DNA of 64,000 nt from Roseiflexus sp. (GCA_017743475.1 JAGHYV010000005.1:1-64000); one strand, 5' to 3'. Counted from the stretch's first letter, positions 1-64,000 are shown. The notes: generated from the sequence alone by a model not told the origin. Made by a program: numbers and translations.

Positions 1-469
1 TGTGGACATCCACATTGTTCTCGATCAGCCACTGGGTCAGATCACTTAACTTTGATCGAGCGTCGCGCCGCACCTGCGGCGACACAATCAGCCAGCAATG
101 GCGCAGCGCGCGCCCCGGTTGATGCCATTCGAGAATCGCCCGCTCCGGTCCGTGGGGACGCAACCCGACCGGCAACACCAGCGCGCTGTGCGGCTCGATG
201 CGCTCCGCCGGGATCACGTCAATGGTCTGCATCTTCCTGGCGTTCCCTTCGATCACCCTGCGCACGCCCCAGACGAGGAAGGGAAAGATCAGCGCCGAAC
301 CGACGATGATTCCGATCAATGTGGTCGGTTGCGCGCCAAACATCAGCAGCACCAGTTCGTAGAGTGCGTTGCCGAGCATAGACAGCACCAGCGACGCGAC
401 AATGAACAGCGCTGGTGCGCGCGAGTCGAGAAACGGCGCCAGAAAGTCACCCAAACGACCCAATTTCAC
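1..469 (-). CDS. Two-TM membrane protein with CARF-like domain (C-terminus beyond window)
   Basis: An open frame starts at GTG 469 behind GGAGG (475-479) and runs off the window edge after 156 codons. Residues about 19-44 and 50-68 are hydrophobic and look like two membrane helices. From about residue 95 a soluble part begins with a strand-loop of the kind ALVLPVGLRP, then AIL.WHQPGRAL and a WLIVSP strand, which resembles the first Rossmann-like unit of CARF domains. The start lies 23 nt inside the preceding WYL regulator gene, so translational coupling is likely. Membrane-anchored CARF proteins are known accessories of type III CRISPR systems (Cam1 is one example), where they respond to cyclic oligoadenylate. 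The CARF call here is inference from pattern and context; the rest of the protein is not visible. Confidence 0.62.
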   Translation of the reverse strand, partial: MKLGRLGDFLAPFLDSRAPALFIVASLVLSMLGNALYELVLLMFGAQPTTLIGIIVGSALIFPFLVWGVRRVIEGNARKMQTIDVIPAERIEPHSALVLPVGLRPHGPERAILEWHQPGRALRHCWLIVSPQVRRDARSKLSDLTQWLIENNVDVH

Positions 470-1505
470 GTTGTCCTCCAGGCTGATCAGCATCGGTTGC
501 GTAGAGCGCAACCATACGTTGTGCGCTTTCGCGCATCATATCCACCAGTTGCGCCGGTTCGATCACGCGACAATGCTCACGATAGCGCATCAATATCTGG
601 TGAGCGCGCCACAGATCGTTCGTGACTGCTGTCACCTCCGCCGAACCATCGTCAGCGTAGGTGATCTCGCTTTTCGGGAACCAGTGCGCCACATCGCGCG
701 TGCGCGCCACCGCTGGCGCCAGCCAGTAGCGCAACGCATACGTCGGTCGCTGGTAGTCGTGGCGCAGCGCGTGCGGCAGGCGTCGCACACTGTCGGGAAC
801 AATGCGATCAAGGCGGTAGAGCACAAATCGCTTGCAAAGCGCCGGAACATCGCTCTGGAGGCAGAACGCATCCAGGTAGGTGTGTCCCTCGCGATAGACG
901 ATTTCGAGCGGGGCGACCCGATGGTGCAGCGCAGCGCCATCGGGAGTGTGCGGCGAGCGGTAGTCGAACTCGATTTCGCACTTCCTGATCACTCCTTTCA
1001 ACAGATTCATCATCCTATCGACGCCACGCGCTGGCGCACGTGGACGATCAACCCGCGGCGATGCGGTCATTTCACGCAACTGATTGCGACGTTTTTCCGG
1101 CATGAGAAGCGTTATGCGTTCCAGGAAGGTGCGGATCTGCCCGGCAAGCGGAAGATCACTCTCGCTATACGCATCGATCAGGAACGCCACTGCATCGATC
1201 TCCTCGTCTGGCAGGTCGAGCACCGTCAGGTCTCCCGGAGAAACTAGCACATATGTACCATTTCGCTCACGCCGAATATCGCAGTTATACTCCCGACGTA
1301 GCGCAGCAATGTCGTGACGCAGCGCCGCTGCCGCATCGGGCGGATAGATCCCATCAGGCACATCAGGAAATGCGGCATTGGCGTCAGCGATTAGAACACG
1401 CCCCGTTGCCGATCCTCGAATGAGACGTTGCACCAGAAAAAGACGCCGCCGATAGATGAGTTGAGAACTGCGCTTGTTACCGCCGCGTCGAGAGCGTTCG
1501 ACCAT
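447..1505 (-). CDS. WYL-domain transcriptional regulator with N-terminal HTH
   Basis: This 352-residue protein has a basic, winged-helix-like N-terminus (residues 10-95), a middle segment and a WYL domain (about 160-240) with a central TYLDAFC strand where many relatives have WYL. WYL proteins are usually DNA-binding regulators that sense nucleotide-like or nucleic acid ligands, and several are tied to CRISPR and other defence loci. The start at 1505 is preferred over an upstream ATG at 1547 because AAGGAGG sits at ideal distance before it. It begins 10 nt after the stop of the CARF-HEPN gene and overlaps the start of the downstream membrane protein gene, so the three form one operon. It probably controls this operon; a palindrome in the promoter region is a candidate site. 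Confidence 0.82.
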   Translation of the reverse strand: MVERSRRGGNKRSSQLIYRRRLFLVQRLIRGSATGRVLIADANAAFPDVPDGIYPPDAAAALRHDIAALRREYNCDIRRERNGTYVLVSPGDLTVLDLPDEEIDAVAFLIDAYSESDLPLAGQIRTFLERITLLMPEKRRNQLREMTASPRVDRPRAPARGVDRMMNLLKGVIRKCEIEFDYRSPHTPDGAALHHRVAPLEIVYREGHTYLDAFCLQSDVPALCKRFVLYRLDRIVPDSVRRLPHALRHDYQRPTYALRYWLAPAVARTRDVAHWFPKSEITYADDGSAEVTAVTNDLWRAHQILMRYREHCRVIEPAQLVDMMRESAQRMVALYATDADQPGGQREIGSFG

Positions 1506-1515
1506 GATCACCTCC

Positions 1516-2913
1516 TTATGCTGCAAGTGAAACGAACTGATGGACACGCTCCCACTCCTGGCGCGACCTGCCGATCAGCGCAAAGAAGCGATCCAGCAAT
1601 TCCTCAACAACATCGGCGAACTGTTCGTACTCCGAGAACGAAATCGGGCGGAACCCGTGTGCCAGGATACTGGTATTGCGCACATACGAGCGCTGACGAA
1701 TATTGCCGATATTCCATCCGCGCACCAGCGGATCGTCGAGCGCCTGGAGCAGCATATAGCCATCGAATAGTGTAATCGAGCGGTCTGGCGTGGGAAGATC
1801 GTACTGCCTGCGGAACCCTTGAGCACGCTGCACCTGCCGGTAGCGATCATCGAGGTCAGGGACGTGCCGTAAGGCAGCATCAAACAATGGTTCTGCCGTC
1901 CAGACACCATAGGTCGCCAGGCGATGCTGCGACAGCAATTCCAGACAGCGGTAGCGCATTAGCGCTGCAACATCGTAGCGTTCCTGAGCTGCACGGCGCA
2001 GTGCGGCGCTGTGAAGCGAACCGAGCAACGCCAGCGCCTGATTCAGATCGCGTAGTGCCGTCAGCGCATCGGCTGGCGGAGTCCTGCGCTGGGTCAGACG
2101 TTGGTTGATGGCAGTTAACTGCGCCAGCGTCTCGCGCTGCGCCTGCAACACACCCCGCACCGGTCGCAGATCGGTGGGTAGATCAGCGCACGCCAGCACG
2201 CGGTCGAGCGCCTCGCCCGCTCGATGGGGCACAAACCCGTCCCATGCGAGATACGCTGCCGCGAGATCAGCATAGATCGCATAATCGGGATTATCCGGCA
2301 CCCGCTGCGCCAGATCGCGGAAGATCTTCTCAGCGCCGGCGTAATCATGGTTGTTATGTAAACGACGTGCCTCAGCTGCCTCCAGGTCGCCGAAGACAGT
2401 GTACGGGTCTTCCGGTGTCGCGAGGCGCTGCGTGCCGGGCACCGGACGACCATCGGCATAATCGCTATCGACATAGACTGCTGTCAGACGCAGCACATGT
2501 GCTGCTTTTGCCAGCCCGACGGTCATTGTCGATTTACCGCCAGTCAGATCGACGGCAATCTCGTGGCGCTCTAGGTCGCGCCAGCGATCAAGAACCGTCC
2601 GCAACCCAGTGTAGACGCGCAGCACACTAGAATAATCGCCATCCGGACAGAACCAGTCATCGGGTGAACAGCGCAGCGGCGCCTGATCGGCAACCTGCGC
2701 GAGTCGTTGACGCACCTCGTCCAACTTTGGACGGGATTGATCGGTGAGCAAAAACGCGACCCGCTCAGGGTTGAGACCGGCGATCAGGAGCGCTGGCGTA
2801 TCTGCCTGAAGCGTACCGACCAGCACCAGACCGCGAAATGCATACCCGCCCACGGTGGCGCGAAAGGACGCGAAAATATCAGGAAAAGGGATCCGCTCAT
2901 CAGACGCCGTCAT
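1516..2913 (-). CDS. CARF-HEPN protein, CRISPR-associated TIGR02710-like family
   Basis: The 465-residue product has an N-terminal CARF-type Rossmann region (to about residue 165) with the ligand-site motif VDLTGGKSTM at 121-130, a helical middle and a C-terminal HEPN-type segment with RNTSILAH at 412-419, an R-x6-H motif typical of HEPN ribonucleases. This domain order matches the CRISPR-associated TIGR02710/Cas02710 group and parallels Csm6/Csx1, where cyclic oligoadenylate binding to CARF activates RNA cutting by HEPN. The ATG at 2913 follows GGGAGGTG; a GTG at 2931 is less likely. It is the first gene of the operon with the WYL regulator and the membrane protein. No cas genes or arrays are seen in the window, so its activating partner may lie upstream of position 1 or elsewhere. 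RNase activity is inferred from family knowledge. Confidence 0.85.
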   Translation of the reverse strand: MTASDERIPFPDIFASFRATVGGYAFRGLVLVGTLQADTPALLIAGLNPERVAFLLTDQSRPKLDEVRQRLAQVADQAPLRCSPDDWFCPDGDYSSVLRVYTGLRTVLDRWRDLERHEIAVDLTGGKSTMTVGLAKAAHVLRLTAVYVDSDYADGRPVPGTQRLATPEDPYTVFGDLEAAEARRLHNNHDYAGAEKIFRDLAQRVPDNPDYAIYADLAAAYLAWDGFVPHRAGEALDRVLACADLPTDLRPVRGVLQAQRETLAQLTAINQRLTQRRTPPADALTALRDLNQALALLGSLHSAALRRAAQERYDVAALMRYRCLELLSQHRLATYGVWTAEPLFDAALRHVPDLDDRYRQVQRAQGFRRQYDLPTPDRSITLFDGYMLLQALDDPLVRGWNIGNIRQRSYVRNTSILAHGFRPISFSEYEQFADVVEELLDRFFALIGRSRQEWERVHQFVSLAA

Positions 2914-2951
2914 CACCACACCTCCCACCACACTGGATGCGTCTGCTGAAG

Positions 2952-2985
2952 AGTATACATCCAGAAGCCGTCACAAACGTGACGG
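2952..2985 (-). promoter_or_regulatory. Palindrome and -10-like box upstream of CARF-HEPN operon
   Basis: A perfect 7-bp inverted repeat with 4-nt spacer, CCGTCAC-AAAC-GTGACGG, lies at 2968-2985. On the minus strand a TATACT hexamer (2952-2957) follows it, in the position of a -10 box about 40 nt before the CARF-HEPN start. The palindrome would overlap the -35 region, where a repressor such as the WYL protein could bind. It has no U-tract, so it is a weak terminator candidate for the lipoprotein gene at 3071. Confidence 0.45.
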
Positions 2986-3070
2986 ACAGCAGGAAGCAGC
3001 GATGCACCATCGCAAAGGACGCCGACGTCGCGCGTGCACGAGAGAAGCACTCTGCTTGTTCTGGGCACGC

Positions 3071-4621
3071 TCAAGAACCCTGCGCGGGCAGCGGGTTAAA
3101 ATAGGTATAGACCAGTCGCGAAAACGCAGCAATCGTGGACATCATAACCCGGTCGGGTACCGGTGCATCGCCCGCAGCAATAGGACGATATACATAAATT
3201 GCTACCACATAGTCGCCGCCAGGGGAACGCACAATTCCTACATCTGCCTGCATATCACTGATCCAACCGCTTTTGTGCTCAACTCTTACCCCTTCAGGAA
3301 TACCGGCAACCATACGTCGTTTGTCACCATTTTCAGCAAGGCGATTGAGCATCTCGAGGCATCGTTCTGGCGTGAGGGTATCACCGAACTTCTCCAGCAG
3401 CATTCCTTCACCGCGCGCGCAGCGATCAACTTCGACGTATAGGCTCGCCATTTCACGTGGCGTAGTGCGCAGGTAACGTCCCGCATTAGTGTACGGCGGC
3501 TTTCCGCCGCGGGCAGGACCCGCTCTCACCTTCAGTTTCCTCAGTTTGATATAGTCCTGCGCTTCGAACGGTACATACTGAAACGTTTCGGGGAAGCCAA
3601 GATCGGCGAGCAGCGCGCTCATTCGCTCAGCGCCGACGATGGCATCCTCGGTGCCGACGCCGCCGATCGACGCGGCAAGGAGTGCATTCGCTGCCAGATT
3701 GTCGCTCTCGACGATCATGTTGCGCAATGCGGTTTGCTGCTTTTCAGTGAAATTGGGGAGGTTGATGTAGGCGTTGAGCATGATTGGCATTTTGATCGTG
3801 CTGGCGGCGGCAAACGCAGTATCGGGATTGAGTGCAGCAACGACTTCGTCCTGCGCCAGATCGTAGACATACACACCGATCACCCCGCGCCAGGCATCAG
3901 CCATCTCCTGAAGCTGTTCTTGGAGCATCTGTGGGTCTGGACGTGCTGCGATTCCGCGTCGCGGGGTCAGCGTCAATGTCACACGCCGCGGCGCGCCGAC
4001 AGAGCGCAGGCGGTCGTCAATCTGCTGCATGGCGCTTTCGATATCGATGGCCAATCCGCCTTCCATGACAAAGCTGCGCGAAATCACAGTGACTCCGGTG
4101 ATAATCGAAAACTGCGTTGGAGTGCTCGCCTGTTCGTTTAGCGTTGTCAGCGCTTCGCGCAGTTTTGCTTTATCGTAGACCACCCGCAAGGGGATGCGCC
4201 TGCCAGCTGGCGCCGCGCGCGCAGCGTCGATCATCGCATCGAGATCCAGACGCATATCAATATCTTCAACACGCAGCAGAAGTTTCCGATCACCGGCGCG
4301 AATATCGAGCGGGCGTAGCAATGGTGCCAGGCGCATCGTCAATTCGCGCCGCGCCTCGGTGGGCGTCAGCCCGCCGACCTCGATACCTGCGATATAGACC
4401 CCCTCTGCCAGACGCGGCTCTGGCGTGGCGGTAGGCACAGGAGTTGGTGTGGGAAGCGGTGATGGAACTGGGATCGCCGCGGCGTCCGGCGTTGGCAACG
4501 CTACAGATGATGGGGTCACCGATTGCACTGCTGGTGTCCTGCATGCAACCAGCAGCATCAGTCCGATGAAAAGATACCACCTGCGCAGCAACGCGGCGTG
4601 CGCTCGTGTCGTGTCGTTCAT
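3071..4621 (-). CDS. Lipoprotein with class A beta-lactamase/transpeptidase-like fold
   Basis: The 516-residue product starts with a lipoprotein signal (LLVAC, Cys27) and a Pro/Thr-rich linker to about residue 70. Residues 75-165 carry a segment like the PG_binding_4 domain of VanW proteins (G.EVGGLT..EA). The C-terminal half has the serine penicillin-recognising motifs STIK (Ser274, Lys277), SDN (306-308) and KSG (450-452). The omega-loop ExxLN motif of true class A beta-lactamases, with the deacylating Glu, was not found. That argues for a cell-wall role or an uncharacterised hydrolase rather than proven beta-lactamase activity. It should be anchored outside the cytoplasmic membrane. It is transcribed alone, divergently from the GalT-like gene. 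Confidence 0.85.
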   Translation of the reverse strand: MNDTTRAHAALLRRWYLFIGLMLLVACRTPAVQSVTPSSVALPTPDAAAIPVPSPLPTPTPVPTATPEPRLAEGVYIAGIEVGGLTPTEARRELTMRLAPLLRPLDIRAGDRKLLLRVEDIDMRLDLDAMIDAARAAPAGRRIPLRVVYDKAKLREALTTLNEQASTPTQFSIITGVTVISRSFVMEGGLAIDIESAMQQIDDRLRSVGAPRRVTLTLTPRRGIAARPDPQMLQEQLQEMADAWRGVIGVYVYDLAQDEVVAALNPDTAFAAASTIKMPIMLNAYINLPNFTEKQQTALRNMIVESDNLAANALLAASIGGVGTEDAIVGAERMSALLADLGFPETFQYVPFEAQDYIKLRKLKVRAGPARGGKPPYTNAGRYLRTTPREMASLYVEVDRCARGEGMLLEKFGDTLTPERCLEMLNRLAENGDKRRMVAGIPEGVRVEHKSGWISDMQADVGIVRSPGGDYVVAIYVYRPIAAGDAPVPDRVMMSTIAAFSRLVYTYFNPLPAQGS

Positions 4622-4693
4622 GAACGAAATGCCTTGATGAAGCGTCCCGTCTTAGACAGGGTACCTGAAAGGTAGAACCTGCTATCTGAATCC

Positions 4694-4722
4694 TTCGCTG
4701 CTGTTTGCGTCAGTGGTATACT
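4694..4722 (+). promoter_or_regulatory. Putative promoter of the GalT-like gene
   Basis: TATACT at 4717-4722 lies 17 bp after TTCGCT (4694-4699, three of six consensus positions). The position supports the ATG at 4756 rather than an upstream TTG at 4705 as translation start. Confidence 0.35.
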
Positions 4723-4755
4723 ACCACATATTCACGCGATGACGTGCGCAACTGT

Positions 4756-5844
4756 ATGATTACGACCCTTCCTGAACGGATCGCAACACTGTCACCAGCG
4801 GATCGTGCGCGGTGCGAACGTCTCTTTTTCGTCCAGCGTGTCGAAGGGCAGGTGATAATACCGCCTGCAATGGAGTCTTGGGTAAACGCCAGTTTTGGCG
4901 CGATCGACCGGGTGCGTCACCAGACGATCATACGGGTTGTCAACCGTTTCACCCTCGAAGGAACGCTCTTCAACCCGCTGCGCGCCCTGCGACCAGCAGG
5001 AGCAGTGGCGAGTGACGAGGAACTGCAGGCCTGGATTACTGCCGAGTTGAACCACCTCAACTTCTTCGCGCACCCACTCGATGCTACCAGCGCCGACGTG
5101 TTTGGACGCATCCGTGGTCGCTTCTGTATTAGCGCGTCGAACATCGCCAAATACGATGGCTGGCACGGGCTGGTAATCTTCGATGAACCGCATCCCCTCC
5201 GATTCAACCGCGATCAGTTCGCCGATTACCTGGATGTTGCGCTGCGCTGGCTCGAAATGGCTCACCGACACGATCCCCAGGCTATCTACCCGATGATCAC
5301 CTGGAACTGCCTGCCGCGCAGCGGCGCCACCATTGCCCATGGACACATGCAAATGTCACTAGCGCGCGAGATGCACTACACCCGTCCGGAACTCTGGCGG
5401 CGCGCCGCGCTTCAGTACGGTGGCGTCGAACGCTACTTCGACGATCTGGTGATGACCCATGCCAGCCTGGAACTGCTGATTGCCGATACGCCCGATGATC
5501 AGATGTTCGTCCATCTGACACCACTGCGCAACCGTGAAGTCATTGCCCTGCTATCATACTCATCATCGTCGCCCTCCCTCGTCGAACGTCTGACAGCACT
5601 GATCTACCCAACGCTGCGAACAATGATCGACTGCCAGGGCGTGCGCGCTTTCAACGTTGGAATTGCGCTACCACCCTTGACCGATGCGACCGGGGCGTGG
5701 AGTCGCATGCCAGTCATTGCGCGCCTCGCCGACCGTGGACCGGCGCTGAGTGTTCGTAATGACTGGGGAGCGATGGAACTGTTCGCTACTGGCTGCGTCA
5801 CGGTTGATCCGTTCGAGGTGGCGACCACGCTACGCCGAACATAA
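4756..5844 (+). CDS. GalT-like nucleotidylyltransferase (HIT superfamily)
   Basis: This protein of about 362 residues resembles galactose-1-phosphate uridylyltransferase and related HIT-fold enzymes: an N-terminal region with FNPLRALRP and NFFAHPLDAT, then FCISASNIAKYDGWHGLVIF and the histidine-rich active-site motif AHGHMQ. GalT proper has HPHxQ and HIT hydrolases HxHxH, so the nucleophile is probably the second His of HGH. Known members move nucleoside monophosphates between sugar-1-phosphates or ADP-type substrates; the substrate here cannot be read from sequence. No galactose genes are adjacent. The ATG at 4756 has no strong ribosome site, but the promoter position favours it. Confidence 0.65.
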   Translation: MITTLPERIATLSPADRARCERLFFVQRVEGQVIIPPAMESWVNASFGAIDRVRHQTIIRVVNRFTLEGTLFNPLRALRPAGAVASDEELQAWITAELNHLNFFAHPLDATSADVFGRIRGRFCISASNIAKYDGWHGLVIFDEPHPLRFNRDQFADYLDVALRWLEMAHRHDPQAIYPMITWNCLPRSGATIAHGHMQMSLAREMHYTRPELWRRAALQYGGVERYFDDLVMTHASLELLIADTPDDQMFVHLTPLRNREVIALLSYSSSSPSLVERLTALIYPTLRTMIDCQGVRAFNVGIALPPLTDATGAWSRMPVIARLADRGPALSVRNDWGAMELFATGCVTVDPFEVATTLRRT

Positions 5845-5855
5845 GATCCCAACAC

Positions 5856-7097
5856 TCACGCCTCCGGTCGCGTGCCGAGCGTTACGTCAAGCGACAGTTG
5901 ATCACCATCGCGCAGCACCTCGAGCGTCACGACATCGCCCGGCTTGTACTCTAGCAACAACGCGCGCAGCGATTGTCCTGGGCCGATTGGCTTACCGTTG
6001 ACCTTTGTCACAATGTCACCTCTGCGCAGACCCGCGCGTGCTGCCGGTCCACCCGGCTCGACGGACGCGATCAATGCACCAGCATTGACCGGCAGATTAT
6101 TATCGAGCGCCAGCATTGCATCGATAGTACCGAAGCGCACGCCAAGGAAAGGATACACAACCTTGCCGTTCGCAATCAACTGCTCACTCACCCGCTTTGC
6201 AATCGCACTTGGCACTGCAAAGCCAAGCCCTTCAGCAGGCGCTGCCCCTAACCCGCCGCCGCGCACGACAAGGGTGTTGATGCCAACCACTTCACCCCGC
6301 AGATTGATCAACGGACCGCCACTGTTTCCGCTATTGATCGCCGCGTCAGTCTGGATCAACCCTTCGGGCGCATTGCCGCCAAGTGAACGGTTCAGCGCAC
6401 TCACCACGCCGACGGTTACGGTGTTGCGGAAATCACCCAGCGGGCTACCGATCGCAATCACTGTTTCGCCGGGTTGCAACGCATCGGAGTCGCCCAGCAC
6501 TGCAACTCCCGGCACCGGACCATCAACCTTGACGACTGCCAGGTCCATCAACGGATCAGCGCCGATCAGTTTCGCGTCGCGGCGTGAACCATCATAGAAG
6601 ATCACCGAAAGCGAACGGTACCCCTCGATCACATGATTGTTTGTAAGAATGTAGCCATCGGCGCTAATGATGACCCCTGAACCGCTCCCACGACGCACCG
6701 AACCACCTGGCTGATCCGGAAACGGAAACGGCAGATCGCCAAGCAACGGTGATGCTCGCGCGCCAGATGCCAACGTATTGACAATTGTGACAACTGCTGG
6801 CGACACCTTCTGGACAGCCTCGACCACCGGCGAGGCGGATGCTCGCGCAACCGGAGCAATGGTTGGCGCTGGTGCAATCGTTGGTGCTGGTGCCGTCGCA
6901 TTAGTGGGAGCGACCGTGGGCGCTGGCATCGATACCGGAACGGTCGCAGGACTCGTCGGCTGCGCTGCGATACGCTCTATCTGCTGCTGCGTCACGTACC
7001 AGGCAACGCTGCCGCCTGCTAGCGCGCCAATCAGCGCACCGATCAGCAGCGTTGCAACTGCGCCAAAGATCAGAGCAAATTTTGTTCCACGCTCCAT
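5856..7097 (-). CDS. HtrA/DegP-family serine protease, membrane-anchored, with PDZ domain
   Basis: The 413-residue protein has one N-terminal membrane helix (about 8-36), a Pro/Ala/Thr linker (45-95), a trypsin-like S1C protease domain with catalytic His155 (TNNHVIEG), Asp185 (DLAVVKVD) and Ser259 (NSGNSGGPL), and a C-terminal PDZ domain (about 320-405, ending in the MNGK-like V-NGKPIGPG loop). HtrA proteases degrade or refold damaged envelope proteins. The start follows AGGAGG. The gene converges on the GalT-like gene with an 11-nt gap and is divergent from the hybrid kinase downstream; whether the kinase controls it is unknown. Confidence 0.93.
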   Translation of the reverse strand: MERGTKFALIFGAVATLLIGALIGALAGGSVAWYVTQQQIERIAAQPTSPATVPVSMPAPTVAPTNATAPAPTIAPAPTIAPVARASASPVVEAVQKVSPAVVTIVNTLASGARASPLLGDLPFPFPDQPGGSVRRGSGSGVIISADGYILTNNHVIEGYRSLSVIFYDGSRRDAKLIGADPLMDLAVVKVDGPVPGVAVLGDSDALQPGETVIAIGSPLGDFRNTVTVGVVSALNRSLGGNAPEGLIQTDAAINSGNSGGPLINLRGEVVGINTLVVRGGGLGAAPAEGLGFAVPSAIAKRVSEQLIANGKVVYPFLGVRFGTIDAMLALDNNLPVNAGALIASVEPGGPAARAGLRRGDIVTKVNGKPIGPGQSLRALLLEYKPGDVVTLEVLRDGDQLSLDVTLGTRPEA

Positions 7098-7217
7098 AGA
7101 GCGACCTCCTATGCTATGCTTTAGCGTAAAGTATGCGCTCTCGATATAAACACAATGTTAGACCAGCATAAGAAACTGCTTAGTCTTGATCACCGGTAGT
7201 AAAAGCGTCGTTGCAAG

Positions 7218-7246
7218 TTGGCGTAGAACTGCGTATGCAGTATAAT
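7218..7246 (+). promoter_or_regulatory. Promoter of the hybrid kinase gene
   Basis: TTGGCG (7218-7223), 17 bp, then TATAAT (7241-7246), 55 nt before the ATG at 7302. The match to the sigma70 consensus is good. Confidence 0.6.
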
Positions 7247-7301
7247 GTTCAAGAGTATACATTGCAGGCCGCCTCCGCGATACGTGATCGATGGTTGACC
7301 G

Positions 7302-9761
7302 ATGGAAGAAATTCTGATCATCGATGACAGCAAGCAAATCTGTTCTCTGCTTGCTGACCATGTATTGCCGGAGCTTGGTTATGCTTCAACGATTGCGTAC
7401 ACCGGACGTCAGGGGCTGAACTGCCTTCGTCAACGCACTCCTGATCTCATTCTCCTCGATCTTCAACTTCCGGACATCAGCGGCCTCGACCTGTTGCGCC
7501 TGATTGCCCAGGAAGGGTATGACGTGCCCGTTATCCTTATGACAGCGCACGGATCGGAAGCGATCGCAGTGGAAGCGTTTCGTCTGGGAGCGCGCAACTA
7601 CCTGATCAAGCCATTCAGCGAGACCGAAGCGCAGGCAGCGATCAATCAGGCGCTGCGCGAACGGCGTCTCAAGCGTGAAAAAGAGCAACTCACCCGTAAC
7701 TTGCGGCAGCGCGTGCAGGAACTGACCGTCCTCTACTCGATCGGCAAATCGGTTAGTTCACTGCTTGATCTCGAAGAATTGCTGGTGCGTATCGTCGAAG
7801 CTGGCGTTTACATCACGCGCGCCGAGGAGGGTTTTCTGCTGCTGCGCGATCCGCATGCCAACGAACTCTACCTGCGCGCAGCGAAGAATCTTGGTGAACA
7901 GCGTGCCCAAAAAATGCGCATGCCAATTGACGATAGCCTGGCCGGTCAGGTGATTCGTACCGGAAGACCGATCCGCCTGGATAGAGCTGTCGCTGGCGCA
8001 CAGTTGAAAGTCATCACCGGCTTCCTGGTGCGCGCAATTCTTCAGGTGCCGCTGATGGTTGGCAATCAGGTGATCGGCGTTCTCGCTGTCGATAACCAGC
8101 AATCGGAACGCACCTTCAGCGATAATGATCAATACCTGCTGTCCGCGCTTGCCGATTATGCCGCGATTGCGATCGAGAACGCACGCCTCTATCAGCAGGT
8201 CAAACAGAGCGAAGCACGCTACCGTGACTTGTTCGACAATGCCAATGACCTGATCTTTACCCTCGACCGACAGTTCAACCTGCGCAGCATCAACAAAGTC
8301 GCCCCGGCTATCACCGGGTATGCTCAAAACGATCTGATCGGTCGTCCGTTGCGCGAGGTGAGCTTCAGCGATACCTGGACCTATGCAGAGCGTCTGTTCA
8401 ACGATGTGCTGCGGGGGCAGAGTGTTCCGCCGTTTGAGTTGCAGATCCGGCGCCACGATGAAGAGATTGCCGTACTTGAAGTCAGCGCGCGGTTGATCCG
8501 CGATGGCGATGGTGTTGAAGCGATCCACTGCATTGCCCGCGATCTGACCGAGCGCCGCCGTCTCGAGGAACAACTTATCAGATCGGAGAAACTCTCCGCC
8601 ATCGGTCAACTGGTTGCTGGCGTCGCACACGAGGTCAACAATCCGCTGACCAGTATCAGCGGTTATACTCAACTGATGTTGCGCGATACCAGCCTGCCGC
8701 CAGCGATCCGCGAGGATCTGCAGCACATCAACACTCAGGCAGAACGCGCGGCGCGTATCGTGCAGAACCTCTTGATGTTTGCCCGCGAACATAAGCCGCA
8801 GCGTGTGCCCGTTGATATCAACCAGGTGCTGCAAAGTACCCTCACCCTGCGCGCTTATCAACTGCGTGTCGATAACATTACGGTCGTCACCGATTTCGAC
8901 CCCAACCTGCCACAAACGGTGGCAGACCCGCATCAGTTGCAGCAGGTCTTCCTTAACCTGATCAACAATGCGCACCAGGCAATGATCGAGCGCGGCAGTA
9001 AGGGAACACTCACGCTGCGTACTTCAGTTGAGCGACGCATCAGCGAGGGCGGTCGCGAGGAAACCTGCATCCGTGTCGCCGTGAGCGATACTGGCATTGG
9101 TATTCCGCCACGCAACCTGAATCGGATCTTCGATCCGTTCTTTACAACCAAGCCGATCGGACAGGGAACCGGATTAGGATTGTCGATCTGCTTCGGCATT
9201 GTTCAGGAGCATCACGGTCGCATCTGGGCGGAAAGCGAGGTTGGCGTCGGAACGACGATGTACGTTGAACTGCCGCTCAACGATATCCATGCGCTACCGA
9301 CGACAACGTCCATTGACTCAGAACCCGCGTCTACCGAAGAAGAACCTCTTCCCGAAGAGTCGAACGGCGGTGCTGCGATTCTGGTGGTTGACGATGAAGA
9401 GGCGGTCAGCGCATTACTGGCGCGGCTGCTCACCGATCTCGGTCATCGCCCGACTACGGTTGCCAGCGGTGAAGCTGCGCTCGCTGCAATTGCGCGCCAA
9501 TCGTTCGACCTGATTTTGACCGATATCAAAATGCCCGGTATGACCGGCTTCGAACTATACCAGCATATCAGGGATCATAACCCACACCTGGCACAGCGTA
9601 TCATCTTCATCACGGGCGACACAATCAGCGCATCGACGCAGGCGCGCCTCGCGCAGACCGGCAATCCCTACATCGCCAAACCGTTTTCTATTGAACGTCT
9701 TGAAGCGCTGGTGAAGGCATGCCTTGCGCCCCAGTCGGCGGATCATCTACCTGCGCCCTGA
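7302..9761 (+). CDS. Hybrid signalling protein: receiver-GAF-PAS-histidine kinase-receiver
   Basis: In 819 residues the domains in order are a receiver (1-120, phospho-acceptor Asp53 in LLDLQLPD), a GAF domain (about 150-300), a PAS domain (about 305-425), a HisKA helix with phospho-His in [16 protein letters not shown] (about 440-455), an ATPase domain with DTGIGIPP and GTGLGLSI, and a second receiver (about 690-810, Asp in LTDIKMPG). No membrane segments are visible, so it is cytoplasmic and may sense a small ligand or redox state through GAF/PAS. An acidic Ser/Glu linker separates the kinase and last receiver. No output regulator is encoded next to it. The stop lies upstream of the IF2B-like gene with a 146-nt gap. 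Confidence 0.93.
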
Positions 9762-9907
9762 ATGGCGCCGATCAACAGTGCACGATACTCCTGCCCTGTC
9801 ATTTCCGCCGCTCTGTTTCACCCGCTGCACACAAACGATTCAAGTGTGCGATAATGAAACATGGAAGACACACTATATCCAGTCGTACTATAGAGGGGAT
9901 CGAGGTC

Positions 9908-10834
9908 GTGGAGCCAGTTGCAGCAATAGCCGTCGATAACCGTCAGGGCGCCGCTCAGATTGCCGAACAGGCCGCCGATCTGATGATCCGTCGTGCGGAA
10001 GCCAGCCGAGCATCGTCGCCACAGGAATTCCGCCGCGACCTGCGCGACTTTGGATGGTCGCTCATCCACGCACAACCAGTGATGGCGCCGCTGGTCAATC
10101 TGGTTAATCGAGTTCTGTGGGCGATTGAAGAGCCGCAGTCGCTGCAAGACTTGATCCGCGCCGTTGTGGAGGTTGCGGAAGGTTTCAAGCATCAGTTGCG
10201 CCAGCACGCGCTGCACGTCGCTGAGGGTGCGTTGACACTGATTTCGGATGGTATTACCATCGTTACCCTGTCGTACAGTACTACTGTGCAACACGCGCTG
10301 CGTCATGCACAACGTGCAGGGCGCCGCTTCCGCGTCGTGTGCGGCGAGTCGCGCCCGATCCTCGAAGGTCGTCAGACGGCAGCAATCCTGGCGGAGTACG
10401 GGATTCCTACCCAACTGGTGATCGACGCTGAATTGCCAGCCCATATCGCACAGGCGCAACTGGTGATCGTGGGCGCCGATATGCTCAGTACCCAGGGATT
10501 GGTCAACAAAGTCGGCACTTACGGTATGGCGCTGGCGGCGCACGCAAAGGGGGTCGGGTTCTACGCGCTCTGCGGTAGCGAGAAGTTCGTGCTGCCCGGT
10601 TTTCGTCCCCTTGAACAACTCGATCGCCCCCGCAGCGAGATCTGGGCGGAAGCACCGCCCAACGTGCATATTCGCAACCGCTATTTCGATGTGACACCGC
10701 TCGAACTGCTGTCGGGCATTGTAACTGAACGCGGGGTCTTGCCAGTTGCTGCCATCGAAGCATGGCTCGCGTCGACGCATCTCCACCCGGCGCTGGCGCA
10801 CGAACAGCAGGGCCAGATGGTAGAAACACCTTGA
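9908..10834 (+). CDS. IF2B-like / ribose-1,5-bisphosphate isomerase-like protein
   Basis: This protein of about 308 residues belongs to the family of eIF2B alpha/beta/delta, MtnA and archaeal ribose-1,5-bisphosphate isomerase. The C-terminal Rossmann half shows VVCGESRPILEGR (phosphosugar loop with Cys), LVIVGADML with the conserved Asp, and NKVGTYGMALAAHAKGVGFYALCGSEKF. Bacteria lack eIF2B, so it is likely to isomerise a sugar phosphate or to act in nucleoside salvage. GTG at 9908 follows AGAGGGG (9892-9898). An earlier ATG at 9854 is possible but overlaps a GATAAT -10-like box. It stands alone between the kinase and envelope genes. Confidence 0.72.
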   Translation: MEPVAAIAVDNRQGAAQIAEQAADLMIRRAEASRASSPQEFRRDLRDFGWSLIHAQPVMAPLVNLVNRVLWAIEEPQSLQDLIRAVVEVAEGFKHQLRQHALHVAEGALTLISDGITIVTLSYSTTVQHALRHAQRAGRRFRVVCGESRPILEGRQTAAILAEYGIPTQLVIDAELPAHIAQAQLVIVGADMLSTQGLVNKVGTYGMALAAHAKGVGFYALCGSEKFVLPGFRPLEQLDRPRSEIWAEAPPNVHIRNRYFDVTPLELLSGIVTERGVLPVAAIEAWLASTHLHPALAHEQQGQMVETP

Positions 10835-10859
10835 TTTAGAACGAGTGTTCGACTATAAT
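10831..10859 (+). promoter_or_regulatory. Promoter of the 10972-13138 envelope operon
   Basis: TTGATT (10831-10836), exactly 17 bp, then a perfect TATAAT (10854-10859). It overlaps the stop codon of the preceding gene and gives a leader of about 105 nt before the ATG at 10972. Confidence 0.7.
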
Positions 10860-10971
10860 GTCCTCACCTCAATCACATAACGAACGCGGAGATCAATCGC
10901 CTGCGCTTAACCTGGCGTCAATTGCAGGAGTCAGAATCCCGCCATTGCTTGAACAGGTGAGGAGGTCTATT

Positions 10972-11499
10972 ATGGCTGTCACGAGTCGGGCTATTCGCGC
11001 GGGGCGTCGCGCCTGGAGCCGCAACCACCGGATGCAGCGCATTGCATACGCCGCACTCTACGGAACGGCGCTGATACTTGGCGCCCTGGCAATCTACGCT
11101 CTGATCGGTGCCGCACTTGAGCGGATCACGACAATGATCGACGATATACGCTACGGCTATCCGCGCACGATGCACGTTCAAGCGTTCGTCGGTCACGGCG
11201 AAGATGCTGGTCAACCGACGCATTTGATTGCAATCAATCTTAACCGGCAGGTGGTTGTGCTGGAACTGCCCGGCGGTGATCCGTCGCAGGTGCGCTCTAT
11301 CATCGGTCCGTACCTGTTTGGCGCCAATGAGCATCTGACGCCGGTCACCATTAGTATTCAGGATGTCGATGGTGATGCGCTGCCCGACCTGCTGCTCGAT
11401 ATTCGTCGTGAGCGGATTGTCTATCTGAACCGCGACGGTTTTTTCCGCCTGCCGACGCCTGAAGAACAGGCGCGCCTTACAAAAACCTTTCGTCCATGA
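10972..11499 (+). CDS. Single-pass membrane protein with FG-GAP-like calcium loop, unknown function
   Basis: The 175-residue product has a basic N-terminus, one membrane helix (about residues 30-55) and an outside domain. Near the end, IQDVDGDALPDLLLDI resembles the D-x-D-G-D-x-x-P-D loop of FG-GAP/VCBS calcium-binding blades. The ATG at 10972 is chosen because of the strong GAGGAGG at 10959-10965; an ATG at 10858 sits inside the promoter. Its end overlaps the next start by 4 nt (ATGA), so it is coupled to the glucosaminidase-like gene. I do not recognise a specific family. Confidence 0.7.
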   Translation: MAVTSRAIRAGRRAWSRNHRMQRIAYAALYGTALILGALAIYALIGAALERITTMIDDIRYGYPRTMHVQAFVGHGEDAGQPTHLIAINLNRQVVVLELPGGDPSQVRSIIGPYLFGANEHLTPVTISIQDVDGDALPDLLLDIRRERIVYLNRDGFFRLPTPEEQARLTKTFRP

Positions 11500-12524
11500 A
11501 CAATATTGATGCAGAGTCTGACCTTTGTGCTGATTGCCGTTCGCCGCACTGCAAGCGGCGATCAGTGCAGCATAACGACCTTCGCCTGCCGGAACGCCGC
11601 CCGAATCCGCTGGCGAGGTTTCGCGATCCGTTCGATGACCATTTGCCGGACATCGGGCAACGCCGCCTTAGAGAACGTCGCGTCGATGTTCAGGAACGTC
11701 TGCCATCTATCCCGTCGTTTGTGGCACCGCTCGACGACGCACTGCTTGTACCACTGCCCGACCGCGACTCCGAACTTGAACGCGATCTGTTGCTGGCAGA
11801 GTTGATTGCAGCGCGACCGCTCTCCCGAACTCTCTTGCAAGCAGGGGGACGAGTAGGTGGGACACGGCGAACCGCCCGATCGTGGGATTTCCACTGGCTA
11901 CTCATCGCCGTCTGCCTGGTCAGTCTCGTCGTCCTGTTCCTGTTCTGGCGCGAAACCGGGACGCCGCGGATCTGCCTGGCGCCTGGATGCTTAGGACGCC
12001 TCCAGACGACCCTGACGAACGTGTTCACCAATCATCCGCCAGCACCCGAAGGTCAGCACTCGGTACTTGGTCCGCCCAGCATTTCAGCCCAGCAGATCGA
12101 CCGCATCCTCGCTGAGTGGCAATCACCAGCAGCTGGTACTGGCTCAACCTGGGTCGAACTCGGCGTCAAGTATGGCATTGATCCGGCATACGCCCTGGCG
12201 TTTTTCATCCATGAGTCGGGTGCGGGAACTGCCCCCGGATGGGCCGGGCGCAAACCTGATGGTAGCACAACGCACAACATCGGGAATATCATCTGCGCCG
12301 GGTATAAGAGGTGTTACGGGCGATTCCGCGACTATGCGAGTTGGGAGGAAGGGATCGCAGACTGGTATCGCCTGATTGCCGTCGAGTATGTGGAGTGGCG
12401 CGGCATTCACACTGTTGAGGAGATCGTCCCGATTTATGCGCCAGCGGTTGAAAATAATGTTCCAGTATACATCGATACTGTCAACCGTCTGGTTGCCGAA
12501 TGGCGCGCATCGCGAGCACGATAA
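11496..12524 (+). CDS. Membrane-anchored glucosaminidase/lysozyme-like protein
   Basis: The 342-residue protein has a long charged cytoplasmic N-terminus with CxxC...C near residues 11-18, one membrane helix (about 131-150) and an extracellular C-terminal domain. The latter shows YGIDPAYALAFFIHESGAGT (with Glu of the HES motif as probable catalytic acid), HNIGNIICAGY and FRDYASWEEGIADWYRLI, the pattern of glucosaminidase (GH73/lysozyme-like) domains that cut peptidoglycan glycan strands. It is coupled to the membrane protein upstream (ATGA) and the M23 gene downstream (TAATG), which suggests joint action on the wall. The N-terminal Cys cluster could bind a metal; that is only a guess. Confidence 0.78.
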   Translation: MNNIDAESDLCADCRSPHCKRRSVQHNDLRLPERRPNPLARFRDPFDDHLPDIGQRRLRERRVDVQERLPSIPSFVAPLDDALLVPLPDRDSELERDLLLAELIAARPLSRTLLQAGGRVGGTRRTARSWDFHWLLIAVCLVSLVVLFLFWRETGTPRICLAPGCLGRLQTTLTNVFTNHPPAPEGQHSVLGPPSISAQQIDRILAEWQSPAAGTGSTWVELGVKYGIDPAYALAFFIHESGAGTAPGWAGRKPDGSTTHNIGNIICAGYKRCYGRFRDYASWEEGIADWYRLIAVEYVEWRGIHTVEEIVPIYAPAVENNVPVYIDTVNRLVAEWRASRAR

Positions 12525-13138
12525 TGGGTCTGAGTCGGACACAGATTCTCCTGCTGATCCTGGCGCTAATTGGGCTTGACATTCTGGTCCAGCAAACGCA
12601 ACCACCACTGCCATTGCTGAGTCGCTGGGACGGCCCAACGAAGGGTGTCAGTCGCGGTGCGCAGCAGTCAACAAGAGCTATGTTTGCCGCTCAACCTGCT
12701 GCCGAACGACCTTCAGGCAACCCGTTGCGCGACCGACGCACGGTGGTCACGCAGGGGTATGGGGTCGGATCACACGCCCCCACAAGTGTCTGGGGTGGGA
12801 TCGACCTGGCTATTGATAGCGACGGTGATGGCAAAGCAGACCCGCAGGGAACATGGCATGCGCCAGTGTATGCCACTCACGATGGTATTGCGCGGGTGAA
12901 ACCGAATACCTGGCCCGGTGGCAACTATCTGGCGATTGAGAATAAGCGGTACAAGACAGCGTATGCGCATCTCGATTCGTATGCCGTCGTCGATGGTCAA
13001 CCGGTAGTGCGCGGTCAGGTAATCGGGTATGTCGGATCAACCGGCATGTCAAGCGGACCGCATCTGCACTACGAGGTGTGGGAAAACGGGGTGAACCGCA
13101 ATCCGCTCGACTTCGACGTGCTGCGCAGCGATGAGTGA
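12524..13138 (+). CDS. M23 (LytM/NlpD)-type peptidase-like protein lacking first zinc ligand
   Basis: The 204-residue protein has an N-terminal membrane anchor and a LytM-type domain: VWGGIDLAIDSD, HAPVYATHDG, GGNYLAIEN, TAYAHLDSY and SSGPHLHYEVW. In active M23 enzymes the first zinc ligand is the His of HxGxD. Here the position is Trp (WGGID) while Asp, the AYAHLD His and the HLH pair remain. The protein is therefore probably a degenerate amidase activator or a binder, like EnvC/NlpD, rather than an endopeptidase. The start at 12524 forms TAATG with the previous stop; an ATG at 12500 is less likely. It would act outside the membrane with the glucosaminidase-like neighbour. Confidence 0.82.
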   Translation: MGLSRTQILLLILALIGLDILVQQTQPPLPLLSRWDGPTKGVSRGAQQSTRAMFAAQPAAERPSGNPLRDRRTVVTQGYGVGSHAPTSVWGGIDLAIDSDGDGKADPQGTWHAPVYATHDGIARVKPNTWPGGNYLAIENKRYKTAYAHLDSYAVVDGQPVVRGQVIGYVGSTGMSSGPHLHYEVWENGVNRNPLDFDVLRSDE

Positions 13139-13424
13139 CGCCTACCACACAGGTAGAACGAACGTGCTCTCCGCCTTTGATGAACAAAATGTCATCAAAT
13201 CACACTATATCAACCAAATGTATCGTCTTTTCGCGTATAATACTAGCACGTCGTTGAAGTGTGATGCGCGCGATAGATCGGGCGCAGATGTGCAACGAGG
13301 ATACCCAAAAGTCCAATGCGGCACTGAGAAAGACTCCCATTGTCGGACGGGACGCACGTACTATAGACCGTTCCGGAGGGGCAGGGTATGATGGTACGGA
13401 AGGTGCTGGACAGGAGTCTGAGGT

Positions 13425-14051
13425 ATGACAACTCTTCCCTCTCCCAGTGATGCAATCGCTGACTCAGCCAGACTGATCGCTATTCTCGAACGTCACCACA
13501 AAGATGTGCCGGAGATCGAGTCATTGCTCGCTGCGCATCGTACAACCCACCATCAGATGACGACCAGTTATCACGCCAGCGAAGACGCCATTGCCGCCTG
13601 GCGCGCTGCATTGGCGCGCCGCTGGACATGCGAAATAGCAGCGCGTCGTCTGTACAAGCAGACGCTACGTCAGATTGTGCAGCATTACGGCACTGCCGAA
13701 ACGCCGACCATCCGCCTGATCTCACGCGGCGGCGCCGAAGCCGATAGCACTCCAGCGGAACTGCTCGAAGATATGCGCCGCCTGCATGCTGTTCTTTCAC
13801 TCGAAGCCGCGACCCTGCCATTTGCCGAGCAACGCCTGGCCGAAATTGCTCAATCGTGCGCTGCGCTCGAATCCGCGATTCACGATGTCGCCGAAAGTGA
13901 ACGGCGACGGCGCACTGCTGTGCTCGATCTCCGCATTGCCCGCGAGGTCTATCGCCGGATGCGGCGCGAGACATACCAGGCACTCGTCAATCGGCTGGGC
14001 AATCAGGCGCTGCTCAATATCGACGAATCGGTGTTCGAAACAACGGAGTAG
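13425..14051 (+). CDS. Coiled-coil protein of unknown function
   Basis: The 208-residue product is rich in Ala, Arg, Glu and Leu in heptad-like spacing over most of its length (about 10-75 and 105-195), with no signal peptide or membrane helix. Start ATG has AGGAG 8 nt before it. It stands between the M23 gene (287-nt gap) and a convergent LiaF-like gene. A TATAGA box with TTGTCG 16 bp upstream, near 13339-13366, may be its promoter. I do not recognise its family. Confidence 0.65.
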   Translation: MTTLPSPSDAIADSARLIAILERHHKDVPEIESLLAAHRTTHHQMTTSYHASEDAIAAWRAALARRWTCEIAARRLYKQTLRQIVQHYGTAETPTIRLISRGGAEADSTPAELLEDMRRLHAVLSLEAATLPFAEQRLAEIAQSCAALESAIHDVAESERRRRTAVLDLRIAREVYRRMRRETYQALVNRLGNQALLNIDESVFETTE

Positions 14052-14067
14052 TGATTCTAGGAGCCTA

Positions 14068-14535
14068 TCATAGGCTGGCAATTTGTCGAGTTTCACCCTC
14101 ATACGATCCAGCGTTGCCAGACATTTCGGGCAATGATCCAACAGAAAGTGCCAGTGCAGTTCTCTCCCCAGTTACAACCCGCACAATCTTCACCCTACCA
14201 AACATTGCGAGAGCAGTAATCCGCAACTGCACCGGTGCCGTCTCGAATTCGATCTCCGGCAACCTGACAAGAGAGTACAGTTCGTTGTCTCCTGAACGCC
14301 ACTCATACCCCGTCTGTCCCATTACCGCGCTGCCATCCACGTGGATGCCGTTGGGGACGCGGATCGTGATCTGACCAAACAATGCATAGGCGCCGATGGC
14401 ATAACCGCCGGGTGCCAGCCGCTGGCGTGTCAGATCAACAGTGAGACTACCGAACACTGCTGTAAAACGCTCGCCTTCCAGATGGGTATGGGTGTTGATA
14501 TGCTCAACATCACCAAACAGACTCATTGAGGACAT
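14068..14535 (-). CDS. LiaF-like (cell-wall-active antibiotic response) C-terminal domain protein
   Basis: The 155-residue protein begins MSSMSLFGDVE and consists of the beta-helical repeat domain found at the C-terminus of LiaF/YvqF proteins: F.AVFGSLTVDLT, YAIGAYALFGQITIRVPNGIHVD and ALAMFGRVKIV. LiaF proteins regulate envelope-stress two-component systems in Firmicutes. This copy lacks the four N-terminal membrane helices, so its role is open; soluble versions are common in Chloroflexota and Actinobacteria. The ATG at 14535 follows AAGGAG, better than an upstream in-frame ATG at 14583. It converges with the coiled-coil gene. Confidence 0.75.
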   Translation of the reverse strand: MSSMSLFGDVEHINTHTHLEGERFTAVFGSLTVDLTRQRLAPGGYAIGAYALFGQITIRVPNGIHVDGSAVMGQTGYEWRSGDNELYSLVRLPEIEFETAPVQLRITALAMFGRVKIVRVVTGERTALALSVGSLPEMSGNAGSYEGETRQIASL

Positions 14536-14621
14536 ACCGCACTCCTTATCCGTATTGCACGAGACAATGGTCCGACGTATCATACCTGCACAGAGTTGCG
14601 CACGTCCGTTCGGAGTGTCAT

Positions 14622-15849
14622 ATGTCGCTCACACTGACGCCCGCTGCACTCCATGCAGTGCTGCTGGCATCACAGGGGCTTAATCAACCGCCGCAGCGCA
14701 CGGCAACCTGAGATGACCTCCTGCAAACCATCTGGCGGACGGGTGCATTGCAGATCGACACCATCCACGCGGTCGCGCGCAGCCCATACCTGGTGCTGTG
14801 GAGTCGCCTGGGAGCGTATGATCCGCGCTGGTTGACCGATCTGCTGGCGGAGCGAGCGATCTTTGAGTACTGGTCGCACGAAGCGTGCTTTCTGCCGATT
14901 GACGATTACCTGATCTACTGATCACTCATGTTGGCGGGGCGCACGCGCAGCGATGCTTGTGCGCACAAGTGTTTGCACGAGCATCAATCGATTGCTGCTG
15001 CGCTGATCAACGACATTCGTAACAACGGACCGGTTCGCTCAGCAGACTTCGTTCGCGCTGACGACGCAAGGGGAGGATGGTGGAACTGGAAGATCGAAAA
15101 GATGGCGCTAGAAATGCTCTTCATTGTCGGTGATCTGATGATTGACTGGCGAGAGAACTTTCAGCGCGTTTACGACCTGCGTGAGCGAGTTCTGCCTGAA
15201 TGGGATGATGCCCGTAGGCCCGATGTCGAGACAGTGCAGCGCACACTGATCCTCACAGCAGCACAGGCGCTTGGTGCGGCGCCAGCACGCCAGCTGGCAG
15301 ACTACTTTCGCCTGAACAGGGCAGAAACGGCGCGCATCGCCGCTGCACTGGCAGCAAATGGCGCACTCGCAACTGCTCGTGTCAAAGGACGGCGCGATCC
15401 GGTCTACGTTCATCCGGGCAATCTGCCGCTGGCTCAGGCAGCCGCCGATGGCGCAATCGAATCGACGGTGACGACGCTGCTCTCGCCGTTCGATCCTGTG
15501 GTATGGGACCGGCGACGCGCGCTGGAACTTTTCGGATTCGATTATCGAAATCGAGTGTTATATACCTGCGCCCAAACGACGCTATGGCTATTTCACATTG
15601 CCCATCCTGCATCGGGGCGCGTTGATTGGGCGGCTTGATCCAAAAGCGCATTGGAAAGATGGCGTGTTCAAGGTCAAGGCGCTCTTCCTGGAACCGGGCG
15701 TACATCCCAACGAGGAGCTGGCGACCGCGCTGGCAACAACACTGCGCTCCTGTGCTGCGTGGCGTGGCACACCCAACGTTGCTATTCGCCAGTGTGATCC
15801 TCCAGCGTTCGGTATACTGCTGAAACGCGCCCTCTCACATCAAATCTGA
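14622..15849 (+). pseudogene. Broken YcaQ/AlkZ-like winged-helix DNA glycosylase gene
   Basis: Joined reading frames spell a YcaQ/AlkZ-type protein of about 400 residues: IDTIHAVARSPYLVLWSRLG, IFEYWSHEACFLP, GGWWNWKIEKMALEMLF, FQRVYDLRERVLPEWD, LLSPFDPVVWDRRR, LFGFDYR and then, one frame over, RRYGYFTLPILHRGALIGR. Known members unhook interstrand crosslinks. The frame is broken by TGA at 14709-14711 and TGA at 14919-14921, both at positions where CGA (Arg) would fit the family, and by one extra A around 15545-15550. All parts before the frameshift are in one frame, so decay is recent. A remnant restart at ATG 14928 could in theory give a short product, but it would lack the N-terminal HTH. 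Confidence 0.85.
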
Positions 15850-15895
15850 TAGGATACGCCGTGCGGCATACTGGTGCGTCTGCGATGTTTGCTAT

Positions 15896-15952
15896 GGAGC
15901 GAGGGCATCCCGATTTCGCGAGGCAGCCGAGGGCAAGATGCCCTCGCTCTCG
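15896..15952. repeat. Inverted repeat, member of GAGGGCAAGATG repeat family
   Basis: GAGCGAGGGCATC (15897-15909) and its exact complement GATGCCCTCGCTC (15937-15949) form a 13-bp inverted repeat with a 27-nt spacer. The core GAGGGCAAGATGCCCTCGCT recurs near 22648 and 52083. Confidence 0.7.
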
Positions 15953-15994
15953 TAACGGGCGTCGTTCTCTAATGAAACTCCTACGTTTGACCGT

Positions 15995-16023
15995 TTGATC
16001 ATTGCCATCAGATCGGCTACAAT
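15995..16023 (+). promoter_or_regulatory. Promoter of the FmdB-type gene
   Basis: TTGATC (15995-16000), 17 bp, then TACAAT (16018-16023), 69 nt before the start at 16092. Confidence 0.6.
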
Positions 16024-16091
16024 AGAAGGGCCTGATATATCTATCATTCAGCGCCTGACTCATCACTCACTATTAGGAGGTCGTGACGATT

Positions 16092-16346
16092 ATGCCTACC
16101 TACGTGTATGCCTGTGACGCTTGCGGTGCACAATTCGAACAGTTCCAGTCGTTCAAGGACGAGCCGTTGCGGGTTTGTCGCTGTGGCAAAGAAGGCTCGG
16201 TGCGCCGGGTCTTCCAGCCAGTGGGCATCGTCTTCAAAGGTTCAGGCTGGTACATTACCGATAGCCGCAAGAGTGACAGCGCGAGCATCGGTGGCGATGG
16301 CTCGTCGAAGAGTGAGAAGAGCGAGACGAGCAGCAGTGAATCGTGA
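16092..16346 (+). CDS. FmdB-family zinc ribbon protein
   Basis: This small protein of 84 residues begins with MPTYVYACDACG and has two cysteine pairs (CDAC and CRC, the latter in RVCRCGKEG) that fit the FmdB/CxxC_CxxC_SSSS zinc-ribbon family, followed by GSGWYITD and a Ser/Lys/Glu-rich tail. The family is widespread and may be regulatory; the function is not known. The start is taken at ATG 16092 because AGGAGG precedes it and because family members begin MPxYxYxC; an in-frame GTG at 16083 is possible. Confidence 0.9.
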   Translation: MPTYVYACDACGAQFEQFQSFKDEPLRVCRCGKEGSVRRVFQPVGIVFKGSGWYITDSRKSDSASIGGDGSSKSEKSETSSSES

Positions 16347-16447
16347 TCTGACCCATATGCGCCCTGAAGGTGGGCGTTTCTCTATCCTTCCCCCTACCTC
16401 CCGCCGCCAGTCGGTCGGGTCCGTTGTGCAGACCTGTATCTGTCTCT

Positions 16448-16478
16448 AGGGGCGTCATTGTGTTTGAATGACGCCCCT
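16448..16478 (+). terminator. Strong hairpin between FmdB gene and cysE
   Basis: A perfect 12-bp stem (AGGGGCGTCATT / AATGACGCCCCT) with a 7-nt loop. No clear U-run follows (GGTTTGC), so it may end the FmdB transcript without U-tract or act as an attenuator for cysE, whose ATG is 47 nt further on. Confidence 0.55.
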
Positions 16479-16524
16479 GGTTTGCATGACGCGCTTCGAT
16501 TGACCGTCGAACGGGAGGTTTTGT

Positions 16525-17307
16525 ATGTCCAGACAGAAAGATAACCTGCTCTGCATTATACGTGACGATATTCGCGCGATCTTTCGCAATGATCCGGCAG
16601 CACGCAACCTGGCGGAAGTGCTGCTCTACCCCGGATTGCACGCCATTCTGCTGCATCGACTGGCACATGCGCTCTGGCGTCGCCAGGTTCCCTTCATCCC
16701 ACGCCTGATTTCTCAGATCAGTCGCTTCCTCACTGGCATTGAAATCCACCCTGGCGCGGTCATCGGTCGCGGCTTCTTTATCGACCACGGCATGGGTGTG
16801 GTGATTGGCGAAACGACAGAGATCGGCGACTGGGTGACTCTCTATCAGGGCGTAACGCTTGGCGGCACCGGCAAACAACGCGGCAAACGCCATCCGACGG
16901 TGCGCGACAACGTTGTGATCGGCGTTGGAGCAATTGTGCTCGGTGCAATCACCATTGGTGAGGGGGCACGCATCGGCGGTGGCGCCGTGGTGGTGAAGGA
17001 TGTTCCTCCTCATACAACTGCTGTCGGCGTTCCGGCACGCATTGTCGCGCAGCGCGACCCACAAACTGGTGAAACGCGCCGCGTTGAGCACCTGCCTGAT
17101 CCCGAAGGCGAAATGCTGCGCAGCCTGCGCGCGAAGGTGCTGGAACTCGAAGAGCGCCTAACCGAACTCGAAATTGCCACCAATCATCATCTCTCTCACC
17201 ATGTCGAAAATGATGCACTGCTAGGACAGTGCTGGTCTGCCCTTGGCGATACAAATGGCAACGGCATCATGAGTGAGCACGGCTATGTAGCTGGTGATGG
17301 GATATAG
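16525..17307 (+). CDS. cysE: Serine O-acetyltransferase
   Basis: The 260-residue enzyme transfers acetyl from acetyl-CoA to L-serine, the first step of cysteine synthesis. It has the N-terminal helical part ([32 protein letters not shown]) and the left-handed beta-helix of hexapeptide repeats: [22 protein letters not shown] with catalytic Asp-His, [21 protein letters not shown], and GVPARIV at the end. The C-terminal tail of about 80 residues, partly coiled-coil ([12 protein letters not shown]), is longer than in E. coli. GGGAGG stands 6 nt before the start. cysS follows after 5 nt, linking cysteine supply to Cys-tRNA formation. Confidence 0.95.
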
Positions 17308-17312
17308 TATCT

Positions 17313-18749
17313 ATGAGCATTCGTATCTATAACACGCTCACCCGCACTCTGGAACCGTTTGAAACGCTTGAACCCGGTGTGGTCAAAATGTACGTCTGTG
17401 GGGTGACGGTTTATGATCGGGCGCATATCGGGCATGCGATGTCGGCAATTGTCTTCGATGTAGTGCGGCGCTACCTGGAATATCGCGGCTATTCCGTTCG
17501 GCATGTGGTCAATTTTACCGACGTGGACGATAAAATCATCAATCGCGCCCGGGAACTCGGGCGTGATCCGAAAGAACTCGCCGAGTCGTACATCGCTGAG
17601 TTTCTTGAAGACCTCGAAGCGCTGAATGTCAAACGTGCCCATATCTACCCGCGTGCAACGGAAACGATGCCAGAGATCCAGCAGTTCATCACCCGCCTGA
17701 TCGAAACCGGGCACGCATACGTGGTCGATGGCGATGTCTATTTTCGTGTTGCGACCGTTCCAGATTACGGCAAACTTTCGCGGCGCAGTCTCGACGATAT
17801 GATTGCCGGTAATCGTATCAGCGTCGATGAGCGCAAAGAAAACCCTGCGGACTTCGCGTTGTGGAAGGCAGCGAAACCGGGGGAGCCATTCTGGGATAGC
17901 CCTTGGGGACCGGGGCGCCCTGGATGGCATATCGAGTGCTCGGCAATGAACCTGGCGCATCTCGGTGAACAGATCGATATCCACGGCGGCGGTGCTGACC
18001 TGATCTTTCCACACCACGAGAACGAAATTGCGCAAACCGAAAGCCTGACCGGTAAGCCATTCGCGCGCTACTGGATGCACAACGGTATGCTCCAGATTCA
18101 GACCCGTCTGGCGGACGGCACGTATAAACTGGAGAAGATGTCGAAATCACTCGGCAATGTCGTGACAATCCGTGAGTTTCTGGCGCAGTACCACCCCGAT
18201 GTGCTTCGTTTAACGGTGCTCTCAAGTTCGTACCGTAGTCCGCTGGCGTTTGGCGAAGAGATTGCCGCTGATCAGGAGCGCAAACTGGTGCGATTGCGTT
18301 CCGCCCTCGAACCGCCCATCGGGACGATCGAAGCAGGGCCAGCAGTCGATGTGCTGCTGGCAACCACGCGAACCACACGCGAACGGTTCATTGCTGCAAT
18401 GGATGACGATTTCAACACGGCTAGCGCACTGGCAGCGCTCTTCGATCTAGTGCGCGCGATCAATACTGCGCGCGACGCGGGCGTCGGCGGGGCACCGTTC
18501 GCTGAGGCACAGGCGACATTCCGTGAGCTGACCGGTGTGCTGGGGTTGACCCTGACACCACAGCAACCGAACATCCAGCAGGCAGCGCCGTTTATCGATC
18601 TCCTGATTGAGGTGCGCAGCGAACTGCGCAAGGCAAAGCAGTTCGCTCTTGCCGATATGGTGCGCAACCGCCTGTCGGATCTGGGAATCACGCTCGAGGA
18701 TACGCCGCAGGGTACCCGTTGGAAGACGGTAGATAAGCGACACGTATGA
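17313..18749 (+). CDS. cysS: Cysteinyl-tRNA synthetase
   Basis: The 478-residue class I synthetase charges tRNA-Cys with cysteine. It shows the zinc-binding CGVTVYD start (Cys29 region), the HIGH signature (AHIGHAMS), [34 protein letters not shown] and KMSKSLGN. Length and order match bacterial CysS, with a C-terminal DALR-type helical domain. It follows cysE after 5 nt and overlaps prmA by 4 nt (ATGA), so it is in an operon with both. No frame problems were seen. Confidence 0.97.
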
Positions 18750-19771
18750 ACTGGCTGGAACTTTCAGTTACGTGTGATGCTGAAGCGGTCGAGTCAGTCA
18801 GTGAGTTGCTGGCGCACTATGGCTACAACGGCGGCGTTGTCGTCGAGCCGCCGATCATTCCCGGCGATGACGGTCCGGAGTACCAGTACGATCCGATACG
18901 CCCGGTTACGGTACGCACCTACCTGGCACTCGATGAGTCTGCCGAAGAGGCGCGTGCGCGCATCGAGCAGGGATTGTGGCTGCTTGGAATGATCCGTCCT
19001 GTCGGTCAGTTGCAGATCCAGCAGATTCAGGAGGAAGACTGGGCGAACGCCTGGAAGCAGTACTACACCATCCAGCGGATCGGTGAGCGCATTGTGGTCG
19101 TGCCGTCGTGGCTGGACTACCAGCCGCAACACAATGATCTGGTTGTGCGTATCGATCCCGGTATGGCGTTTGGAACCGGACTCCATCCGACGACACAGTT
19201 GTGCCTGCGCGCTCTGGAGCAGTATGTTGCGCCGGGTATCACTGCACTCGATCTGGGGTGCGGCTCCGGTATTCTTGCCATTGCAGCGGCGCGCCTGGGC
19301 GCTGCCAGGGTGCTGGCGCTCGACACCGACCCGATTGCAGTTGAAGCGACATGGGCAAATGTAGCGCTGAACAATGTGGCGGATGTTGTCATTGCTGCTC
19401 AGGGAAGCCTGGGACGCGGGGCGGCGTTCGGGCACTGGTTGCAACCGACAACTGGCAGGAGTGATCAGGAGACGTCAAACACCGAGTCGTTGGCGCTACT
19501 TCCGAACTCGCTCCCACCCGATGTAGCATTGCCATTTGACCTGATTGTTGCCAACATCATCGCAAGGGTGCTTGTTGCAATCGCTCCCGATTGCGTCGCC
19601 GCGCTGCGTCCAGGCGGCATCCTGATCAGCTCCGGCATTATCGCCGAACGCGAATCCGAGGTTGTCGCTGCGTATGCCGCTGCCGGTCTTGAACCGGTCA
19701 CACGCCATCAGGAAGGCGACTGGGTAGCGCTGGTTCATTGCAAGCCGTCATATGCCCCGCCGTCAGCGTGA
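18746..19771 (+). CDS. prmA: Ribosomal protein L11 methyltransferase
   Basis: The 341-residue protein has the PrmA N-terminal domain ([32 protein letters not shown]), the [24 protein letters not shown] linker and the SAM-binding core [52 protein letters not shown]. It trimethylates L11. About 30 residues after the SAM core form a variable loop ([18 protein letters not shown]) not usual in PrmA, which is probably an insertion. It overlaps cysS by 4 nt and rsmE by 20 nt. Confidence 0.95.
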
Positions 19772-20534
19772 TACGCTTCGCAGCAATACCTACCGTTTTT
19801 TCGTCGATCCGTCTGCGTTCGACGGCGGGAAGGCGCGCCTGTTCGATCCGGAGCTAGGGCATCAACTGGCAGATGTGTTACGGCTCAATCGTGGCGATCG
19901 GATTATCCTGCTCGATGGCGAGGGATGGCAATATACCGTATCGCTGGAAACCGTTGATCGGCGCGGCACGGTGAACGGTACAATCGAGGCGCGCGAAGCA
20001 GCTGGCGGCGAACCGTGCATCAATCTGACAATCTACCTGCCACTCATCCGAACCGAACGTTTCGAGTGGGCGCTGCAAAAAGGGGTCGAACTTGGAGTGG
20101 CAACATTCGTTCCGACGGCCTGTGCTCGCAGTATCGACATCGATCCCGACGAACGCAAACTGACCCGCTGGCGCCGGATCATTCGCGAGGCTGCCGAGCA
20201 GTCGCGCCGCGGCAGACTGCCACGCCTTACACCAGCGATCCCATTTGCCGAAGCCTGCGCCCGACGGGATTCGTCCGATCCAGCGCTGCTCCTGTGGGAA
20301 GGAACAGACGCAATGCCCCTCGCACGTGCCCTGCGCACCCTGCAACAGCATACGCTGCCGACGTCGCTTGCGCTCTTCAGCGGACCGGAGGGCGGATTGA
20401 CTGACGATGAACGCCGCTGCGCCGGGCGCCATGGTATCATGAGCGTATCACTCGGTCCACGCACACTTCGCGCCGAGACTGCGCCAATTGCCGCGACCGC
20501 GATCATCATGTACGAGTTCGACACGCACGAGTGA
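19752..20534 (+). CDS. rsmE: 16S rRNA (uracil1498-N3)-methyltransferase
   Basis: The 260-residue SPOUT enzyme has the N-terminal PUA-like part ([29 protein letters not shown]), the catalytic region [26 protein letters not shown] and [16 protein letters not shown], and the knot motif [12 protein letters not shown] with [12 protein letters not shown]. It methylates U1498 in 16S rRNA. The start lies inside prmA, a common arrangement of these two genes. ctpA follows after 42 nt. Confidence 0.95.
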
Positions 20535-20576
20535 CCTGCTTCTGCCTCGATGCACCGCCCGTTCAGGAGCTTCGCT

Positions 20577-21914
20577 ATGTCCGCCTTTCGTCTTGTGATT
20601 CGTCGTCTTGCCGCCGCGCTGGTTCTGTTGACCGTCGGGTTCATTAGTGGTTGGGTAAGCGCTACAATCTTCGCCGACAGCATCTCGCTCACCCGACTTG
20701 TTCCAGCGATTGGTCCCGGACTGGTCGCCAACCAGGAGACGCCGCCATCGCTGCGGCAGCAGTTTCGCGTCTTCTGGGAGGTGTGGAATCTGGTTGAAGC
20801 CGAGTTCTACCGGCGTGACAAGATCAACCACACGCGCATGATCCGCGGCGCTATCAGCGGCATGCTGGGATCGCTCGATGATCCGTACACCGTCTACCAG
20901 GAACCGGAACTGGCTTCACAGACGAATGAGCACATGCAGGGACGCATGGGGGGCATCGGAACCTACCTGCGGATCACCGACGGACGCGCCTACCTCTACA
21001 AGCCGATCAAAGGCGCGCCTGCCGACGCAGCCGGTCTTCGACAAGACGATGAGATCGTTGCGATTGATGGCGAGCCGGTAGCGCCAATGATCGCCGGTCT
21101 CGACATTCACGAAGCGGCGGTCAAAGTAGCAGCGAAAATCCGCGGGCAGGCTGGCACGCAGGTACGCCTGACCATCCGGCGGCAACCGGGCGATCAGGAG
21201 TTCGATATCACGCTGATTCGCGCCGACATCGTGGTTCCCGGAGTCGAAGCGCAACTCGTCGATGGCGGCGTCGCCTATATCCGCATCATCGAATTCAAAG
21301 CCAACACCGTTCCCGAATTCGATCAGGCGCTGCGCGAACTGCTGCCGCAGGCGCCGAAGGGGATCGTCCTTGACCTGCGCAACAATCCCGGCGGCTACCT
21401 GGATCAGGCGCGCGCCGTATTAGGGCGACTGTACGACGGGGTGGCGCTCTACGAGCAGAACAGCAAAGGAGAGTTGACCGAAATCCGCACCGTCAGCGGT
21501 GACATTCGCGCGTATGATCTTCCCATCGTGGTGCTGATCAACGGCGGTTCCGCCAGCGCCAGCGAAATTGTCGCCGGGGCGCTGCGCGACAGTCGCCCGA
21601 ATGTGACGCTGATCGGCGAAAAAACCTTTGGTAAAGGGTCGGTGCAGAACATCTACAACCTGAGCGATGGGAGCAGCGCGCGCATCACCTTTGCCCACTG
21701 GTTGACCCCGGCGCGCACTGAGATCGACAAGATCGGCATCATGCCGCAGTATGTCATTCCCTACGCCGAAGACCCGACCACGCAGGCGCCGTGCATCGGC
21801 GACCGGCAACCGCCGCCTGGAGCGACCACCTGTGCCGACAATCAACTGTTCTACGCCATCCGCCTGCTAACAACCGGCGAAAAGCCGCCGTCGATGCCAG
21901 CAGCGGCGCGCTGA
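20577..21914 (+). CDS. ctpA: Carboxyl-terminal processing protease (S41)
   Basis: The 445-residue protease has an N-terminal membrane anchor (about 10-35), a PDZ domain (about 125-215, MGGIGTYLRI...GAPADAAGLRQDDEIVAIDGEPV) and the S41 catalytic region with NPGGYLDQA, the Ser in INGGSASASEIVAGALRD and the Lys in EKTFGKGSVQN. It should act outside the membrane on tails of envelope proteins. The start at 20577 follows AGGAG; an ATG at 20550 gives nine extra residues. It appears to end the cysE-cysS-prmA-rsmE-ctpA run. Confidence 0.94.
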   Translation: MSAFRLVIRRLAAALVLLTVGFISGWVSATIFADSISLTRLVPAIGPGLVANQETPPSLRQQFRVFWEVWNLVEAEFYRRDKINHTRMIRGAISGMLGSLDDPYTVYQEPELASQTNEHMQGRMGGIGTYLRITDGRAYLYKPIKGAPADAAGLRQDDEIVAIDGEPVAPMIAGLDIHEAAVKVAAKIRGQAGTQVRLTIRRQPGDQEFDITLIRADIVVPGVEAQLVDGGVAYIRIIEFKANTVPEFDQALRELLPQAPKGIVLDLRNNPGGYLDQARAVLGRLYDGVALYEQNSKGELTEIRTVSGDIRAYDLPIVVLINGGSASASEIVAGALRDSRPNVTLIGEKTFGKGSVQNIYNLSDGSSARITFAHWLTPARTEIDKIGIMPQYVIPYAEDPTTQAPCIGDRQPPPGATTCADNQLFYAIRLLTTGEKPPSMPAAAR

Positions 21915-21915
21915 G

Positions 21916-22094
21916 GAGCAGTGCTTCCAGATCATGTCAATCAAAGGCTGAACCTAGTGAACGAGGTTGAACATTCCCAGAATCGCGCGCCTCACGTGAT
22001 GACCGAAATAAATTTCGGTCTACACTATGCTGAAAACGTGCGTCTCGTGCGACATGGCAGACACGGACAGGGGTCAACGTATCCGAGAACTGCT
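21916..22094. mobile_element. MITE-like dispersed element, copy 1
   Basis: This copy begins with GAGCAGTGCT directly after the ctpA stop and ends with AGAACTGCT at 22094, the terminal inverted repeat seen in the other copies. Inside are a GAACCTAGTGAACGAGGTTGAACA block, a perfect 8-bp hairpin GACCGAAA-TAAA-TTTCGGTC (about 21999-22018) and CGTCTCGTGCGACATGGCAGAC. No ORF is carried. Copies 2 and 3 are near 35617 and 47470. Confidence 0.7.
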
Positions 22095-22490
22095 ATAAGC
22101 AGTCGGTCGTCCCGATCTTCGCCTGCATGCTATAGTGACATTCCTGCAGGCGTTTGTTCTCTGCGGGTGCACAGCCTGTGGCAAAACAGCCAGCACGGCT
22201 GCGCGAACCTGCTCAGCCATCTTTATCGCCTCGGTGGCAGTGGACTGATCTAGCCAGAATTCAGGGTCATAGCGCAACTGGACAGCGTAGGGGGTCAACT
22301 GCGTCAGATCAAGCCCCGCGAAATCCGGTGCCGGGTTGAGCGTGGCACAGCGGCGCTCAAGCTTCTCAAGGTTATGCGTGAGCGGAAACGGCTGACCAGT
22401 GAAAGCGAGCAGTCCCTTCAGGTATTTCTCAGCAGCCTGCTAAGCATGAAAGCAGGCCGTATCGTATAATCCAGGGCTTGCCGCAAGCAG
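22074..22490 (-). pseudogene. Broken HEPN-domain protein (MNT-HEPN type)
   Basis: Read on the minus strand, the fragment shows YDTACFHA-stop-QAAEKYLKGLLAF, FPLTHNLEKLER and LTPYAVQLRYDPEFW...AAVLAVLP, the pattern of small HEPN-domain proteins paired with MNT nucleotidyltransferases. A TAG at 22440-22442 replaces the expected CAG of FHAQQAAEKYLK. The N-terminal region upstream of 22490 is out of frame or missing; no MNT partner is found. It lies next to MITE-like copy 1 in the gap between ctpA and the DUF3048 gene. Confidence 0.72.
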
Positions 22491-22587
22491 TACGCTAAAA
22501 ATGTAACAGTCTTCTGATCCATTGCACAGCGGACCAGTATTATTATAGTACGAGCGGATTGGTCAAACGCTCTTCACGCTGCAAGTG

Positions 22588-22687
22588 CTCACACCTGGGG
22601 TTACACACGCGCCTGGGAGTGAGAGTGTCCTGTCCTCATCGCGTCTACGAGGGCAAGATGTCCTCGCTCCCAGGAGAAATGTGAACA
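22588..22687. repeat. ~100-bp dispersed repeat, copy at ctpA/DUF3048 junction
   Basis: This stretch shares near-identical sequence with 52020-52121: TGCTCACACCTGGGGTTACA, ACGCGCCTGGGAG, CGTCTACGAGGGCAAGATG, CTCGCTCCCAGGAG and AAATGTGAACAG. Its ends are inverted (T[GT][CT]TCACA / TGTGAACA). It ends 13 nt beyond the stop of the minus-strand DUF3048 gene. Confidence 0.8.
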
Positions 22688-22699
22688 GTTACTTCACAA

Positions 22700-23686
22700 T
22701 CACCTGACGGTCAGGTTGCCAAGTTTCGGTACTGCCGCAATCCACACCTGACCGGGATTCATCGCCGCTTCGCTGCCGTCGGCAAGGTAGAAGCGCAGCG
22801 GCGCGGCTTCTGACTCCTTACGCCAGGTGATTTCCCGCGCTACGCCATCTTGAAACAGGAACCCTGGACCGCTGCCGATAACATCCTGCTGGATGCGTCC
22901 TTTCGGATCGCCGGGGATCGGGCGTTCCTGCACCTCGATCACCACCACATTGCTGGCGCGCAATTGCTGATCGGTTGCAGCATCGACCGCCGGTTTCCCG
23001 CGTCGCAGGCGCAGATAAACGTTGTTGGCAGGGTCATACACCCAACCGACGCTGTCCTGGCGATAGATGAAGTAGTATCCAAGTTCCTGCACTGCCGGAC
23101 GCTGTTCTGGCGGCGCTTCGGCTTTGATCAGGAAGCCCAACTCCGGGTTATTGATCTCGGCATTGCCGAATCGTGCAGCTGCCTGATCGAGGCGTGCCGT
23201 GCTGGTGTAGAGGTTGTGCGGCGCTTTGCGAGTGCGAACACGGGTAAAGTAGGCGCCGCCAGAGCGCGCCAGCGCATCCACATCGATGATCTCCTGTGCT
23301 TCGCGCACCCGTTTGAGGGCATCAGGCGCGCCGCCAGCGTGAACATACATGCCATTCATGCCCATTGCCCAGCGCACGAAATAGAGCCGTGCACTGCGCA
23401 CCGGACCGATCGACGGAACATCGGGCGAAACGCCGGGGATGTACACTGCCATAAAGCGGGTAATCCCACCTTCGGCGAGCGCCTCGAACACTACTGCTGC
23501 CTTGTCGAGACCGGTCTGCGGATAGGCATTTGGATGGTTATCGATCATCACTACATAGGGGCGCCGTGTGATCGTCCCGCGCTCGAAGGCAGCAGGAATA
23601 TGAGGCGGAGCGGCGGCGGCAGGCGCAACGATCAGGACGAGCGCAATGATGACGATTGCCGCACGTACAGCAAAAGACAATTGCAT
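22700..23686 (-). CDS. Secreted DUF3048 (YerB-like) protein
   Basis: The 328-residue protein has an N-terminal signal peptide (AIVIIALVLIVAPAAAAP) and the DUF3048 pattern: RPYVVMIDNHPNAYPQTGLDKAAVVFEALAEGGITRFMAVYIP, IGPVRSARLYFVRWAM, FTRVRTRKAPHNLYTS and the C-terminal DVIGSGPGFLFQDGVAREITWRK. YerB-type proteins are outside the membrane and of unknown role. GAGGAAG precedes the start. It lies last in a minus-strand series of four envelope genes (29121 to 22700), with a 172-nt gap from the previous gene. Confidence 0.9.
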   Translation of the reverse strand: MQLSFAVRAAIVIIALVLIVAPAAAAPPHIPAAFERGTITRRPYVVMIDNHPNAYPQTGLDKAAVVFEALAEGGITRFMAVYIPGVSPDVPSIGPVRSARLYFVRWAMGMNGMYVHAGGAPDALKRVREAQEIIDVDALARSGGAYFTRVRTRKAPHNLYTSTARLDQAAARFGNAEINNPELGFLIKAEAPPEQRPAVQELGYYFIYRQDSVGWVYDPANNVYLRLRRGKPAVDAATDQQLRASNVVVIEVQERPIPGDPKGRIQQDVIGSGPGFLFQDGVAREITWRKESEAAPLRFYLADGSEAAMNPGQVWIAAVPKLGNLTVR

Positions 23687-23858
23687 AGTTCTTCCTCAAA
23701 TTGTGTCCAGACGCACCAGCGGCGATGGTACCACGTCACCTGCCAATCTGCAACTCAGATACAGATGAACAGGACGCATACGATCAACAACCGCGCCATC
23801 GGACGCTTTTTCCGGATAAACGTCACCCTTGCTGCAACGGCGGAGAGGCGCAGCAGAC

Positions 23859-24638
23859 TCACGGCGCTATCGGTGGTATTCGCGTTGTTGGCGTTGCTGT
23901 CGACACCACGGTTGCTGGAAGGGGCGTATCGGTTGCAGCAACGACCGGTGTGCTGAAGCCTGGCGCTTCAGGCGTTATCGTGGCAGTGAACGTCGGATTG
24001 ACCGTCGGCTCGACCGGAACAGCTGCTGTTGGTGCAACAATCGGCGCAACAGGGGAAGGGCGCTGCAGATCTAGCGCCGCATCGCCAGCAATATCGCTCA
24101 GGCGCTGGAGAAAACGCTCGATCCGTTGCGATCGTCGGTCGAGTTCCTGGAGCAATGCTACGCGTCCCGCTTCTGCGGTTGCGAATACAGCCACTTGATC
24201 GCGACTGGCGCGCGCATCGGCGACGAGTGTGGCATTCTGAGCGACGACTGCGGTCAACTGCTCGCGCACCTGTTCGCGCACTGTCTTCACATCATCGATC
24301 ACGATCCGCATATCGCTGAGCGCCTCACGATCGTCACTGGCGCGGCGGGCAAGATCGGCGACCTCTGTCGCCAGTGCGTCGGCGCGGCTCACAATAGTCG
24401 CATTGTACGCCTCGAGCGTCGCCACCCGCACCCGCGCCGCATCGATCTCCACCGGCATGGCAGGGGTAAAGCCGAGCCAGATCAGCGTGGCGCCGGTTGC
24501 CAGCAGTGTGATAGTGGTCGTAATTAGAATAACCAGGAAGGCTGCCAGCAACCGTGTCAAAAAACCGCCGCCGCTCCAGCGCACCGGCTGGGGAGAGGGC
24601 GACGAACTGGAGGACGCCGACTCGGAAGCGTTGGTCAT
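23859..24638 (-). CDS. Single-pass membrane protein with coiled coil and Thr/Pro tail
   Basis: The 259-residue product has a Ser-rich N-terminus, one membrane helix (about 28-56), a long coiled coil (about 65-190; VATLEAYNATIV, DALATEVADLARRASDDREALSDM) and a low-complexity Thr/Pro/Val tail. It starts 18 nt after the amidase gene ends, probably in one transcript. No family was recognised; the outside coiled coil suggests a scaffold or spacer in the envelope. Confidence 0.68.
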   Translation of the reverse strand: MTNASESASSSSSPSPQPVRWSGGGFLTRLLAAFLVILITTTITLLATGATLIWLGFTPAMPVEIDAARVRVATLEAYNATIVSRADALATEVADLARRASDDREALSDMRIVIDDVKTVREQVREQLTAVVAQNATLVADARASRDQVAVFATAEAGRVALLQELDRRSQRIERFLQRLSDIAGDAALDLQRPSPVAPIVAPTAAVPVEPTVNPTFTATITPEAPGFSTPVVAATDTPLPATVVSTATPTTRIPPIAP

Positions 24639-24656
24639 GATACACGATCTCGCACA

Positions 24657-27035
24657 TCAATCACCCGGTACACCGAGCGATGTTTCACCGCCGCGATTGC
24701 TGGCGGAAGCCGGAGCGCCAGCATAGATTGAGCGTTCAACGACAATTGGTTGGGTCGCGCGTACCATCGTTGAAATAGTCGTCTGGTCGGGATACAGTTC
24801 ATGAACTGCCATCGTATACCGTGAACCGGCAGGCATCACCAGGGAACGACTGGCGCGAGAACCGTTCGCCAGAATGAAGTTGACATCAATGCGTGCCTGA
24901 CGCCGTGAAGGATTGCTAATCAACAGGTACTGCTGGTAGTCGCCGCTCGTGCGCCCATCGGCAAAGCGCCAGGAGTACGCTGGCGCCATCGCGCCCGGTC
25001 CAGCCGTCCCTGCTGCCCCACTCCGCCAGTAGAGCGCCCGTTCCGCGGCAATGGGGCGGTCGGCGATGATTATTGTGGCGACACCCAGTTCCGGCACAAC
25101 CTCGTTGACATCGATTGCGAGGCGCGCTAGCGGCGGGATCGCATAGCGTCGCGCAAGTGAGGTGCCATCGGGAGTCAGGAAGCGCACCGTTATGTTCGCC
25201 CGATCGCCGTTTGGATTCACCACCAGCAGCGACATTCGAAACGGTGGCGCCGTGGTTCCTTCGGCAAAGTGCCATTCACGCGAAAGTTCAGCCACTCCCG
25301 GCGATGTGTGCATCCCGCCACTGGTGAGTGTGCTGCCGGGTCCGAAGATCATCGTGCGTTCGGCAACAATTGGTTGGGTAGCAGTGACGCGCATACCGAA
25401 CGATCGGTCCGGCAGCAGGTCACCCATCACCACAACGGTGCGCTGTCGCGGCGCCAGCGTGATCGGTTCGCTATCGAATGGCGGATAGATAAACGTCGTA
25501 CCATCGTCCGTCATCAACAGCACGCGCGCACCAACCGAATCAGACTGCGGATTGAACAGCACCAGAAACGTGCGCTTGTCTCCCTCAGTCGACCCTTCCG
25601 CGAAGTACCAGACGCGCGACGGGCGCACGACCCCTGGTTGCACACTCAGGTCGGCGCCGAAATTCATGAAGCGTTCGGCAATCACCGGCGCGTTTGCTTC
25701 GATGATTGCTGGAGCATCAGGAGTATCGTTGAAGATCTCATTGACGACCAGATTAGCACGTGCGCCGGGATCAATGGTCACGTCACGGATGACTTCGGCG
25801 CGGGGTTGACGCACAATAATAAAACGCACATTTACAGGTTCATCCCCAGGATTGAGCACCGCCAGGCGTTCTTCATAGTCACGCGGGTTCCCTTCCGCGA
25901 AGAACCAGCGCGAACGAACAATCGCAGCACTGACCGTGCGCCGGATCTGGGGCAACCCATCACGAAGCGCGCTGGAAGGATCGCCAGCATTCGGCACCAG
26001 ATCGCTGTGAGCGGCGATTGCCGGTCCCACCGCGCCAACGCCATTCAGCACCACGATCCGCTGACCAGTCGGGTCGATGCGATATGCCTCGCAGAGCCAT
26101 GCCAGCAGTGTGCGCAGCGCATCGAGTTGTGCAGTCGGCGGCGATCCCTCTCCGATCAGCGCAATATGCACCGCCGCACCACCGCTTACGTCAGCGACGG
26201 AAACGGTCGGTCCGCCGCTGCGTCCTTCAAAAATGGAACCATCGCGCCCGATGATGTAGTGATAAATCGTATCGTTCAGCCCAAGCGTCTGTTCGTGGTA
26301 CGTAGCGAGCGCACGCAGGAACGGCAAGGGATTGTCGAGTGCATCCGCGCCGATCTGGTGCAGCACGATCCCTTGGGGCGCAGACCGTGTTCCGCGGTAT
26401 GTGCGCGGATTGCCGCCTGCCCACGAGGTGCGCGGAAACACCTTTGGCGGTGATGTCAGAGTCGCTGGACCGCCAATCGCTGCGACTGCATCGGTTGCGC
26501 GCGGTGGACCGGCGCTGGCATCGAAGTAACTGATACTGATGTCGCTCAGCACTGGTGAAGCATTTGCGACCGTGCTGCTCAGCGTCACACGGAATTGCAG
26601 GACGCGTGTATCCAGCGGCAGCGGGCGCACATCCTCAGTTGCAAAAGCATCCGGCAGCGTCCTGGCACGTAGTTCGCCAGCAACCAGCGGTTGCCACAGT
26701 CCCAGTTGATCGGGAGCAGGTCCGCCGCGAATGTCGAGGGTCAGGTTTGTTCCAGGCGGAATGTCCGCGTGCCAGATGGCGCCAACCGCATTCAGGGTCA
26801 TCGTTAGTGAAATCGGTTCAGAGATGAACGTTCCGCGCGTTGCGCCAGCAGTCAAACGTAACTCGCCATCAGCATTAGCAATAATCTGAACATCGGTGCG
26901 TGTGCCACGCTGCCAATCTGCCTGGGTGCTGAACACAATCTGCCCAGACCGCACCGGCGCCTGAGCCAGCGCTTGTGGCGGATCAACGGCGATCAAAGAC
27001 CCGAGCAGCAAAGCCGCAACAACCAGGCGGTGCAT
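24657..27035 (-). CDS. Secreted PGRP/Amidase_2-type N-acetylmuramoyl-L-alanine amidase-like protein
   Basis: The 792-residue protein has a signal peptide (to about 25), a beta-rich N-terminal region, an amidase domain of the PGRP/Amidase_2 type (about 210-370) and a C-terminal array of four or five repeats starting with W(F/Y)FAEG (e.g. RWFFAEGNPRDYEERLAVLNPGD, RVWYFAEGSTEGDKRTFLVLFNP, REWHFAEGTTAPPFRMSLLVVNP). In the amidase domain, GIVLHQIGAD, HIALIGEG and AHSDLVPNAGDP give zinc-ligand candidates His, His and Asp, as in AmpD rather than the Cys of other members. The repeats resemble the DUF5719-type beta domains. It would cut or bind peptidoglycan outside the cell; attachment is not clear. 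Confidence 0.8.
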   Translation of the reverse strand: MHRLVVAALLLGSLIAVDPPQALAQAPVRSGQIVFSTQADWQRGTRTDVQIIANADGELRLTAGATRGTFISEPISLTMTLNAVGAIWHADIPPGTNLTLDIRGGPAPDQLGLWQPLVAGELRARTLPDAFATEDVRPLPLDTRVLQFRVTLSSTVANASPVLSDISISYFDASAGPPRATDAVAAIGGPATLTSPPKVFPRTSWAGGNPRTYRGTRSAPQGIVLHQIGADALDNPLPFLRALATYHEQTLGLNDTIYHYIIGRDGSIFEGRSGGPTVSVADVSGGAAVHIALIGEGSPPTAQLDALRTLLAWLCEAYRIDPTGQRIVVLNGVGAVGPAIAAHSDLVPNAGDPSSALRDGLPQIRRTVSAAIVRSRWFFAEGNPRDYEERLAVLNPGDEPVNVRFIIVRQPRAEVIRDVTIDPGARANLVVNEIFNDTPDAPAIIEANAPVIAERFMNFGADLSVQPGVVRPSRVWYFAEGSTEGDKRTFLVLFNPQSDSVGARVLLMTDDGTTFIYPPFDSEPITLAPRQRTVVVMGDLLPDRSFGMRVTATQPIVAERTMIFGPGSTLTSGGMHTSPGVAELSREWHFAEGTTAPPFRMSLLVVNPNGDRANITVRFLTPDGTSLARRYAIPPLARLAIDVNEVVPELGVATIIIADRPIAAERALYWRSGAAGTAGPGAMAPAYSWRFADGRTSGDYQQYLLISNPSRRQARIDVNFILANGSRASRSLVMPAGSRYTMAVHELYPDQTTISTMVRATQPIVVERSIYAGAPASASNRGGETSLGVPGD

Positions 27036-27075
27036 AGTGTCTCCTCAGGGGCTAGGGGATGAACATGCGCCATTC

Positions 27076-29121
27076 CTACTCCGCTGGCTTCAACGCTTCT
27101 ACGTGATAAACGTTAGTCGAGTCGTATAGGATCCAGCCAGCGCTGGCGTCGAACTCCTCGACAGCGCGGATTTGCGCTCGAACTTCTTTTGGCGTATACT
27201 CGACGATCATCTCCTTTGGCACCCAGATTAGCGTAAAATCCTGCAACCAGGGGCGAAGCAGCGCACGCTTCCCTTCGACCTGCCTGAGCGCTGCGGCCAT
27301 AGATTTCTGGATGACCTCATAGGGATACTTCGCCGGATTGTCGAAGCCGAACTCACCTGGATTGAAGTGCGAAGGATAGATCATCGGACTGATGTAATCG
27401 GTGTGCTCAGCCATCATACTCAGATTCTGTCCTAGCAATTGCGATGGACCAAAAGAGGTATAGCCGAATACATCAACCGAAAAGAAGGCGCCAGCACCGT
27501 TGATGGCGCGATGTGAGCGCCTGAGCACCTCGGTAATATTCGCCCAGCGCTCTTCAGGAGTTCCTTCGCGCGACAGCAGCAATCGATCTTTATCGGTGGG
27601 AGAAAACTCCAGCGATGGGAAGCGAATGTAGTCATACTGGATCTCATCGAATCCAAGCAGCGCAGCCTCGACCGACAGTTGAATATTGTAATCCCAGACG
27701 TTCTCGTTCCATGGGTCGAGCCAGGCGTAGCGGATGCCTGGAGCAGGATAATCGTAGAAGATCCCGCCGGTTGTGCGGTCTTTCGCTGCCCACTCCGGTT
27801 TTGCCTCGGCGAGCACATTATCGTGACTGAAGATATGGACGCGCGCAATAGTGTAGATGCCGCGACGTTTCGCTTCATCAAGGATTTTGCGCAGATCCAT
27901 ATAGGGCTTGAACGTCCCCAACTCCCGCACAATCGGCACCTGCGAGTCGTAGTATACCAGTCCCAGGTCGTTGCGCAGGTCCGATTTGATATCGATCACG
28001 ATTGCGTTCAGTTCAGTCGCATCGATGATGTCGAAATACTTCGTCAACAGGCTCCAGCGCGATGCAACAGCTGCGGTAATGTAAATTGCCTTCGAGTAGA
28101 ACGGTTCGAGTTCGATCGTCGAAGGCACGCTACCAGGGCGCAATTCGATAATCGCTTTGCGATACCCTGGCGCCAGCACCTGAATATACCCCTGTTCGGG
28201 GATACCCTCCAGAACGAACGCGCCATCGGAACTATTATCGATCCGCGTCATCGCCACATTGCTGCTCTGGAGATTGACTGTTGCAATCACTGTTGCATTG
28301 CGGATTGGTTGTTTCGTGCGCGCGTCGATCAGCACCCCGGCAAGCGTATCAGGACGCAAGGCGACGTCGAGCGTCGTTGTGTGTTCGACAGGTTGGTCAA
28401 GACTGGCATACCCCTTCGCACTGATGGTGACTGTCCCTTTTTCTGGAACGCCTCGCAGCGTATACTGCCCATTGCTATCGGTTGTCGTTCTCAGATCGCC
28501 CAAGATAACATTCGCCCCAGCAACTGGTTGACCGGAATACCTGTCAGTAACCGTTCCGCGCAGCGTATCGGGACGGAGCGCCGTATCAAACAATGTTGAA
28601 CGCGCCACGTCACTCACAAGCGGTGCATATCCGTCAGCAGTTATAGAAATGCGGAACATTTCAGGAACGCCGACCAGCGTATACCGCCCGTCCCTATCAG
28701 TGGTGGTGCTGATTGCCTCGGATACCTGCACCACGGCACCCGCAACCGGTGTGCGTGCGTACAGATCGGTGATCACGCCGCTCAGCGTATTTGGGCGAAT
28801 TGTAATCGGATCGAGAGTGACTGCCGGGGGTTCAGGGCGTTCCAGTTGTGGCAGCGAAGCAAGGTTGATTTCAAGCGGTTCGTAGCCGCTGGCAACGACG
28901 CGAATAACATCACGCGCGCCCCAGCGGTCGATCCGATAGACGCCATTCGCATCGGTGGTGACCTGAACGTCGCCAATATTCAGCGTTGCGACCACTGGTT
29001 TGCCAGTGTATGCATCGAGTACGGAACCGGTCAGGGGAACTTCCGGACGCCCACATGCGGCCAGAACCACAAGCGCGAGCAGAATTGCATTGACCAGCGA
29101 GCTTCCACCAATCCGTCGCAT
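27076..29121 (-). CDS. Lipoprotein with CarboxypepD_reg-like repeats and DUF4015 glycoside-hydrolase-like domain
   Basis: The 681-residue lipoprotein (lipobox VLAACGRP) holds at least four tandem carboxypeptidase-regulatory-like beta sandwiches (residues about 25-340), marked by the repeated phrase RPDTL.G...D..(T/S)...PV.(G/N)A.V and GVPE. The C-terminal half (about 355-680) matches DUF4015/GHL13-type putative glycoside hydrolases: NAIVIDIKSDLRNDLGLVYYDS, IYTIARVHIFSHDN, WLDPWNENVWDYNIQL, FDEIQYDYIRFPS and YTDYISPMIYPSHF. It is probably anchored on the cell surface and acts on polysaccharide. The start at 29121 follows AGGAG; a start 69 nt earlier is possible but precedes a signal sequence. 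Confidence 0.83.
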   Translation of the reverse strand: MRRIGGSSLVNAILLALVVLAACGRPEVPLTGSVLDAYTGKPVVATLNIGDVQVTTDANGVYRIDRWGARDVIRVVASGYEPLEINLASLPQLERPEPPAVTLDPITIRPNTLSGVITDLYARTPVAGAVVQVSEAISTTTDRDGRYTLVGVPEMFRISITADGYAPLVSDVARSTLFDTALRPDTLRGTVTDRYSGQPVAGANVILGDLRTTTDSNGQYTLRGVPEKGTVTISAKGYASLDQPVEHTTTLDVALRPDTLAGVLIDARTKQPIRNATVIATVNLQSSNVAMTRIDNSSDGAFVLEGIPEQGYIQVLAPGYRKAIIELRPGSVPSTIELEPFYSKAIYITAAVASRWSLLTKYFDIIDATELNAIVIDIKSDLRNDLGLVYYDSQVPIVRELGTFKPYMDLRKILDEAKRRGIYTIARVHIFSHDNVLAEAKPEWAAKDRTTGGIFYDYPAPGIRYAWLDPWNENVWDYNIQLSVEAALLGFDEIQYDYIRFPSLEFSPTDKDRLLLSREGTPEERWANITEVLRRSHRAINGAGAFFSVDVFGYTSFGPSQLLGQNLSMMAEHTDYISPMIYPSHFNPGEFGFDNPAKYPYEVIQKSMAAALRQVEGKRALLRPWLQDFTLIWVPKEMIVEYTPKEVRAQIRAVEEFDASAGWILYDSTNVYHVEALKPAE

Positions 29122-29203
29122 TGATCCACTACTCTCCTGTTGCTGATACCACGTTGCGCGTATGATAAAGGTTTGACAGCGCATTGTCAAGCATGGCGTT
29201 CTG

Positions 29204-29635
29204 TCAAATTGATTTATAAAACAGTGTCAAATTACTCCCGAAAACCGCGCCAACGCCGTAGATCGAGATCATGACCAGCAATGTCGCACCTAATACTATA
29301 CGTCGCACCGAACTCTGGCATTTGCATGGTCGTCAACAGGCTAGTGATCAGGGTCAGCACCAGCGCTCCCGCCGTTGTGCCGAAATAACTTCCTTTGCCG
29401 CCGGTCAGCAATGTGCTGCCGACAGCGACCGCTGCGATCGAAGGAAAGAGAAAGGGATCGCCAGTGCAAATGTGGACAACACCAGTATTCCCGACCACCA
29501 GAAAGCCACCAAGTCCGGCGAGCATCCCGGAGAGGGCGTATGTTCCGATGACTATAGCAGTAACGCGAATACCGGAGAGACGTGCCGTAGTCCGATTCGT
29601 GCCGATGGCAAAGAGGTGTCTGCCATATGAAGACT
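29204..29635 (-). pseudogene. Truncated ribose-type ABC permease (rbsC-like) remnant
   Basis: Only the C-terminal third of a sugar ABC permease remains: YGRHLFAIGTNRTTARLSGIRV, SGMLAGLGGFLVVG, FPSIAAVAVGSTLLTGGKGS and, after a frameshift near 29300, IVLGATLLVMISIYGVG. The first membrane helices and the start are missing, and the fragment directly abuts the C-terminus of the sugar-binding remnant. The ATPase gene is absent. Confidence 0.8.
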
Positions 29636-30655
29636 TCCTGGAAGTTGTCCTTTGTCACAATCACCGGCACCGGAATGACGAACGACAACCCGTTCGTACC
29701 GCCCAGTTTACTCTTATCCACCTGCTTACCCATCAGCATATTGACGGCGATCCGCAGACCGGTCGGCGAGACACCAGGCGGATTGGCAACAGCAATCGTC
29801 TCGAAGTTGGGATCTTCCTTCAAGCGCTGATCCCACAACTGCAAGAACTGGCAGCGTCCTTCGCCAACCAGAACAGGCCATTTCGGCGGGTTCGCCGCCA
29901 TTACTGCCTGCATCGCGCCGATTGCCATACCATCCTGCGTCCAGTAGCCGTCGAGATTAGGGAAAGACGCCAGAAGTTCGACATGACCTGCTGACCGGTC
30001 GCCTCGTCCCACTTCCCGGTCTCACGCCCCAATACCTTGATGCCCGGATACTCCTTGAGCACTTCCTCAACCCCTTCCATGCGCGCTACGTTCGTCGGGT
30101 GCCCGGGTAAGCCTTCAATCAGCACAATTTCCCTGACCACCCAACTTCTCCGCCAGCCAGCGGGCGGAGATCTTCGCCCACTCCTTCTGGTCAATGCCGA
30201 CGTTGTAGACGACGGGGGTGTTGAGTTCCTGATCGACGGAAATGACGATGATCCCCTTGTTGATGGCTTCCTGAAGAGTGTCGTTGAGACCGTTGACATC
30301 GCTGGGATTCACCAGGATGGCATCAACGCCCTTGTTGATCAGATTCCGCAACTGCTGGATCTGACCAGCGACATCGGTATCAGCGCTTTCGATGACTAAT
30401 TCGTTAGTGATACCCCGCTCCATGTACTCTTTGTTGACCTCGATCAACGACTGGATCATCTGGGTGCGGTATTCACTACTTACTGATGAACGGGTTGGAG
30501 ATGCCGATGATAAATTTTTTGCCTTCCGGCGCAGTTGTCGGTTGCCCTGTCGGTGCAGTGGTCGGGGCGGTGGGTGTTGGAGCGCCGCCGCATGCTGCAA
30601 TCAGCGTAGCAATTGAGAGCAGGAGCGTAAAGAGTGCAAAGAATCGGCGAGTCAT
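29633..30655 (-). pseudogene. Broken ribose-type sugar-binding lipoprotein (rbsB-like)
   Basis: ATG 30655 behind AAGGAG opens a lipoprotein signal (LLSIATLIAACGG) and a periplasmic-binding protein of the RbsB type: FIIGISNPF, YRTQMIQSLIEVNKEY, LINKGVDAILVNPSD, EINKGI-like AINKGIIVISVDQ, PGHPTNVARMEGVEEVLKEYPGIKV and YWTQDGMAIGAMQAVM. The frame is broken at least three times: a 4-nt duplication (AGTA) near 30478, a shift near 30130 and another near 29985. The C-terminus then runs into the permease remnant. The set is dead and has no intact partner. Confidence 0.85.
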
Positions 30656-31069
30656 TGTCTGTATCTCCTTCATGAACCGCGAGAACCCGAAGTATGCGAA
30701 GCGAGGATTGTGCGAAGCAGTGACCGTTAGTGCACCTCCTTTCCGATTGATGGAAGAACTGTATCTCTGCGTTCTGTGAGCACCCGGTACGTCAGGATAC
30801 ACGTCGTGTATGGATGAACTGTTGGCGGTCGCTCCAGGCAACAGGCAGTCTTCCGTCAGAATATGTACGTATGCGGGTATCACAGCAATCGGGACAACCC
30901 ATCCCCTGATCGTGGAACATTGCCCCAGCGCTCTGGCATTCTGCGCTGACAGTAACCCTCCCGTTCCGAACGCACGCTCTGGAGCGACACTGTGATCAGG
31001 GGCGATTATTGTAGATCGAAGTGCTAAAACGGACAAGCCCAAACCGAGGAAAATGTGCAGTTTTTACTT
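30656..31069. other. Gene-free region between rbsB-like pseudogene and hybrid kinase
   Basis: About 410 bp contain no convincing coding frame, RNA gene or known repeat. It holds the upstream region of the dead sugar-transport genes and the 3' side of the kinase operon. Confidence 0.5.
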
Positions 31070-32980
31070 TCACGAATCCAGGACAGCGCGAACCCTCTGA
31101 AGGAGCGCAGTTGGAGTAAATGGCTTCTGAAGAACGGGCGCTTCCTGAAGCGCCTGGTCATTGGGGCGCAGCTCAACGACATACCCGCTCATAAAGAGCA
31201 CCTTCATCTGCGGGATCAGACTGGTCAGATGGAGTGCCAGCGACTCACCGCTCATATGCGGAATAACGTGGTCACTCAAGAGCAAATGGATCGGACGTTC
31301 ACCAGCGAGCGTCAGTGCCTCATAGCCGTCACCCGCTTCCAGAACGGTATACCCATGGGTGCGCAGCACACGCGCCGTCAGCGTGCGCACTGCCGGATCA
31401 TCCTCGACCAGCAGGATCGTTTCCGAACCTTTGAGTTCAGCGTGATCGCCAGTCTCCGGGGCGACTGTCTCTTCGGAGGGATAGGCGCGCGGCAGATAGA
31501 TAACGACCGTTGTGCCGCATCCCGGTTTGCTCGTCAGTTCGATGGCGCCGCCGTGCTGGACAACAATGCCGTAGCAGGTCGCCAGACCAAGACCTGTTCC
31601 CTCGCCGGGTTTCTTCGTAGTAAAGAACGGCTCGAAGGCGCGCCGACGCGTTTCTTCGTCCATGCCGACGCCGGTGTCACTGACCGTCAACCGGACATAC
31701 ATACCCAAGTTAAGCGAAGGATGGCGACTGTCGAACGCATCATTGATCACAACATTTTCGGTTGTAATCGTCAACACACCGCCATCGACCATCGCATCAC
31801 GAGCGTTGATCGCTAGATTGACCAGCACCTGCTCAATTTGACCGGGGTCGGCGCGCACGAGCCAGAGATCAGGGGCAAGGTGCGTGTGCAGGGTGATATT
31901 CTCGCGGATCAGGCGACGCAGGAGTTTTTGCATGTCGAGAATAAGCCCGTTCAGATCAATGCAGCGTGGCTCAAATCGTTGTCGATGTGCAAATGCGAGT
32001 AACTGGCGGGTTAGCGCCGTTGCGCGCTCAGTCGCGTGCTGGATTTCGATCAGTTCTCCGGTCGCCGGGTGGTCATCAGGAATCAGTTGACGTGCCAGTT
32101 CAACGCAACCGGCAATCACTGCCAGCATGTTGTTGAAATCATGCGCAATGCCGCCTGACAGCCGACCGAGCGCATCCATTTTCTGGATCTGGAGTAAACG
32201 TTCTTCCAGTTCACGGCGTTCGGTAATATCGCGCCCTACAATAATCGCCGTCAATCGGTCGCCCTGCTCGACCGCCCTGACATTACATTCGATCCAGCGC
32301 CAGGCGCCGCTGGCATGACGATAGCGAAACGTCGCAGTAGCGCAAGTGCGCTGGAGCATGGCGCGCCAGTATTCGTTGCTGGACGGAAGGTCATCAGGAT
32401 GGATGAGGAAGAATGCATCCTGTCCAATCAACTCTTCTGGGGTACGGCCCAACAGCGTCGTGACCGAAGGGCTGATGTACTGGAAGCGATGCTGGTCGTC
32501 AAGAATGGCGATCAGGTCAGAGGTGTTCTCGGTAATGAGGCGGTAGCGCGCCTCAATTTCGCGCAACTCCTGTTCGGCGCGACGTTGCGCCTGGATCGCC
32601 CGCCACTGCCGGATAGCACGCTGCGCCACATGGGGCAGATCGGCAAATGCGGCATCGCTCTTCACGATATAATCGAGCGCGCCGGAACGGATCGCTTCGA
32701 CTGCCACCCGTTCATCGCCATACCCGGTCATCAGAATGACCGGCAGCGCACGGTTGAAGGTGAGCAGCTCCAACCCTTCGCCGTCGGGCAATCGCCAATC
32801 ACACACGATCAGATCAAAGTCTGACGAATCGCTGGAGAGCAGCGCGTATGCCTCCTGCAACGTGTGCACAACCGACAGATCGAACAATGATTGCCATGCC
32901 TCGAAGGCGCGCTCGATCAGCACAACATGCGACTCATCATCCTCGATGAGGAGCAGACTGATCCGCTCAGCTGCATCCAC
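31070..32980 (-). CDS. Hybrid histidine kinase: receiver-PAS-kinase-receiver
   Basis: The 636-residue protein begins with a receiver ([18 protein letters not shown]; Asp in [15 protein letters not shown]), then a PAS domain with PAC (about 150-270), a HisKA/H-box ([21 protein letters not shown]), an ATPase domain ([20 protein letters not shown]) and a C-terminal receiver ([35 protein letters not shown]; Asp in [13 protein letters not shown]). The GTG at 32980 follows GAGGAG and stands 10 nt after the upstream stop; a TTG at 33004 would overlap. It is the third gene of a kinase, response-regulator, hybrid kinase set. It is soluble. Confidence 0.92.
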
Positions 32981-32990
32981 ACCAGACTCC

Positions 32991-33434
32991 TCAGACGACG
33001 GCAAGTTTGTTGTGGGTCAGCCAATACACACCGACGTCACGCATAAGACTCCGGAACTCCTCAAAACCGAACGGCTTGACGAGATAACTGTTGGCATAGG
33101 CGTTGTAGGCGCGCGACACATCGCTATCCGCTGATGAAGAAGTTAGAACGATCACAGGGATGTGGCGCAGTTCTGACGACTGCTTGATGCTGGTCAGCAC
33201 TTCGAGACCATCGACGCGCGGCAGCCGCAGATCGAGCAGAATCACATGGGGGCGGGGGCTTTGATCGGGGTCGTTCCAGGTTCCGCGACGATACAGGTAA
33301 TCGAGAGCGCTCTCACCGTCGCTAATATGCACAATCTGCGGCGCTCGCTGATGCTCGCCCAGGATTCGCCGGATTAATTCGGCATGGTCATCGTTATCTT
33401 CCACCAGCAATACTCTGAATGCGCTGTCGGTCAT
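32991..33434 (-). CDS. Single-domain response regulator (Rcp1-like)
   Basis: The 147-residue protein is one receiver domain: VLLVEDNDDHAELIRRIL, HISDGESALDYLYRRG, phospho-acceptor Asp in VILLDLRLPRVDG, switch residues in VIVLTSSS and Lys in YLVKPFGFEEF. The long insertion with RRGTWNDPDQSPRPH is typical of Rcp1/CheY-like regulators that pair with phytochrome-like kinases. It has no output domain. The start at 33434 overlaps the end of the upstream kinase gene by 41 nt, and the next kinase follows at once, so it probably relays phosphoryl groups between the two kinases. Confidence 0.93.
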   Translation of the reverse strand: MTDSAFRVLLVEDNDDHAELIRRILGEHQRAPQIVHISDGESALDYLYRRGTWNDPDQSPRPHVILLDLRLPRVDGLEVLTSIKQSSELRHIPVIVLTSSSADSDVSRAYNAYANSYLVKPFGFEEFRSLMRDVGVYWLTHNKLAVV

Positions 33435-35523
33435 GACCCACTCCGTGCTGCTGTGTATGGGTTGTGGGAAGCGAGAAAAAGAAGGTTGCGCCAGCGCCCC
33501 GCCCAGCCGACTCGACCCAGACACGCCCGCCATGCACTTCGGTGATCCGCCGCACAATCGTTAAGCCGACACCTGTTCCTTCACTCTGCGGATCGAGTTT
33601 GTTGAACAGACCAAAGATCTGATCGTGGTACCTTGGGTCGATGCCCACACCATTGTCACGCACAAAGAAGACGACGTCGTTATCCGACACGGCATGCACA
33701 CCGATCTCGATCTCTGGCACGGTCTGATTATCGCAGAACTTAATCGCATTATCAACCAGGTTCTGCACCACCTCCGCCAGACGCCGTCGATCGCCATACA
33801 CTGCTGGCATATCCGGCGCAACCGTAATCCGTGCCTGTCGCTCTGCAATTCTGCCGGCGATCAGTTCAAGCGCGTCCTGCACAATCATGTTGAACGGTAC
33901 GGTTTGCGGTTCAGCGCTGACCCGCCCGATGCGCGACAGTTCCAGCAGATCCCTCAGCAAATGCTCCATCCGGCGCGCCGCTGCGCTGATACGCCGGATG
34001 TCGCTCAATGCCCGGTCGGTGTCGCCGTTCCGAATGTCCTGCTCCAGATAGCCGAGGAACCCCTGAATGGTGATCAGAGGACTTTTCAGGTCGTGTGATA
34101 CGGTGTAGGTGAAACGTTCGAGTTCGGCGTTCTTTTGCTCAAGCTCGGCGATCAGGCGCTCTCGTTCCGCCTCGACCTCTTTGCGCCGGGTAACGTCACG
34201 GGTGCTGAGGATGGCGCCTTCAAACCGTTGCTGCGCATCATAGAGCAGACGAATTTCGGATTCGAGCCAGATGCACATCTGTTGACTATTACGAAAACGA
34301 TACTCAACCCGGATGGCAGAAGCTCCTGACTCTCGCGCTTCTTCAATGGCTGTCGCCACGGCGGGCGCATCGTCAGGGGACACAAGCGCCGCTATATGTT
34401 TCCCGGCAACATCTTCCGGCTCACATTCGAGGACGCGCCGCACTGAAGGGCTGACATACACAACATTGAGATGCGAATCCAGTTGCATGATCGCATCGCC
34501 CATATTCTCGGCGAGCATGCGCAGTTGCGCCTCGCTTGCTCGCAGATTAGCCTCCGCCTGACGTTGCGCAGTGACATTATGCAACAGAACCATGGCGTAC
34601 TTCACCGCGCCACAGTCATCGATCAGCGGGATATAGTGGCATACGTAAATGCGATCCCTGAACGGCAACTCCGCCGAAAAGCGCCTGCCGCTCAAGACGG
34701 CGCGGATGTTGCCTTCGACCTGTTCCGCAAACGAGGATGAAACGACCTCATAGAGGGTGCGGCCCTCAATCTTCTCCTTGAGATACCCGGTTGCAGCGAG
34801 TTCCGGTCCGTCGGCGAGCACGTAGCGCAGATTGTGATCGAAGATCAGCACGGCGCTATCGGGCAGGTTGGCTGCCAGAATGCGATAACGCTCCTCGGAG
34901 AGGCGCAACGCTTCCGTCTGTTGCGCCAGCGCCTGTTCATTGGCGCGGGCGCGGGCGCGGCTGCGCTCCAGACTCTCGCTCAGCAACCGTGACGTGAATG
35001 CCGTCAAACCCAGAATGAGCGCAAGATCGAACCAGTCGCCGAAATCACCCTCATAGGGAGATCTGGTTAATCCGCGCGCTTCGGCGGTCACAATCCCCGC
35101 AATCACCAGCAGCGTCGCCACAACCAGTCCAATGAATGACCGCCGGTCAAGGAGCAGGCTGCCGATGACGATCATCGTGGCGTAGAGACTGGTGACCGTA
35201 TCGTGCGCACCGTGACCGATGAACTGCAATGAGGCAGTGAGCATGATGATCGTCCCCAAAAGGACGATAATCGACAGACGCACCCGACGTGTTTGGAGCA
35301 ACAGAAAGGAAATGAACAAGACTCCGCTGCATGACAGAAGGGCAGTGGTTGGAATGGGTCGCTGGAGTAACGCGTTGGCTCCGGCGGCAAACAGCGCAAT
35401 CGTCAGACAGACGACGAGCAGGAGATGCTGCGTCTGTGCGATGCGCGTTTGCTCTTCATCATCGAAGTGCGGCGGTTGTGCAAACCTGCGAAGGAAGTGA
35501 ACCATCTTGCGACATAGACTCAT
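33394..35523 (-). CDS. Membrane sensor histidine kinase with PAS domains
   Basis: The 709-residue protein has an N-terminal membrane region of about six helices (residues about 28-200, MASE-type), two or three PAS/PAC units (about 220-460; TGYLKEKIEGRTLYEV, VSPSVRRVLECEPEDVAGKHI), a coiled linker, the HisKA domain (FTYTVSHDLKSPLITIQGFLGYLEQD) and an ATPase domain (NLVDNAIKF, DNGVGIDPRYHDQIFGLFNKL, GTGVGLTIVRR). The design resembles phytochrome-like kinases without the chromophore domains. ATG at 35523 has TACAAT nearby on its strand. Its end overlaps the response regulator gene by 41 nt. Confidence 0.9.
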   Translation of the reverse strand: MSLCRKMVHFLRRFAQPPHFDDEEQTRIAQTQHLLLVVCLTIALFAAGANALLQRPIPTTALLSCSGVLFISFLLLQTRRVRLSIIVLLGTIIMLTASLQFIGHGAHDTVTSLYATMIVIGSLLLDRRSFIGLVVATLLVIAGIVTAEARGLTRSPYEGDFGDWFDLALILGLTAFTSRLLSESLERSRARARANEQALAQQTEALRLSEERYRILAANLPDSAVLIFDHNLRYVLADGPELAATGYLKEKIEGRTLYEVVSSSFAEQVEGNIRAVLSGRRFSAELPFRDRIYVCHYIPLIDDCGAVKYAMVLLHNVTAQRQAEANLRASEAQLRMLAENMGDAIMQLDSHLNVVYVSPSVRRVLECEPEDVAGKHIAALVSPDDAPAVATAIEEARESGASAIRVEYRFRNSQQMCIWLESEIRLLYDAQQRFEGAILSTRDVTRRKEVEAERERLIAELEQKNAELERFTYTVSHDLKSPLITIQGFLGYLEQDIRNGDTDRALSDIRRISAAARRMEHLLRDLLELSRIGRVSAEPQTVPFNMIVQDALELIAGRIAERQARITVAPDMPAVYGDRRRLAEVVQNLVDNAIKFCDNQTVPEIEIGVHAVSDNDVVFFVRDNGVGIDPRYHDQIFGLFNKLDPQSEGTGVGLTIVRRITEVHGGRVWVESAGRGAGATFFFSLPTTHTQQHGVGHDRQRIQSIAGGR

Positions 35524-35616
35524 AGACCCACACACCACATATTGTACCTGAGACGGACAGGTTGCAGGGTGCAGGCGGGAAGGGAAGGACTTCATCTTCG
35601 CAAAGACAAATTTTAG

Positions 35617-35760
35617 AGCAGTTCTCACAAAGGTTGAACCTGTTGGACGAGGTTGAACACTCCTGGGAATGGCGCGCCCCATGCGATGACCGAAATAAAT
35701 TTTCGGTCTACTCTCCGCCGGAAGCGGGCGTCTCGTGCGACACGGCAGATATGAACCATA
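35617..35760. mobile_element. MITE-like dispersed element, copy 2
   Basis: It starts with AGCAGTTCTCA (35617-35627), then CAAAGGTTGAACCTGTTGGA, CGAGGTTGAACACTCCTGGG, the hairpin GACCGAAA-TAAAT-TTTCGGTC and CGTCTCGTGCGACACGGCAGA. The right terminal repeat is not intact. The remaining gap to 36032 has palindromic GAGACACCGAG/CTCTGC-type sequence but no gene. Confidence 0.75.
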
Positions 35761-36032
35761 AAAACGCACTGCTGAGACACCGAGCGCACAGAGAGTCACA
35801 AAAACGAACCACGATGGATGTACGGCGAAGCATACGTGTGCGTGGCGCGATACGGAAGTCGCCTCTGCGAACGCTGCGTCTCTGCCGGTGACCTACCCTT
35901 TTTGCAGTGGACTCAACCATGTCAATGTATCTGAGAAAGAAATGCTGTAGAGCGATTCGGTTTTTCGCTTCCTGACGTGCGCCTGCCCCGCGTCATCCCC
36001 GCACTCGTCGGCTTGCGTCTGTGTGTCAGGCG

Positions 36033-38768
36033 TTAGCCAGGTATGGCGACCCGTCTGCCAGCGTACTGGCGGCGCACCCACTTTTCAAGTTCGATCAGCC
36101 CATAGCCAACCACCGCGATGCTCAGAATGCGGCCCCAGGCTTCCAGGCTGATCGGCGCACTGTTCAAAATCTGGTTCATCCACGGCAGATAGGTGAACCC
36201 CAGTTGCAGAGGAATCATGATCCCCATGCCGACAAACAACCAGCGGTTGCTGAAGACGCCGATCTGAAACATCGAGAGGGTGAGCGAACGGCAGTTGAGC
36301 AGGTAGAGAGCCTCGATCATGACGATGACATTCACCGCCACAGTACGGGCTTCGGCAAAGCTGGCGCCGGATTGCAGCTCCCACTCGAAGAGCCCAAATG
36401 CACCAATCAGAATCAGCACGCCAACCGCCAGAATGCGCCAGATCAGGGTGGCATCCAGAATCGGCGCATCCGGTTTGCGCGGCGGGCGCTGCATAATGCC
36501 TGGCTCTTTGCCTTCCGCTGCCAGCACCAGACCCAATGCAGCGACCGTCACCGTGTTGATCCACAAGATTTGGGCAGGGAGAACCGGCAACGCCGTTCCG
36601 AGCAGGACGGCGGTTAGAATAACCAGCCCTCCGCCTATGTTGGTTGGCAGCGTCCAGGCGATGATTTTGGTCAGGTTGTCGAAGACGCCGCGACCCTCTT
36701 CGACTGCCGCCTCGATGGTGGCGAAGTTGTCGTCGGTCAGCACCATATCCGCCGCTTCGCGTGCGACGTTGGTGCCAGCAAGTCCCATGGCGACGCCGAT
36801 GTCCGCCTGTTTCAGCGCGGGAGCATCATTCACGCCATCGCCGGTCATAGCGACGATGTGACCGCGGGATTGGAGCGCCTTAACCAGACGCAACTTTTGT
36901 TCTGGCGTGACCCGCGCAAAAACAGTCGTTCGATCAGCGGCCTCGGCGAAGGCTTCATCTGACAGATGCTCGATGTCACGACCGGTCAACACGGATGGTC
37001 TGCGCCCGCCGTTGAGTCCAATCTGCCCGGCGATGGCGGCAGCGGTCAGCGCATGATCGCCGGTGATCATTTTCACACGAATGCCCGCCTGCTGGCAAGC
37101 TTGCACAGCCGTGATCGCTTCAGGACGCGGCGGATCGACCATCCCCTGCAACCCCAGGAATGTCAGACCCCCGGCGACATCCTCGTGGCGCAGGGCATCA
37201 GTCCCCGGCGGCAGACACCCCCGCGCGAACGCCAGCACCCGCAACCCCTCTGCCGCCATCTCATCGACGGCACGGTTGACTGCGTCGGCATCGCAGGACA
37301 CACGCCGCCCGGAAGCGTCGAGCATCGCGTTACAGCGCGACAGGACGGCTTCCACCGATCCCTTCATGTAGACGATACGCTCCTGGTCGGGACCGGCGTC
37401 GTGCAGCGTCGCCATGTACTGGTGTTGCGACTCGAAGGGAATGGCGTCGAGGCGTGGCGGCAGGTTATCGGCGCGGTCAATGCCCGCTTTACGCGCCGCA
37501 GTAATCAACGCCCCTTCGGTCGGATCGCCGCGCACATCCCATCGCCCGTCCTTCTCGATCAGTTCGCTATCGTTGCACAGGAGACCAGCGCGCAGACATT
37601 CCGCAAGCGCAATATGCGATGTCAGATCAACCGGATCGCCGTTGCGCCGAATCTCACCATCGGGCTGATACCCGGTCCCGGTCGTTTCATATCGCTCGCC
37701 GCCCGCCACGATGCGTTGCACTGTCATCTGGTTCTGCGTCAGCGTGCCGGTTTTGTCGGAACAGATGACCGTCGTGCTTCCCAGGGTCTCGACGGCTGGC
37801 AGTTTGCGAATGATCGCCCTGCGCCGCGCCATACGGGTGACGCCAATAGCCAGGGTCACGGTGACAGCAGCTGGAAGCCCTTCAGGAATGGCGCTGACGG
37901 CAAGTGCAATCGCGGCCATGAGCGTATCAAGGAGTGGCTGACGTCGGAACGTACCGATCAGAAATGTCACTGCCGCCAGACCGAGAATGACATACAGCAA
38001 CCAACGACTGAAGTGCGCGATCTTGCGCGTCAGCGGGGTCTGGAGATCGTGCGCGGTCGCAATCAGACGCGAAATGCGCCCCACTTCGGTTGCATCGCCA
38101 GTCGCAACAACGATTCCTGCCCCCTGTCCGTAGGTGACGAGCGTCGAAGCATACGCCATTGTGACCCGGTCTGCCAGCGTCGTATCTGGATCAAGCACCG
38201 CATGCGCGTGCTTCTCGACCGGCGCTGACTCACCGGTGAGCGCTGCTTCGGCGATCTGCAGGTCGCGGGTGCGGATGAGGCGCATATCGGCGGGAACCTT
38301 ATCGCCACTCTGCAACAGGACCAGATCTCCAGGGACGAGTGATGCCGCCGGGATGCGGATGGTCTTCCCATCACGCACGACGGTCGCTTCCATGGTCATG
38401 GTACGCGCCAGCGCTTCGATCGCCTTTTCGGCGCGGCTTTCCTGAATGTAGCCAAGAATGACGTTGACCAGCACCACACTAAAAATGATCGCAGCATCGA
38501 TCGGATCCTTGAGTATGAAGGTGATCAGGCTGGCGATCAACAGGATGTAGAGCAGCGGGTTATGAAACTGAAGCAGGAAGCGGACCAGCGGACTTTTGCC
38601 GCGTCTTGCAGTGATCACGTTTGGTCCATATCGCTTCAGATGCTCTTCCGCTTCGGAGGCGGTCAATCCGAAGTGCTCATCGCTCCCAAAATAAGCTACG
38701 ACGTCGCCCGGCGGCATGGTATGCCACTCGTTGCCGGTGCGCCGGAGGGTCGTTTCTGCGTGCATCAT
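36033..38768 (-). CDS. P-type cation-transporting ATPase
   Basis: The 911-residue ATPase shows an N-terminal cation-ATPase domain, an actuator domain with LTGESAPVEK, phosphorylation site ICSDKTGTLTQNQMT, DPPRPEA and GDGVNDAPALKQADIGVAMG, and about ten membrane helices, so it is a P2-type pump. Membrane helix 4 has AIPEGLPAAV as in Ca2+-ATPases. Helix 5 reads TLPTNIGGGLVIL where many relatives have NxGEGL, and helix 6 NTVTVAALGL lacks the Asp of SERCA (TD). The cation is therefore not certain (Ca2+, Na+ or another). GAGGAAG precedes the tandem ATG start. Next to it lies a remnant of a second ATPase. Confidence 0.9.
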   Translation of the reverse strand: MMHAETTLRRTGNEWHTMPPGDVVAYFGSDEHFGLTASEAEEHLKRYGPNVITARRGKSPLVRFLLQFHNPLLYILLIASLITFILKDPIDAAIIFSVVLVNVILGYIQESRAEKAIEALARTMTMEATVVRDGKTIRIPAASLVPGDLVLLQSGDKVPADMRLIRTRDLQIAEAALTGESAPVEKHAHAVLDPDTTLADRVTMAYASTLVTYGQGAGIVVATGDATEVGRISRLIATAHDLQTPLTRKIAHFSRWLLYVILGLAAVTFLIGTFRRQPLLDTLMAAIALAVSAIPEGLPAAVTVTLAIGVTRMARRRAIIRKLPAVETLGSTTVICSDKTGTLTQNQMTVQRIVAGGERYETTGTGYQPDGEIRRNGDPVDLTSHIALAECLRAGLLCNDSELIEKDGRWDVRGDPTEGALITAARKAGIDRADNLPPRLDAIPFESQHQYMATLHDAGPDQERIVYMKGSVEAVLSRCNAMLDASGRRVSCDADAVNRAVDEMAAEGLRVLAFARGCLPPGTDALRHEDVAGGLTFLGLQGMVDPPRPEAITAVQACQQAGIRVKMITGDHALTAAAIAGQIGLNGGRRPSVLTGRDIEHLSDEAFAEAADRTTVFARVTPEQKLRLVKALQSRGHIVAMTGDGVNDAPALKQADIGVAMGLAGTNVAREAADMVLTDDNFATIEAAVEEGRGVFDNLTKIIAWTLPTNIGGGLVILTAVLLGTALPVLPAQILWINTVTVAALGLVLAAEGKEPGIMQRPPRKPDAPILDATLIWRILAVGVLILIGAFGLFEWELQSGASFAEARTVAVNVIVMIEALYLLNCRSLTLSMFQIGVFSNRWLFVGMGIMIPLQLGFTYLPWMNQILNSAPISLEAWGRILSIAVVGYGLIELEKWVRRQYAGRRVAIPG

Positions 38769-38817
38769 CGCTTCCTCAATTATTACATGTTTCCTGTCAC
38801 ATGCTCGTCGCTCTCAC

Positions 38818-39500
38818 TCAATCCCTGAACGGGCGGGTGCTTTTCCCCAGAATCTCAGCCAGCCGCTGCAACCGCTCCGTCGATGTCAACGCCAGCACGC
38901 CATCGCCGGTCTGCAGCATGGTATCTCCGTGGGGCAGAATCAGATGACCGCGCCGGATGATGGCGACGATCACGCACTCCTCTGGCAGATCGAGATCGGC
39001 GATGGTGCGCCCCACGACTGACGAATCGGCGGCGATGTCCTCCTCCACCAGCGAATAGCGCCCACGGCGGAGCTTGAGCAGCGTCATCATATCGCCAGGC
39101 GACATTTCTTCATCGGTTCCCAGATCAACCGACAGAATGTGCATTACAATCAGCGCAATCGGGATGCGCCCGCCGCTGAAGGCAAGCAGCACGAATGGAA
39201 CCGCCTCGGGGGTTTGCTGATGAAGATGTAGGTGGCGAACTTTTTTGATATTGGCACAGTTTGTGTTCCGGCGCAACACGTGCGAAGATGACTTCACCCA
39301 TCAGCGCGTCGCGCAGCGCCGCTTCATCCATGCTGTCCAGTTCAGCGCCGGTGACAATCCGGGGTTGCGCCTCGCGGATAATGCCAATGCGCCGGGCGAT
39401 GCTTTCTGCCGTCAGACCATAATCGCTAGTGACCATGATAATACGAATCCCGCAGTATGGCAGGGCACCTGTCCCGAAGCAATGTTGGGCTTCCACATCG
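38818..39500 (-). pseudogene. P-type ATPase remnant joined to TrkA-C domain
   Basis: On the minus strand, ITGS-like GIRIIMVTSDYGLTAESIARRIGI and EVIFARVAPEHKL are from the phosphorylation domain of a P-type ATPase. After a frame change near 39240 comes AVPFVLLAFSGGRIPIALIVMHILSVDLGTDEE, the helix 5/6 stretch of such a pump, and then, without a break, a TrkA-C-like domain (RRGRYSLVEEDIAADSSVVGRTIADLDLPEECVIVAIIR). The pump core, N-terminus and rest are missing. The second frame could still be read as a 159-residue hybrid protein from 39297. Confidence 0.72.
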
Positions 39501-39550
39501 AAAGTGTAGATTGATCAGGCGCAGCATTGTGAAAAAAGATGACCAGGGAA

Positions 39551-39576
39551 GAAGATCCGGTAGTAGCCGGATCTTC
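39551..39576 (-). terminator. Hairpin downstream of the small membrane protein gene
   Basis: A perfect 10-bp stem, GAAGATCCGG-TAGTAG-CCGGATCTTC. On the minus strand, in the direction of the gene ending at 39632, a run of T follows some 13 nt later. Confidence 0.5.
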
Positions 39577-39631
39577 ACGCAGCCCCGGCATAGGGGCGAA
39601 GCGAATGGCAGTGCGGTATACCTGATAGCGC

Positions 39632-40186
39632 TTAGGGGAGCGGCGTCAGCGACGTTACCAGCAGCACCCGGCTTCCAACCGGCAGGTCATTACAGGTGTC
39701 GAAGCTGCGGGTAATCCATACGGCGCGCCAGAAGTCGGCATGGCGCCAGTTTGGGGTGGGAGTCAGAGTGATTTCGAGCGTCTGCGGGTAGCCAAGGGTA
39801 GGATGATATTCGGCGCGCACCGAGAGCACATCGTCGCAGGCGCAACCACGTGAGACGCATGTGCGACGCACTGTACCGTGACGCCCAACGAGATCGAACA
39901 GGTCGCGCACAGCAACCGGCGGTTGCTCACACGGACGCGCGGCGTAGCGCGTTTTGATCACACGCTCAGAGCGCACTTCGACCTCCATCCGGCACCCGCG
40001 ATCACGCAACCGCATCAGGTACGCATCAAACGGGCGACCGCTCCAGCGTGCACGGGCTTCCAGCAGGTCCGTACGATGCTTTGCCAGCTCGCGTTTGACG
40101 GCGAGTACGCCAGCAGCGCCGCATACGAACACGATCAGCACCAGCGTTGCGGGAAGAAACCAGATCTTACGTAGCGATAAGAGCAT
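39632..40186 (-). CDS. Small membrane-anchored protein, DUF6174-like
   Basis: The 184-residue product has an N-terminal membrane helix (about 7-30) and an outside domain with a pattern of W-x(5-7)-YLxxLxxRGC and Cys pairs (RPCEQPP, RTCVSRGCACDD), like secreted DUF6174 proteins, whose role is not known. The Cys residues could form disulfides. ATG 40186 is preferred to an ATG 45 nt upstream because the N-terminus then begins directly with a signal-like stretch. It lies behind the metal permease gene, whose stop overlaps its upstream region. Confidence 0.62.
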   Translation of the reverse strand: MLLSLRKIWFLPATLVLIVFVCGAAGVLAVKRELAKHRTDLLEARARWSGRPFDAYLMRLRDRGCRMEVEVRSERVIKTRYAARPCEQPPVAVRDLFDLVGRHGTVRRTCVSRGCACDDVLSVRAEYHPTLGYPQTLEITLTPTPNWRHADFWRAVWITRSFDTCNDLPVGSRVLLVTSLTPLP

Positions 40187-40220
40187 GCAAGAATCATACC
40201 ATAAGTCTCCTGCAAAGCTG

Positions 40221-41351
40221 TTACAGCTCATCTCCTCCCAGGATCGTTGCCACGAAACGCCGACCCTGATCGGTCAACGTGAGCATACCATTCTGCTGCA
40301 CTAGCAAACCGCGCTGTTCAGCACGACGAACCACCTGTTCCGTAAATGCAGGTGGCCAGTTCAGATGTTCACTGAGATGCGCAGCTTGACACTCAACCAC
40401 CGCCTGCACCGTCGCCTGGTGGTGCAGCAGATGCACTGCAAGCATCGCCTGAGCAAACTCCCATCGCTGACGGACACGCCACACTACCTGCGCCAGCAGA
40501 CCGCGCTGCGGGGCAAACATCCATGCCAGACAGAAGATCAGTCCTGTCATAACCGCCATCGCACCAGCAATCGATGCATTGAGCGCGAATGCCACCCAAC
40601 ACCCCAGGATTGCCGCCAGTGCGCCAAACAGAGCGCTTAACGCCAGCATATGCGGCAAACGATCAGTTAACAGATAGGCGGCAGCCGGCGGTGCAACCAT
40701 CAACGCTACGACCAGCACCGAACCGACGGCATTGAACGCGCCTACTGCCGTCAGCGATACAACACTCATCAGACCATAATGCAAAGCCGCTGGTGCAAAT
40801 CCAAAAGCAGCTGCCAGCGCTGCATCGAAAGTTGCCAGTTTCAACTCCTTGTAGAATGTGATCAGGAGCGCCAACGATACCATCAGGATACCGCTCATCA
40901 GCCAGAGCGACCGCGGACCAAGATCGTTTCCGGCGAACTCAAACCGATCCAGCGGTGCAAACGCAAGTTCGCCAAGCAGTACGGCGTCGACATCGAGATG
41001 AATACGGCCTGCATACTGCGCTATCAGGATAACAGCAATACTGAACAGCAGCGGAAAGACCAATCCAATCGCAGCATCTTCGCGCACCCGGTTCGACCGA
41101 CTCAACAGTTCGGTCAGCACCACCGTCGCCACACCGGCGCCTGCTGCAGCGACGACCAGAACCGGCGAGGTTATGTCCCGCACAACGAAGAATGCCAGCA
41201 CGATACCCAGCAGAACCGTGTGGGTAATGGCATCGCTGATCATCGCCATACGGCGCAGCACCAGGAAGACTCCGGGCAATGCACAGGCGACTGCAGTTAC
41301 GATTGCGATGAGGATAATTTCGGTGAACAGTTCCATAGGCAACACTGCCAT
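40221..41351 (-). CDS. Mn/Zn-type ABC permease with C-terminal winged-helix extension
   Basis: The first 290 or so residues are an ABC-3 family permease of the MntB/TroD/ZnuB type, with about eight helices (VFLVLRRMAMISDAITHTVLLGIVL, FNAVGSVLVVALMVAPPAAAYLLTDRL). The last about 85 residues form a soluble, DtxR/MarR-like winged-helix extension (HLLHHQATVQAVVECQAAHLSEHLNWPPAFTEQVVRRAEQRGLLVQQNGMLTLTDQGRRF). Such fusions are unusual for transporters and may sense metal or control coupling. The start (41351 ATG or 41336 ATG) is uncertain because the ribosome site is weak. It is the last gene of the metal transporter operon. Confidence 0.88.
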   Translation of the reverse strand: MAVLPMELFTEIILIAIVTAVACALPGVFLVLRRMAMISDAITHTVLLGIVLAFFVVRDITSPVLVVAAAGAGVATVVLTELLSRSNRVREDAAIGLVFPLLFSIAVILIAQYAGRIHLDVDAVLLGELAFAPLDRFEFAGNDLGPRSLWLMSGILMVSLALLITFYKELKLATFDAALAAAFGFAPAALHYGLMSVVSLTAVGAFNAVGSVLVVALMVAPPAAAYLLTDRLPHMLALSALFGALAAILGCWVAFALNASIAGAMAVMTGLIFCLAWMFAPQRGLLAQVVWRVRQRWEFAQAMLAVHLLHHQATVQAVVECQAAHLSEHLNWPPAFTEQVVRRAEQRGLLVQQNGMLTLTDQGRRFVATILGGDEL

Positions 41352-41374
41352 TCCAGATCAATCGACCATCCAGG

Positions 41375-42262
41375 TCATGCACCCTGCCGTGCAACCGGGC
41401 GATTAACTCGAAACCAGTTCCACACCAGCCCGCGGCGCGGCGCGAACAATAACGAGATTAGTGCCAGTGCACTGATGCACACAACAATCACCGGTCCGGT
41501 GGGGAGACGAGCAGCAGCGCCACTCAGCACCACTCCGCCAACCCCGGCGACGGCGCCAAACACGCCGGAAAGCACGACCATCACACCGAGTCGATCAGTC
41601 CACTGACGCGCTGCAACTGCCGGAGCAACGATCAGTGCACTCATGAGCACGACGCCGACTGCCTGTAAGCCGATGCTGATTGCAGCTACCAGCAGTGATG
41701 TCAGCAGAACGCTGAGCAAATGCACCGGCAAACCCATACTTCTGGCAAAATCGGGATCAAACGACAGGATCGCGCATTCCTTCCAGAAAAGCGCTAGTAC
41801 CAGCAAAGCTGCTCCACCAATCGCAGCCATTGCTGCAACGTCGCGCTCAAGCAGGGTTGCCGCCTGACCAAAAAGATACCTGTCGAGACCAGCCTGCGCT
41901 GCATCGGGCCGGGCTTGCACCCACGTCAACAACACTAACCCGAACCCAAAGAACGTTGCCAGGATCAACCCCAGTGCACCATCCTGCTTGATACGGGTAG
42001 TGGAGATGATCGCCATGACGAACAGCGCACCAATCCAACCAGCGACCGCTGCACCGATCATAAGCACCAGCGGCTCCTTGCTTCCGGTTATGATGAACGC
42101 GAGCACAATTCCAGGCAGCGCTGCGTGCGACATCGCATCGCCGAGCAAACTTTGCCGCCGTAGCACGGCGAACGCACCCAGCACACCGCTCACAACACCC
42201 ATGATTCCGGAACCGAGCGCAACGGTGCGAAGGGTATAGTCGAACAACAGATTGCTGAGCAT
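41375..42262 (-). CDS. Mn/Zn-type ABC permease
   Basis: The 295-residue permease of the ABC-3 family has eight or nine membrane helices and typical segments GVLGAFAVLRRQSLLGDAMSHAALPGIVLAF, FDPDFARSMGLPVHLL and LQAVGVVLMSALIVAPAVAARQWTDRL. It pairs with the permease downstream and the ATPase upstream. Two different permease genes in one operon fits MntC/MntD or TroC/TroD systems, in which both form a heterodimer. AGGAAG precedes the start. Confidence 0.92.
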   Translation of the reverse strand: MLSNLLFDYTLRTVALGSGIMGVVSGVLGAFAVLRRQSLLGDAMSHAALPGIVLAFIITGSKEPLVLMIGAAVAGWIGALFVMAIISTTRIKQDGALGLILATFFGFGLVLLTWVQARPDAAQAGLDRYLFGQAATLLERDVAAMAAIGGAALLVLALFWKECAILSFDPDFARSMGLPVHLLSVLLTSLLVAAISIGLQAVGVVLMSALIVAPAVAARQWTDRLGVMVVLSGVFGAVAGVGGVVLSGAAARLPTGPVIVVCISALALISLLFAPRRGLVWNWFRVNRPVARQGA

Positions 42263-42276
42263 TGCTATCTTCCTGT

Positions 42277-43065
42277 CTACGACACAGCAATTCCGGCGCG
42301 CGGTTCAGGCGCAGAACGTCCGGGATCACGCCCCTCGAGAAATGCGATCTGTCCGCCATACGTGGCGCGCAGCGTCGCGGCGTTGAATACCTCTGCCACC
42401 GGACCACTGGCGACGAGACGTACATTCAGCAGCGCGACCTGGTCAAAATACTCACTGACCGTTTGAAGGTCGTGGTGCACAACCACTACCGTTTTACCGG
42501 TCGCGCGCAAGTCGTGCAGAATGCGAAGAATGGTTCGCTCAGTGGTGGCATCGACCCCCTGCAGCGGTTCGTCCATGAGATATACCTGCGCATCCTGCAC
42601 TAGCGCTCGCGCCAGAAAGACGCGCTGTTGCTGCCCGCCAGAAAGCTGACCGATCTGGCGGCTGGCAAAATCCTGCATACCGACGCGCGCCAGCGCGTCG
42701 AGCGCCTGTTCACGCTCACGCTTCCCCGGACGCCGAAACCAACCCAGCGCACCATACCGCCCCATCACCACCACATCGAGCACACTGGTTGGAAAATCCC
42801 AGTCCACGCTGTTCCGCTGTGGCACATACGCAACCAGCCTTCGCTGTTGGGCATACGGCTTGCCATAGACCAACACCTGCCCGGCGGAAGGCCGCACCAA
42901 ACCCAGAATCGCTTTCATCAATGTCGTTTTGCCAGCGCCGTTCGGTCCGATAATCCCCATCAGCACGCCGCCAGGGATCGTCAGATCAATATCCCACAGC
43001 ACCGGCTTATCACGATACGCAACCGTCAGATCGGTCACTTGGATCGCAGGCTGCTCCGTTTTCAT
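42277..43065 (-). CDS. Mn/Zn-type ABC transporter ATPase
   Basis: The 262-residue ATP-binding subunit has Walker A GPNGAGKTTLMK, Q-loop YVPQRNSVDWDFP, signature LSGGQQQRVFLARAL, Walker B VYLMDEPLQGVD and H-loop VVVHHDLQ. The SVDWDFPTSVLDVV stretch is typical of the manganese/zinc transporter ATPases (MntA/TroB/ZnuC). It begins after a G-rich ribosome site and 15 nt after the substrate-binding gene ends. Confidence 0.94.
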   Translation of the reverse strand: MKTEQPAIQVTDLTVAYRDKPVLWDIDLTIPGGVLMGIIGPNGAGKTTLMKAILGLVRPSAGQVLVYGKPYAQQRRLVAYVPQRNSVDWDFPTSVLDVVVMGRYGALGWFRRPGKREREQALDALARVGMQDFASRQIGQLSGGQQQRVFLARALVQDAQVYLMDEPLQGVDATTERTILRILHDLRATGKTVVVVHHDLQTVSEYFDQVALLNVRLVASGPVAEVFNAATLRATYGGQIAFLEGRDPGRSAPEPRAGIAVS

Positions 43066-43080
43066 ATACGTTTCCCCCCT

Positions 43081-44028
43081 TCAACCTTCGCCCCGCAACG
43101 ATGTAACAATAGTATCGATATTATGTCGCACCATACCGATGTATTCACCCTCTGGCGTACCGGGGTCGCCGAGCGCATCGGAGAAAAGTTCCCCGCCGAT
43201 ACGCACCTCAAACCCGCGCGCACGCACTGCGGATTGCACTGCCGCCATCGTCCGTTGCGATACAGATGTCTCGACGAATATGGCAGGGATGCGCCGTGTT
43301 ACAATAAAGTCGGCAAGCTTCTGAACATCGGCGGCGCCAGCCTCGATCACTGTGCTGATGCCCTGCAATCCGTGCACCTCAAACCCATAGGCGCGTCCAA
43401 AATAACGGAAGGCATCGTGTGCGGTCACTAGTACGCGCTGATCTTCGGGAACAAGCGCCGCCTGACTCTGCACATAGGCGTGCAACTCATCAAGCTGGCG
43501 CCCGTAGGATTCGGCATTTGTTCGATAGATCGACGCATGCGATGGATCAAGATCGATCAACACATCGCGCACATACTCCACGGTCTGACGCCATAGCATG
43601 ACATCGAACCAGACATGGGGATCGAACTGGTTATCGTACTCGTCTGACGGAAGCAACGCCTCACGCGGGATGCCACCGGTCACTGCGATCGTCCGGCTCC
43701 GACTCTGCATTCGTTCAAGCACCTCACCCATCGCAGCTTCGAGATGGAGACCGTTATAAAAGATGATATCCGCCCGCTGCAACTGCACCACATCATCGGC
43801 GCTTGCCTTGTAGAGATGTGGATCGACGCCCGGTCCCATCAGGGTGACGACCTCGACCCGATCGCCGCCAACATTGCGCACCAGATCGCCAACTATGCCC
43901 GTCGTCGCAACAACACGGATCCGACGGGTGGCAAGATCGTCGCCGCCGATTGCGGGTTGTGTGCATCCGACGAGTAGAGCGGCCGCCAGCATGATCCAGA
44001 TAGTGGCGTGTGTCTTCAGTTTCCCCAT
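43081..44028 (-). CDS. Mn/Zn-binding substrate-binding lipoprotein (TroA/ZnuA family)
   Basis: The 315-residue lipoprotein (lipobox LLVGCTQ, Cys22) is a cluster A-I metal-binding protein. Metal ligand candidates are His in GVDPHLYKAS, His in FDPHVWFDV, and His in LVTAHDAFRYFGRAYG, with Asp/Glu in FVETSVSQ. No His-rich loop of ZnuA is present, which with the MntR-like operator favours manganese over zinc, though both are possible. It is the first gene of the operon (SBP, ATPase, permease, permease). GGAG lies 9 nt before the ATG. Confidence 0.92.
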   Translation of the reverse strand: MGKLKTHATIWIMLAAALLVGCTQPAIGGDDLATRRIRVVATTGIVGDLVRNVGGDRVEVVTLMGPGVDPHLYKASADDVVQLQRADIIFYNGLHLEAAMGEVLERMQSRSRTIAVTGGIPREALLPSDEYDNQFDPHVWFDVMLWRQTVEYVRDVLIDLDPSHASIYRTNAESYGRQLDELHAYVQSQAALVPEDQRVLVTAHDAFRYFGRAYGFEVHGLQGISTVIEAGAADVQKLADFIVTRRIPAIFVETSVSQRTMAAVQSAVRARGFEVRIGGELFSDALGDPGTPEGEYIGMVRHNIDTIVTSLRGEG

Positions 44029-44052
44029 AATTCAAATTCTCCAAAAAGATAA

Positions 44053-44108
44053 TTTTGTTATACCTAAATCCCACAACGCATTATAGGTGACAGTGCTACG
44101 CGTGTCAA
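44053..44108 (-). promoter_or_regulatory. Consensus promoter and MntR/DtxR-like operator of the metal transporter operon
   Basis: On the minus strand TTGACA (44103-44108), 17 bp, then TATAAT (44080-44085): a full sigma70 consensus. The predicted start of RNA is near 44073. Just downstream lies TTTAGGTATAACAAAA (44053-44068), with a perfect left half (TTTAGGTA) and a 6/8 right half of the MntR-type palindrome TTTAGGTATACCTAAA. Binding here would block transcription when metal is plentiful. Confidence 0.75.
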
Positions 44109-44204
44109 GGATCAACGGCGCTCCGTGATTACCGGGCAGGAGAGCGCGGCGCCGGGTCGCACTGGCGCCCCGCTTTTTTGCAGGCAAATGGGGAGGGAGA
44201 TGGC

Positions 44205-44233
44205 TGGACGGACTCTTGCCAGAATGCTATGAT
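44205..44233 (+). promoter_or_regulatory. Promoter of the AhpD-like gene
   Basis: TGGACG (44205-44210), 17 bp, then TATGAT (44228-44233). A GGCGCC/GGCGCC hairpin followed by six T lies just before it, around 44148-44180, and may block read-through into it. Confidence 0.5.
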
Positions 44234-44359
44234 GATGGCATGTGAAGAAATGCGCACTCACCTGCGTAACTCATGCGTGTAGATGAAGCGCAAGCCATAC
44301 TGAACCAGACCTGGCGACGGTCATGCGCTGCGATTGGACATGCAGAACAGGAGTTTCTT

Positions 44360-44938
44360 ATGAGCGACAACCAACCCCCTGTCAGTCGCTTCCCCATTCC
44401 TGAGCGGCTCGATGATCTACCGCAGGATATTCGTGAGCGGATCGAGAAGGTTGCCGAAAAGACTGGCTTCGTTCCTAATGTGTTTCTCGCTCTGGCTCAT
44501 CGTCCCGATGAGTTTCGCGCCTTCTTCGCGTACCACGATGCATTGATGGAACGACCCTCTAATCTTTCTAAAGCTGAAAAAGAGATGATTGTGGTGGCGA
44601 CTTCGGCTGCGAACGACTGTCTCTACTGCGTGGTCGCGCATGGCGCCATCCTCAGAATTCGCAGCAAGAACCCGCGGCTTGCTACACAGATTGCAGCCAA
44701 TTATCGGCGCGCCGAGATCACGCCGCGTCAACGCGCCATGATCGAGTATGCGCTAAAAGTAGCGCTGGACTCGGCCCGAATTGACGAGTCGGACTGGCAA
44801 CCGTTGTACGATCACGGCTTCACGCAGGAGGATATCTGGGAGATCGGCGCAATTGCCGCCTTCTTTGCGATGAGCAACCGGCTGGCAAATATGAGCGCGC
44901 TACGTCCTAATGATGAATTTTATACCCTGGGTCATTGA
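44360..44938 (+). CDS. AhpD-like peroxidase-related protein
   Basis: The 192-residue protein is of the carboxymuconolactone decarboxylase/AhpD type, peroxidase-related group: FPIPERLDDLPQDIRERI, NVFLALAHRPDEFRAFFAYHDALM, and the redox motif CLYCVVAHGAILR, with CxxC and His three residues later. AhpD proteins reduce peroxides with a thiol partner. The ATG at 44360 follows AGGAG; a frame start at 44273 would add an unlikely tail. It is transcribed away from the metal transporter operon, with its own promoter. Confidence 0.88.
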   Translation: MSDNQPPVSRFPIPERLDDLPQDIRERIEKVAEKTGFVPNVFLALAHRPDEFRAFFAYHDALMERPSNLSKAEKEMIVVATSAANDCLYCVVAHGAILRIRSKNPRLATQIAANYRRAEITPRQRAMIEYALKVALDSARIDESDWQPLYDHGFTQEDIWEIGAIAAFFAMSNRLANMSALRPNDEFYTLGH

Positions 44939-44959
44939 ATCATCAGATCGCGTACCTAG

Positions 44960-45290
44960 GTGTGATCATGCATGCATCTTCGACTCGATTGCGGTGGCGG
45001 TTGACCCCGATCAGGCAGCCGATCTGTTTCGCACCGATTCGTCGCTATCGTTGGGACGGTTGCCGAGGGATGGACAGAAAATCTTGGCGAGTATCTGGTT
45101 AATTCTGCCGGGCGCGCCCTGGTGGCTGTTCCAGATCGCGCCGAGATCTATTTTGTCGGGGCATAGGGCAAGTTTCTCGTCAATCCTGACGATCCGGCCA
45201 TCGGCGCCGATCCTGAACGCGTGGCACGGTTGCAGCCGAACGATCAGTTCTTTGCCGATGCCTTCGCCTGGTGGCATAGTCGTCAGTTCT
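44960..45290 (+). pseudogene. Decayed coding region of unknown family
   Basis: Two overlapping frames show coding character: VAVDPDQAADLFRTDSSLSLG, then after a frame change GTVAEGWTENLGEYLVNSAG, RALVAVPDRAEIYFVGA, a TAG stop and KFLVNPDDPAIGADPERVARLQPNDQFFADAFAWW. The family was not recognised. Codon and base composition are like the neighbours, so it is probably native and recently broken. Confidence 0.5.
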
Positions 45291-45297
45291 CTCTCGC

Positions 45298-45475
45298 TTC
45301 AGGCATCAGGACAACTAGTCTCACCCTTACTCCTTACGGAAGCAGGAGGTCAGCGGGTATGGGAGGGCAAGCGCACCCCTGCGTCTCATCTCCCGCTTCA
45401 GGCATCAGGACGACCAGACCTTCCCCCTTCTTTCCTTGTGGGAGAAGGGGGTTGGAGGATGAGGGGCAAAGGCGC
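45298..45475. repeat. Directly repeated GCTTCAGGCATCAGGAC and C/G-rich palindrome
   Basis: A GCTTCAGGCATCAGGAC segment occurs near 45298 and again near 45404, about 106 bp apart, each with similar flanks. It is followed by a CCCCCTTCT...AGAAGGGGG palindrome related to the one near 53290. Confidence 0.6.
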
Positions 45476-45482
45476 ATGCCGG

Positions 45483-47210
45483 TTACCGCCGCAACGCTAG
45501 ACGCACCAGTTGAGCTAGACGCCACGGCGATGGCGCCTGTTCGAGTCGGGTGATCGCCTTGCACAGTTCAATGTTGCGTTGCGGTTCGATCGAGAGAAAC
45601 AGTTGGGGAATGCTGAAGGGACCGCGCAGTATCGACTTTTGCGGGTTGGGGAGCATCAGAGGGTTCGCCATTTTGCCGCCATACCGCCTTTCGCTATTCG
45701 CAATCGGGAATGCGCCCCATGGCAGCACACCCGCTAGCACCGCCTGCTGCGCTACGGCATTGATCGTAATCGTGCCGTACTGCAAATTGTTCAATGCTCG
45801 TTCGAATGCCGTGCGCACCCGGCGTTCACGCAATGTGCGCGGATGGATGAGGATCGTCGCCGCCACTGCTCCCAGAACCTGCCGATTAAGAAACTCAACT
45901 GCTGCGTCGATGAACGTCGCTACGTCCTTTGCATCGAGCGCAAGTTCACCAATAGTCGGGCAGAACATCGTGCGCACAAAGCAGTCCGCGTCGAGCGACG
46001 AAGGATCAAGGTCGGGAATAACCGTCCAGGGCAGGTGATCAAGATTCGCCTGCCCGATACGATGCGCGCGAGTGTGGGCATTCAGGAGCGCATCGAGCTG
46101 TCGCCGCGCTTCGGGGAACGGCGCCTGCCGGGTGGGAATACGCGCCAGCACCTGTTCGAACGAAGCCAGAAATGAGTCACGCCGTCGCCATCCACGGTGC
46201 TGCACGATCAGGCGCGGAGCGGCAGAAACAGACGCTGCATTCCACACAAACGCACGCACCAGAAGAGTCGCGTGCTGGTACAGATCGTCATCGCTCCACG
46301 GACCCGGCACGACCAGCACGGGCGTTATGTTGCCAGCCTCGCCGCTGAACGGTTTTGCCAGCACTGGTTCACGCCGCACGCGACGTTCAACGCCTTCCTG
46401 TCCTGCACCAAAGATCAGTGTGTCGAAGGCAGCATCGGCACCGCTAAAGTGGATGGTATCGACCAATTCGTGAGTGCAGAGATACGTATCGAGGTCCTTA
46501 TCGCCGTAGATTAGCCGGACAACACCCTGATCGAACAGCGGGCGAAAGACCTCCTCAAAGAGCGACGCCAGCGAGGCACAGGTCGAATGCAGCTTCAGCG
46601 CCACCACATCACCGTCAATAAACAGTTTGTGCAGCACATCGGTCACCGGCAGGAAAGAAGACAGGCTGGCATTCAATATCAGCGCAACACGCCCACACCC
46701 CGGCGGATTTCGGTAGATCTCCGCCTGACGCTGCACTACTTCCTCGACAGTCATACCCGGTTCGATCCAGACCTCGCCGGTCATTCGGGGGAAGAGTGCT
46801 GAGTCATAACGGCTGGCAGGCAGCACTGGCGCTACCACCTGCCCATTTGATCGGGTCGTCAAATTACCAGGAAGACGCGGACGCCCATGATCGCGCACGT
46901 CGATCAGCGCCTGATGGATCAACCGCAGGGCGCGGGTCAGGATCGTAAACCAGGTACGTTCTTCGCTCTCACCATACCCCCCTGGCGCCAATCCCTTGGA
47001 CTCCAGACTTATTGTAATCCAGCGATCCTCAGCTTCCGCAAGGGAGCGACGCAAGGTAGCGAGCAGGTCGATACGCTCGCTGAGGCTTACCTGAATCCAA
47101 GAGTCTTTTCGGACGTACAGATCAGCGAGCGCGCGATCTACATCCGCCCATAGTGGCGGCGTATGAGGCGCTTTCGGCATAGCCTGATGATCTGGTACAA
47201 TGGCCGTCAT
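45483..47210 (-). CDS. Aldehyde dehydrogenase-like protein without the catalytic Cys
   Basis: The 575-residue protein has the ALDH fold: ALILNASLSSFLPVTDVLHKLF with NAD-binding features, HFSGADAAFDTLIFGAG, EAGNITPVLVVPGP (in place of the ELGGK loop, Glu kept) and AVAATILIHP. At the catalytic position, NAGQxC in active enzymes, the sequence is FVWNAASVSAAPRLIV, with Ser for Cys. The protein is longer than usual ALDH (about 490). It is therefore likely to be a non-catalytic or altered member; a structural or acyl-handling role is possible. ATG 47210 follows AAGGAGG. It is a single gene. Confidence 0.8.
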   Translation of the reverse strand: MTAIVPDHQAMPKAPHTPPLWADVDRALADLYVRKDSWIQVSLSERIDLLATLRRSLAEAEDRWITISLESKGLAPGGYGESEERTWFTILTRALRLIHQALIDVRDHGRPRLPGNLTTRSNGQVVAPVLPASRYDSALFPRMTGEVWIEPGMTVEEVVQRQAEIYRNPPGCGRVALILNASLSSFLPVTDVLHKLFIDGDVVALKLHSTCASLASLFEEVFRPLFDQGVVRLIYGDKDLDTYLCTHELVDTIHFSGADAAFDTLIFGAGQEGVERRVRREPVLAKPFSGEAGNITPVLVVPGPWSDDDLYQHATLLVRAFVWNAASVSAAPRLIVQHRGWRRRDSFLASFEQVLARIPTRQAPFPEARRQLDALLNAHTRAHRIGQANLDHLPWTVIPDLDPSSLDADCFVRTMFCPTIGELALDAKDVATFIDAAVEFLNRQVLGAVAATILIHPRTLRERRVRTAFERALNNLQYGTITINAVAQQAVLAGVLPWGAFPIANSERRYGGKMANPLMLPNPQKSILRGPFSIPQLFLSIEPQRNIELCKAITRLEQAPSPWRLAQLVRLALRR

Positions 47211-47469
47211 CACAGCCTCCTTCTTCTTCCTTCAGGCAGCCGTCGTCTATCCTGGCGCGCTCTGGCGGCAAACACTCTGTGAAACGCCCGAACGTCGTCT
47301 CATGAGAAAACTGTCCTCTTCATATTGTATCATAACGCTGTGCATCACACTGGGAAGAGGATCGGCATCAACCTGAACGATTGACAACCCAACGCCTTCT
47401 CTCTAGCACATTGACTATCGGATGCGCGCGAACGCTCCGCCGATCAAAGCGGAGCCGTTGCACGAGATC

Positions 47470-47636
47470 AGCAGTTTTCACAAAGGTTGAACCTGTTGGA
47501 AGAGGTTGAACGCTCATGGGAATGGCGTGCCCCACGCGATGACAAAAAAATTGCGGTCAGTCTACACTCCGCTAGAAGCGGTCGTCTCGTGCGACACGGT
47601 AGACCCAGACGAGAGTTAACGCATATGAGAACTGCT
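47470..47636. mobile_element. MITE-like dispersed element, copy 3
   Basis: 167 bp with terminal inverted repeats AGCAGTTTTCA (left, 47470-47480) and TGAGAACTGCT (right, 47626-47636). It holds CAAAGGTTGAACCTGTTGGA, GAGGTTGAACGCTCATGGGA, GACAAAAAAATTGCGGTC (the hairpin arm degenerate) and CGTCTCGTGCGACACGGT. No coding frame. It lies 43 bp before the broken aldo/keto reductase. Confidence 0.78.
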
Positions 47637-47679
47637 CATCTACTCAGGCTTTGATCAGCGAGCAGCGGATCAGAAAACG

Positions 47680-48656
47680 ATGGAGTACCGTCTGTTTGGT
47701 CGCACTGGCGTGCGCGTGGCACCGTTGTGCATCGGCGCAATGAACTTCGGCAATCCAACTGACGAAGCGGAAGCGCCGCACATTGTTGACCGCACCCTCG
47801 ACGCTGGGATCAATTATTATGTTCGACACCGCCAACAGTTACAGCAATGGAGAGAGTGAACGCATTATCGGGTGCGCCCCGGCATGGGTGGAAAGCGCAA
47901 CCGCGTGTTCCTTGCCACCAAGGGACATTTCACGTCGGACCCGGACCCAATGATCGTGGCAATTCGCGCCTGCACCTGATGTGCGCCTGTGAAGACAGCC
48001 TCCGCTGCCCGCAGACCGAATCATATTACTCCATCGCCCCAATCCCGCCACACTGGTCGAAGAGACCCCGGCATCGCTGACCGACCTGGCACGTCAGGGG
48101 AAGGTGCGCTATGTCGGGTGTTCAACCCACCCCGCCTGGCGAGTAATGGAAGCGCTAATGGTAAGCGAGTTGAAGGGGTATGTACGCTATGTCTCGGAGC
48201 AACCACGCTTACAACCTGCTTGATCGACGCATCGAAAATGAACTGTTGCCGCCATGTCAGACGGATGGTCTGGCCGTTATTCCGTGAGCACTGCTGGCTC
48301 AGGGAATGCTGGCGGGGCGCTACACCGATATTGCTGCGCCTCTGCCTGACTCGCGCGTTGCCCTGCGCGGCGGCATCTATGCCGAACGTGTTACCGCACG
48401 CGGCATAGAGATTCGGTCGCGCCTTTGCTACGCTTGCGAGCGAGCATGGTCTCACACCTGCGCAACTTGCTCTGCTGTGGGTCAGGGATCAACCCGGCAT
48501 TACGGCACCGAATCTTCAGTGTGCGTACCCTTGCGCAACCGGAAGAAGCGCTGCCAGTGTTTGGAGATGACATTGAGCGATGATCTACGTGTCGCGTGTG
48601 ATGTACTCGTACCACCGGGCAGCGCCGTTGTCGACTCCCACAACACATCGGGCTAA
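47680..48656 (+). pseudogene. Aldo/keto reductase pseudogene
   Basis: ATG 47680 opens [37 protein letters not shown] and, shifted, [17 protein letters not shown], which is an aldo/keto reductase. Later fragments are spread over the three frames (e.g. [34 protein letters not shown]-like segments and VVDSHNTSG near the stop at 48654). At least six frame changes or stops are present. It is heavily decayed but spans the full length of the family. Confidence 0.85.
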
Positions 48657-48789
48657 ATGAAGATGCAACTTCTGCAACCGGAATCAGAGTTGCCAGAAAC
48701 GCAGTATGGTGGTACGATCAGCGTAACCCTACCCCGGTCGGGAGTGGTGTGTTGTTTCGAGCCAACACAGTTTCAAAGGGAGTCGTGCT

Positions 48790-48890
48790 CCGACAGAGTG
48801 GGCTATGCGGCGGGCCGCAGATACCCACGGGCCGGCACCCGCCTGCCTTGTGCAGGTTCGAAACCTATCCGCTTCACGCCGGCGGTGGGG
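48790..48890 (+). other. Structured region upstream of holA, RNA candidate
   Basis: Nested stems can be drawn: GTGGG...CCCAC enclosing GCGG/CCGC (about 48796-48829), then GCCGGC...GCCGGC (about 48831-48888) enclosing CTGC-CTTGT-GCAG and AGGTT-CGA-AACCT. The region has a T-loop-like GTTCGAAAC but no acceptor stem, so it is not a tRNA. The family is not recognised and it may be a leader RNA or only a repetitive remnant. Confidence 0.35.
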
Positions 48891-48905
48891 CTTAAGTTCT
48901 GCGCT

Positions 48906-49853
48906 ATGCTATTTCTCATCTACGGTCCAGACGAATATGCGCGCAGTGAGGCGCTGGCGACACTAAAGGCGCGTGTGCCTGCCGAAGTCGCTGATCTGAA
49001 TGTGACCACACTCGATGGACGGCGAACGACACTCGATGACCTGGTGAACGCCTGTGAAGCGATGCCGTTCCTCGCTGACCGGCGATTAGTGATCGTCTAT
49101 GATCTGCTGAAACACCAAAAAGCTGGAAGAGAGCGTGATGAATTGCGCGCATACCTGGAGCGTGTACCGGATTTCTGCGACCTGGTCTTCCTAGAAAGCG
49201 AAGATGTGGATCGACGTAGCGCGCTCTTCACCTTCCTGAAGAAACACGCCAGCGTCCGCGAGTGCCTGCCACGCGAAGGCGCTGCACTGTTAAACTGGTT
49301 GCGTGAACGCGCGCAGTCGCTCGGCGTTTCGCTCGACAGAGACGCAGCGCAACGGCTGACCCTGCTGGCAGGCAATGACGGGCGATTACTGGTCAACGAA
49401 CTCGCCAAACTGGCAAGTTTTGTCGGGCGTGGCGGGCGCATCACCGTCCGCGAGGTCGATCTGCTGGTTGCCGATACGCAAGAGCAGAATCTGTTCGCCT
49501 TCATCGACGACCTGAGCGCCCGCCGCCGCAGTGCAGCGCTCAGCAGTCTGCGCCGCCTGTTCGATGACGGTCAAGCGGCGCAGTATATTCTGTTCATGAT
49601 GGCGCGGCAGGTGCGCATCCTGCTGGGAGTCAAAGATCTTGCGGCACAGCGCATGCATCCCGACGACATCGCGGCGCAGTTGGGGCAGAAACCGTTTGTC
49701 GTGCAGAAAGCAATCGAGCAGGTACGCGGATTCAGTGATGCTGATCTGCGTCAGTTGCACCGACGCCTGCTCGAACTTGACCACGCATCAAAGACTGGAC
49801 GCGCAGAGATTGAAGCCGGACTTGAGTTGATCGTTGCTGAAATGTGCTCCTGA
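48906..49853 (+). CDS. holA: DNA polymerase III delta subunit
   Basis: The 315-residue clamp-loader subunit opens with FLIYGPDEYARSEAL and follows with AADLNVTTLDGRRT-type, AMPFLADRRLVIVYDLL, FLESEDVDRRSALFTFLKK, GNDGRLLVNELAKLASF and LFAFIDDLSARRRSAALSSLRRLF, ending in ELDHASKTGRAEIEAGLELIVAEM. It opens the sliding clamp. The ATG at 48906 fits the family start; frame before it is not coding. It ends head-on with rpsT, with 6 nt between. Confidence 0.93.
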   Translation: MLFLIYGPDEYARSEALATLKARVPAEVADLNVTTLDGRRTTLDDLVNACEAMPFLADRRLVIVYDLLKHQKAGRERDELRAYLERVPDFCDLVFLESEDVDRRSALFTFLKKHASVRECLPREGAALLNWLRERAQSLGVSLDRDAAQRLTLLAGNDGRLLVNELAKLASFVGRGGRITVREVDLLVADTQEQNLFAFIDDLSARRRSAALSSLRRLFDDGQAAQYILFMMARQVRILLGVKDLAAQRMHPDDIAAQLGQKPFVVQKAIEQVRGFSDADLRQLHRRLLELDHASKTGRAEIEAGLELIVAEMCS

Positions 49854-49864
49854 AACGCTTCAGG
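49849..49864. terminator. Small hairpin across the holA/rpsT stops
   Basis: CCTGAA-ACGC-TTCAGG, a 6-bp stem that overlaps the stop codons of both convergent genes. It has no U-run in either direction. It could help bidirectional termination. Confidence 0.35.
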
Positions 49865-50132
49865 ATGAAGATGCAGCTATTGCCTTGGCGAATTTCTTTG
49901 CCAGGCGCGACTTGCGGCGCGCAGCGTTGTTCTTATGGATGATCCCCTTGACCGCAGCACGGTCCAGCAGGCTCATCGCCTTACGCACCAGTTCTGCATC
50001 GGGCGTGCCTGCGAGGATCGCACGTTCCGCCTTCTTGATCGCCGTCTTGACCCGCGAGCGGTACATCTTGTTGCGCAACGCGCGGCGTGCATTCGCCCGA
50101 ATGCGCTTTTCAGCAGACTTTGTGTTTGCCAA
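49860..50132 (-). CDS. rpsT: 30S ribosomal protein S20
   Basis: The 90-residue basic protein [20 protein letters not shown]...[15 protein letters not shown]...[22 protein letters not shown] is a typical S20 that binds 16S rRNA. It is transcribed alone on the minus strand, divergent from murJ. A promoter with TTGCGC and TATAAT lies upstream. Confidence 0.98.
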
Positions 50133-50210
50133 GACTCGAACTCTCCCTCATACTGTGCATGCTGCTCATAATGAGAGCGGCTGCCAGTGCGCCGCTCATG
50201 CTAGTCTGTG

Positions 50211-50239
50211 ATTATACCAGGAAGCGACAATCTGCGCAA
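50211..50239 (-). promoter_or_regulatory. rpsT promoter
   Basis: On the minus strand TTGCGC (50234-50239), 17 bp, TATAAT (50211-50216), 79 nt before the rpsT start. The leader between them contains an imperfect palindrome (GAGCGGC...GCCGCTC) that may be a control site. Confidence 0.65.
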
Positions 50240-50268
50240 ATAGCCTATCCTCGGTTCTCAGTTCTCCC

Positions 50269-51900
50269 GTGAAACACTCACGCGCACTCCTGAACACCAT
50301 GATCGTTGCGACTGGCTACCTGGTAAGCCGGGTGCTTGGTCTGGCACGCGATGTATTGATCTCGAATCAGTTCGGCACCAGCCCTGAACTGGCTGCATTT
50401 CGCGCTTCGTTCGGCATTCTCGACCTGATCTACCTGGTGGTTGCCGGAGGCGCGTTAGGATCAGCGTTCATCCCGGTCTTTTCTGCAGCGCTAGAGCAAC
50501 GCCGCGATGCCTGGCGCCTGGCATCGGCAGTGCTCAACCTGACATTGCTGGCGCTGGTTGCAGCATGCACTGCAGTGTGGATATGTGCCGCACCGCTGGT
50601 GGCATTGACCGTTGGGCGCGGACTGGATGCGGCAGAGCGCGCGCTTACCGTAGACGTCCTGCGCCTGATGTTGATCCAGCCGCTCCTGCTTGGAATCGGT
50701 GGTCTCGCCAAAGCGACGCTCGAATCGTTCAATCGCTTTGCGTTACCCGCTATCGGATCGAACCTGTACAACCTGGGGATCATTGGCGGCGCGCTGCTTG
50801 GACCGTGGTTCGGCATCTATGGTCTGGTGTGGGGGGTGAATATCGGCGCGGCGCTCTTTCTGCTGGTGCAACTGCCGGGGTTGCGCGCTGTCGGAGCAAC
50901 GTATCGGATCGGACGGCAGCCTTCCGATGCTCACTCCATGCGCATGCCATTCCTGTCGTTCTTCCACGCCGAAGGAGTCGGACAGATGCTGCGACTGCTT
51001 GGGCCGCGCATATTCGGGCAGTCCGCCTGGCAGGTCAACATGATCGCAATTGTCAGTCTGGCATCAACGCTGGGCAGCGCAGCCCTGGCGGCTAACGCAT
51101 ATGCGCTACAATTAATGATGTTGCCGCACGGATTGATTGCATTGAGCCTGGCAACAGTTATCTTTCCCGATATGGCGCGTCAGTATGCTGCGGGCGACCG
51201 GGCGACGCTGCGTGCGACGGCGCTCGGCGGAGTGCGCGCCGTGCTCTTCCTGGCGCTTCCTGCATCGGCGATCCTTGGCGTCCTGGCGCTCCCTGTGCTG
51301 CGCGCACTCTATCAGCGCGGCGCTTTCGACGCTACATCGGCAGCATTGACAGCTGAGGCGCTGGCGATGTATGCTCTGGGACTTGCCGGGTTCGCCGCTG
51401 CCGAAATCGTGGTGCGCGCCTTTTTTGCGATGCAGGATACCCGCACACCAGTGATCGTCGGTATTGGAGCAGTGGCGTTCAACATCAGCCTGGGATGGTC
51501 GTTTCTGGAGCTGGGGATGGGGCTAGGTGGATTGGGCCTGGCGTTTAGCCTGGCGAACCTGTTTGAAGCCATGCTGCTCCTGGCACTACTTGGACGACGG
51601 CTAGACGGACTGGAGCGCGACTTCTTCCGGGCAACTGGTGCGATGATCTTGGCGACCCTGGCATGCGTTCTCACCCTCACGCTATTGCACCGCTCCTCGT
51701 ATGCGGTTCTGCCCTTTGTCGCCCCTGGCGACACCTACCATTGGCCCGGCGATTTCCTCCCGCTCCTGGCATGGCTGACAGGCGTGACGGCGCTTGGAGG
51801 GATAGTCTACGCCGGTATCGCTGCTCTGCTGCGTGTACCGGAACTCGGCACAACCATGGCACGCGGGCAGCGGATTCTGGGTCGAGTGCTGCTGCGGTAG
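50269..51900 (+). CDS. murJ: Lipid II flippase MurJ
   Basis: The 543-residue protein has 14 or so membrane helices and the MurJ/MviN pattern: VATGYLVSRVLGLARDVLISNQFG at the N-terminus, FIPVFSAALEQ, FGIYGLVWGVNIGA, RALYQRGAFDATSAALTAEALAMYALGLAGFAAAEIVVRAFFAMQDTRTPV. It flips lipid II to the outside for peptidoglycan synthesis. The start is GTG 50269 with a weak ribosome site. It is divergent from rpsT. Confidence 0.96.
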   Translation: MKHSRALLNTMIVATGYLVSRVLGLARDVLISNQFGTSPELAAFRASFGILDLIYLVVAGGALGSAFIPVFSAALEQRRDAWRLASAVLNLTLLALVAACTAVWICAAPLVALTVGRGLDAAERALTVDVLRLMLIQPLLLGIGGLAKATLESFNRFALPAIGSNLYNLGIIGGALLGPWFGIYGLVWGVNIGAALFLLVQLPGLRAVGATYRIGRQPSDAHSMRMPFLSFFHAEGVGQMLRLLGPRIFGQSAWQVNMIAIVSLASTLGSAALAANAYALQLMMLPHGLIALSLATVIFPDMARQYAAGDRATLRATALGGVRAVLFLALPASAILGVLALPVLRALYQRGAFDATSAALTAEALAMYALGLAGFAAAEIVVRAFFAMQDTRTPVIVGIGAVAFNISLGWSFLELGMGLGGLGLAFSLANLFEAMLLLALLGRRLDGLERDFFRATGAMILATLACVLTLTLLHRSSYAVLPFVAPGDTYHWPGDFLPLLAWLTGVTALGGIVYAGIAALLRVPELGTTMARGQRILGRVLLR

Positions 51901-52019
51901 ACGCCAACCCCGCACACCCAGGTCGTGAGCGACGCCAATCGCTACACGAGCCGCAACGAACAAGATTGGCAGAGTTCCCGATGGGAACATCTATTTTTCT
52001 GCTGTTCCTTACTTCGTAC

Positions 52020-52121
52020 CTGTTCACACCTGGGTTAACACACGCGCCTGGGGGCGAGAGCGGGACGTCCTCGCTGCGTCTACGGGGGCAAGATGCCCTT
52101 GCTTCCAGGAGAAATGTGAAC
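52020..52121. repeat. ~100-bp dispersed repeat, copy at murJ/methyltransferase junction
   Basis: Near-identical to 22588-22687 with TGTTCACACCTGGGTTAACA, ACGCGCCTGGGGG, CGTCTACGGGGGCAAGATG and CCAGGAGAAATGTGAACA. It lies between two convergent 3' ends, 8 nt before the methyltransferase pseudogene stop, exactly as the copy beside the DUF3048 gene. Confidence 0.8.
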
Positions 52122-52128
52122 ACGCACC

Positions 52129-53003
52129 TTACTTCACTGCCCACAGGTACGCTACCGCACGCCGATGGATGCCCTGCCGCGACCCGACGAGAGGGCGCAA
52201 ACAGGCAATAAACCTTTCCATCTCATCGAGCCTCAGCACCCACTGCATTGCTTCTTCAATGGTCGGAATGTTGGGGTTGCCAGCTGTACCGATGAAGGCA
52301 TGCCAGTCGTTATCTTCAGGAGGAACGATGTCCACCTGTAACTCGAGATGGATCTCCCCGAACCCTGCCTGTTCCACATACGTAATGAGATTACGCTCAT
52401 CGAAATTCAGCATTGGATCGCTGTCAACTGGCTGCAACTGACGATAGACTGCCTTGATCTTCTGAGCGATGTCGATCACCGGCGTCACATCGTACCCGGC
52501 GAATCGCTGTGGTTGATCAAAGAGGTCAGTGCCGAACCGGTTGATTGGCTCTAAGATAGACAGTCGTCCACTAGGCTTGAGCACTCGATAGAACTCTCGA
52601 AACGACTGTTGCTTTGCCGAAACGTAGATCAGGACCGAACGTAGGGCGACCACGTCCACTGAGGCATTGTCCAGCGGCGAGAGATCCTCTGCTGGAGCAC
52701 GCACGAACTGGCAGCGATCCAGCAGCCCCATGTCGCGCGCCAGCGACTGCACGTATTCGAGCAAGTCCTGCGAAATGTCGCTCAGAATGACCATCCCAGA
52801 TGCAATCTTTTCCAGCGCGTCAAACCCGATCAACCCATCGCTGCACCCGACGTCGAGCACAGTTTCGCCTTAGGCAAGGCGCGCGTTGTGCAACACCTTA
52901 TCCCGCATCGGTCGCAAAAAAAATCCAGAACCCTCCGCATGCGCCGTGCATCGCTGCCGAAACGCCAGTGCAATAGCCACTCGCTCCAGATATCACCACC
53001 CAT
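52129..53003 (-). pseudogene. SAM-dependent methyltransferase pseudogene
   Basis: ATG 53003 behind AGGAGG opens MGGDIWSEWLLHWRFGSDARRMRRVLDF. A run of seven T then shifts the frame; in the next frame follow LRPMRDKVLHNARLA, a TAA stop at the place of Gln, and GETVLDVGCSDGLIGFDALEKIASG, a class I methyltransferase with the E/DxGCxxG motif. The remainder (52129-52860) is open and shows LDRCQFVRAPAEDLSPL, VVALRSVLIYVSAK and a substrate domain to the stop. The T-run may be a sequencing or phase-variable site. Confidence 0.75.
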
Positions 53004-53201
53004 CGGCGCCTCCTGAGGTTTTGCGGGTGGATAGAACTGTCCCCTCAACACATGGGAAGATAGACCGGCAATGAATGTGCATGTTCTGCCACCACCAGCC
53101 AGACAAGCGCGACCACGCCGTATAACACTGCCCGGAAAACGCAGCATGTGTATGATACAATCCCCGTAATCACGCTGCCGATGCTACCGAAGGAGTATCT
53201 G

Positions 53202-53255
53202 ATGGATCACGAGGAAGTACTGGCAGCGATTGAACGTGATAATGAAATCCTCATA
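53202..53255 (+). pseudogene. Truncated 5' end of a gene
   Basis: AAGGAG then ATG 53202 opens MDHEEVLAAIERDNEIL, with TACAAT (53156-53161) as a -10 box 41 nt upstream. The coding character ends at about 53255, where C/T-rich repeat sequence begins. The gene may have been cut by that insertion. No family can be given. Confidence 0.4.
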
Positions 53256-53264
53256 TGCGCGTTC

Positions 53265-53560
53265 TTTTGCATTCCCTTGCGCTTTTGCCCCTCTTTCCCC
53301 CAACCCCCCTCTCCCACAATGGGAGAAGGGGGAGTTTGGGCGTCCTGAAGCCTAAAAAGAGAGAAGGAACGCAGGCGCCTCTCAAAAAACCTCCCCCTGT
53401 AAAGGCGAGGACGGGACGTCCTCGCGGGGCAGTTGAAGGCAGAATTGCTCGCGCTCCCGTGATGGGGCGCATTGTTGTGTGCCGGCAGGATGCCCGCGCT
53501 CCCAAGATACCCGCGCATCCAGGCAGCGCAGGGACGCGAACGGTTTCAGCGCGCCAGGAA
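53265..53560. repeat. Composite of palindromic repeats
   Basis: It contains CCCCTCTCCCACAATGGGAG with its complement, AGGACGGGACGTCCTC (a near-perfect palindrome) and GGATGCCCGCGCTCCC, in a patchwork typical of dispersed repeats. The stretch has no gene; it separates the truncated gene from asd. Confidence 0.55.
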
Positions 53561-53632
53561 CATTCCAGAACAATCATGGGTTGCCCTGGCAGGAATACAT
53601 CCTGATCGATCAAGATTTGATATGAACCCCGC

Positions 53633-54691
53633 TCACGACACAATGCCGCTTGCGACGAGCAACTCGGCGTTGAGAATAGCGCCGCCAGCCGCGCCGCGGA
53701 TGGTATTGTGCGACAGCGCAACCATGCGCACATCCAGTACCGGGCAGGCACGCACCCGCCCGACGCTGGCGCTCATGCCGCGCCCGGCGTCACGGTCACG
53801 ACGGGGTTGTGGACGGTCGCTGGCGCGGTGAACGATGAGCGCTTGTTCTGGCGAACTTGGCAGGTGACGCACAATCTCAGGTGGCGTGAACCCTTCCAGC
53901 ACTGCTAGCGCCTCTTCCGGCGATGGTTTCTGTGCAAATGATGCCGCGATCAGCGCTGTATGGCCATCAATGATCGGAACACGAGTCACCTGTGCGCTGA
54001 TGGCGATCTGCGCTTCGATAACCCGACCTTCCACAACTCTGCCAAGCAATTTGCGCGGCTCGGACTCAATCTTCGCCTCCTCGCCGCCATCGGCGATATT
54101 CGGGATGATATTGTCGATAATGTCGAGCGACGCCACGCCGGGATACCCGGCGCCAGACACTGCCTGGAGTGTACTGATGTGCACCTTCTGCAAACCAAAC
54201 GCATCGTGGAGCGGCTTCAGCGGCATCACAGCGCTGATCGTTGCACAGTTTGGGTTGGTCACCAGGCATCCCTGCCAGCCACGTTCAGCACGTTGACGTT
54301 CAATCAGCGCCAGTTGATCAGGATTGACCTCTGGGATGATCAGCGGCACATCAGCGACTGTGCGGTAGGCGGATGCATTCGAGCAGACAGCAGTGCGTGC
54401 TGCCCAGAGCGGCTCCGCCTCACGCGCCACATCTGTTGGCAGCGCCGACAGCGCAATCGCAACATCAGCCACTATTTCAGTTGGCTGAACGATCATTTTC
54501 GCTGCCCGTTCCGGGATCGGCGTATCGAGTATCCAGCGCACCACTCCGCCGTAGGGATGCCCAATCGTCCGGTCCGAACCAGTCAATACAGCTATCTCGA
54601 ACCACGGGTGATCCGCCAGGAGTTGTACCATCCGCTGACCAACGGCGCCTGTGGCGCCGAGAATAGCAACCGGTAATCGCTTGTGAAGCAT
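53633..54691 (-). CDS. asd: Aspartate-semialdehyde dehydrogenase
   Basis: The 352-residue enzyme makes aspartate-4-semialdehyde from aspartyl phosphate. It has VAILGATGAVGQRMVQLLADHPWF, ALSALPTDVAREAEPLWAA, catalytic Cys in TNPNCATISAV, VSGAGYPGVASLDIIDNIIPNIADGGEEAKIESE and DGHTALIAASF with the active His. It belongs to the fungal/archaeal type of Asd. The start at 54691 follows GGAGG, though ATG 54709 is possible. It is the third gene after thrC and lysC; 24 nt separate it from lysC. Confidence 0.95.
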   Translation of the reverse strand: MLHKRLPVAILGATGAVGQRMVQLLADHPWFEIAVLTGSDRTIGHPYGGVVRWILDTPIPERAAKMIVQPTEIVADVAIALSALPTDVAREAEPLWAARTAVCSNASAYRTVADVPLIIPEVNPDQLALIERQRAERGWQGCLVTNPNCATISAVMPLKPLHDAFGLQKVHISTLQAVSGAGYPGVASLDIIDNIIPNIADGGEEAKIESEPRKLLGRVVEGRVIEAQIAISAQVTRVPIIDGHTALIAASFAQKPSPEEALAVLEGFTPPEIVRHLPSSPEQALIVHRASDRPQPRRDRDAGRGMSASVGRVRACPVLDVRMVALSHNTIRGAAGGAILNAELLVASGIVS

Positions 54692-54715
54692 ACCTGTGAT
54701 CCCTCCCATTAGGCT

Positions 54716-56119
54716 TCATACCCTCGTCAGGCGATGCATAGCGCGCACGGCAGCATCGCAGTCTGCCGCAGCGACGACGGTGCTGATCGAACATTCAGAT
54801 GATCCTTGCGCGATAGCGATCACGTTGATATGACTGTCGGCGAGTGCGCCAAAGACGCGCGCCGCAACCCCCGGCGTGTCGCGCATACCTGCGCCAACTG
54901 CAGTCACAATCGCGACATTCTCACGCGCCCAGATCCGATCAATATCGCGGCGCGCCAGTTCCATCGCCAGGTTGTGCTCAAGCGCGTAGGTGACCTGGGC
55001 AACAGTGTTGGACGGCACAACAAAGCAGATACTCTGTTCCGACGACGCCTGTGAGATCATGAGCACATTCGCGCCAACACTGGCAACGGCGCTAAAGGTG
55101 CGTGCAGCAACGCCAGGAACGCCGATCATGCCGCGTCCTTCAACAGTGACGAGACTCAGATTGCGGATGGCAGTGACGGCTTTAACTGTCTGACCGTTCG
55201 GTTCAACCTCCTGAACAACCAGCGTACCAGGGTGAGATGGGTTGAAGGTATTGCGAACACGCAGCGGAATACCGCGTTCGACAATCGGGCGAATAGTGCG
55301 CGGATGCAGCACCTTCGCACCAAAATATGCCAGTTCTCCCATCTCGGCATACGAGAGAACTGGTATCACGCGGGCATCGGGTGCCAGACGCGGGTCGGTG
55401 GTCATCACACCATCAACGTCGGTATAGATATCGACCTCGTCAGCGTCGAGCGCTGCGCCGATGATTGCGCCGCTGTAATCGCTGCCGCCGCGCCCCAGTG
55501 TGGTCGTTACCCCCTGCTCGGTTGCACCAATAAAACCAGTAATGACCGGCACAATGCCACTGTCGAGCAGCGGCAGGATCCGGGCGCGGGTTCGTTCGCG
55601 TGTCACTTCCTGCAACGGGCGTGCATCGCCGAAGTGTGCAGTCGTCACGATGAATTCGGAAGCATCAAGTGCTTCGGCAGGGATACCGCGCGCCCGTAGT
55701 GCTGCAGCCACTACCCGCACACTCATACGCTCGCCAAGACTCGAAATTGCATCAATCGCACGCGGAGACAGTTCACCGAGAACTGCGACGCTGTGACACA
55801 GGATGCTGAATTCGTCAATCAGGCGTGCAATCTGATCGTTAATAGCAGCGCGCTCCTGATCGTCAGGCACAAGTTCCGCCAGCGCAGCGGCATGCTTTTC
55901 GCGCAGCATCCGATCCAGATCGCGAAATGTGTGCTTATCGCCGGATGCAGCAGTTGTCGCGCCGCGGATCAGCATATCGGTCACACCACTCATTGCGGAG
56001 ACTACCAGCACTACACGCCCCCAGGCAGCACGTTGCGCTTCGGTGATTGCAGCCACTGCCTGGATCGCAGCAGCATCACCAACCGAGGTGCCACCAAACT
56101 TCATCACCAGCAAAGGCAT
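54716..56119 (-). CDS. lysC: Aspartate kinase
   Basis: The 467-residue kinase has MPLLVMKFGGTSVGDAAAIQ, TTLGRGGSDYSGAIIGAALDADEVDIYTDVDGVMTTDPR and SYAEMGELAYFGAKVLHPRTI in its catalytic half and two ACT domains in the C-terminal part (VTVEGRGMIGVPGVAARTFSAVA, ITAVGAGMRDTPGVAARVFGAL). It phosphorylates aspartate, and ACT domains usually sense Lys or Thr. The start follows GGAGG. Between thrC stop and lysC start lie 17 nt; one transcript is likely. Confidence 0.95.
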   Translation of the reverse strand: MPLLVMKFGGTSVGDAAAIQAVAAITEAQRAAWGRVVLVVSAMSGVTDMLIRGATTAASGDKHTFRDLDRMLREKHAAALAELVPDDQERAAINDQIARLIDEFSILCHSVAVLGELSPRAIDAISSLGERMSVRVVAAALRARGIPAEALDASEFIVTTAHFGDARPLQEVTRERTRARILPLLDSGIVPVITGFIGATEQGVTTTLGRGGSDYSGAIIGAALDADEVDIYTDVDGVMTTDPRLAPDARVIPVLSYAEMGELAYFGAKVLHPRTIRPIVERGIPLRVRNTFNPSHPGTLVVQEVEPNGQTVKAVTAIRNLSLVTVEGRGMIGVPGVAARTFSAVASVGANVLMISQASSEQSICFVVPSNTVAQVTYALEHNLAMELARRDIDRIWARENVAIVTAVGAGMRDTPGVAARVFGALADSHINVIAIAQGSSECSISTVVAAADCDAAVRAMHRLTRV

Positions 56120-56136
56120 TGCGAACCCTCCTTGCG

Positions 56137-57177
56137 TTACCAGCCCAACCATCGAAGAATAGCGTTCATATCTGCCGGCACTGGCCGCGGTGAGTCGAAT
56201 TGCTCTACTGCCAGTCCGGGATCCTTCAATCCATGACCGGTCAGCACTGCCACGTAGCATGCATCCGGATCGGCGCGCCCCTCGGCGACCACTTTGCGCA
56301 ACCCAGCGACGCCAGCCGCCGATGCCGGTTCCGCAAATACTCCCTCCAGTCGCGCCAGGTCGCGCCAGCTCTGCAAGATCTGCTCATCGCTGACGGCGTC
56401 GATCAATCCTCCCGACTGATCACGCGCGTCGAGCGCGTAACACCAGCTCGCTGGATTGCCGATTCGGATCGCGGTCGCAACCGTCTCAGGACGTTCCACC
56501 GGAGCGCCGCGCACAATCGGCGCCGCACCCTCTGCTTGAAAGCCAAACATCTTCGGCAGGCGGTTGATCCTCCCTGCTTCGTAATACCTGCGGAATCCCA
56601 TCCAGTACGCAGTGATGTTGCCTGCATTGCCAACCGGCAGACAGAGTGCATCAGGCGGACCTCCCAGCGCATCACAGATCTCGTAGGCTGCGGTCGCCTG
56701 CCCTTCGAGGCGGTGCGGATTAACGGAGTTAACTAGCGTCACTGGAAACTGCTGCGCCAGATCGCGCACAATGCGCAGCGCTTCATCAAAGTTTCCCTCG
56801 ATCACCAGCAACCGCGCGCCATACATTAACGCCTGCGCCAGTTTCCCCAGGGCAATCTTTCCGGCAGGTACCACAACGATGGACTCGATACCGGCATGCG
56901 CCGCATATGCTGCTGCGCTTGCCGAGGTATTTCCGGTCGAAGCGCAGATGACCGAGGTGGCGCCAGCTTCGATGGCCTTGGCAACCGCCACTACCATCCC
57001 GCGATCTTTGAACGATCCGGTCGGGTTGGCGCCTTCGTACTTCAGGTACAACTCACGCACGCCGATGGAGCGCGCCAGGCGGGGTGCAGCGATCAGCGGC
57101 GTGTCGCCCTCGCCAAGGCTGAGACGCGGAGTTTGCCTGGTCAATGGCAGAAATGCGCCATAGCGTTCGAACAGCAT
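56137..57177 (-). CDS. thrC: Threonine synthase
   Basis: The 346-residue PLP enzyme turns phosphohomoserine into threonine. It has LSLGEGDTPLIAAPRLA, LKYEGANPTGSFKDRGM with the PLP Lys, CASTGNTSASAAAYAAHAG, NSVNPHRLEGQATAAYEI, and LPVGNAGNITAYWMGFR. GGAGGAAGG lies before the ATG at 57177. It is the first structural gene behind the attenuator (57197-57341) and the promoter (57377-57405). Confidence 0.95.
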   Translation of the reverse strand: MLFERYGAFLPLTRQTPRLSLGEGDTPLIAAPRLARSIGVRELYLKYEGANPTGSFKDRGMVVAVAKAIEAGATSVICASTGNTSASAAAYAAHAGIESIVVVPAGKIALGKLAQALMYGARLLVIEGNFDEALRIVRDLAQQFPVTLVNSVNPHRLEGQATAAYEICDALGGPPDALCLPVGNAGNITAYWMGFRRYYEAGRINRLPKMFGFQAEGAAPIVRGAPVERPETVATAIRIGNPASWCYALDARDQSGGLIDAVSDEQILQSWRDLARLEGVFAEPASAAGVAGLRKVVAEGRADPDACYVAVLTGHGLKDPGLAVEQFDSPRPVPADMNAILRWLGW

Positions 57178-57196
57178 GCCTTCCTCCGTCTGTAAA

Positions 57197-57229
57197 TAGA
57201 AAAGCCCCCATCCTGGTGCAGGAGGGGGC
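57197..57229 (-). terminator. Attenuator terminator upstream of thrC
   Basis: On the minus strand GCCCCC-TCCTG-CAC-CAGGA-T-GGGGGC (with one bulged T) is followed by TTTTCTA. The stem begins 20 nt after the leader peptide stop and the U-run ends about 20 nt before the thrC start. Confidence 0.85.
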
Positions 57230-57248
57230 GTCCATCGCAATCCAGCTG

Positions 57249-57341
57249 TCAGCGCCCGGAAACCCTCCCACGACGAATCGCCCCAATCATAGTGGTCGGG
57301 GTCATCGTCGCGGTTATCGTCGTGTGGGGTGCTGCAAGCAT
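57249..57341 (-). CDS. Threonine/isoleucine leader peptide of the thr operon
   Basis: A 30-codon frame, ATG 57341 to TGA 57249, starts MLAAPH and has TTITATMTPTTMI in the middle: seven Thr and two Ile in 13 codons, then GAIRRGRVSGR. It lies 29 nt after the predicted RNA start and 20 nt before the terminator. E. coli thrL has the same Thr/Ile-run. The Shine-Dalgarno sequence is weak (no GGAG before the ATG). RNA segments that can pair are 57317-57323 with 57270-57276 (pause hairpin) and 57263-57268 with 57221-57226 (antiterminator). Its role is inferred from these features. Confidence 0.85.
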   Translation of the reverse strand: MLAAPHTTITATMTPTTMIGAIRRGRVSGR

Positions 57342-57376
57342 ATCAGTTGCCGGTGTCGCGGATTGTTGACAGGGTT

Positions 57377-57405
57377 ACTATACCCGTGATGGCGCAGACT
57401 GTCAA
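57377..57405 (-). promoter_or_regulatory. Promoter of the thrC-lysC-asd operon
   Basis: On the minus strand TTGACA (57400-57405), 17 bp, TATAGT (57377-57382), so RNA begins near 57370, giving a leader of about 190 nt before thrC. Confidence 0.8.
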
Positions 57406-57494
57406 GCGAACCGGGACAGGGGGTGCGAGCCAGGTGCCAGGAAACGATCCACACTTTTCAACATTCAACCTTCATCCACTGTCTCCCCTCGCTG

Positions 57495-57503
57495 TGCTAT
57501 AAT
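57495..57503 (+). promoter_or_regulatory. Extended -10 promoter of the HARE-HTH gene
   Basis: TGCTATAAT, an extended -10 box with TATAAT at 57498-57503, 39 nt before the ATG at 57542. No clear -35 box was found. Confidence 0.55.
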
Positions 57504-57541
57504 TGCTACCAGAAAACTGCACAATTAGGAGCATTTCGACT

Positions 57542-59449
57542 ATGGCGCAGCGCGAACCGACCATCGCTAGCATTCTTATGGAACTGGCTGAGGAATACGA
57601 CGATGTCGTCGCTGAACGTGAAATCTATGAACGTGTGTTGCACCGGCGCCCAAGCCAGGCACGTGATCCTTTCGCCAGCATTCGTGAACGTCTCCGCTTC
57701 CATGCGAGCGAGGTCGGTTGGGTGCGGCTCGGTGAGGGCAAATTGTTACCCCTGCGCATCGCATTGACCGGATTGCGATTCCGGGTTGCGCCGGATCCGC
57801 ACGAAATGGCGACTGGCCTGCTGCTGCGCACACGGTTGATCCCGTTCGTTCCGCTCAACCGCACCGACTTTGTGCTGATCGACGCTGGGGGATCGCCAAT
57901 CCGGTTTCAATTTGATGCCATTACCCGGATCGATGATCCGTTCGGTCCGATGGAACAGCCAGCGATCAATATCGGCGACTGGATGCAACAGATGTTCGAC
58001 GGCGACACGATCCTGGTGACGATTGAGCAGACATTGCCGCTGACGCTCCGTTTTCAACGTGAGCCATACTCAGCCGTCCATTCGATTGAGGCGCGCCGTC
58101 AGGAACAGGAACTGCTTGAAGGGATCGCTACTCGTGTCCTGTCCAGCCGGTCGCTCCCGATCAGCGCCGCCGAAGCTGTGCTGCCGGTCTATGCCCGAGC
58201 ATCGTGGCGCACAACATACGCGGGACGACCCTGGCAGGACCTGGTGCTGAGCGATCATCGGCTGCGTCTGATCAACGGTCTGTTCCTCAGTGATCGGACG
58301 CATCATTCGCTGCTTGATCTCTTTGACACCCAGGAGCAACAGTCCTGGGAAGTGCACGACGCCGAACTGCTAGCAGCAATCGATGCCCTGCAACGCGATA
58401 TGCTGGAGAGTCGCCGCGAAGCGGCAGCGCAGGAGATCTGGAATGGCGTTGCGCCGCGCGCGTCGACGGCGCAGGTGGTCTTCGATACACGCACCGGCGA
58501 AACAACGGTCATTCAGCCAGATCCGATCAACGCCCTCCAAGATTATACCGCGCAGATCGAGGAACGACTGCGCAACGGCGAGTACGATCAGAGTGAGTGG
58601 GACGTGCTCGACGAGGACGATGCACTCTTTGCAGACGTGGGCATCGATGACGACGAACTGCCGATAATCGACAATCTGCGCGAATTGATCGCCAAACGCC
58701 CTGAACTGCTCGCTGCTGCCCGTCGCCTGGTAACGGCGCTCAGCCCCGACGAGATCGAGCGTCTGCGCCACGCCCAGAGCAATGAAGAGATCCAGAATAT
58801 TCTGGCGGCGCGTTTTCACCGCATGCTCCCTGATCATCCGTACCTGTTCGCAACGCTTGTGCCGTATGTCGCTTCGGATACGACCATCTCCGATTTCAAC
58901 GGCGGACCGCCCGAACTGGAAGCGATTTCCGACGATGATATATCGCCGCTCGATGAGGAATGGGACGATGAAAGCGATGCATGGGACGATGAGGGCGACG
59001 ACTGGCCAACACCCGGCGATGAGGCGCTGGCTGCCAGCCACGAGTTGATGGAGCGTTTCTATGCGTTCCTTCTGGCGCAGGGCAAAAGTGAGGCAACTGC
59101 TGCCAGTCGCACTGGTGATCTGTGGATCTATGCCGATTTCCTGGCCAGCTACTATGCAAAGACGCTCGCCGAAGGCAACTATGCGACACTTGATGAATGC
59201 CTATTCTTCTTCTACCCTCGTCGTGTTGCCAACAGTTCGCCGCGTGGAGCGCGCGAACTCTGTACGTCCCTGAAGCAGTTTTATGCTTTCCTGCGTACGG
59301 AATGCAATATCGACGATCGCTTCGCGCGCGAAATGTGGCGTCGTCGCGATCAGGCTGCGCGGGTCGTCGATCTCTACGAGCGGATCGATGCTGACTCACC
59401 ACAGTTTGAGCGGTTGTTCGTGCGCCTGTTCGCCCCGTATACCGTCTGA
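57542..59449 (+). CDS. Protein with HARE-HTH-like N-terminus and integrase SAM-like C-terminus
   Basis: The 635-residue product has an N-terminal HARE-HTH-like helical module (about 5-70; ILMELAEEYDDVVAEREIYERVLHR, SIRERLRF, LGEGKLLPL), a long middle region without recognised domains, a very acidic stretch (about 460-500; DDDISPLDEEWDDESDAWDDEGDDW), and a C-terminal domain (about 500-630) like the SAM-like core-binding domain of tyrosine recombinases (HELMERFYAFLLAQGKSEATAASRTGDLWIYADFLA). The catalytic R-H-R-Y domain of recombinases is absent. The ATG follows GGAG with a 9-10-nt spacer. It is probably a DNA-binding protein; its true role is unknown. It is divergent from the thr operon. Confidence 0.68.
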   Translation: MAQREPTIASILMELAEEYDDVVAEREIYERVLHRRPSQARDPFASIRERLRFHASEVGWVRLGEGKLLPLRIALTGLRFRVAPDPHEMATGLLLRTRLIPFVPLNRTDFVLIDAGGSPIRFQFDAITRIDDPFGPMEQPAINIGDWMQQMFDGDTILVTIEQTLPLTLRFQREPYSAVHSIEARRQEQELLEGIATRVLSSRSLPISAAEAVLPVYARASWRTTYAGRPWQDLVLSDHRLRLINGLFLSDRTHHSLLDLFDTQEQQSWEVHDAELLAAIDALQRDMLESRREAAAQEIWNGVAPRASTAQVVFDTRTGETTVIQPDPINALQDYTAQIEERLRNGEYDQSEWDVLDEDDALFADVGIDDDELPIIDNLRELIAKRPELLAAARRLVTALSPDEIERLRHAQSNEEIQNILAARFHRMLPDHPYLFATLVPYVASDTTISDFNGGPPELEAISDDDISPLDEEWDDESDAWDDEGDDWPTPGDEALAASHELMERFYAFLLAQGKSEATAASRTGDLWIYADFLASYYAKTLAEGNYATLDECLFFFYPRRVANSSPRGARELCTSLKQFYAFLRTECNIDDRFAREMWRRRDQAARVVDLYERIDADSPQFERLFVRLFAPYTV

Positions 59450-59529
59450 AACCGTCTGAGTGCACGATTGCGCGTGATGATGATATTGCTCCTGTGCCAC
59501 CGACATCACAGGAGTAGAGTGGCTATCCA

Positions 59530-59670
59530 TAGATAATTGAGATCGCCTCGCTGCTAAGACGCAGAGCACGCAGAGGTACCATAATGAAAACTCTGCAGTC
59601 TCAGCACCTGGTATAATGCAAGCCTGCGCTCTCTGCTCCTCTCTGCGGTGCAACCATTCAACGCGCCACC
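59530..59670. repeat. Low-complexity palindromic region, AGACGCAGAG type
   Basis: CTAAGACGCAGAGCACGCAGAG and CTCTGCTCCTCTCTGCGGTG form an interrupted inverted repeat of a type seen also around 35780-35890. No gene lies between 59450 and 59751. Confidence 0.45.
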
Positions 59671-59751
59671 AGGTGGCGGAGAATGCAAAGAGAAAACGCG
59701 CAAGACCCCGCGTCTCCACCACCTCTGTAGTGAATTTTTGTAGTGAAGGCG

Positions 59752-61548
59752 ATGATATATTTCATCTCGATGCTGCGCCCCAACACGCACCTGTATGATG
59801 TGGCGTTGGATATCCATTCTATCGAAGAACCAACGCTCGATCTGGCGCTGCCTGCCTGGACACCGGGGTCGTACCTGATCCGCGATTATGCGCGCCATGT
59901 GCAATCATTCGTCGCAACCGACGAGCACGGCATACCATTGCCTTGGCGAAAGATCGACAAAACCACCTGGCGCATCGAAAACGGCACCGCTCGACGCATC
60001 CGGGTCACCTATCAGGTCTATGCGTTCGAGTTGAGCGTCCGCACCAGTCACCTCGACAACACGCATGGCTATTTCAATCCTTCTAACATCTTCATGTATC
60101 GCTGCGGTCACGCCCACGAACCATGCCTGGTTCATGTTCAGATTCCTCCTGGATGGCGAATAACGACTGGTCTCGCACCTGCGTCGGAGCAAAACGATGG
60201 ATGGGTCACATTCCACGCTCACGATTACGACGAACTGGCCGACTCACCGTTCGAGTGTGGCACGCACCGCGTGCTGACGTTCGAGGTGGATGGCATTCCA
60301 CACGACATTGCGCTCTGGGGACACGGCAATGAAGACGAGCAGCGGATACTGACCGATATATGCACCATCGTTAAAACCACACGCGCTATGTTTGGTCGTC
60401 TGCCGTACTCCCGCTACGTCTTCATCGTCCACCTGGTCGATGGTGGGTACGGCGGGCTGGAACATCGCAACAGTGTTTCCTGTATTGTTGATCGCTGGGG
60501 ATTCCGTCCTGCACGTTCGTATGAAAAGTTCCTGGCGCTCATCGCCCATGAGTTCTTCCACGTCTGGAATGCCAAGCGCATTCGTCCTGTACCGCTGGGA
60601 CCGTTCGACTACACCCGCGAAAACTACACCCGTCAGTTATGGGTGATAGAGGGCATCACTAGTTACTACGATCAGCTGATCCTGCTGCGCGCCGGGTTGA
60701 TCAGCCGCGAACGCTATCTCGAAATGATCGCCGACGACATCAAACTGTTGCAGAGTCAGCCGGGACGTACGTTGCAGTCGCTCGAAGAGAGCAGTTTCGA
60801 CGCCTGGATCAAGTTCTACCGCCCCGATGAAAATGGACCTAACAGCAGCGTCTCGTACTACCTGAAAGGCAGCCTGGTTGCGCTCCTGCTCGATCTGGAA
60901 ATCCGACGGCGCACTGGCGGCGCGCGTTCGCTCGACGATGTGATGCGCTATCTCTATGCGGAATACGCGGACGACCACGTGCACGACCTCTATAGTGGCA
61001 ATCGGGTGAAGCGCCCCGGTTTCGATGACAATGACGGCTTCTGCCGCGCAGTCGAAACTGTCGCTGGCGCGGAGGACGGCGCGTACCGGGCATTCCTGGC
61101 GCACGCGGTGTCCGGCACAGGCGAACTCGATTATGCACGCGCCTTCGAAACAGTTGGATTGCACCTCGTGTGGGGACATGCGCTTGAAAAAGAGAATGAT
61201 CATCCGCCAGCATGGCACGGGTTGCGCCTCAAGACCGAGCATGGTCGCCTCAAAGTATCGGTCGTCCTGGCGGGCGGACCCGGCGAAGCCGCCGGGATCT
61301 ACGCTGGCGACGAACTGATTGCGCTCGATGGTGTCCGAATTGATGAAGAGCGTCTCAAGGCGCGGATAGCGGAGCGACGACCAGGACAGACAGTTGTGTT
61401 CAGCCTGTTTCGGCGCGACGATCTCCTTCACATCCCACTGCAACTTGCCGAAGCGCCGCCCGATACCCTCACGATCGCACCGGTCGAGGCGCCAACCGAT
61501 GAGCAGACTCGACAACTGGAAGCATGGTTGAAGGTGATAGCATCCTGA
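59752..61548 (+). CDS. M61-family (glycyl aminopeptidase-like) metallopeptidase with PDZ domain
   Basis: The 598-residue protein has the M61 pattern: LPAWTPGSYLIRDYARHV, YQVYAFELSVRTSHLD, FVHLVDGGYGGLEHRNS, the zinc motif AHEFFHVWNAKRI (HExxH), WVIEGITSYYDQLILLRAG, and a C-terminal PDZ domain (VLAGGPGEAAGIYAGDELIALDG). It lacks a clear signal peptide, so it may be cytoplasmic, as in Sphingomonas aminopeptidase. An in-frame GTG at 59743 is an alternative start. It may form an operon with the amidase, 70 nt downstream. Confidence 0.92.
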   Translation: MIYFISMLRPNTHLYDVALDIHSIEEPTLDLALPAWTPGSYLIRDYARHVQSFVATDEHGIPLPWRKIDKTTWRIENGTARRIRVTYQVYAFELSVRTSHLDNTHGYFNPSNIFMYRCGHAHEPCLVHVQIPPGWRITTGLAPASEQNDGWVTFHAHDYDELADSPFECGTHRVLTFEVDGIPHDIALWGHGNEDEQRILTDICTIVKTTRAMFGRLPYSRYVFIVHLVDGGYGGLEHRNSVSCIVDRWGFRPARSYEKFLALIAHEFFHVWNAKRIRPVPLGPFDYTRENYTRQLWVIEGITSYYDQLILLRAGLISRERYLEMIADDIKLLQSQPGRTLQSLEESSFDAWIKFYRPDENGPNSSVSYYLKGSLVALLLDLEIRRRTGGARSLDDVMRYLYAEYADDHVHDLYSGNRVKRPGFDDNDGFCRAVETVAGAEDGAYRAFLAHAVSGTGELDYARAFETVGLHLVWGHALEKENDHPPAWHGLRLKTEHGRLKVSVVLAGGPGEAAGIYAGDELIALDGVRIDEERLKARIAERRPGQTVVFSLFRRDDLLHIPLQLAEAPPDTLTIAPVEAPTDEQTRQLEAWLKVIAS

Positions 61549-61618
61549 TGAGGCATAGGTCGGTCAACACCTACTCGATGGGAATACAGCCACAGCAGGG
61601 ACAGGAGGAACGTCTGCC

Positions 61619-63010
61619 ATGTCCAATCTCACATATCTGACAATCGCCGAAGCCGCCGATCTGCTAGCGCGGCGTGAGATCACCGCAGTCGAATTGACTG
61701 AAGCGCACTTGCGTCGGATTGACGCCCATGACGCCCGCCTCAACAGTTTTATCACCATCACCTCTGACCATGCACTCGCACAGGCGCGCGCTGCCGATGC
61801 TGAACTGACCCGCGGCGTTCGGCGTGGTCCGTTACACGGCATCCCAATTGCGCTGAAAGATCTGTACGATACTGCCGGCATTCGCACCACTGCTGGCTCG
61901 ACATTCTTCGCTGACCGCATCCCCGACACCGATGCCCGCGCTGTAACGCTGCTCTACCAGGCAGGCGCGGTGCTCCTCGGTAAATTGAACATGCACGAGT
62001 GGGCGCTGGGAGTGACTAACATTAACCCACACTACGGTCCCTCACGCAACCCCTGGGACCCATCACGCATCACCGGCGGTTCGTCTGGCGGCGCCGCTGC
62101 CGCGCTGGCAGCCGGTCTCTGCATGGGCGCACTGGGCAGCGATACCGGCGGCAGCATCCGTATTCCAGCGTCTCTCTGCGGCATTGTTGGTCTTAAGCCA
62201 ACCTTTGGGCGGGTAAGCCTGCAAGGGGTTATTCCGCTGAGCTGGAACCTCGACCACGCTGGTCCGATGGCGCGTACAGTGACCGATGCCGCACTGCTGC
62301 TCCAGGCAATTGCCGGATATGACCCGGAGGATCCAGTGAGCGTCGCGCTGCCGGTTGATAATCTGCTTGCAACGATCGATGCAGGTGTGACCGGATGGCG
62401 TATCGCCCTGGCAACCGATGCACACTTCAGTGAAGCTGATCCGGAAGTTATTTCCGCCATTCGTCGCGCGGCAACCGTTTTCGAGGAACTAGGCGCCCAC
62501 GTCGAAGCGGTTGATCTCAGCCAGGGGCGTGAAGCAGCGCAAATGAACGCGCTGATGACGACAAGCGATGCAGCTGCATTCCACCGCGACCGTCTGCGCG
62601 ATTACCCGCACCGGTTCGGCGCCGATGTACTGGCGCGCATGGAACGAGGCGCGCAGTTCACCTCGACTGAGTATGTTCTGGCGCGTCGCTTTCAGAGCGA
62701 ATGGCGCCGACGTCTGGAGCGCCTCTTCGATCAGTTCGATCTATTGTTGACGCCTGCCACACCGATCACTGCGCCGGTCATCGAAGGGCTGGATTCAATC
62801 GAAGCGGCGCGTCAGTTGACCCGCTGCACTGCGCCGTTCAATCTCGCCGGTCTCCCTGCGCTCTCGCTGCCGTGCGGTCTAAGCGCTGCAGGATTGCCGG
62901 TCGGGTTGCAGATCGTCGCCGCGCCCTGGAACGAAGCACGGGTGCTGCGCGCGGGCAGGGCTTTCGAGAGTGCAACGCAATGGCATCGCCAGACACCGCC
63001 AGGATGGTGA
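61619..63010 (+). CDS. Amidase-signature family protein (GatA-like)
   Basis: The 463-residue hydrolase has the amidase signature with Ser-cisSer-Lys: Lys in GIPIALKDLYDTAG, first Ser in GGSSGGAAAALAAG and nucleophile Ser in SDTGGSIRIPASLCGIVGLKPT. It resembles GatA, but no gatB or gatC is next to it. It could hydrolyse amides rather than act on Gln-tRNA. AGGAGG lies before the ATG. The DUF72 gene starts 3 nt after its stop. Confidence 0.9.
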   Translation: MSNLTYLTIAEAADLLARREITAVELTEAHLRRIDAHDARLNSFITITSDHALAQARAADAELTRGVRRGPLHGIPIALKDLYDTAGIRTTAGSTFFADRIPDTDARAVTLLYQAGAVLLGKLNMHEWALGVTNINPHYGPSRNPWDPSRITGGSSGGAAAALAAGLCMGALGSDTGGSIRIPASLCGIVGLKPTFGRVSLQGVIPLSWNLDHAGPMARTVTDAALLLQAIAGYDPEDPVSVALPVDNLLATIDAGVTGWRIALATDAHFSEADPEVISAIRRAATVFEELGAHVEAVDLSQGREAAQMNALMTTSDAAAFHRDRLRDYPHRFGADVLARMERGAQFTSTEYVLARRFQSEWRRRLERLFDQFDLLLTPATPITAPVIEGLDSIEAARQLTRCTAPFNLAGLPALSLPCGLSAAGLPVGLQIVAAPWNEARVLRAGRAFESATQWHRQTPPGW

Positions 63011-63013
63011 GGC

Positions 63014-63895
63014 ATGACGTCCGCCGGCGACCAACCACGGTTCTATCTCGGCTGCGCAGTCTGGGCGCACCCATCCTGGAGCGGTGTTCTCTTTCCCCGC
63101 AATGCGCGCAGCACCGACTATCTGCGTCTCTACAGCCGACGCCTGACCACTGTTGAAGGGAATACCACCTTTTACGCCATACCGTCTGCCGAGACAGTAC
63201 GGCGCTGGGCGGAGGAAACACCACCATCGTTCCGGTTCTGCTTCAAACTCCCACGCGATATCAGTCACCAGGGACCACTGATGGCACGGATGCGCGAGAC
63301 AGAGGTGTTTGTGCAACGCATGGCGCCGCTCGGCGAGCGACTGGGACCGTTTTTCCTGCAACTTCCGCCCGGCTATTCACCTTGTCAGATTGACGATCTC
63401 GCCGCGTGGTTGCAAGCGTGGCCTCCCACCATCCCGCTGGCTATTGAAGTGCGCCACAGTGACTGGTATACCCCCCAGGAAGAAGCGGCGCTCATGGCGT
63501 TGCTGGAACGTCACGGCGTCGGGAGGGTGTTGATGGATGTGCGCCCGCTCGACCTGGGACCGTTGCCCGGCGCAGATGAAGACCTACGCCGCGCACGCGA
63601 CAACAAGCCGGATGTGCCGCTGCACCCGCTCCGAAGCGCATCATTCACCCTGATACGCTACATCGGTCATCCCGATGTGGCACGGAACGATCCGCTGCTC
63701 AACGAATGGGCGGCGCGATTGCGCACGTGGATCGCGGAAGGCACGACTGTCTTCTTTTTCATGCACTGTCCCGTAGAACGCGAGTCGCCGCTCCTCTGTC
63801 GCGCACTGCAACGCCGCCTTGAAAGCGCACCCGGCGTACCGCCGCTGCCGTGGGACAGCGCAATCGATGACGGCGAGCAACTGACACTGTTTTGA
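63014..63895 (+). CDS. DUF72 protein
   Basis: The 293-residue protein has YLGCAVWAHPSWSGVLFP, YSRRLTTVEGNTTFYAIPSAETVRRWAEETPPSFRFCFKLPRDISHQ, PFFLQLPPGYSP, LAIEVRHSDWY and ending VFFFMHCPVERESPLLCRALQ, the DUF72 (YecE) pattern, a TIM-barrel fold of unknown function. It begins 3 nt after the amidase stop, so it may be cotranscribed. The His/Glu/Trp set could bind metal or substrate. Confidence 0.92.
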   Translation: MTSAGDQPRFYLGCAVWAHPSWSGVLFPRNARSTDYLRLYSRRLTTVEGNTTFYAIPSAETVRRWAEETPPSFRFCFKLPRDISHQGPLMARMRETEVFVQRMAPLGERLGPFFLQLPPGYSPCQIDDLAAWLQAWPPTIPLAIEVRHSDWYTPQEEAALMALLERHGVGRVLMDVRPLDLGPLPGADEDLRRARDNKPDVPLHPLRSASFTLIRYIGHPDVARNDPLLNEWAARLRTWIAEGTTVFFFMHCPVERESPLLCRALQRRLESAPGVPPLPWDSAIDDGEQLTLF

Positions 63896-64000
63896 ACCCA
63901 CCCTGCCCTCGCTCCTATAACAAATGTGAACTCTTACCTATCCTCCTCACTTGCACGCCTGATGAAGATGTGCTATTATCTCAGTACTCCTACCAAGTGA
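63896..64000. other. End of window, partial repeat
   Basis: The segment has a short piece related to the ~100-bp repeat (CCCTCGCTCCTATAACAAATGTGAACTC at about 63907) and a TATTATCTC box near the end. No gene is visible. Confidence 0.4.

Follow-up and report, generated by a model that had tools for sequence, protein, structure and literature searches.

A probable type III CRISPR ancillary effector operon in Roseiflexus, with a promoter element shared among CRISPR operons

Three tightly packed minus-strand genes of a draft Roseiflexus assembly, heading from position 2913 of the analysed window towards base 1, are best explained as a type III CRISPR ancillary effector operon, with two effectors driven by cyclic oligoadenylate (cA), Csx15 as an off-switch and control by a WYL protein, an explanation to which, as a whole, a probability of about 0.8 is given. 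All three genes named in the original prediction are present on the minus strand, and its proposal of two cyclic-oligonucleotide outputs under a local regulator stands as the best reading, from the domains, the fold and the type III linkage in relatives. Domains, fold, gene order, intact catalytic motifs and the genome-wide distribution of a promoter element were computed directly. Every protein family involved is already catalogued, the effectors being members of known families; the part that looks new is the promoter element, not the proteins.

In the proposed mechanism, Cas10, encoded elsewhere in the genome, would sense invader RNA and synthesise cyclic oligoadenylate, most likely cA4. Binding of this signal to the CARF domain of the first gene product would lead its HEPN domain to cut RNA, and binding to the CARF domain of the third would cause paired membrane helices to open a pore and the cell to depolarise, until Csx15 ended the response by sequestering or slowly degrading cA4. 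Expression would be controlled by the wHTH-WYL-WCX protein, probably an activator on TTTGTGACG located ∼24–32 bp upstream of the transcription start, where it would aid the housekeeping polymerase on promoters lacking a −35 box, in the manner of PafBC. One regulator could then set alarm, memory and interference together, because the same element precedes the RNase HI-RT-Cas1 operon and, in sister genomes, cas10 and cas8b.

The operon bears on two questions, how self-endangering type III effectors are controlled and how alarm, memory and interference might be co-regulated. The co-occurrence of such effectors has already been described in the literature, and the accessible part of Makarova 2014 (PMC4012209) notes that WYL, csx19 and Csx15 are often encoded near CARF genes; that part describes neither a four-gene set in constant order nor a promoter element in common. 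Literature searches, with incomplete coverage and thus as weak evidence of novelty, found no description of the module in Roseiflexus and none of a promoter element tying a WYL protein to CRISPR. No target is known for the WYL proteins long seen encoded next to CARF genes, and a 26-nt element marking CRISPR promoters across several genera would provide a direct handle on that target; if the proposal is true, this would be, as far as the literature searched shows, the first CRISPR regulon under a WYL-type regulator for which an operator is defined. The compact set of two effectors and an off-switch, in a mostly thermophilic lineage, should also be useful for structural work.

Gene order at the contig edge

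The window, 64 kb in length, is the start of contig C55 of the source assembly, and the third gene is open at window base 1 because the contig begins there (Table 1). In the nearest genus-mate, G009, assembled as a single 5.8-Mb contig, the operon reads CARF-HEPN, WYL, membrane CARF protein (TM-CARF, 263 aa) and Csx15 (125 aa); some way beyond these come genes for a small membrane protein, RNase HI, reverse transcriptase (RT) and Cas1, with a 59-repeat CRISPR array ∼5 kb past Cas1. Csx15 is thus the fourth gene of the same operon in relatives, and the source genome has its own copy just across a contig gap, the end of Csx15 lying at the tip of contig C44 ahead of RNase HI, RT and Cas1 in the order seen in G009; the gap between C55 and C44 is ∼300 nt, as estimated from synteny with G009 and not from reads. 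The 37-nt repeat of the G009 array also occurs in the source genome, at the end of contig C84 and on C87.

No CRISPR array was found within the window. The earlier remark that no cas genes were in view is accurate for the window; as biology it is mostly an effect of the contig edge, since the contig ends here and the module is separated from cas10 in Roseiflexus. Purifying selection is evident in comparison with G009 for both the CARF-HEPN gene (dN/dS 0.039/0.304) and the WYL gene (dN/dS 0.031/0.214). The CARF-HEPN gene likely starts at the ATG at 2913, a GTG at 2931 being possible, and the third gene is assigned a GTG start at 469 by homology, with an ATG at 493 also possible.

Table 1. Features of the operon, its promoter and related sites (window coordinates unless a locus or contig is named)
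Feature	Position	Strand	Basis
CARF-HEPN ribonuclease (putative), TIGR02710 / Csx1-Csm6 type	1516..2913	-	TIGR02710, Pfam, PADLOC matches
CARF ligand-site motif VDLTGGKSTM	2524..2553	-	sequence; related D[LV]TGG motifs in several relatives
HEPN catalytic motif RNTSILAH (R-X6-H)	1657..1680	-	RNxS[IL]LAH in all full-length CARF-HEPN compared
wHTH-WYL-WCX transcription regulator	447..1505	-	WYL 2.6e-9, WCX 1.1e-12; model
Membrane CARF protein (CARF8 CARF_TM), cut by contig end	1..469	-	PADLOC; G009 copy; model
Predicted membrane helix 1, conserved LGNALYE stretch	338..415	-	helix 19-44 of L105 homologue model
Predicted membrane helix 2	233..328	-	helix 48-79 of L105 homologue model
16-bp palindrome CGTCAC-GTTT-GTGACG (CGTCACGTTTGTGACG) ahead of operon	2969..2984	-	exact-match search, conservation
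-10-like hexamer TATACT, 11 nt downstream of TTTGTGACG	2952..2957	-	spacing conserved
Acquisition operon	L023 (G000:C44) 417-3756; L015 3392-7017; L103 1587-6463		
Other element sites	G011:C7:5173, G012:C293:5189, G009:C1:3779808, G009:C1:1693066, G000:C168:37494		

The acquisition operon across the gap is itself conserved, encoding the small membrane protein, RNase HI (Pfam accession: PF13456), RT (Pfam accession: PF00078) and Cas1, and the placement of RNase HI next to RT and Cas1 suggests that spacers are made from RNA. In most relatives, an extra protein of 425–492 aa with no Pfam family lies between RNase HI and RT; it is missing from the source genome and G009.

Upstream of the operon, a gene of the Beta-lactamase2 family (window 3071–4621) keeps its place in genus-mates and has no relation to CRISPR. 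Dense short tandem repeats occupy the spaces between genes around the G009 operon (L015 4452–4950, 7133–7378 and 13043–13386), and may be the reason why Roseiflexus drafts break here.

The CARF-HEPN ribonuclease

The first gene product exceeds the curated cut-off of TIGR02710 by a wide interval (4.3e-77; 259.6 bits vs 83.9) and contains both of the motifs from which a CARF-HEPN protein had been predicted, VDLTGGKSTM and RNTSILAH. It further matches the Csm6 HEPN family of Pfam (Cas_Cas02710, 9.5e-25) and the PADLOC profile CARF1 CARF_HEPN (1.9e-160), and its best solved relative is Thermus thermophilus Csm6 (7e-15), whose listed structures include a complex with cA4. In its combination of a CARF domain with a HEPN domain bearing R-X6-H, within the R-X4-6-H pattern of the group, the protein resembles the Csx1/Csm6 group and is a putative cyclic-oligoadenylate-activated RNase.

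The membrane CARF protein

A match to the PADLOC profile CARF8 CARF_TM (PDLC01948) is obtained with the 170 visible residues of the third gene product (1.7e-75) and with the full-length genus-mate copy (1.1e-139). The window copy is partly without the CARF core. In an AlphaFold2 model of the L105 homologue, built from 26 aligned sequences (pLDDT 82.7), helices at residues 19–44 and 48–79 are followed by a CARF domain, in agreement with the predicted pattern of two membrane helices and then a CARF-like part. The second hydrophobic stretch is present in nearly all full-length TM-CARF relatives. The CARF fold is thus found in the full protein, the best fold match being cA4-bound Cam1 (VIA Z 20.3 over 148 residues, rmsd 2.3), which is also the best match by Foldseek (1.2e-10) and ranks first by sequence profile (1.6e-7). 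The suggestion that this might be a new member of the TM-CARF class is borne out as to membership; the class itself is already known, since PADLOC holds CARF8 CARF_TM and Cam1 has been studied experimentally. No difference from the architecture of the PADLOC CARF8 CARF_TM / CARF_2M group was found, and the protein belongs there.

Cam1 of Nitrosococcus halophilus (PMC10808066), found in type III loci, likewise has an N-terminal membrane part followed by CARF, but consists of 206 residues with one 24-residue helix and a conserved D17, whereas the family described here has two helices, ∼247 residues and conserved N34, Y37 and E/D38 in helix 1 (23, 25 and 25 of the 26 TM-CARF sequences, respectively). 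In place of Cam1 D17, N34 and E/D38 are conserved, in helices that were not aligned residue by residue. Cap1 (PMC12642688) shares the arrangement of two membrane helices ahead of a sensing domain, in that case a CARF-like domain with DUF4579, and forms a cA4-opened tetrameric pore; DUF4579 was absent from the Pfam matches of the full-length TM-CARF protein.

Both Cam1 and the two-helix Cap1 depolarise membranes, and the polar N34, Y37 and E/D38 of helix 1 are candidates for lining a pore, whose formation we infer along with the identity of the signal. It is unlikely that the protein instead serves as a membrane-anchored CARF that sequesters the signal or recruits another effector without forming a pore; such a role would suit a protein that has no enzyme domain and whose membrane insertion and oligomer state are at most predicted, yet it fits poorly with the depolarisation by Cam1 and Cap1 and with the conserved polar residues of helix 1.

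Csx15 and the likely signal

The fourth gene product matches the Csx15 family profile (1.4e-41), with conserved S/H, H and R residues in the alignment. The conserved histidine, the EIHGR motif and the C-terminal arginine, together with the family match, liken it to the Csx15 proteins of PMC13148439, both of which were cA4-specific. It is accordingly placed in a cA4 sponge/ring-nuclease family, with the predicted function of sequestering or slowly degrading cA4. The likeliest signal is cA4, because the Csx15 proteins studied act on it, Cam1 binds it and Csm6 is the closest solved CARF-HEPN protein. The G009 Csx15 (L015 9222–9596) has a further match (7e-19) in the C-terminal part of PDB 9ylu ‘CbCash’, in which a Csx15-like domain lies inside a longer protein.

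Linkage to type III CRISPR

TM-CARF relatives were identified in 20 of the 400 genomes searched in this phylum, one very weak match outside the order (G215) being excluded from conclusions, and in 32 GTDB contigs. These contigs are mostly of Chloroflexales, with a few from Anaerolineae and cyanobacteria; some of the lowest-scoring matches (e.g. those of Desulfovibrio) are CARF-HEPN proteins matching by their CARF part. In other Chloroflexales genera, the module comes immediately after type III cas genes, and the genomes with this order include G005, G394, G253, G119 and G372. Among non-redundant TM-CARF loci with enough flank, type III cas genes are present at 11 of 24 and Cas1 at 13 of 24; Csx15 is nearby at 20 of 31 non-redundant loci, a WYL gene adjoins at 11 of 23 and CARF-HEPN lies just upstream at 10 of 23. 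Within family f1, cas10 occurs in every module-bearing genome that is at least 90% complete. Cas10 was detected with PADLOC PDLC00919, since TIGR02578 gave weak Cas10 matches only. The linked cas set includes Csx21, annotated ‘Type III-D associated’ (3e-62), which suggests subtype III-D; csx19 is a further candidate marker.

In Roseiflexus, the operon adjoins RNase HI-RT-Cas1 and is distant from cas10, by at least 1.5 Mb in G009, so that the cognate Cas10 is a presumed one; G009 has three competing Cas10 loci, and the source genome encodes Cas10 with an intact GGDD at two places, on C71, where the gene runs off the contig, and on C142. The homologous cas10 set of Roseiflexus has no recognised CARF effector beside it, and module and complex have therefore been separated. 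This distance is what would favour a free-standing module outside CRISPR that responds to cyclic nucleotides from a different pathway, or a remnant left as an orphan; such a status is highly improbable given that other genera have the module directly linked to type III cas genes, and given the cas10 genes of the same genome, the shared promoter element and the purifying selection. An operon free of CRISPR links was rejected on the type III cas linkage, the genome's own cas10 and the shared element, and the link to type III genes for which the original prediction had looked to relatives is found there, where the set is joined to cas10.

Several further loci were encountered in these searches. 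On G000:C142 (L021 8488–17660), a second type III-like locus of the source genome encodes a 489-aa Cas10 (GGDD), fused RAMP proteins and a different CARF-HEPN (CARF_m10), and the third type III locus of G009 (G009:C1, L139 15972–18895) carries consecutive genes for three different CARF proteins, among them CARF-PDDEXK. The module loci L114 and L115 have identical annotated gene coordinates and derive from a Chloroflexaceae MAG and a MAG titled Chromatiaceae, the latter probably reflecting a binning error.

A promoter element shared by CRISPR operons

In the region upstream of the operon, only CGTCACGTTTGTGACG and TATACT are well conserved in Roseiflexus, six genomes keeping the palindrome while the flanks diverge. 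The element consists of the 16-bp palindrome, an 11-nt spacer and a −10 hexamer, TTTGTGACG-N11-TATACT. The exact palindrome occurs at two places only in the source assembly, this promoter and that of the RNase HI-RT-Cas1 operon on C44, and at the same two promoters only in the complete G009; outside the palindrome, the effector and RT-Cas1 promoters of one genome share about one quarter to two fifths of positions. The downstream half-site, at the same distance from the −10, precedes type III cas10 in G009, G011, G012 and G013, and type I-B cas8b in G009. Chloroflexus has ATATGTGAAAAC followed by TAT[CG]CT, at the same spacing, before the same RNase HI operon.

Across 13 genomes, TTTGTGACG-N11-TAnnnT gave 37 genome-wide matches vs 7 for the reversed control, and by our count at least 24 of the 37 precede CRISPR operons; two further matches in G394 precede genes that we take to be Cas10- and Cas3-like. 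At loci fetched regardless of the motif, TAnnnT lies exactly 11 nt from TTTGTGACG in 20 of 27 contexts, and no rearranged 9-mer of TTTGTGACG had TAnnnT at that spacing. The palindrome alone, with a free spacer, is not specific, its counts being near the control in several genomes outside Roseiflexus, unlike the half-site with a −10 at 11 nt, which is specific. The element is nearly confined to CRISPR promoters, and its sharing by the CRISPR operons of the lineage suggests that the CRISPR immune response as a whole is under one switch. A simple sigma-70 scan near the operon start gave nothing beyond chance, and an Rfam search of window 1–12000 gave no match. A CRP-type site was considered and rejected, as the half-sites point the other way.

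The WYL regulator

The predicted WYL regulator was recovered as the second gene, with WYL and WCX domains both over cut-off. Its winged helix comes from the structural model only (pLDDT 79, model residues 13–88), for which DriD, BrxR, PafBC and CapW are fold neighbours by VIA; PafC was the sole match to PDB sequences. The protein shares the wHTH-WYL-WCX architecture with PafBC (PMC11804915) and DriD, but the regulons of these two concern DNA damage, not CRISPR, and PafBC is a heterodimer; PafBC is activated by ssDNA and acts on housekeeping-sigma promoters via a −26 motif.

WYL homologues of some kind occur in every genome tested. In all nine genomes tested that have a close module WYL (>470 bits; in G011 and G012 the gene is divided between contig ends) the element is present at CRISPR loci, a match that is not independent because the genomes are related, and four genomes with only distant WYL homologues have no element at CRISPR loci. 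Chloroflexus, whose module WYL is ∼44% identical, shows only the divergent form of the element, though it carries the module WYL. Given the likeness to PafBC and this co-presence, no candidate for reading the element is better than the WYL protein, and activation is more likely than repression; we infer both points, and the protein is probably a PafBC-like activator. The wider proposal, that this activator runs a Chloroflexales CRISPR regulon of effectors, RT-Cas1, type III and type I-B operons through TTTGTGACG-N11-TATACT, its WYL domain possibly bound by nucleic-acid fragments or an alarm nucleotide, is evenly balanced between being right and wrong.

Some doubt attaches to the identity of the reader, since most genomes encode further WYL homologues and the element also lies upstream of a few genes without an obvious CRISPR role; a WYL paralogue, a CRP/FNR-like protein or an alternative sigma factor might read it, leaving the module WYL to sense something else or to regulate itself. 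Such an assignment is possible but less probable, as the close module WYL tracks the element in the nine related genomes and not in the four with distant homologues, the −10 belongs to the ordinary sigma type, and the half-sites of the palindrome are arranged otherwise than for CRP.

WYL proteins of the BrxR and CapW type are repressors that sit over a promoter and are released by a ligand. Both are among the fold neighbours of the model, and at the effector and acquisition promoters the palindrome is perfect and extends over the −35 region, so that repression of this kind may be entertained tentatively; at the cas10 and cas8b promoters, however, nothing of the palindrome is kept beyond the downstream half-site, still 11 nt from the −10, and the lack of an evident −35 box is a better fit for an activator.

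The element is also found before a large protein gene next to cas1, before a gene near the G009 array and before one further gene, which is without an obvious CRISPR role and is common to G009 and the source genome.
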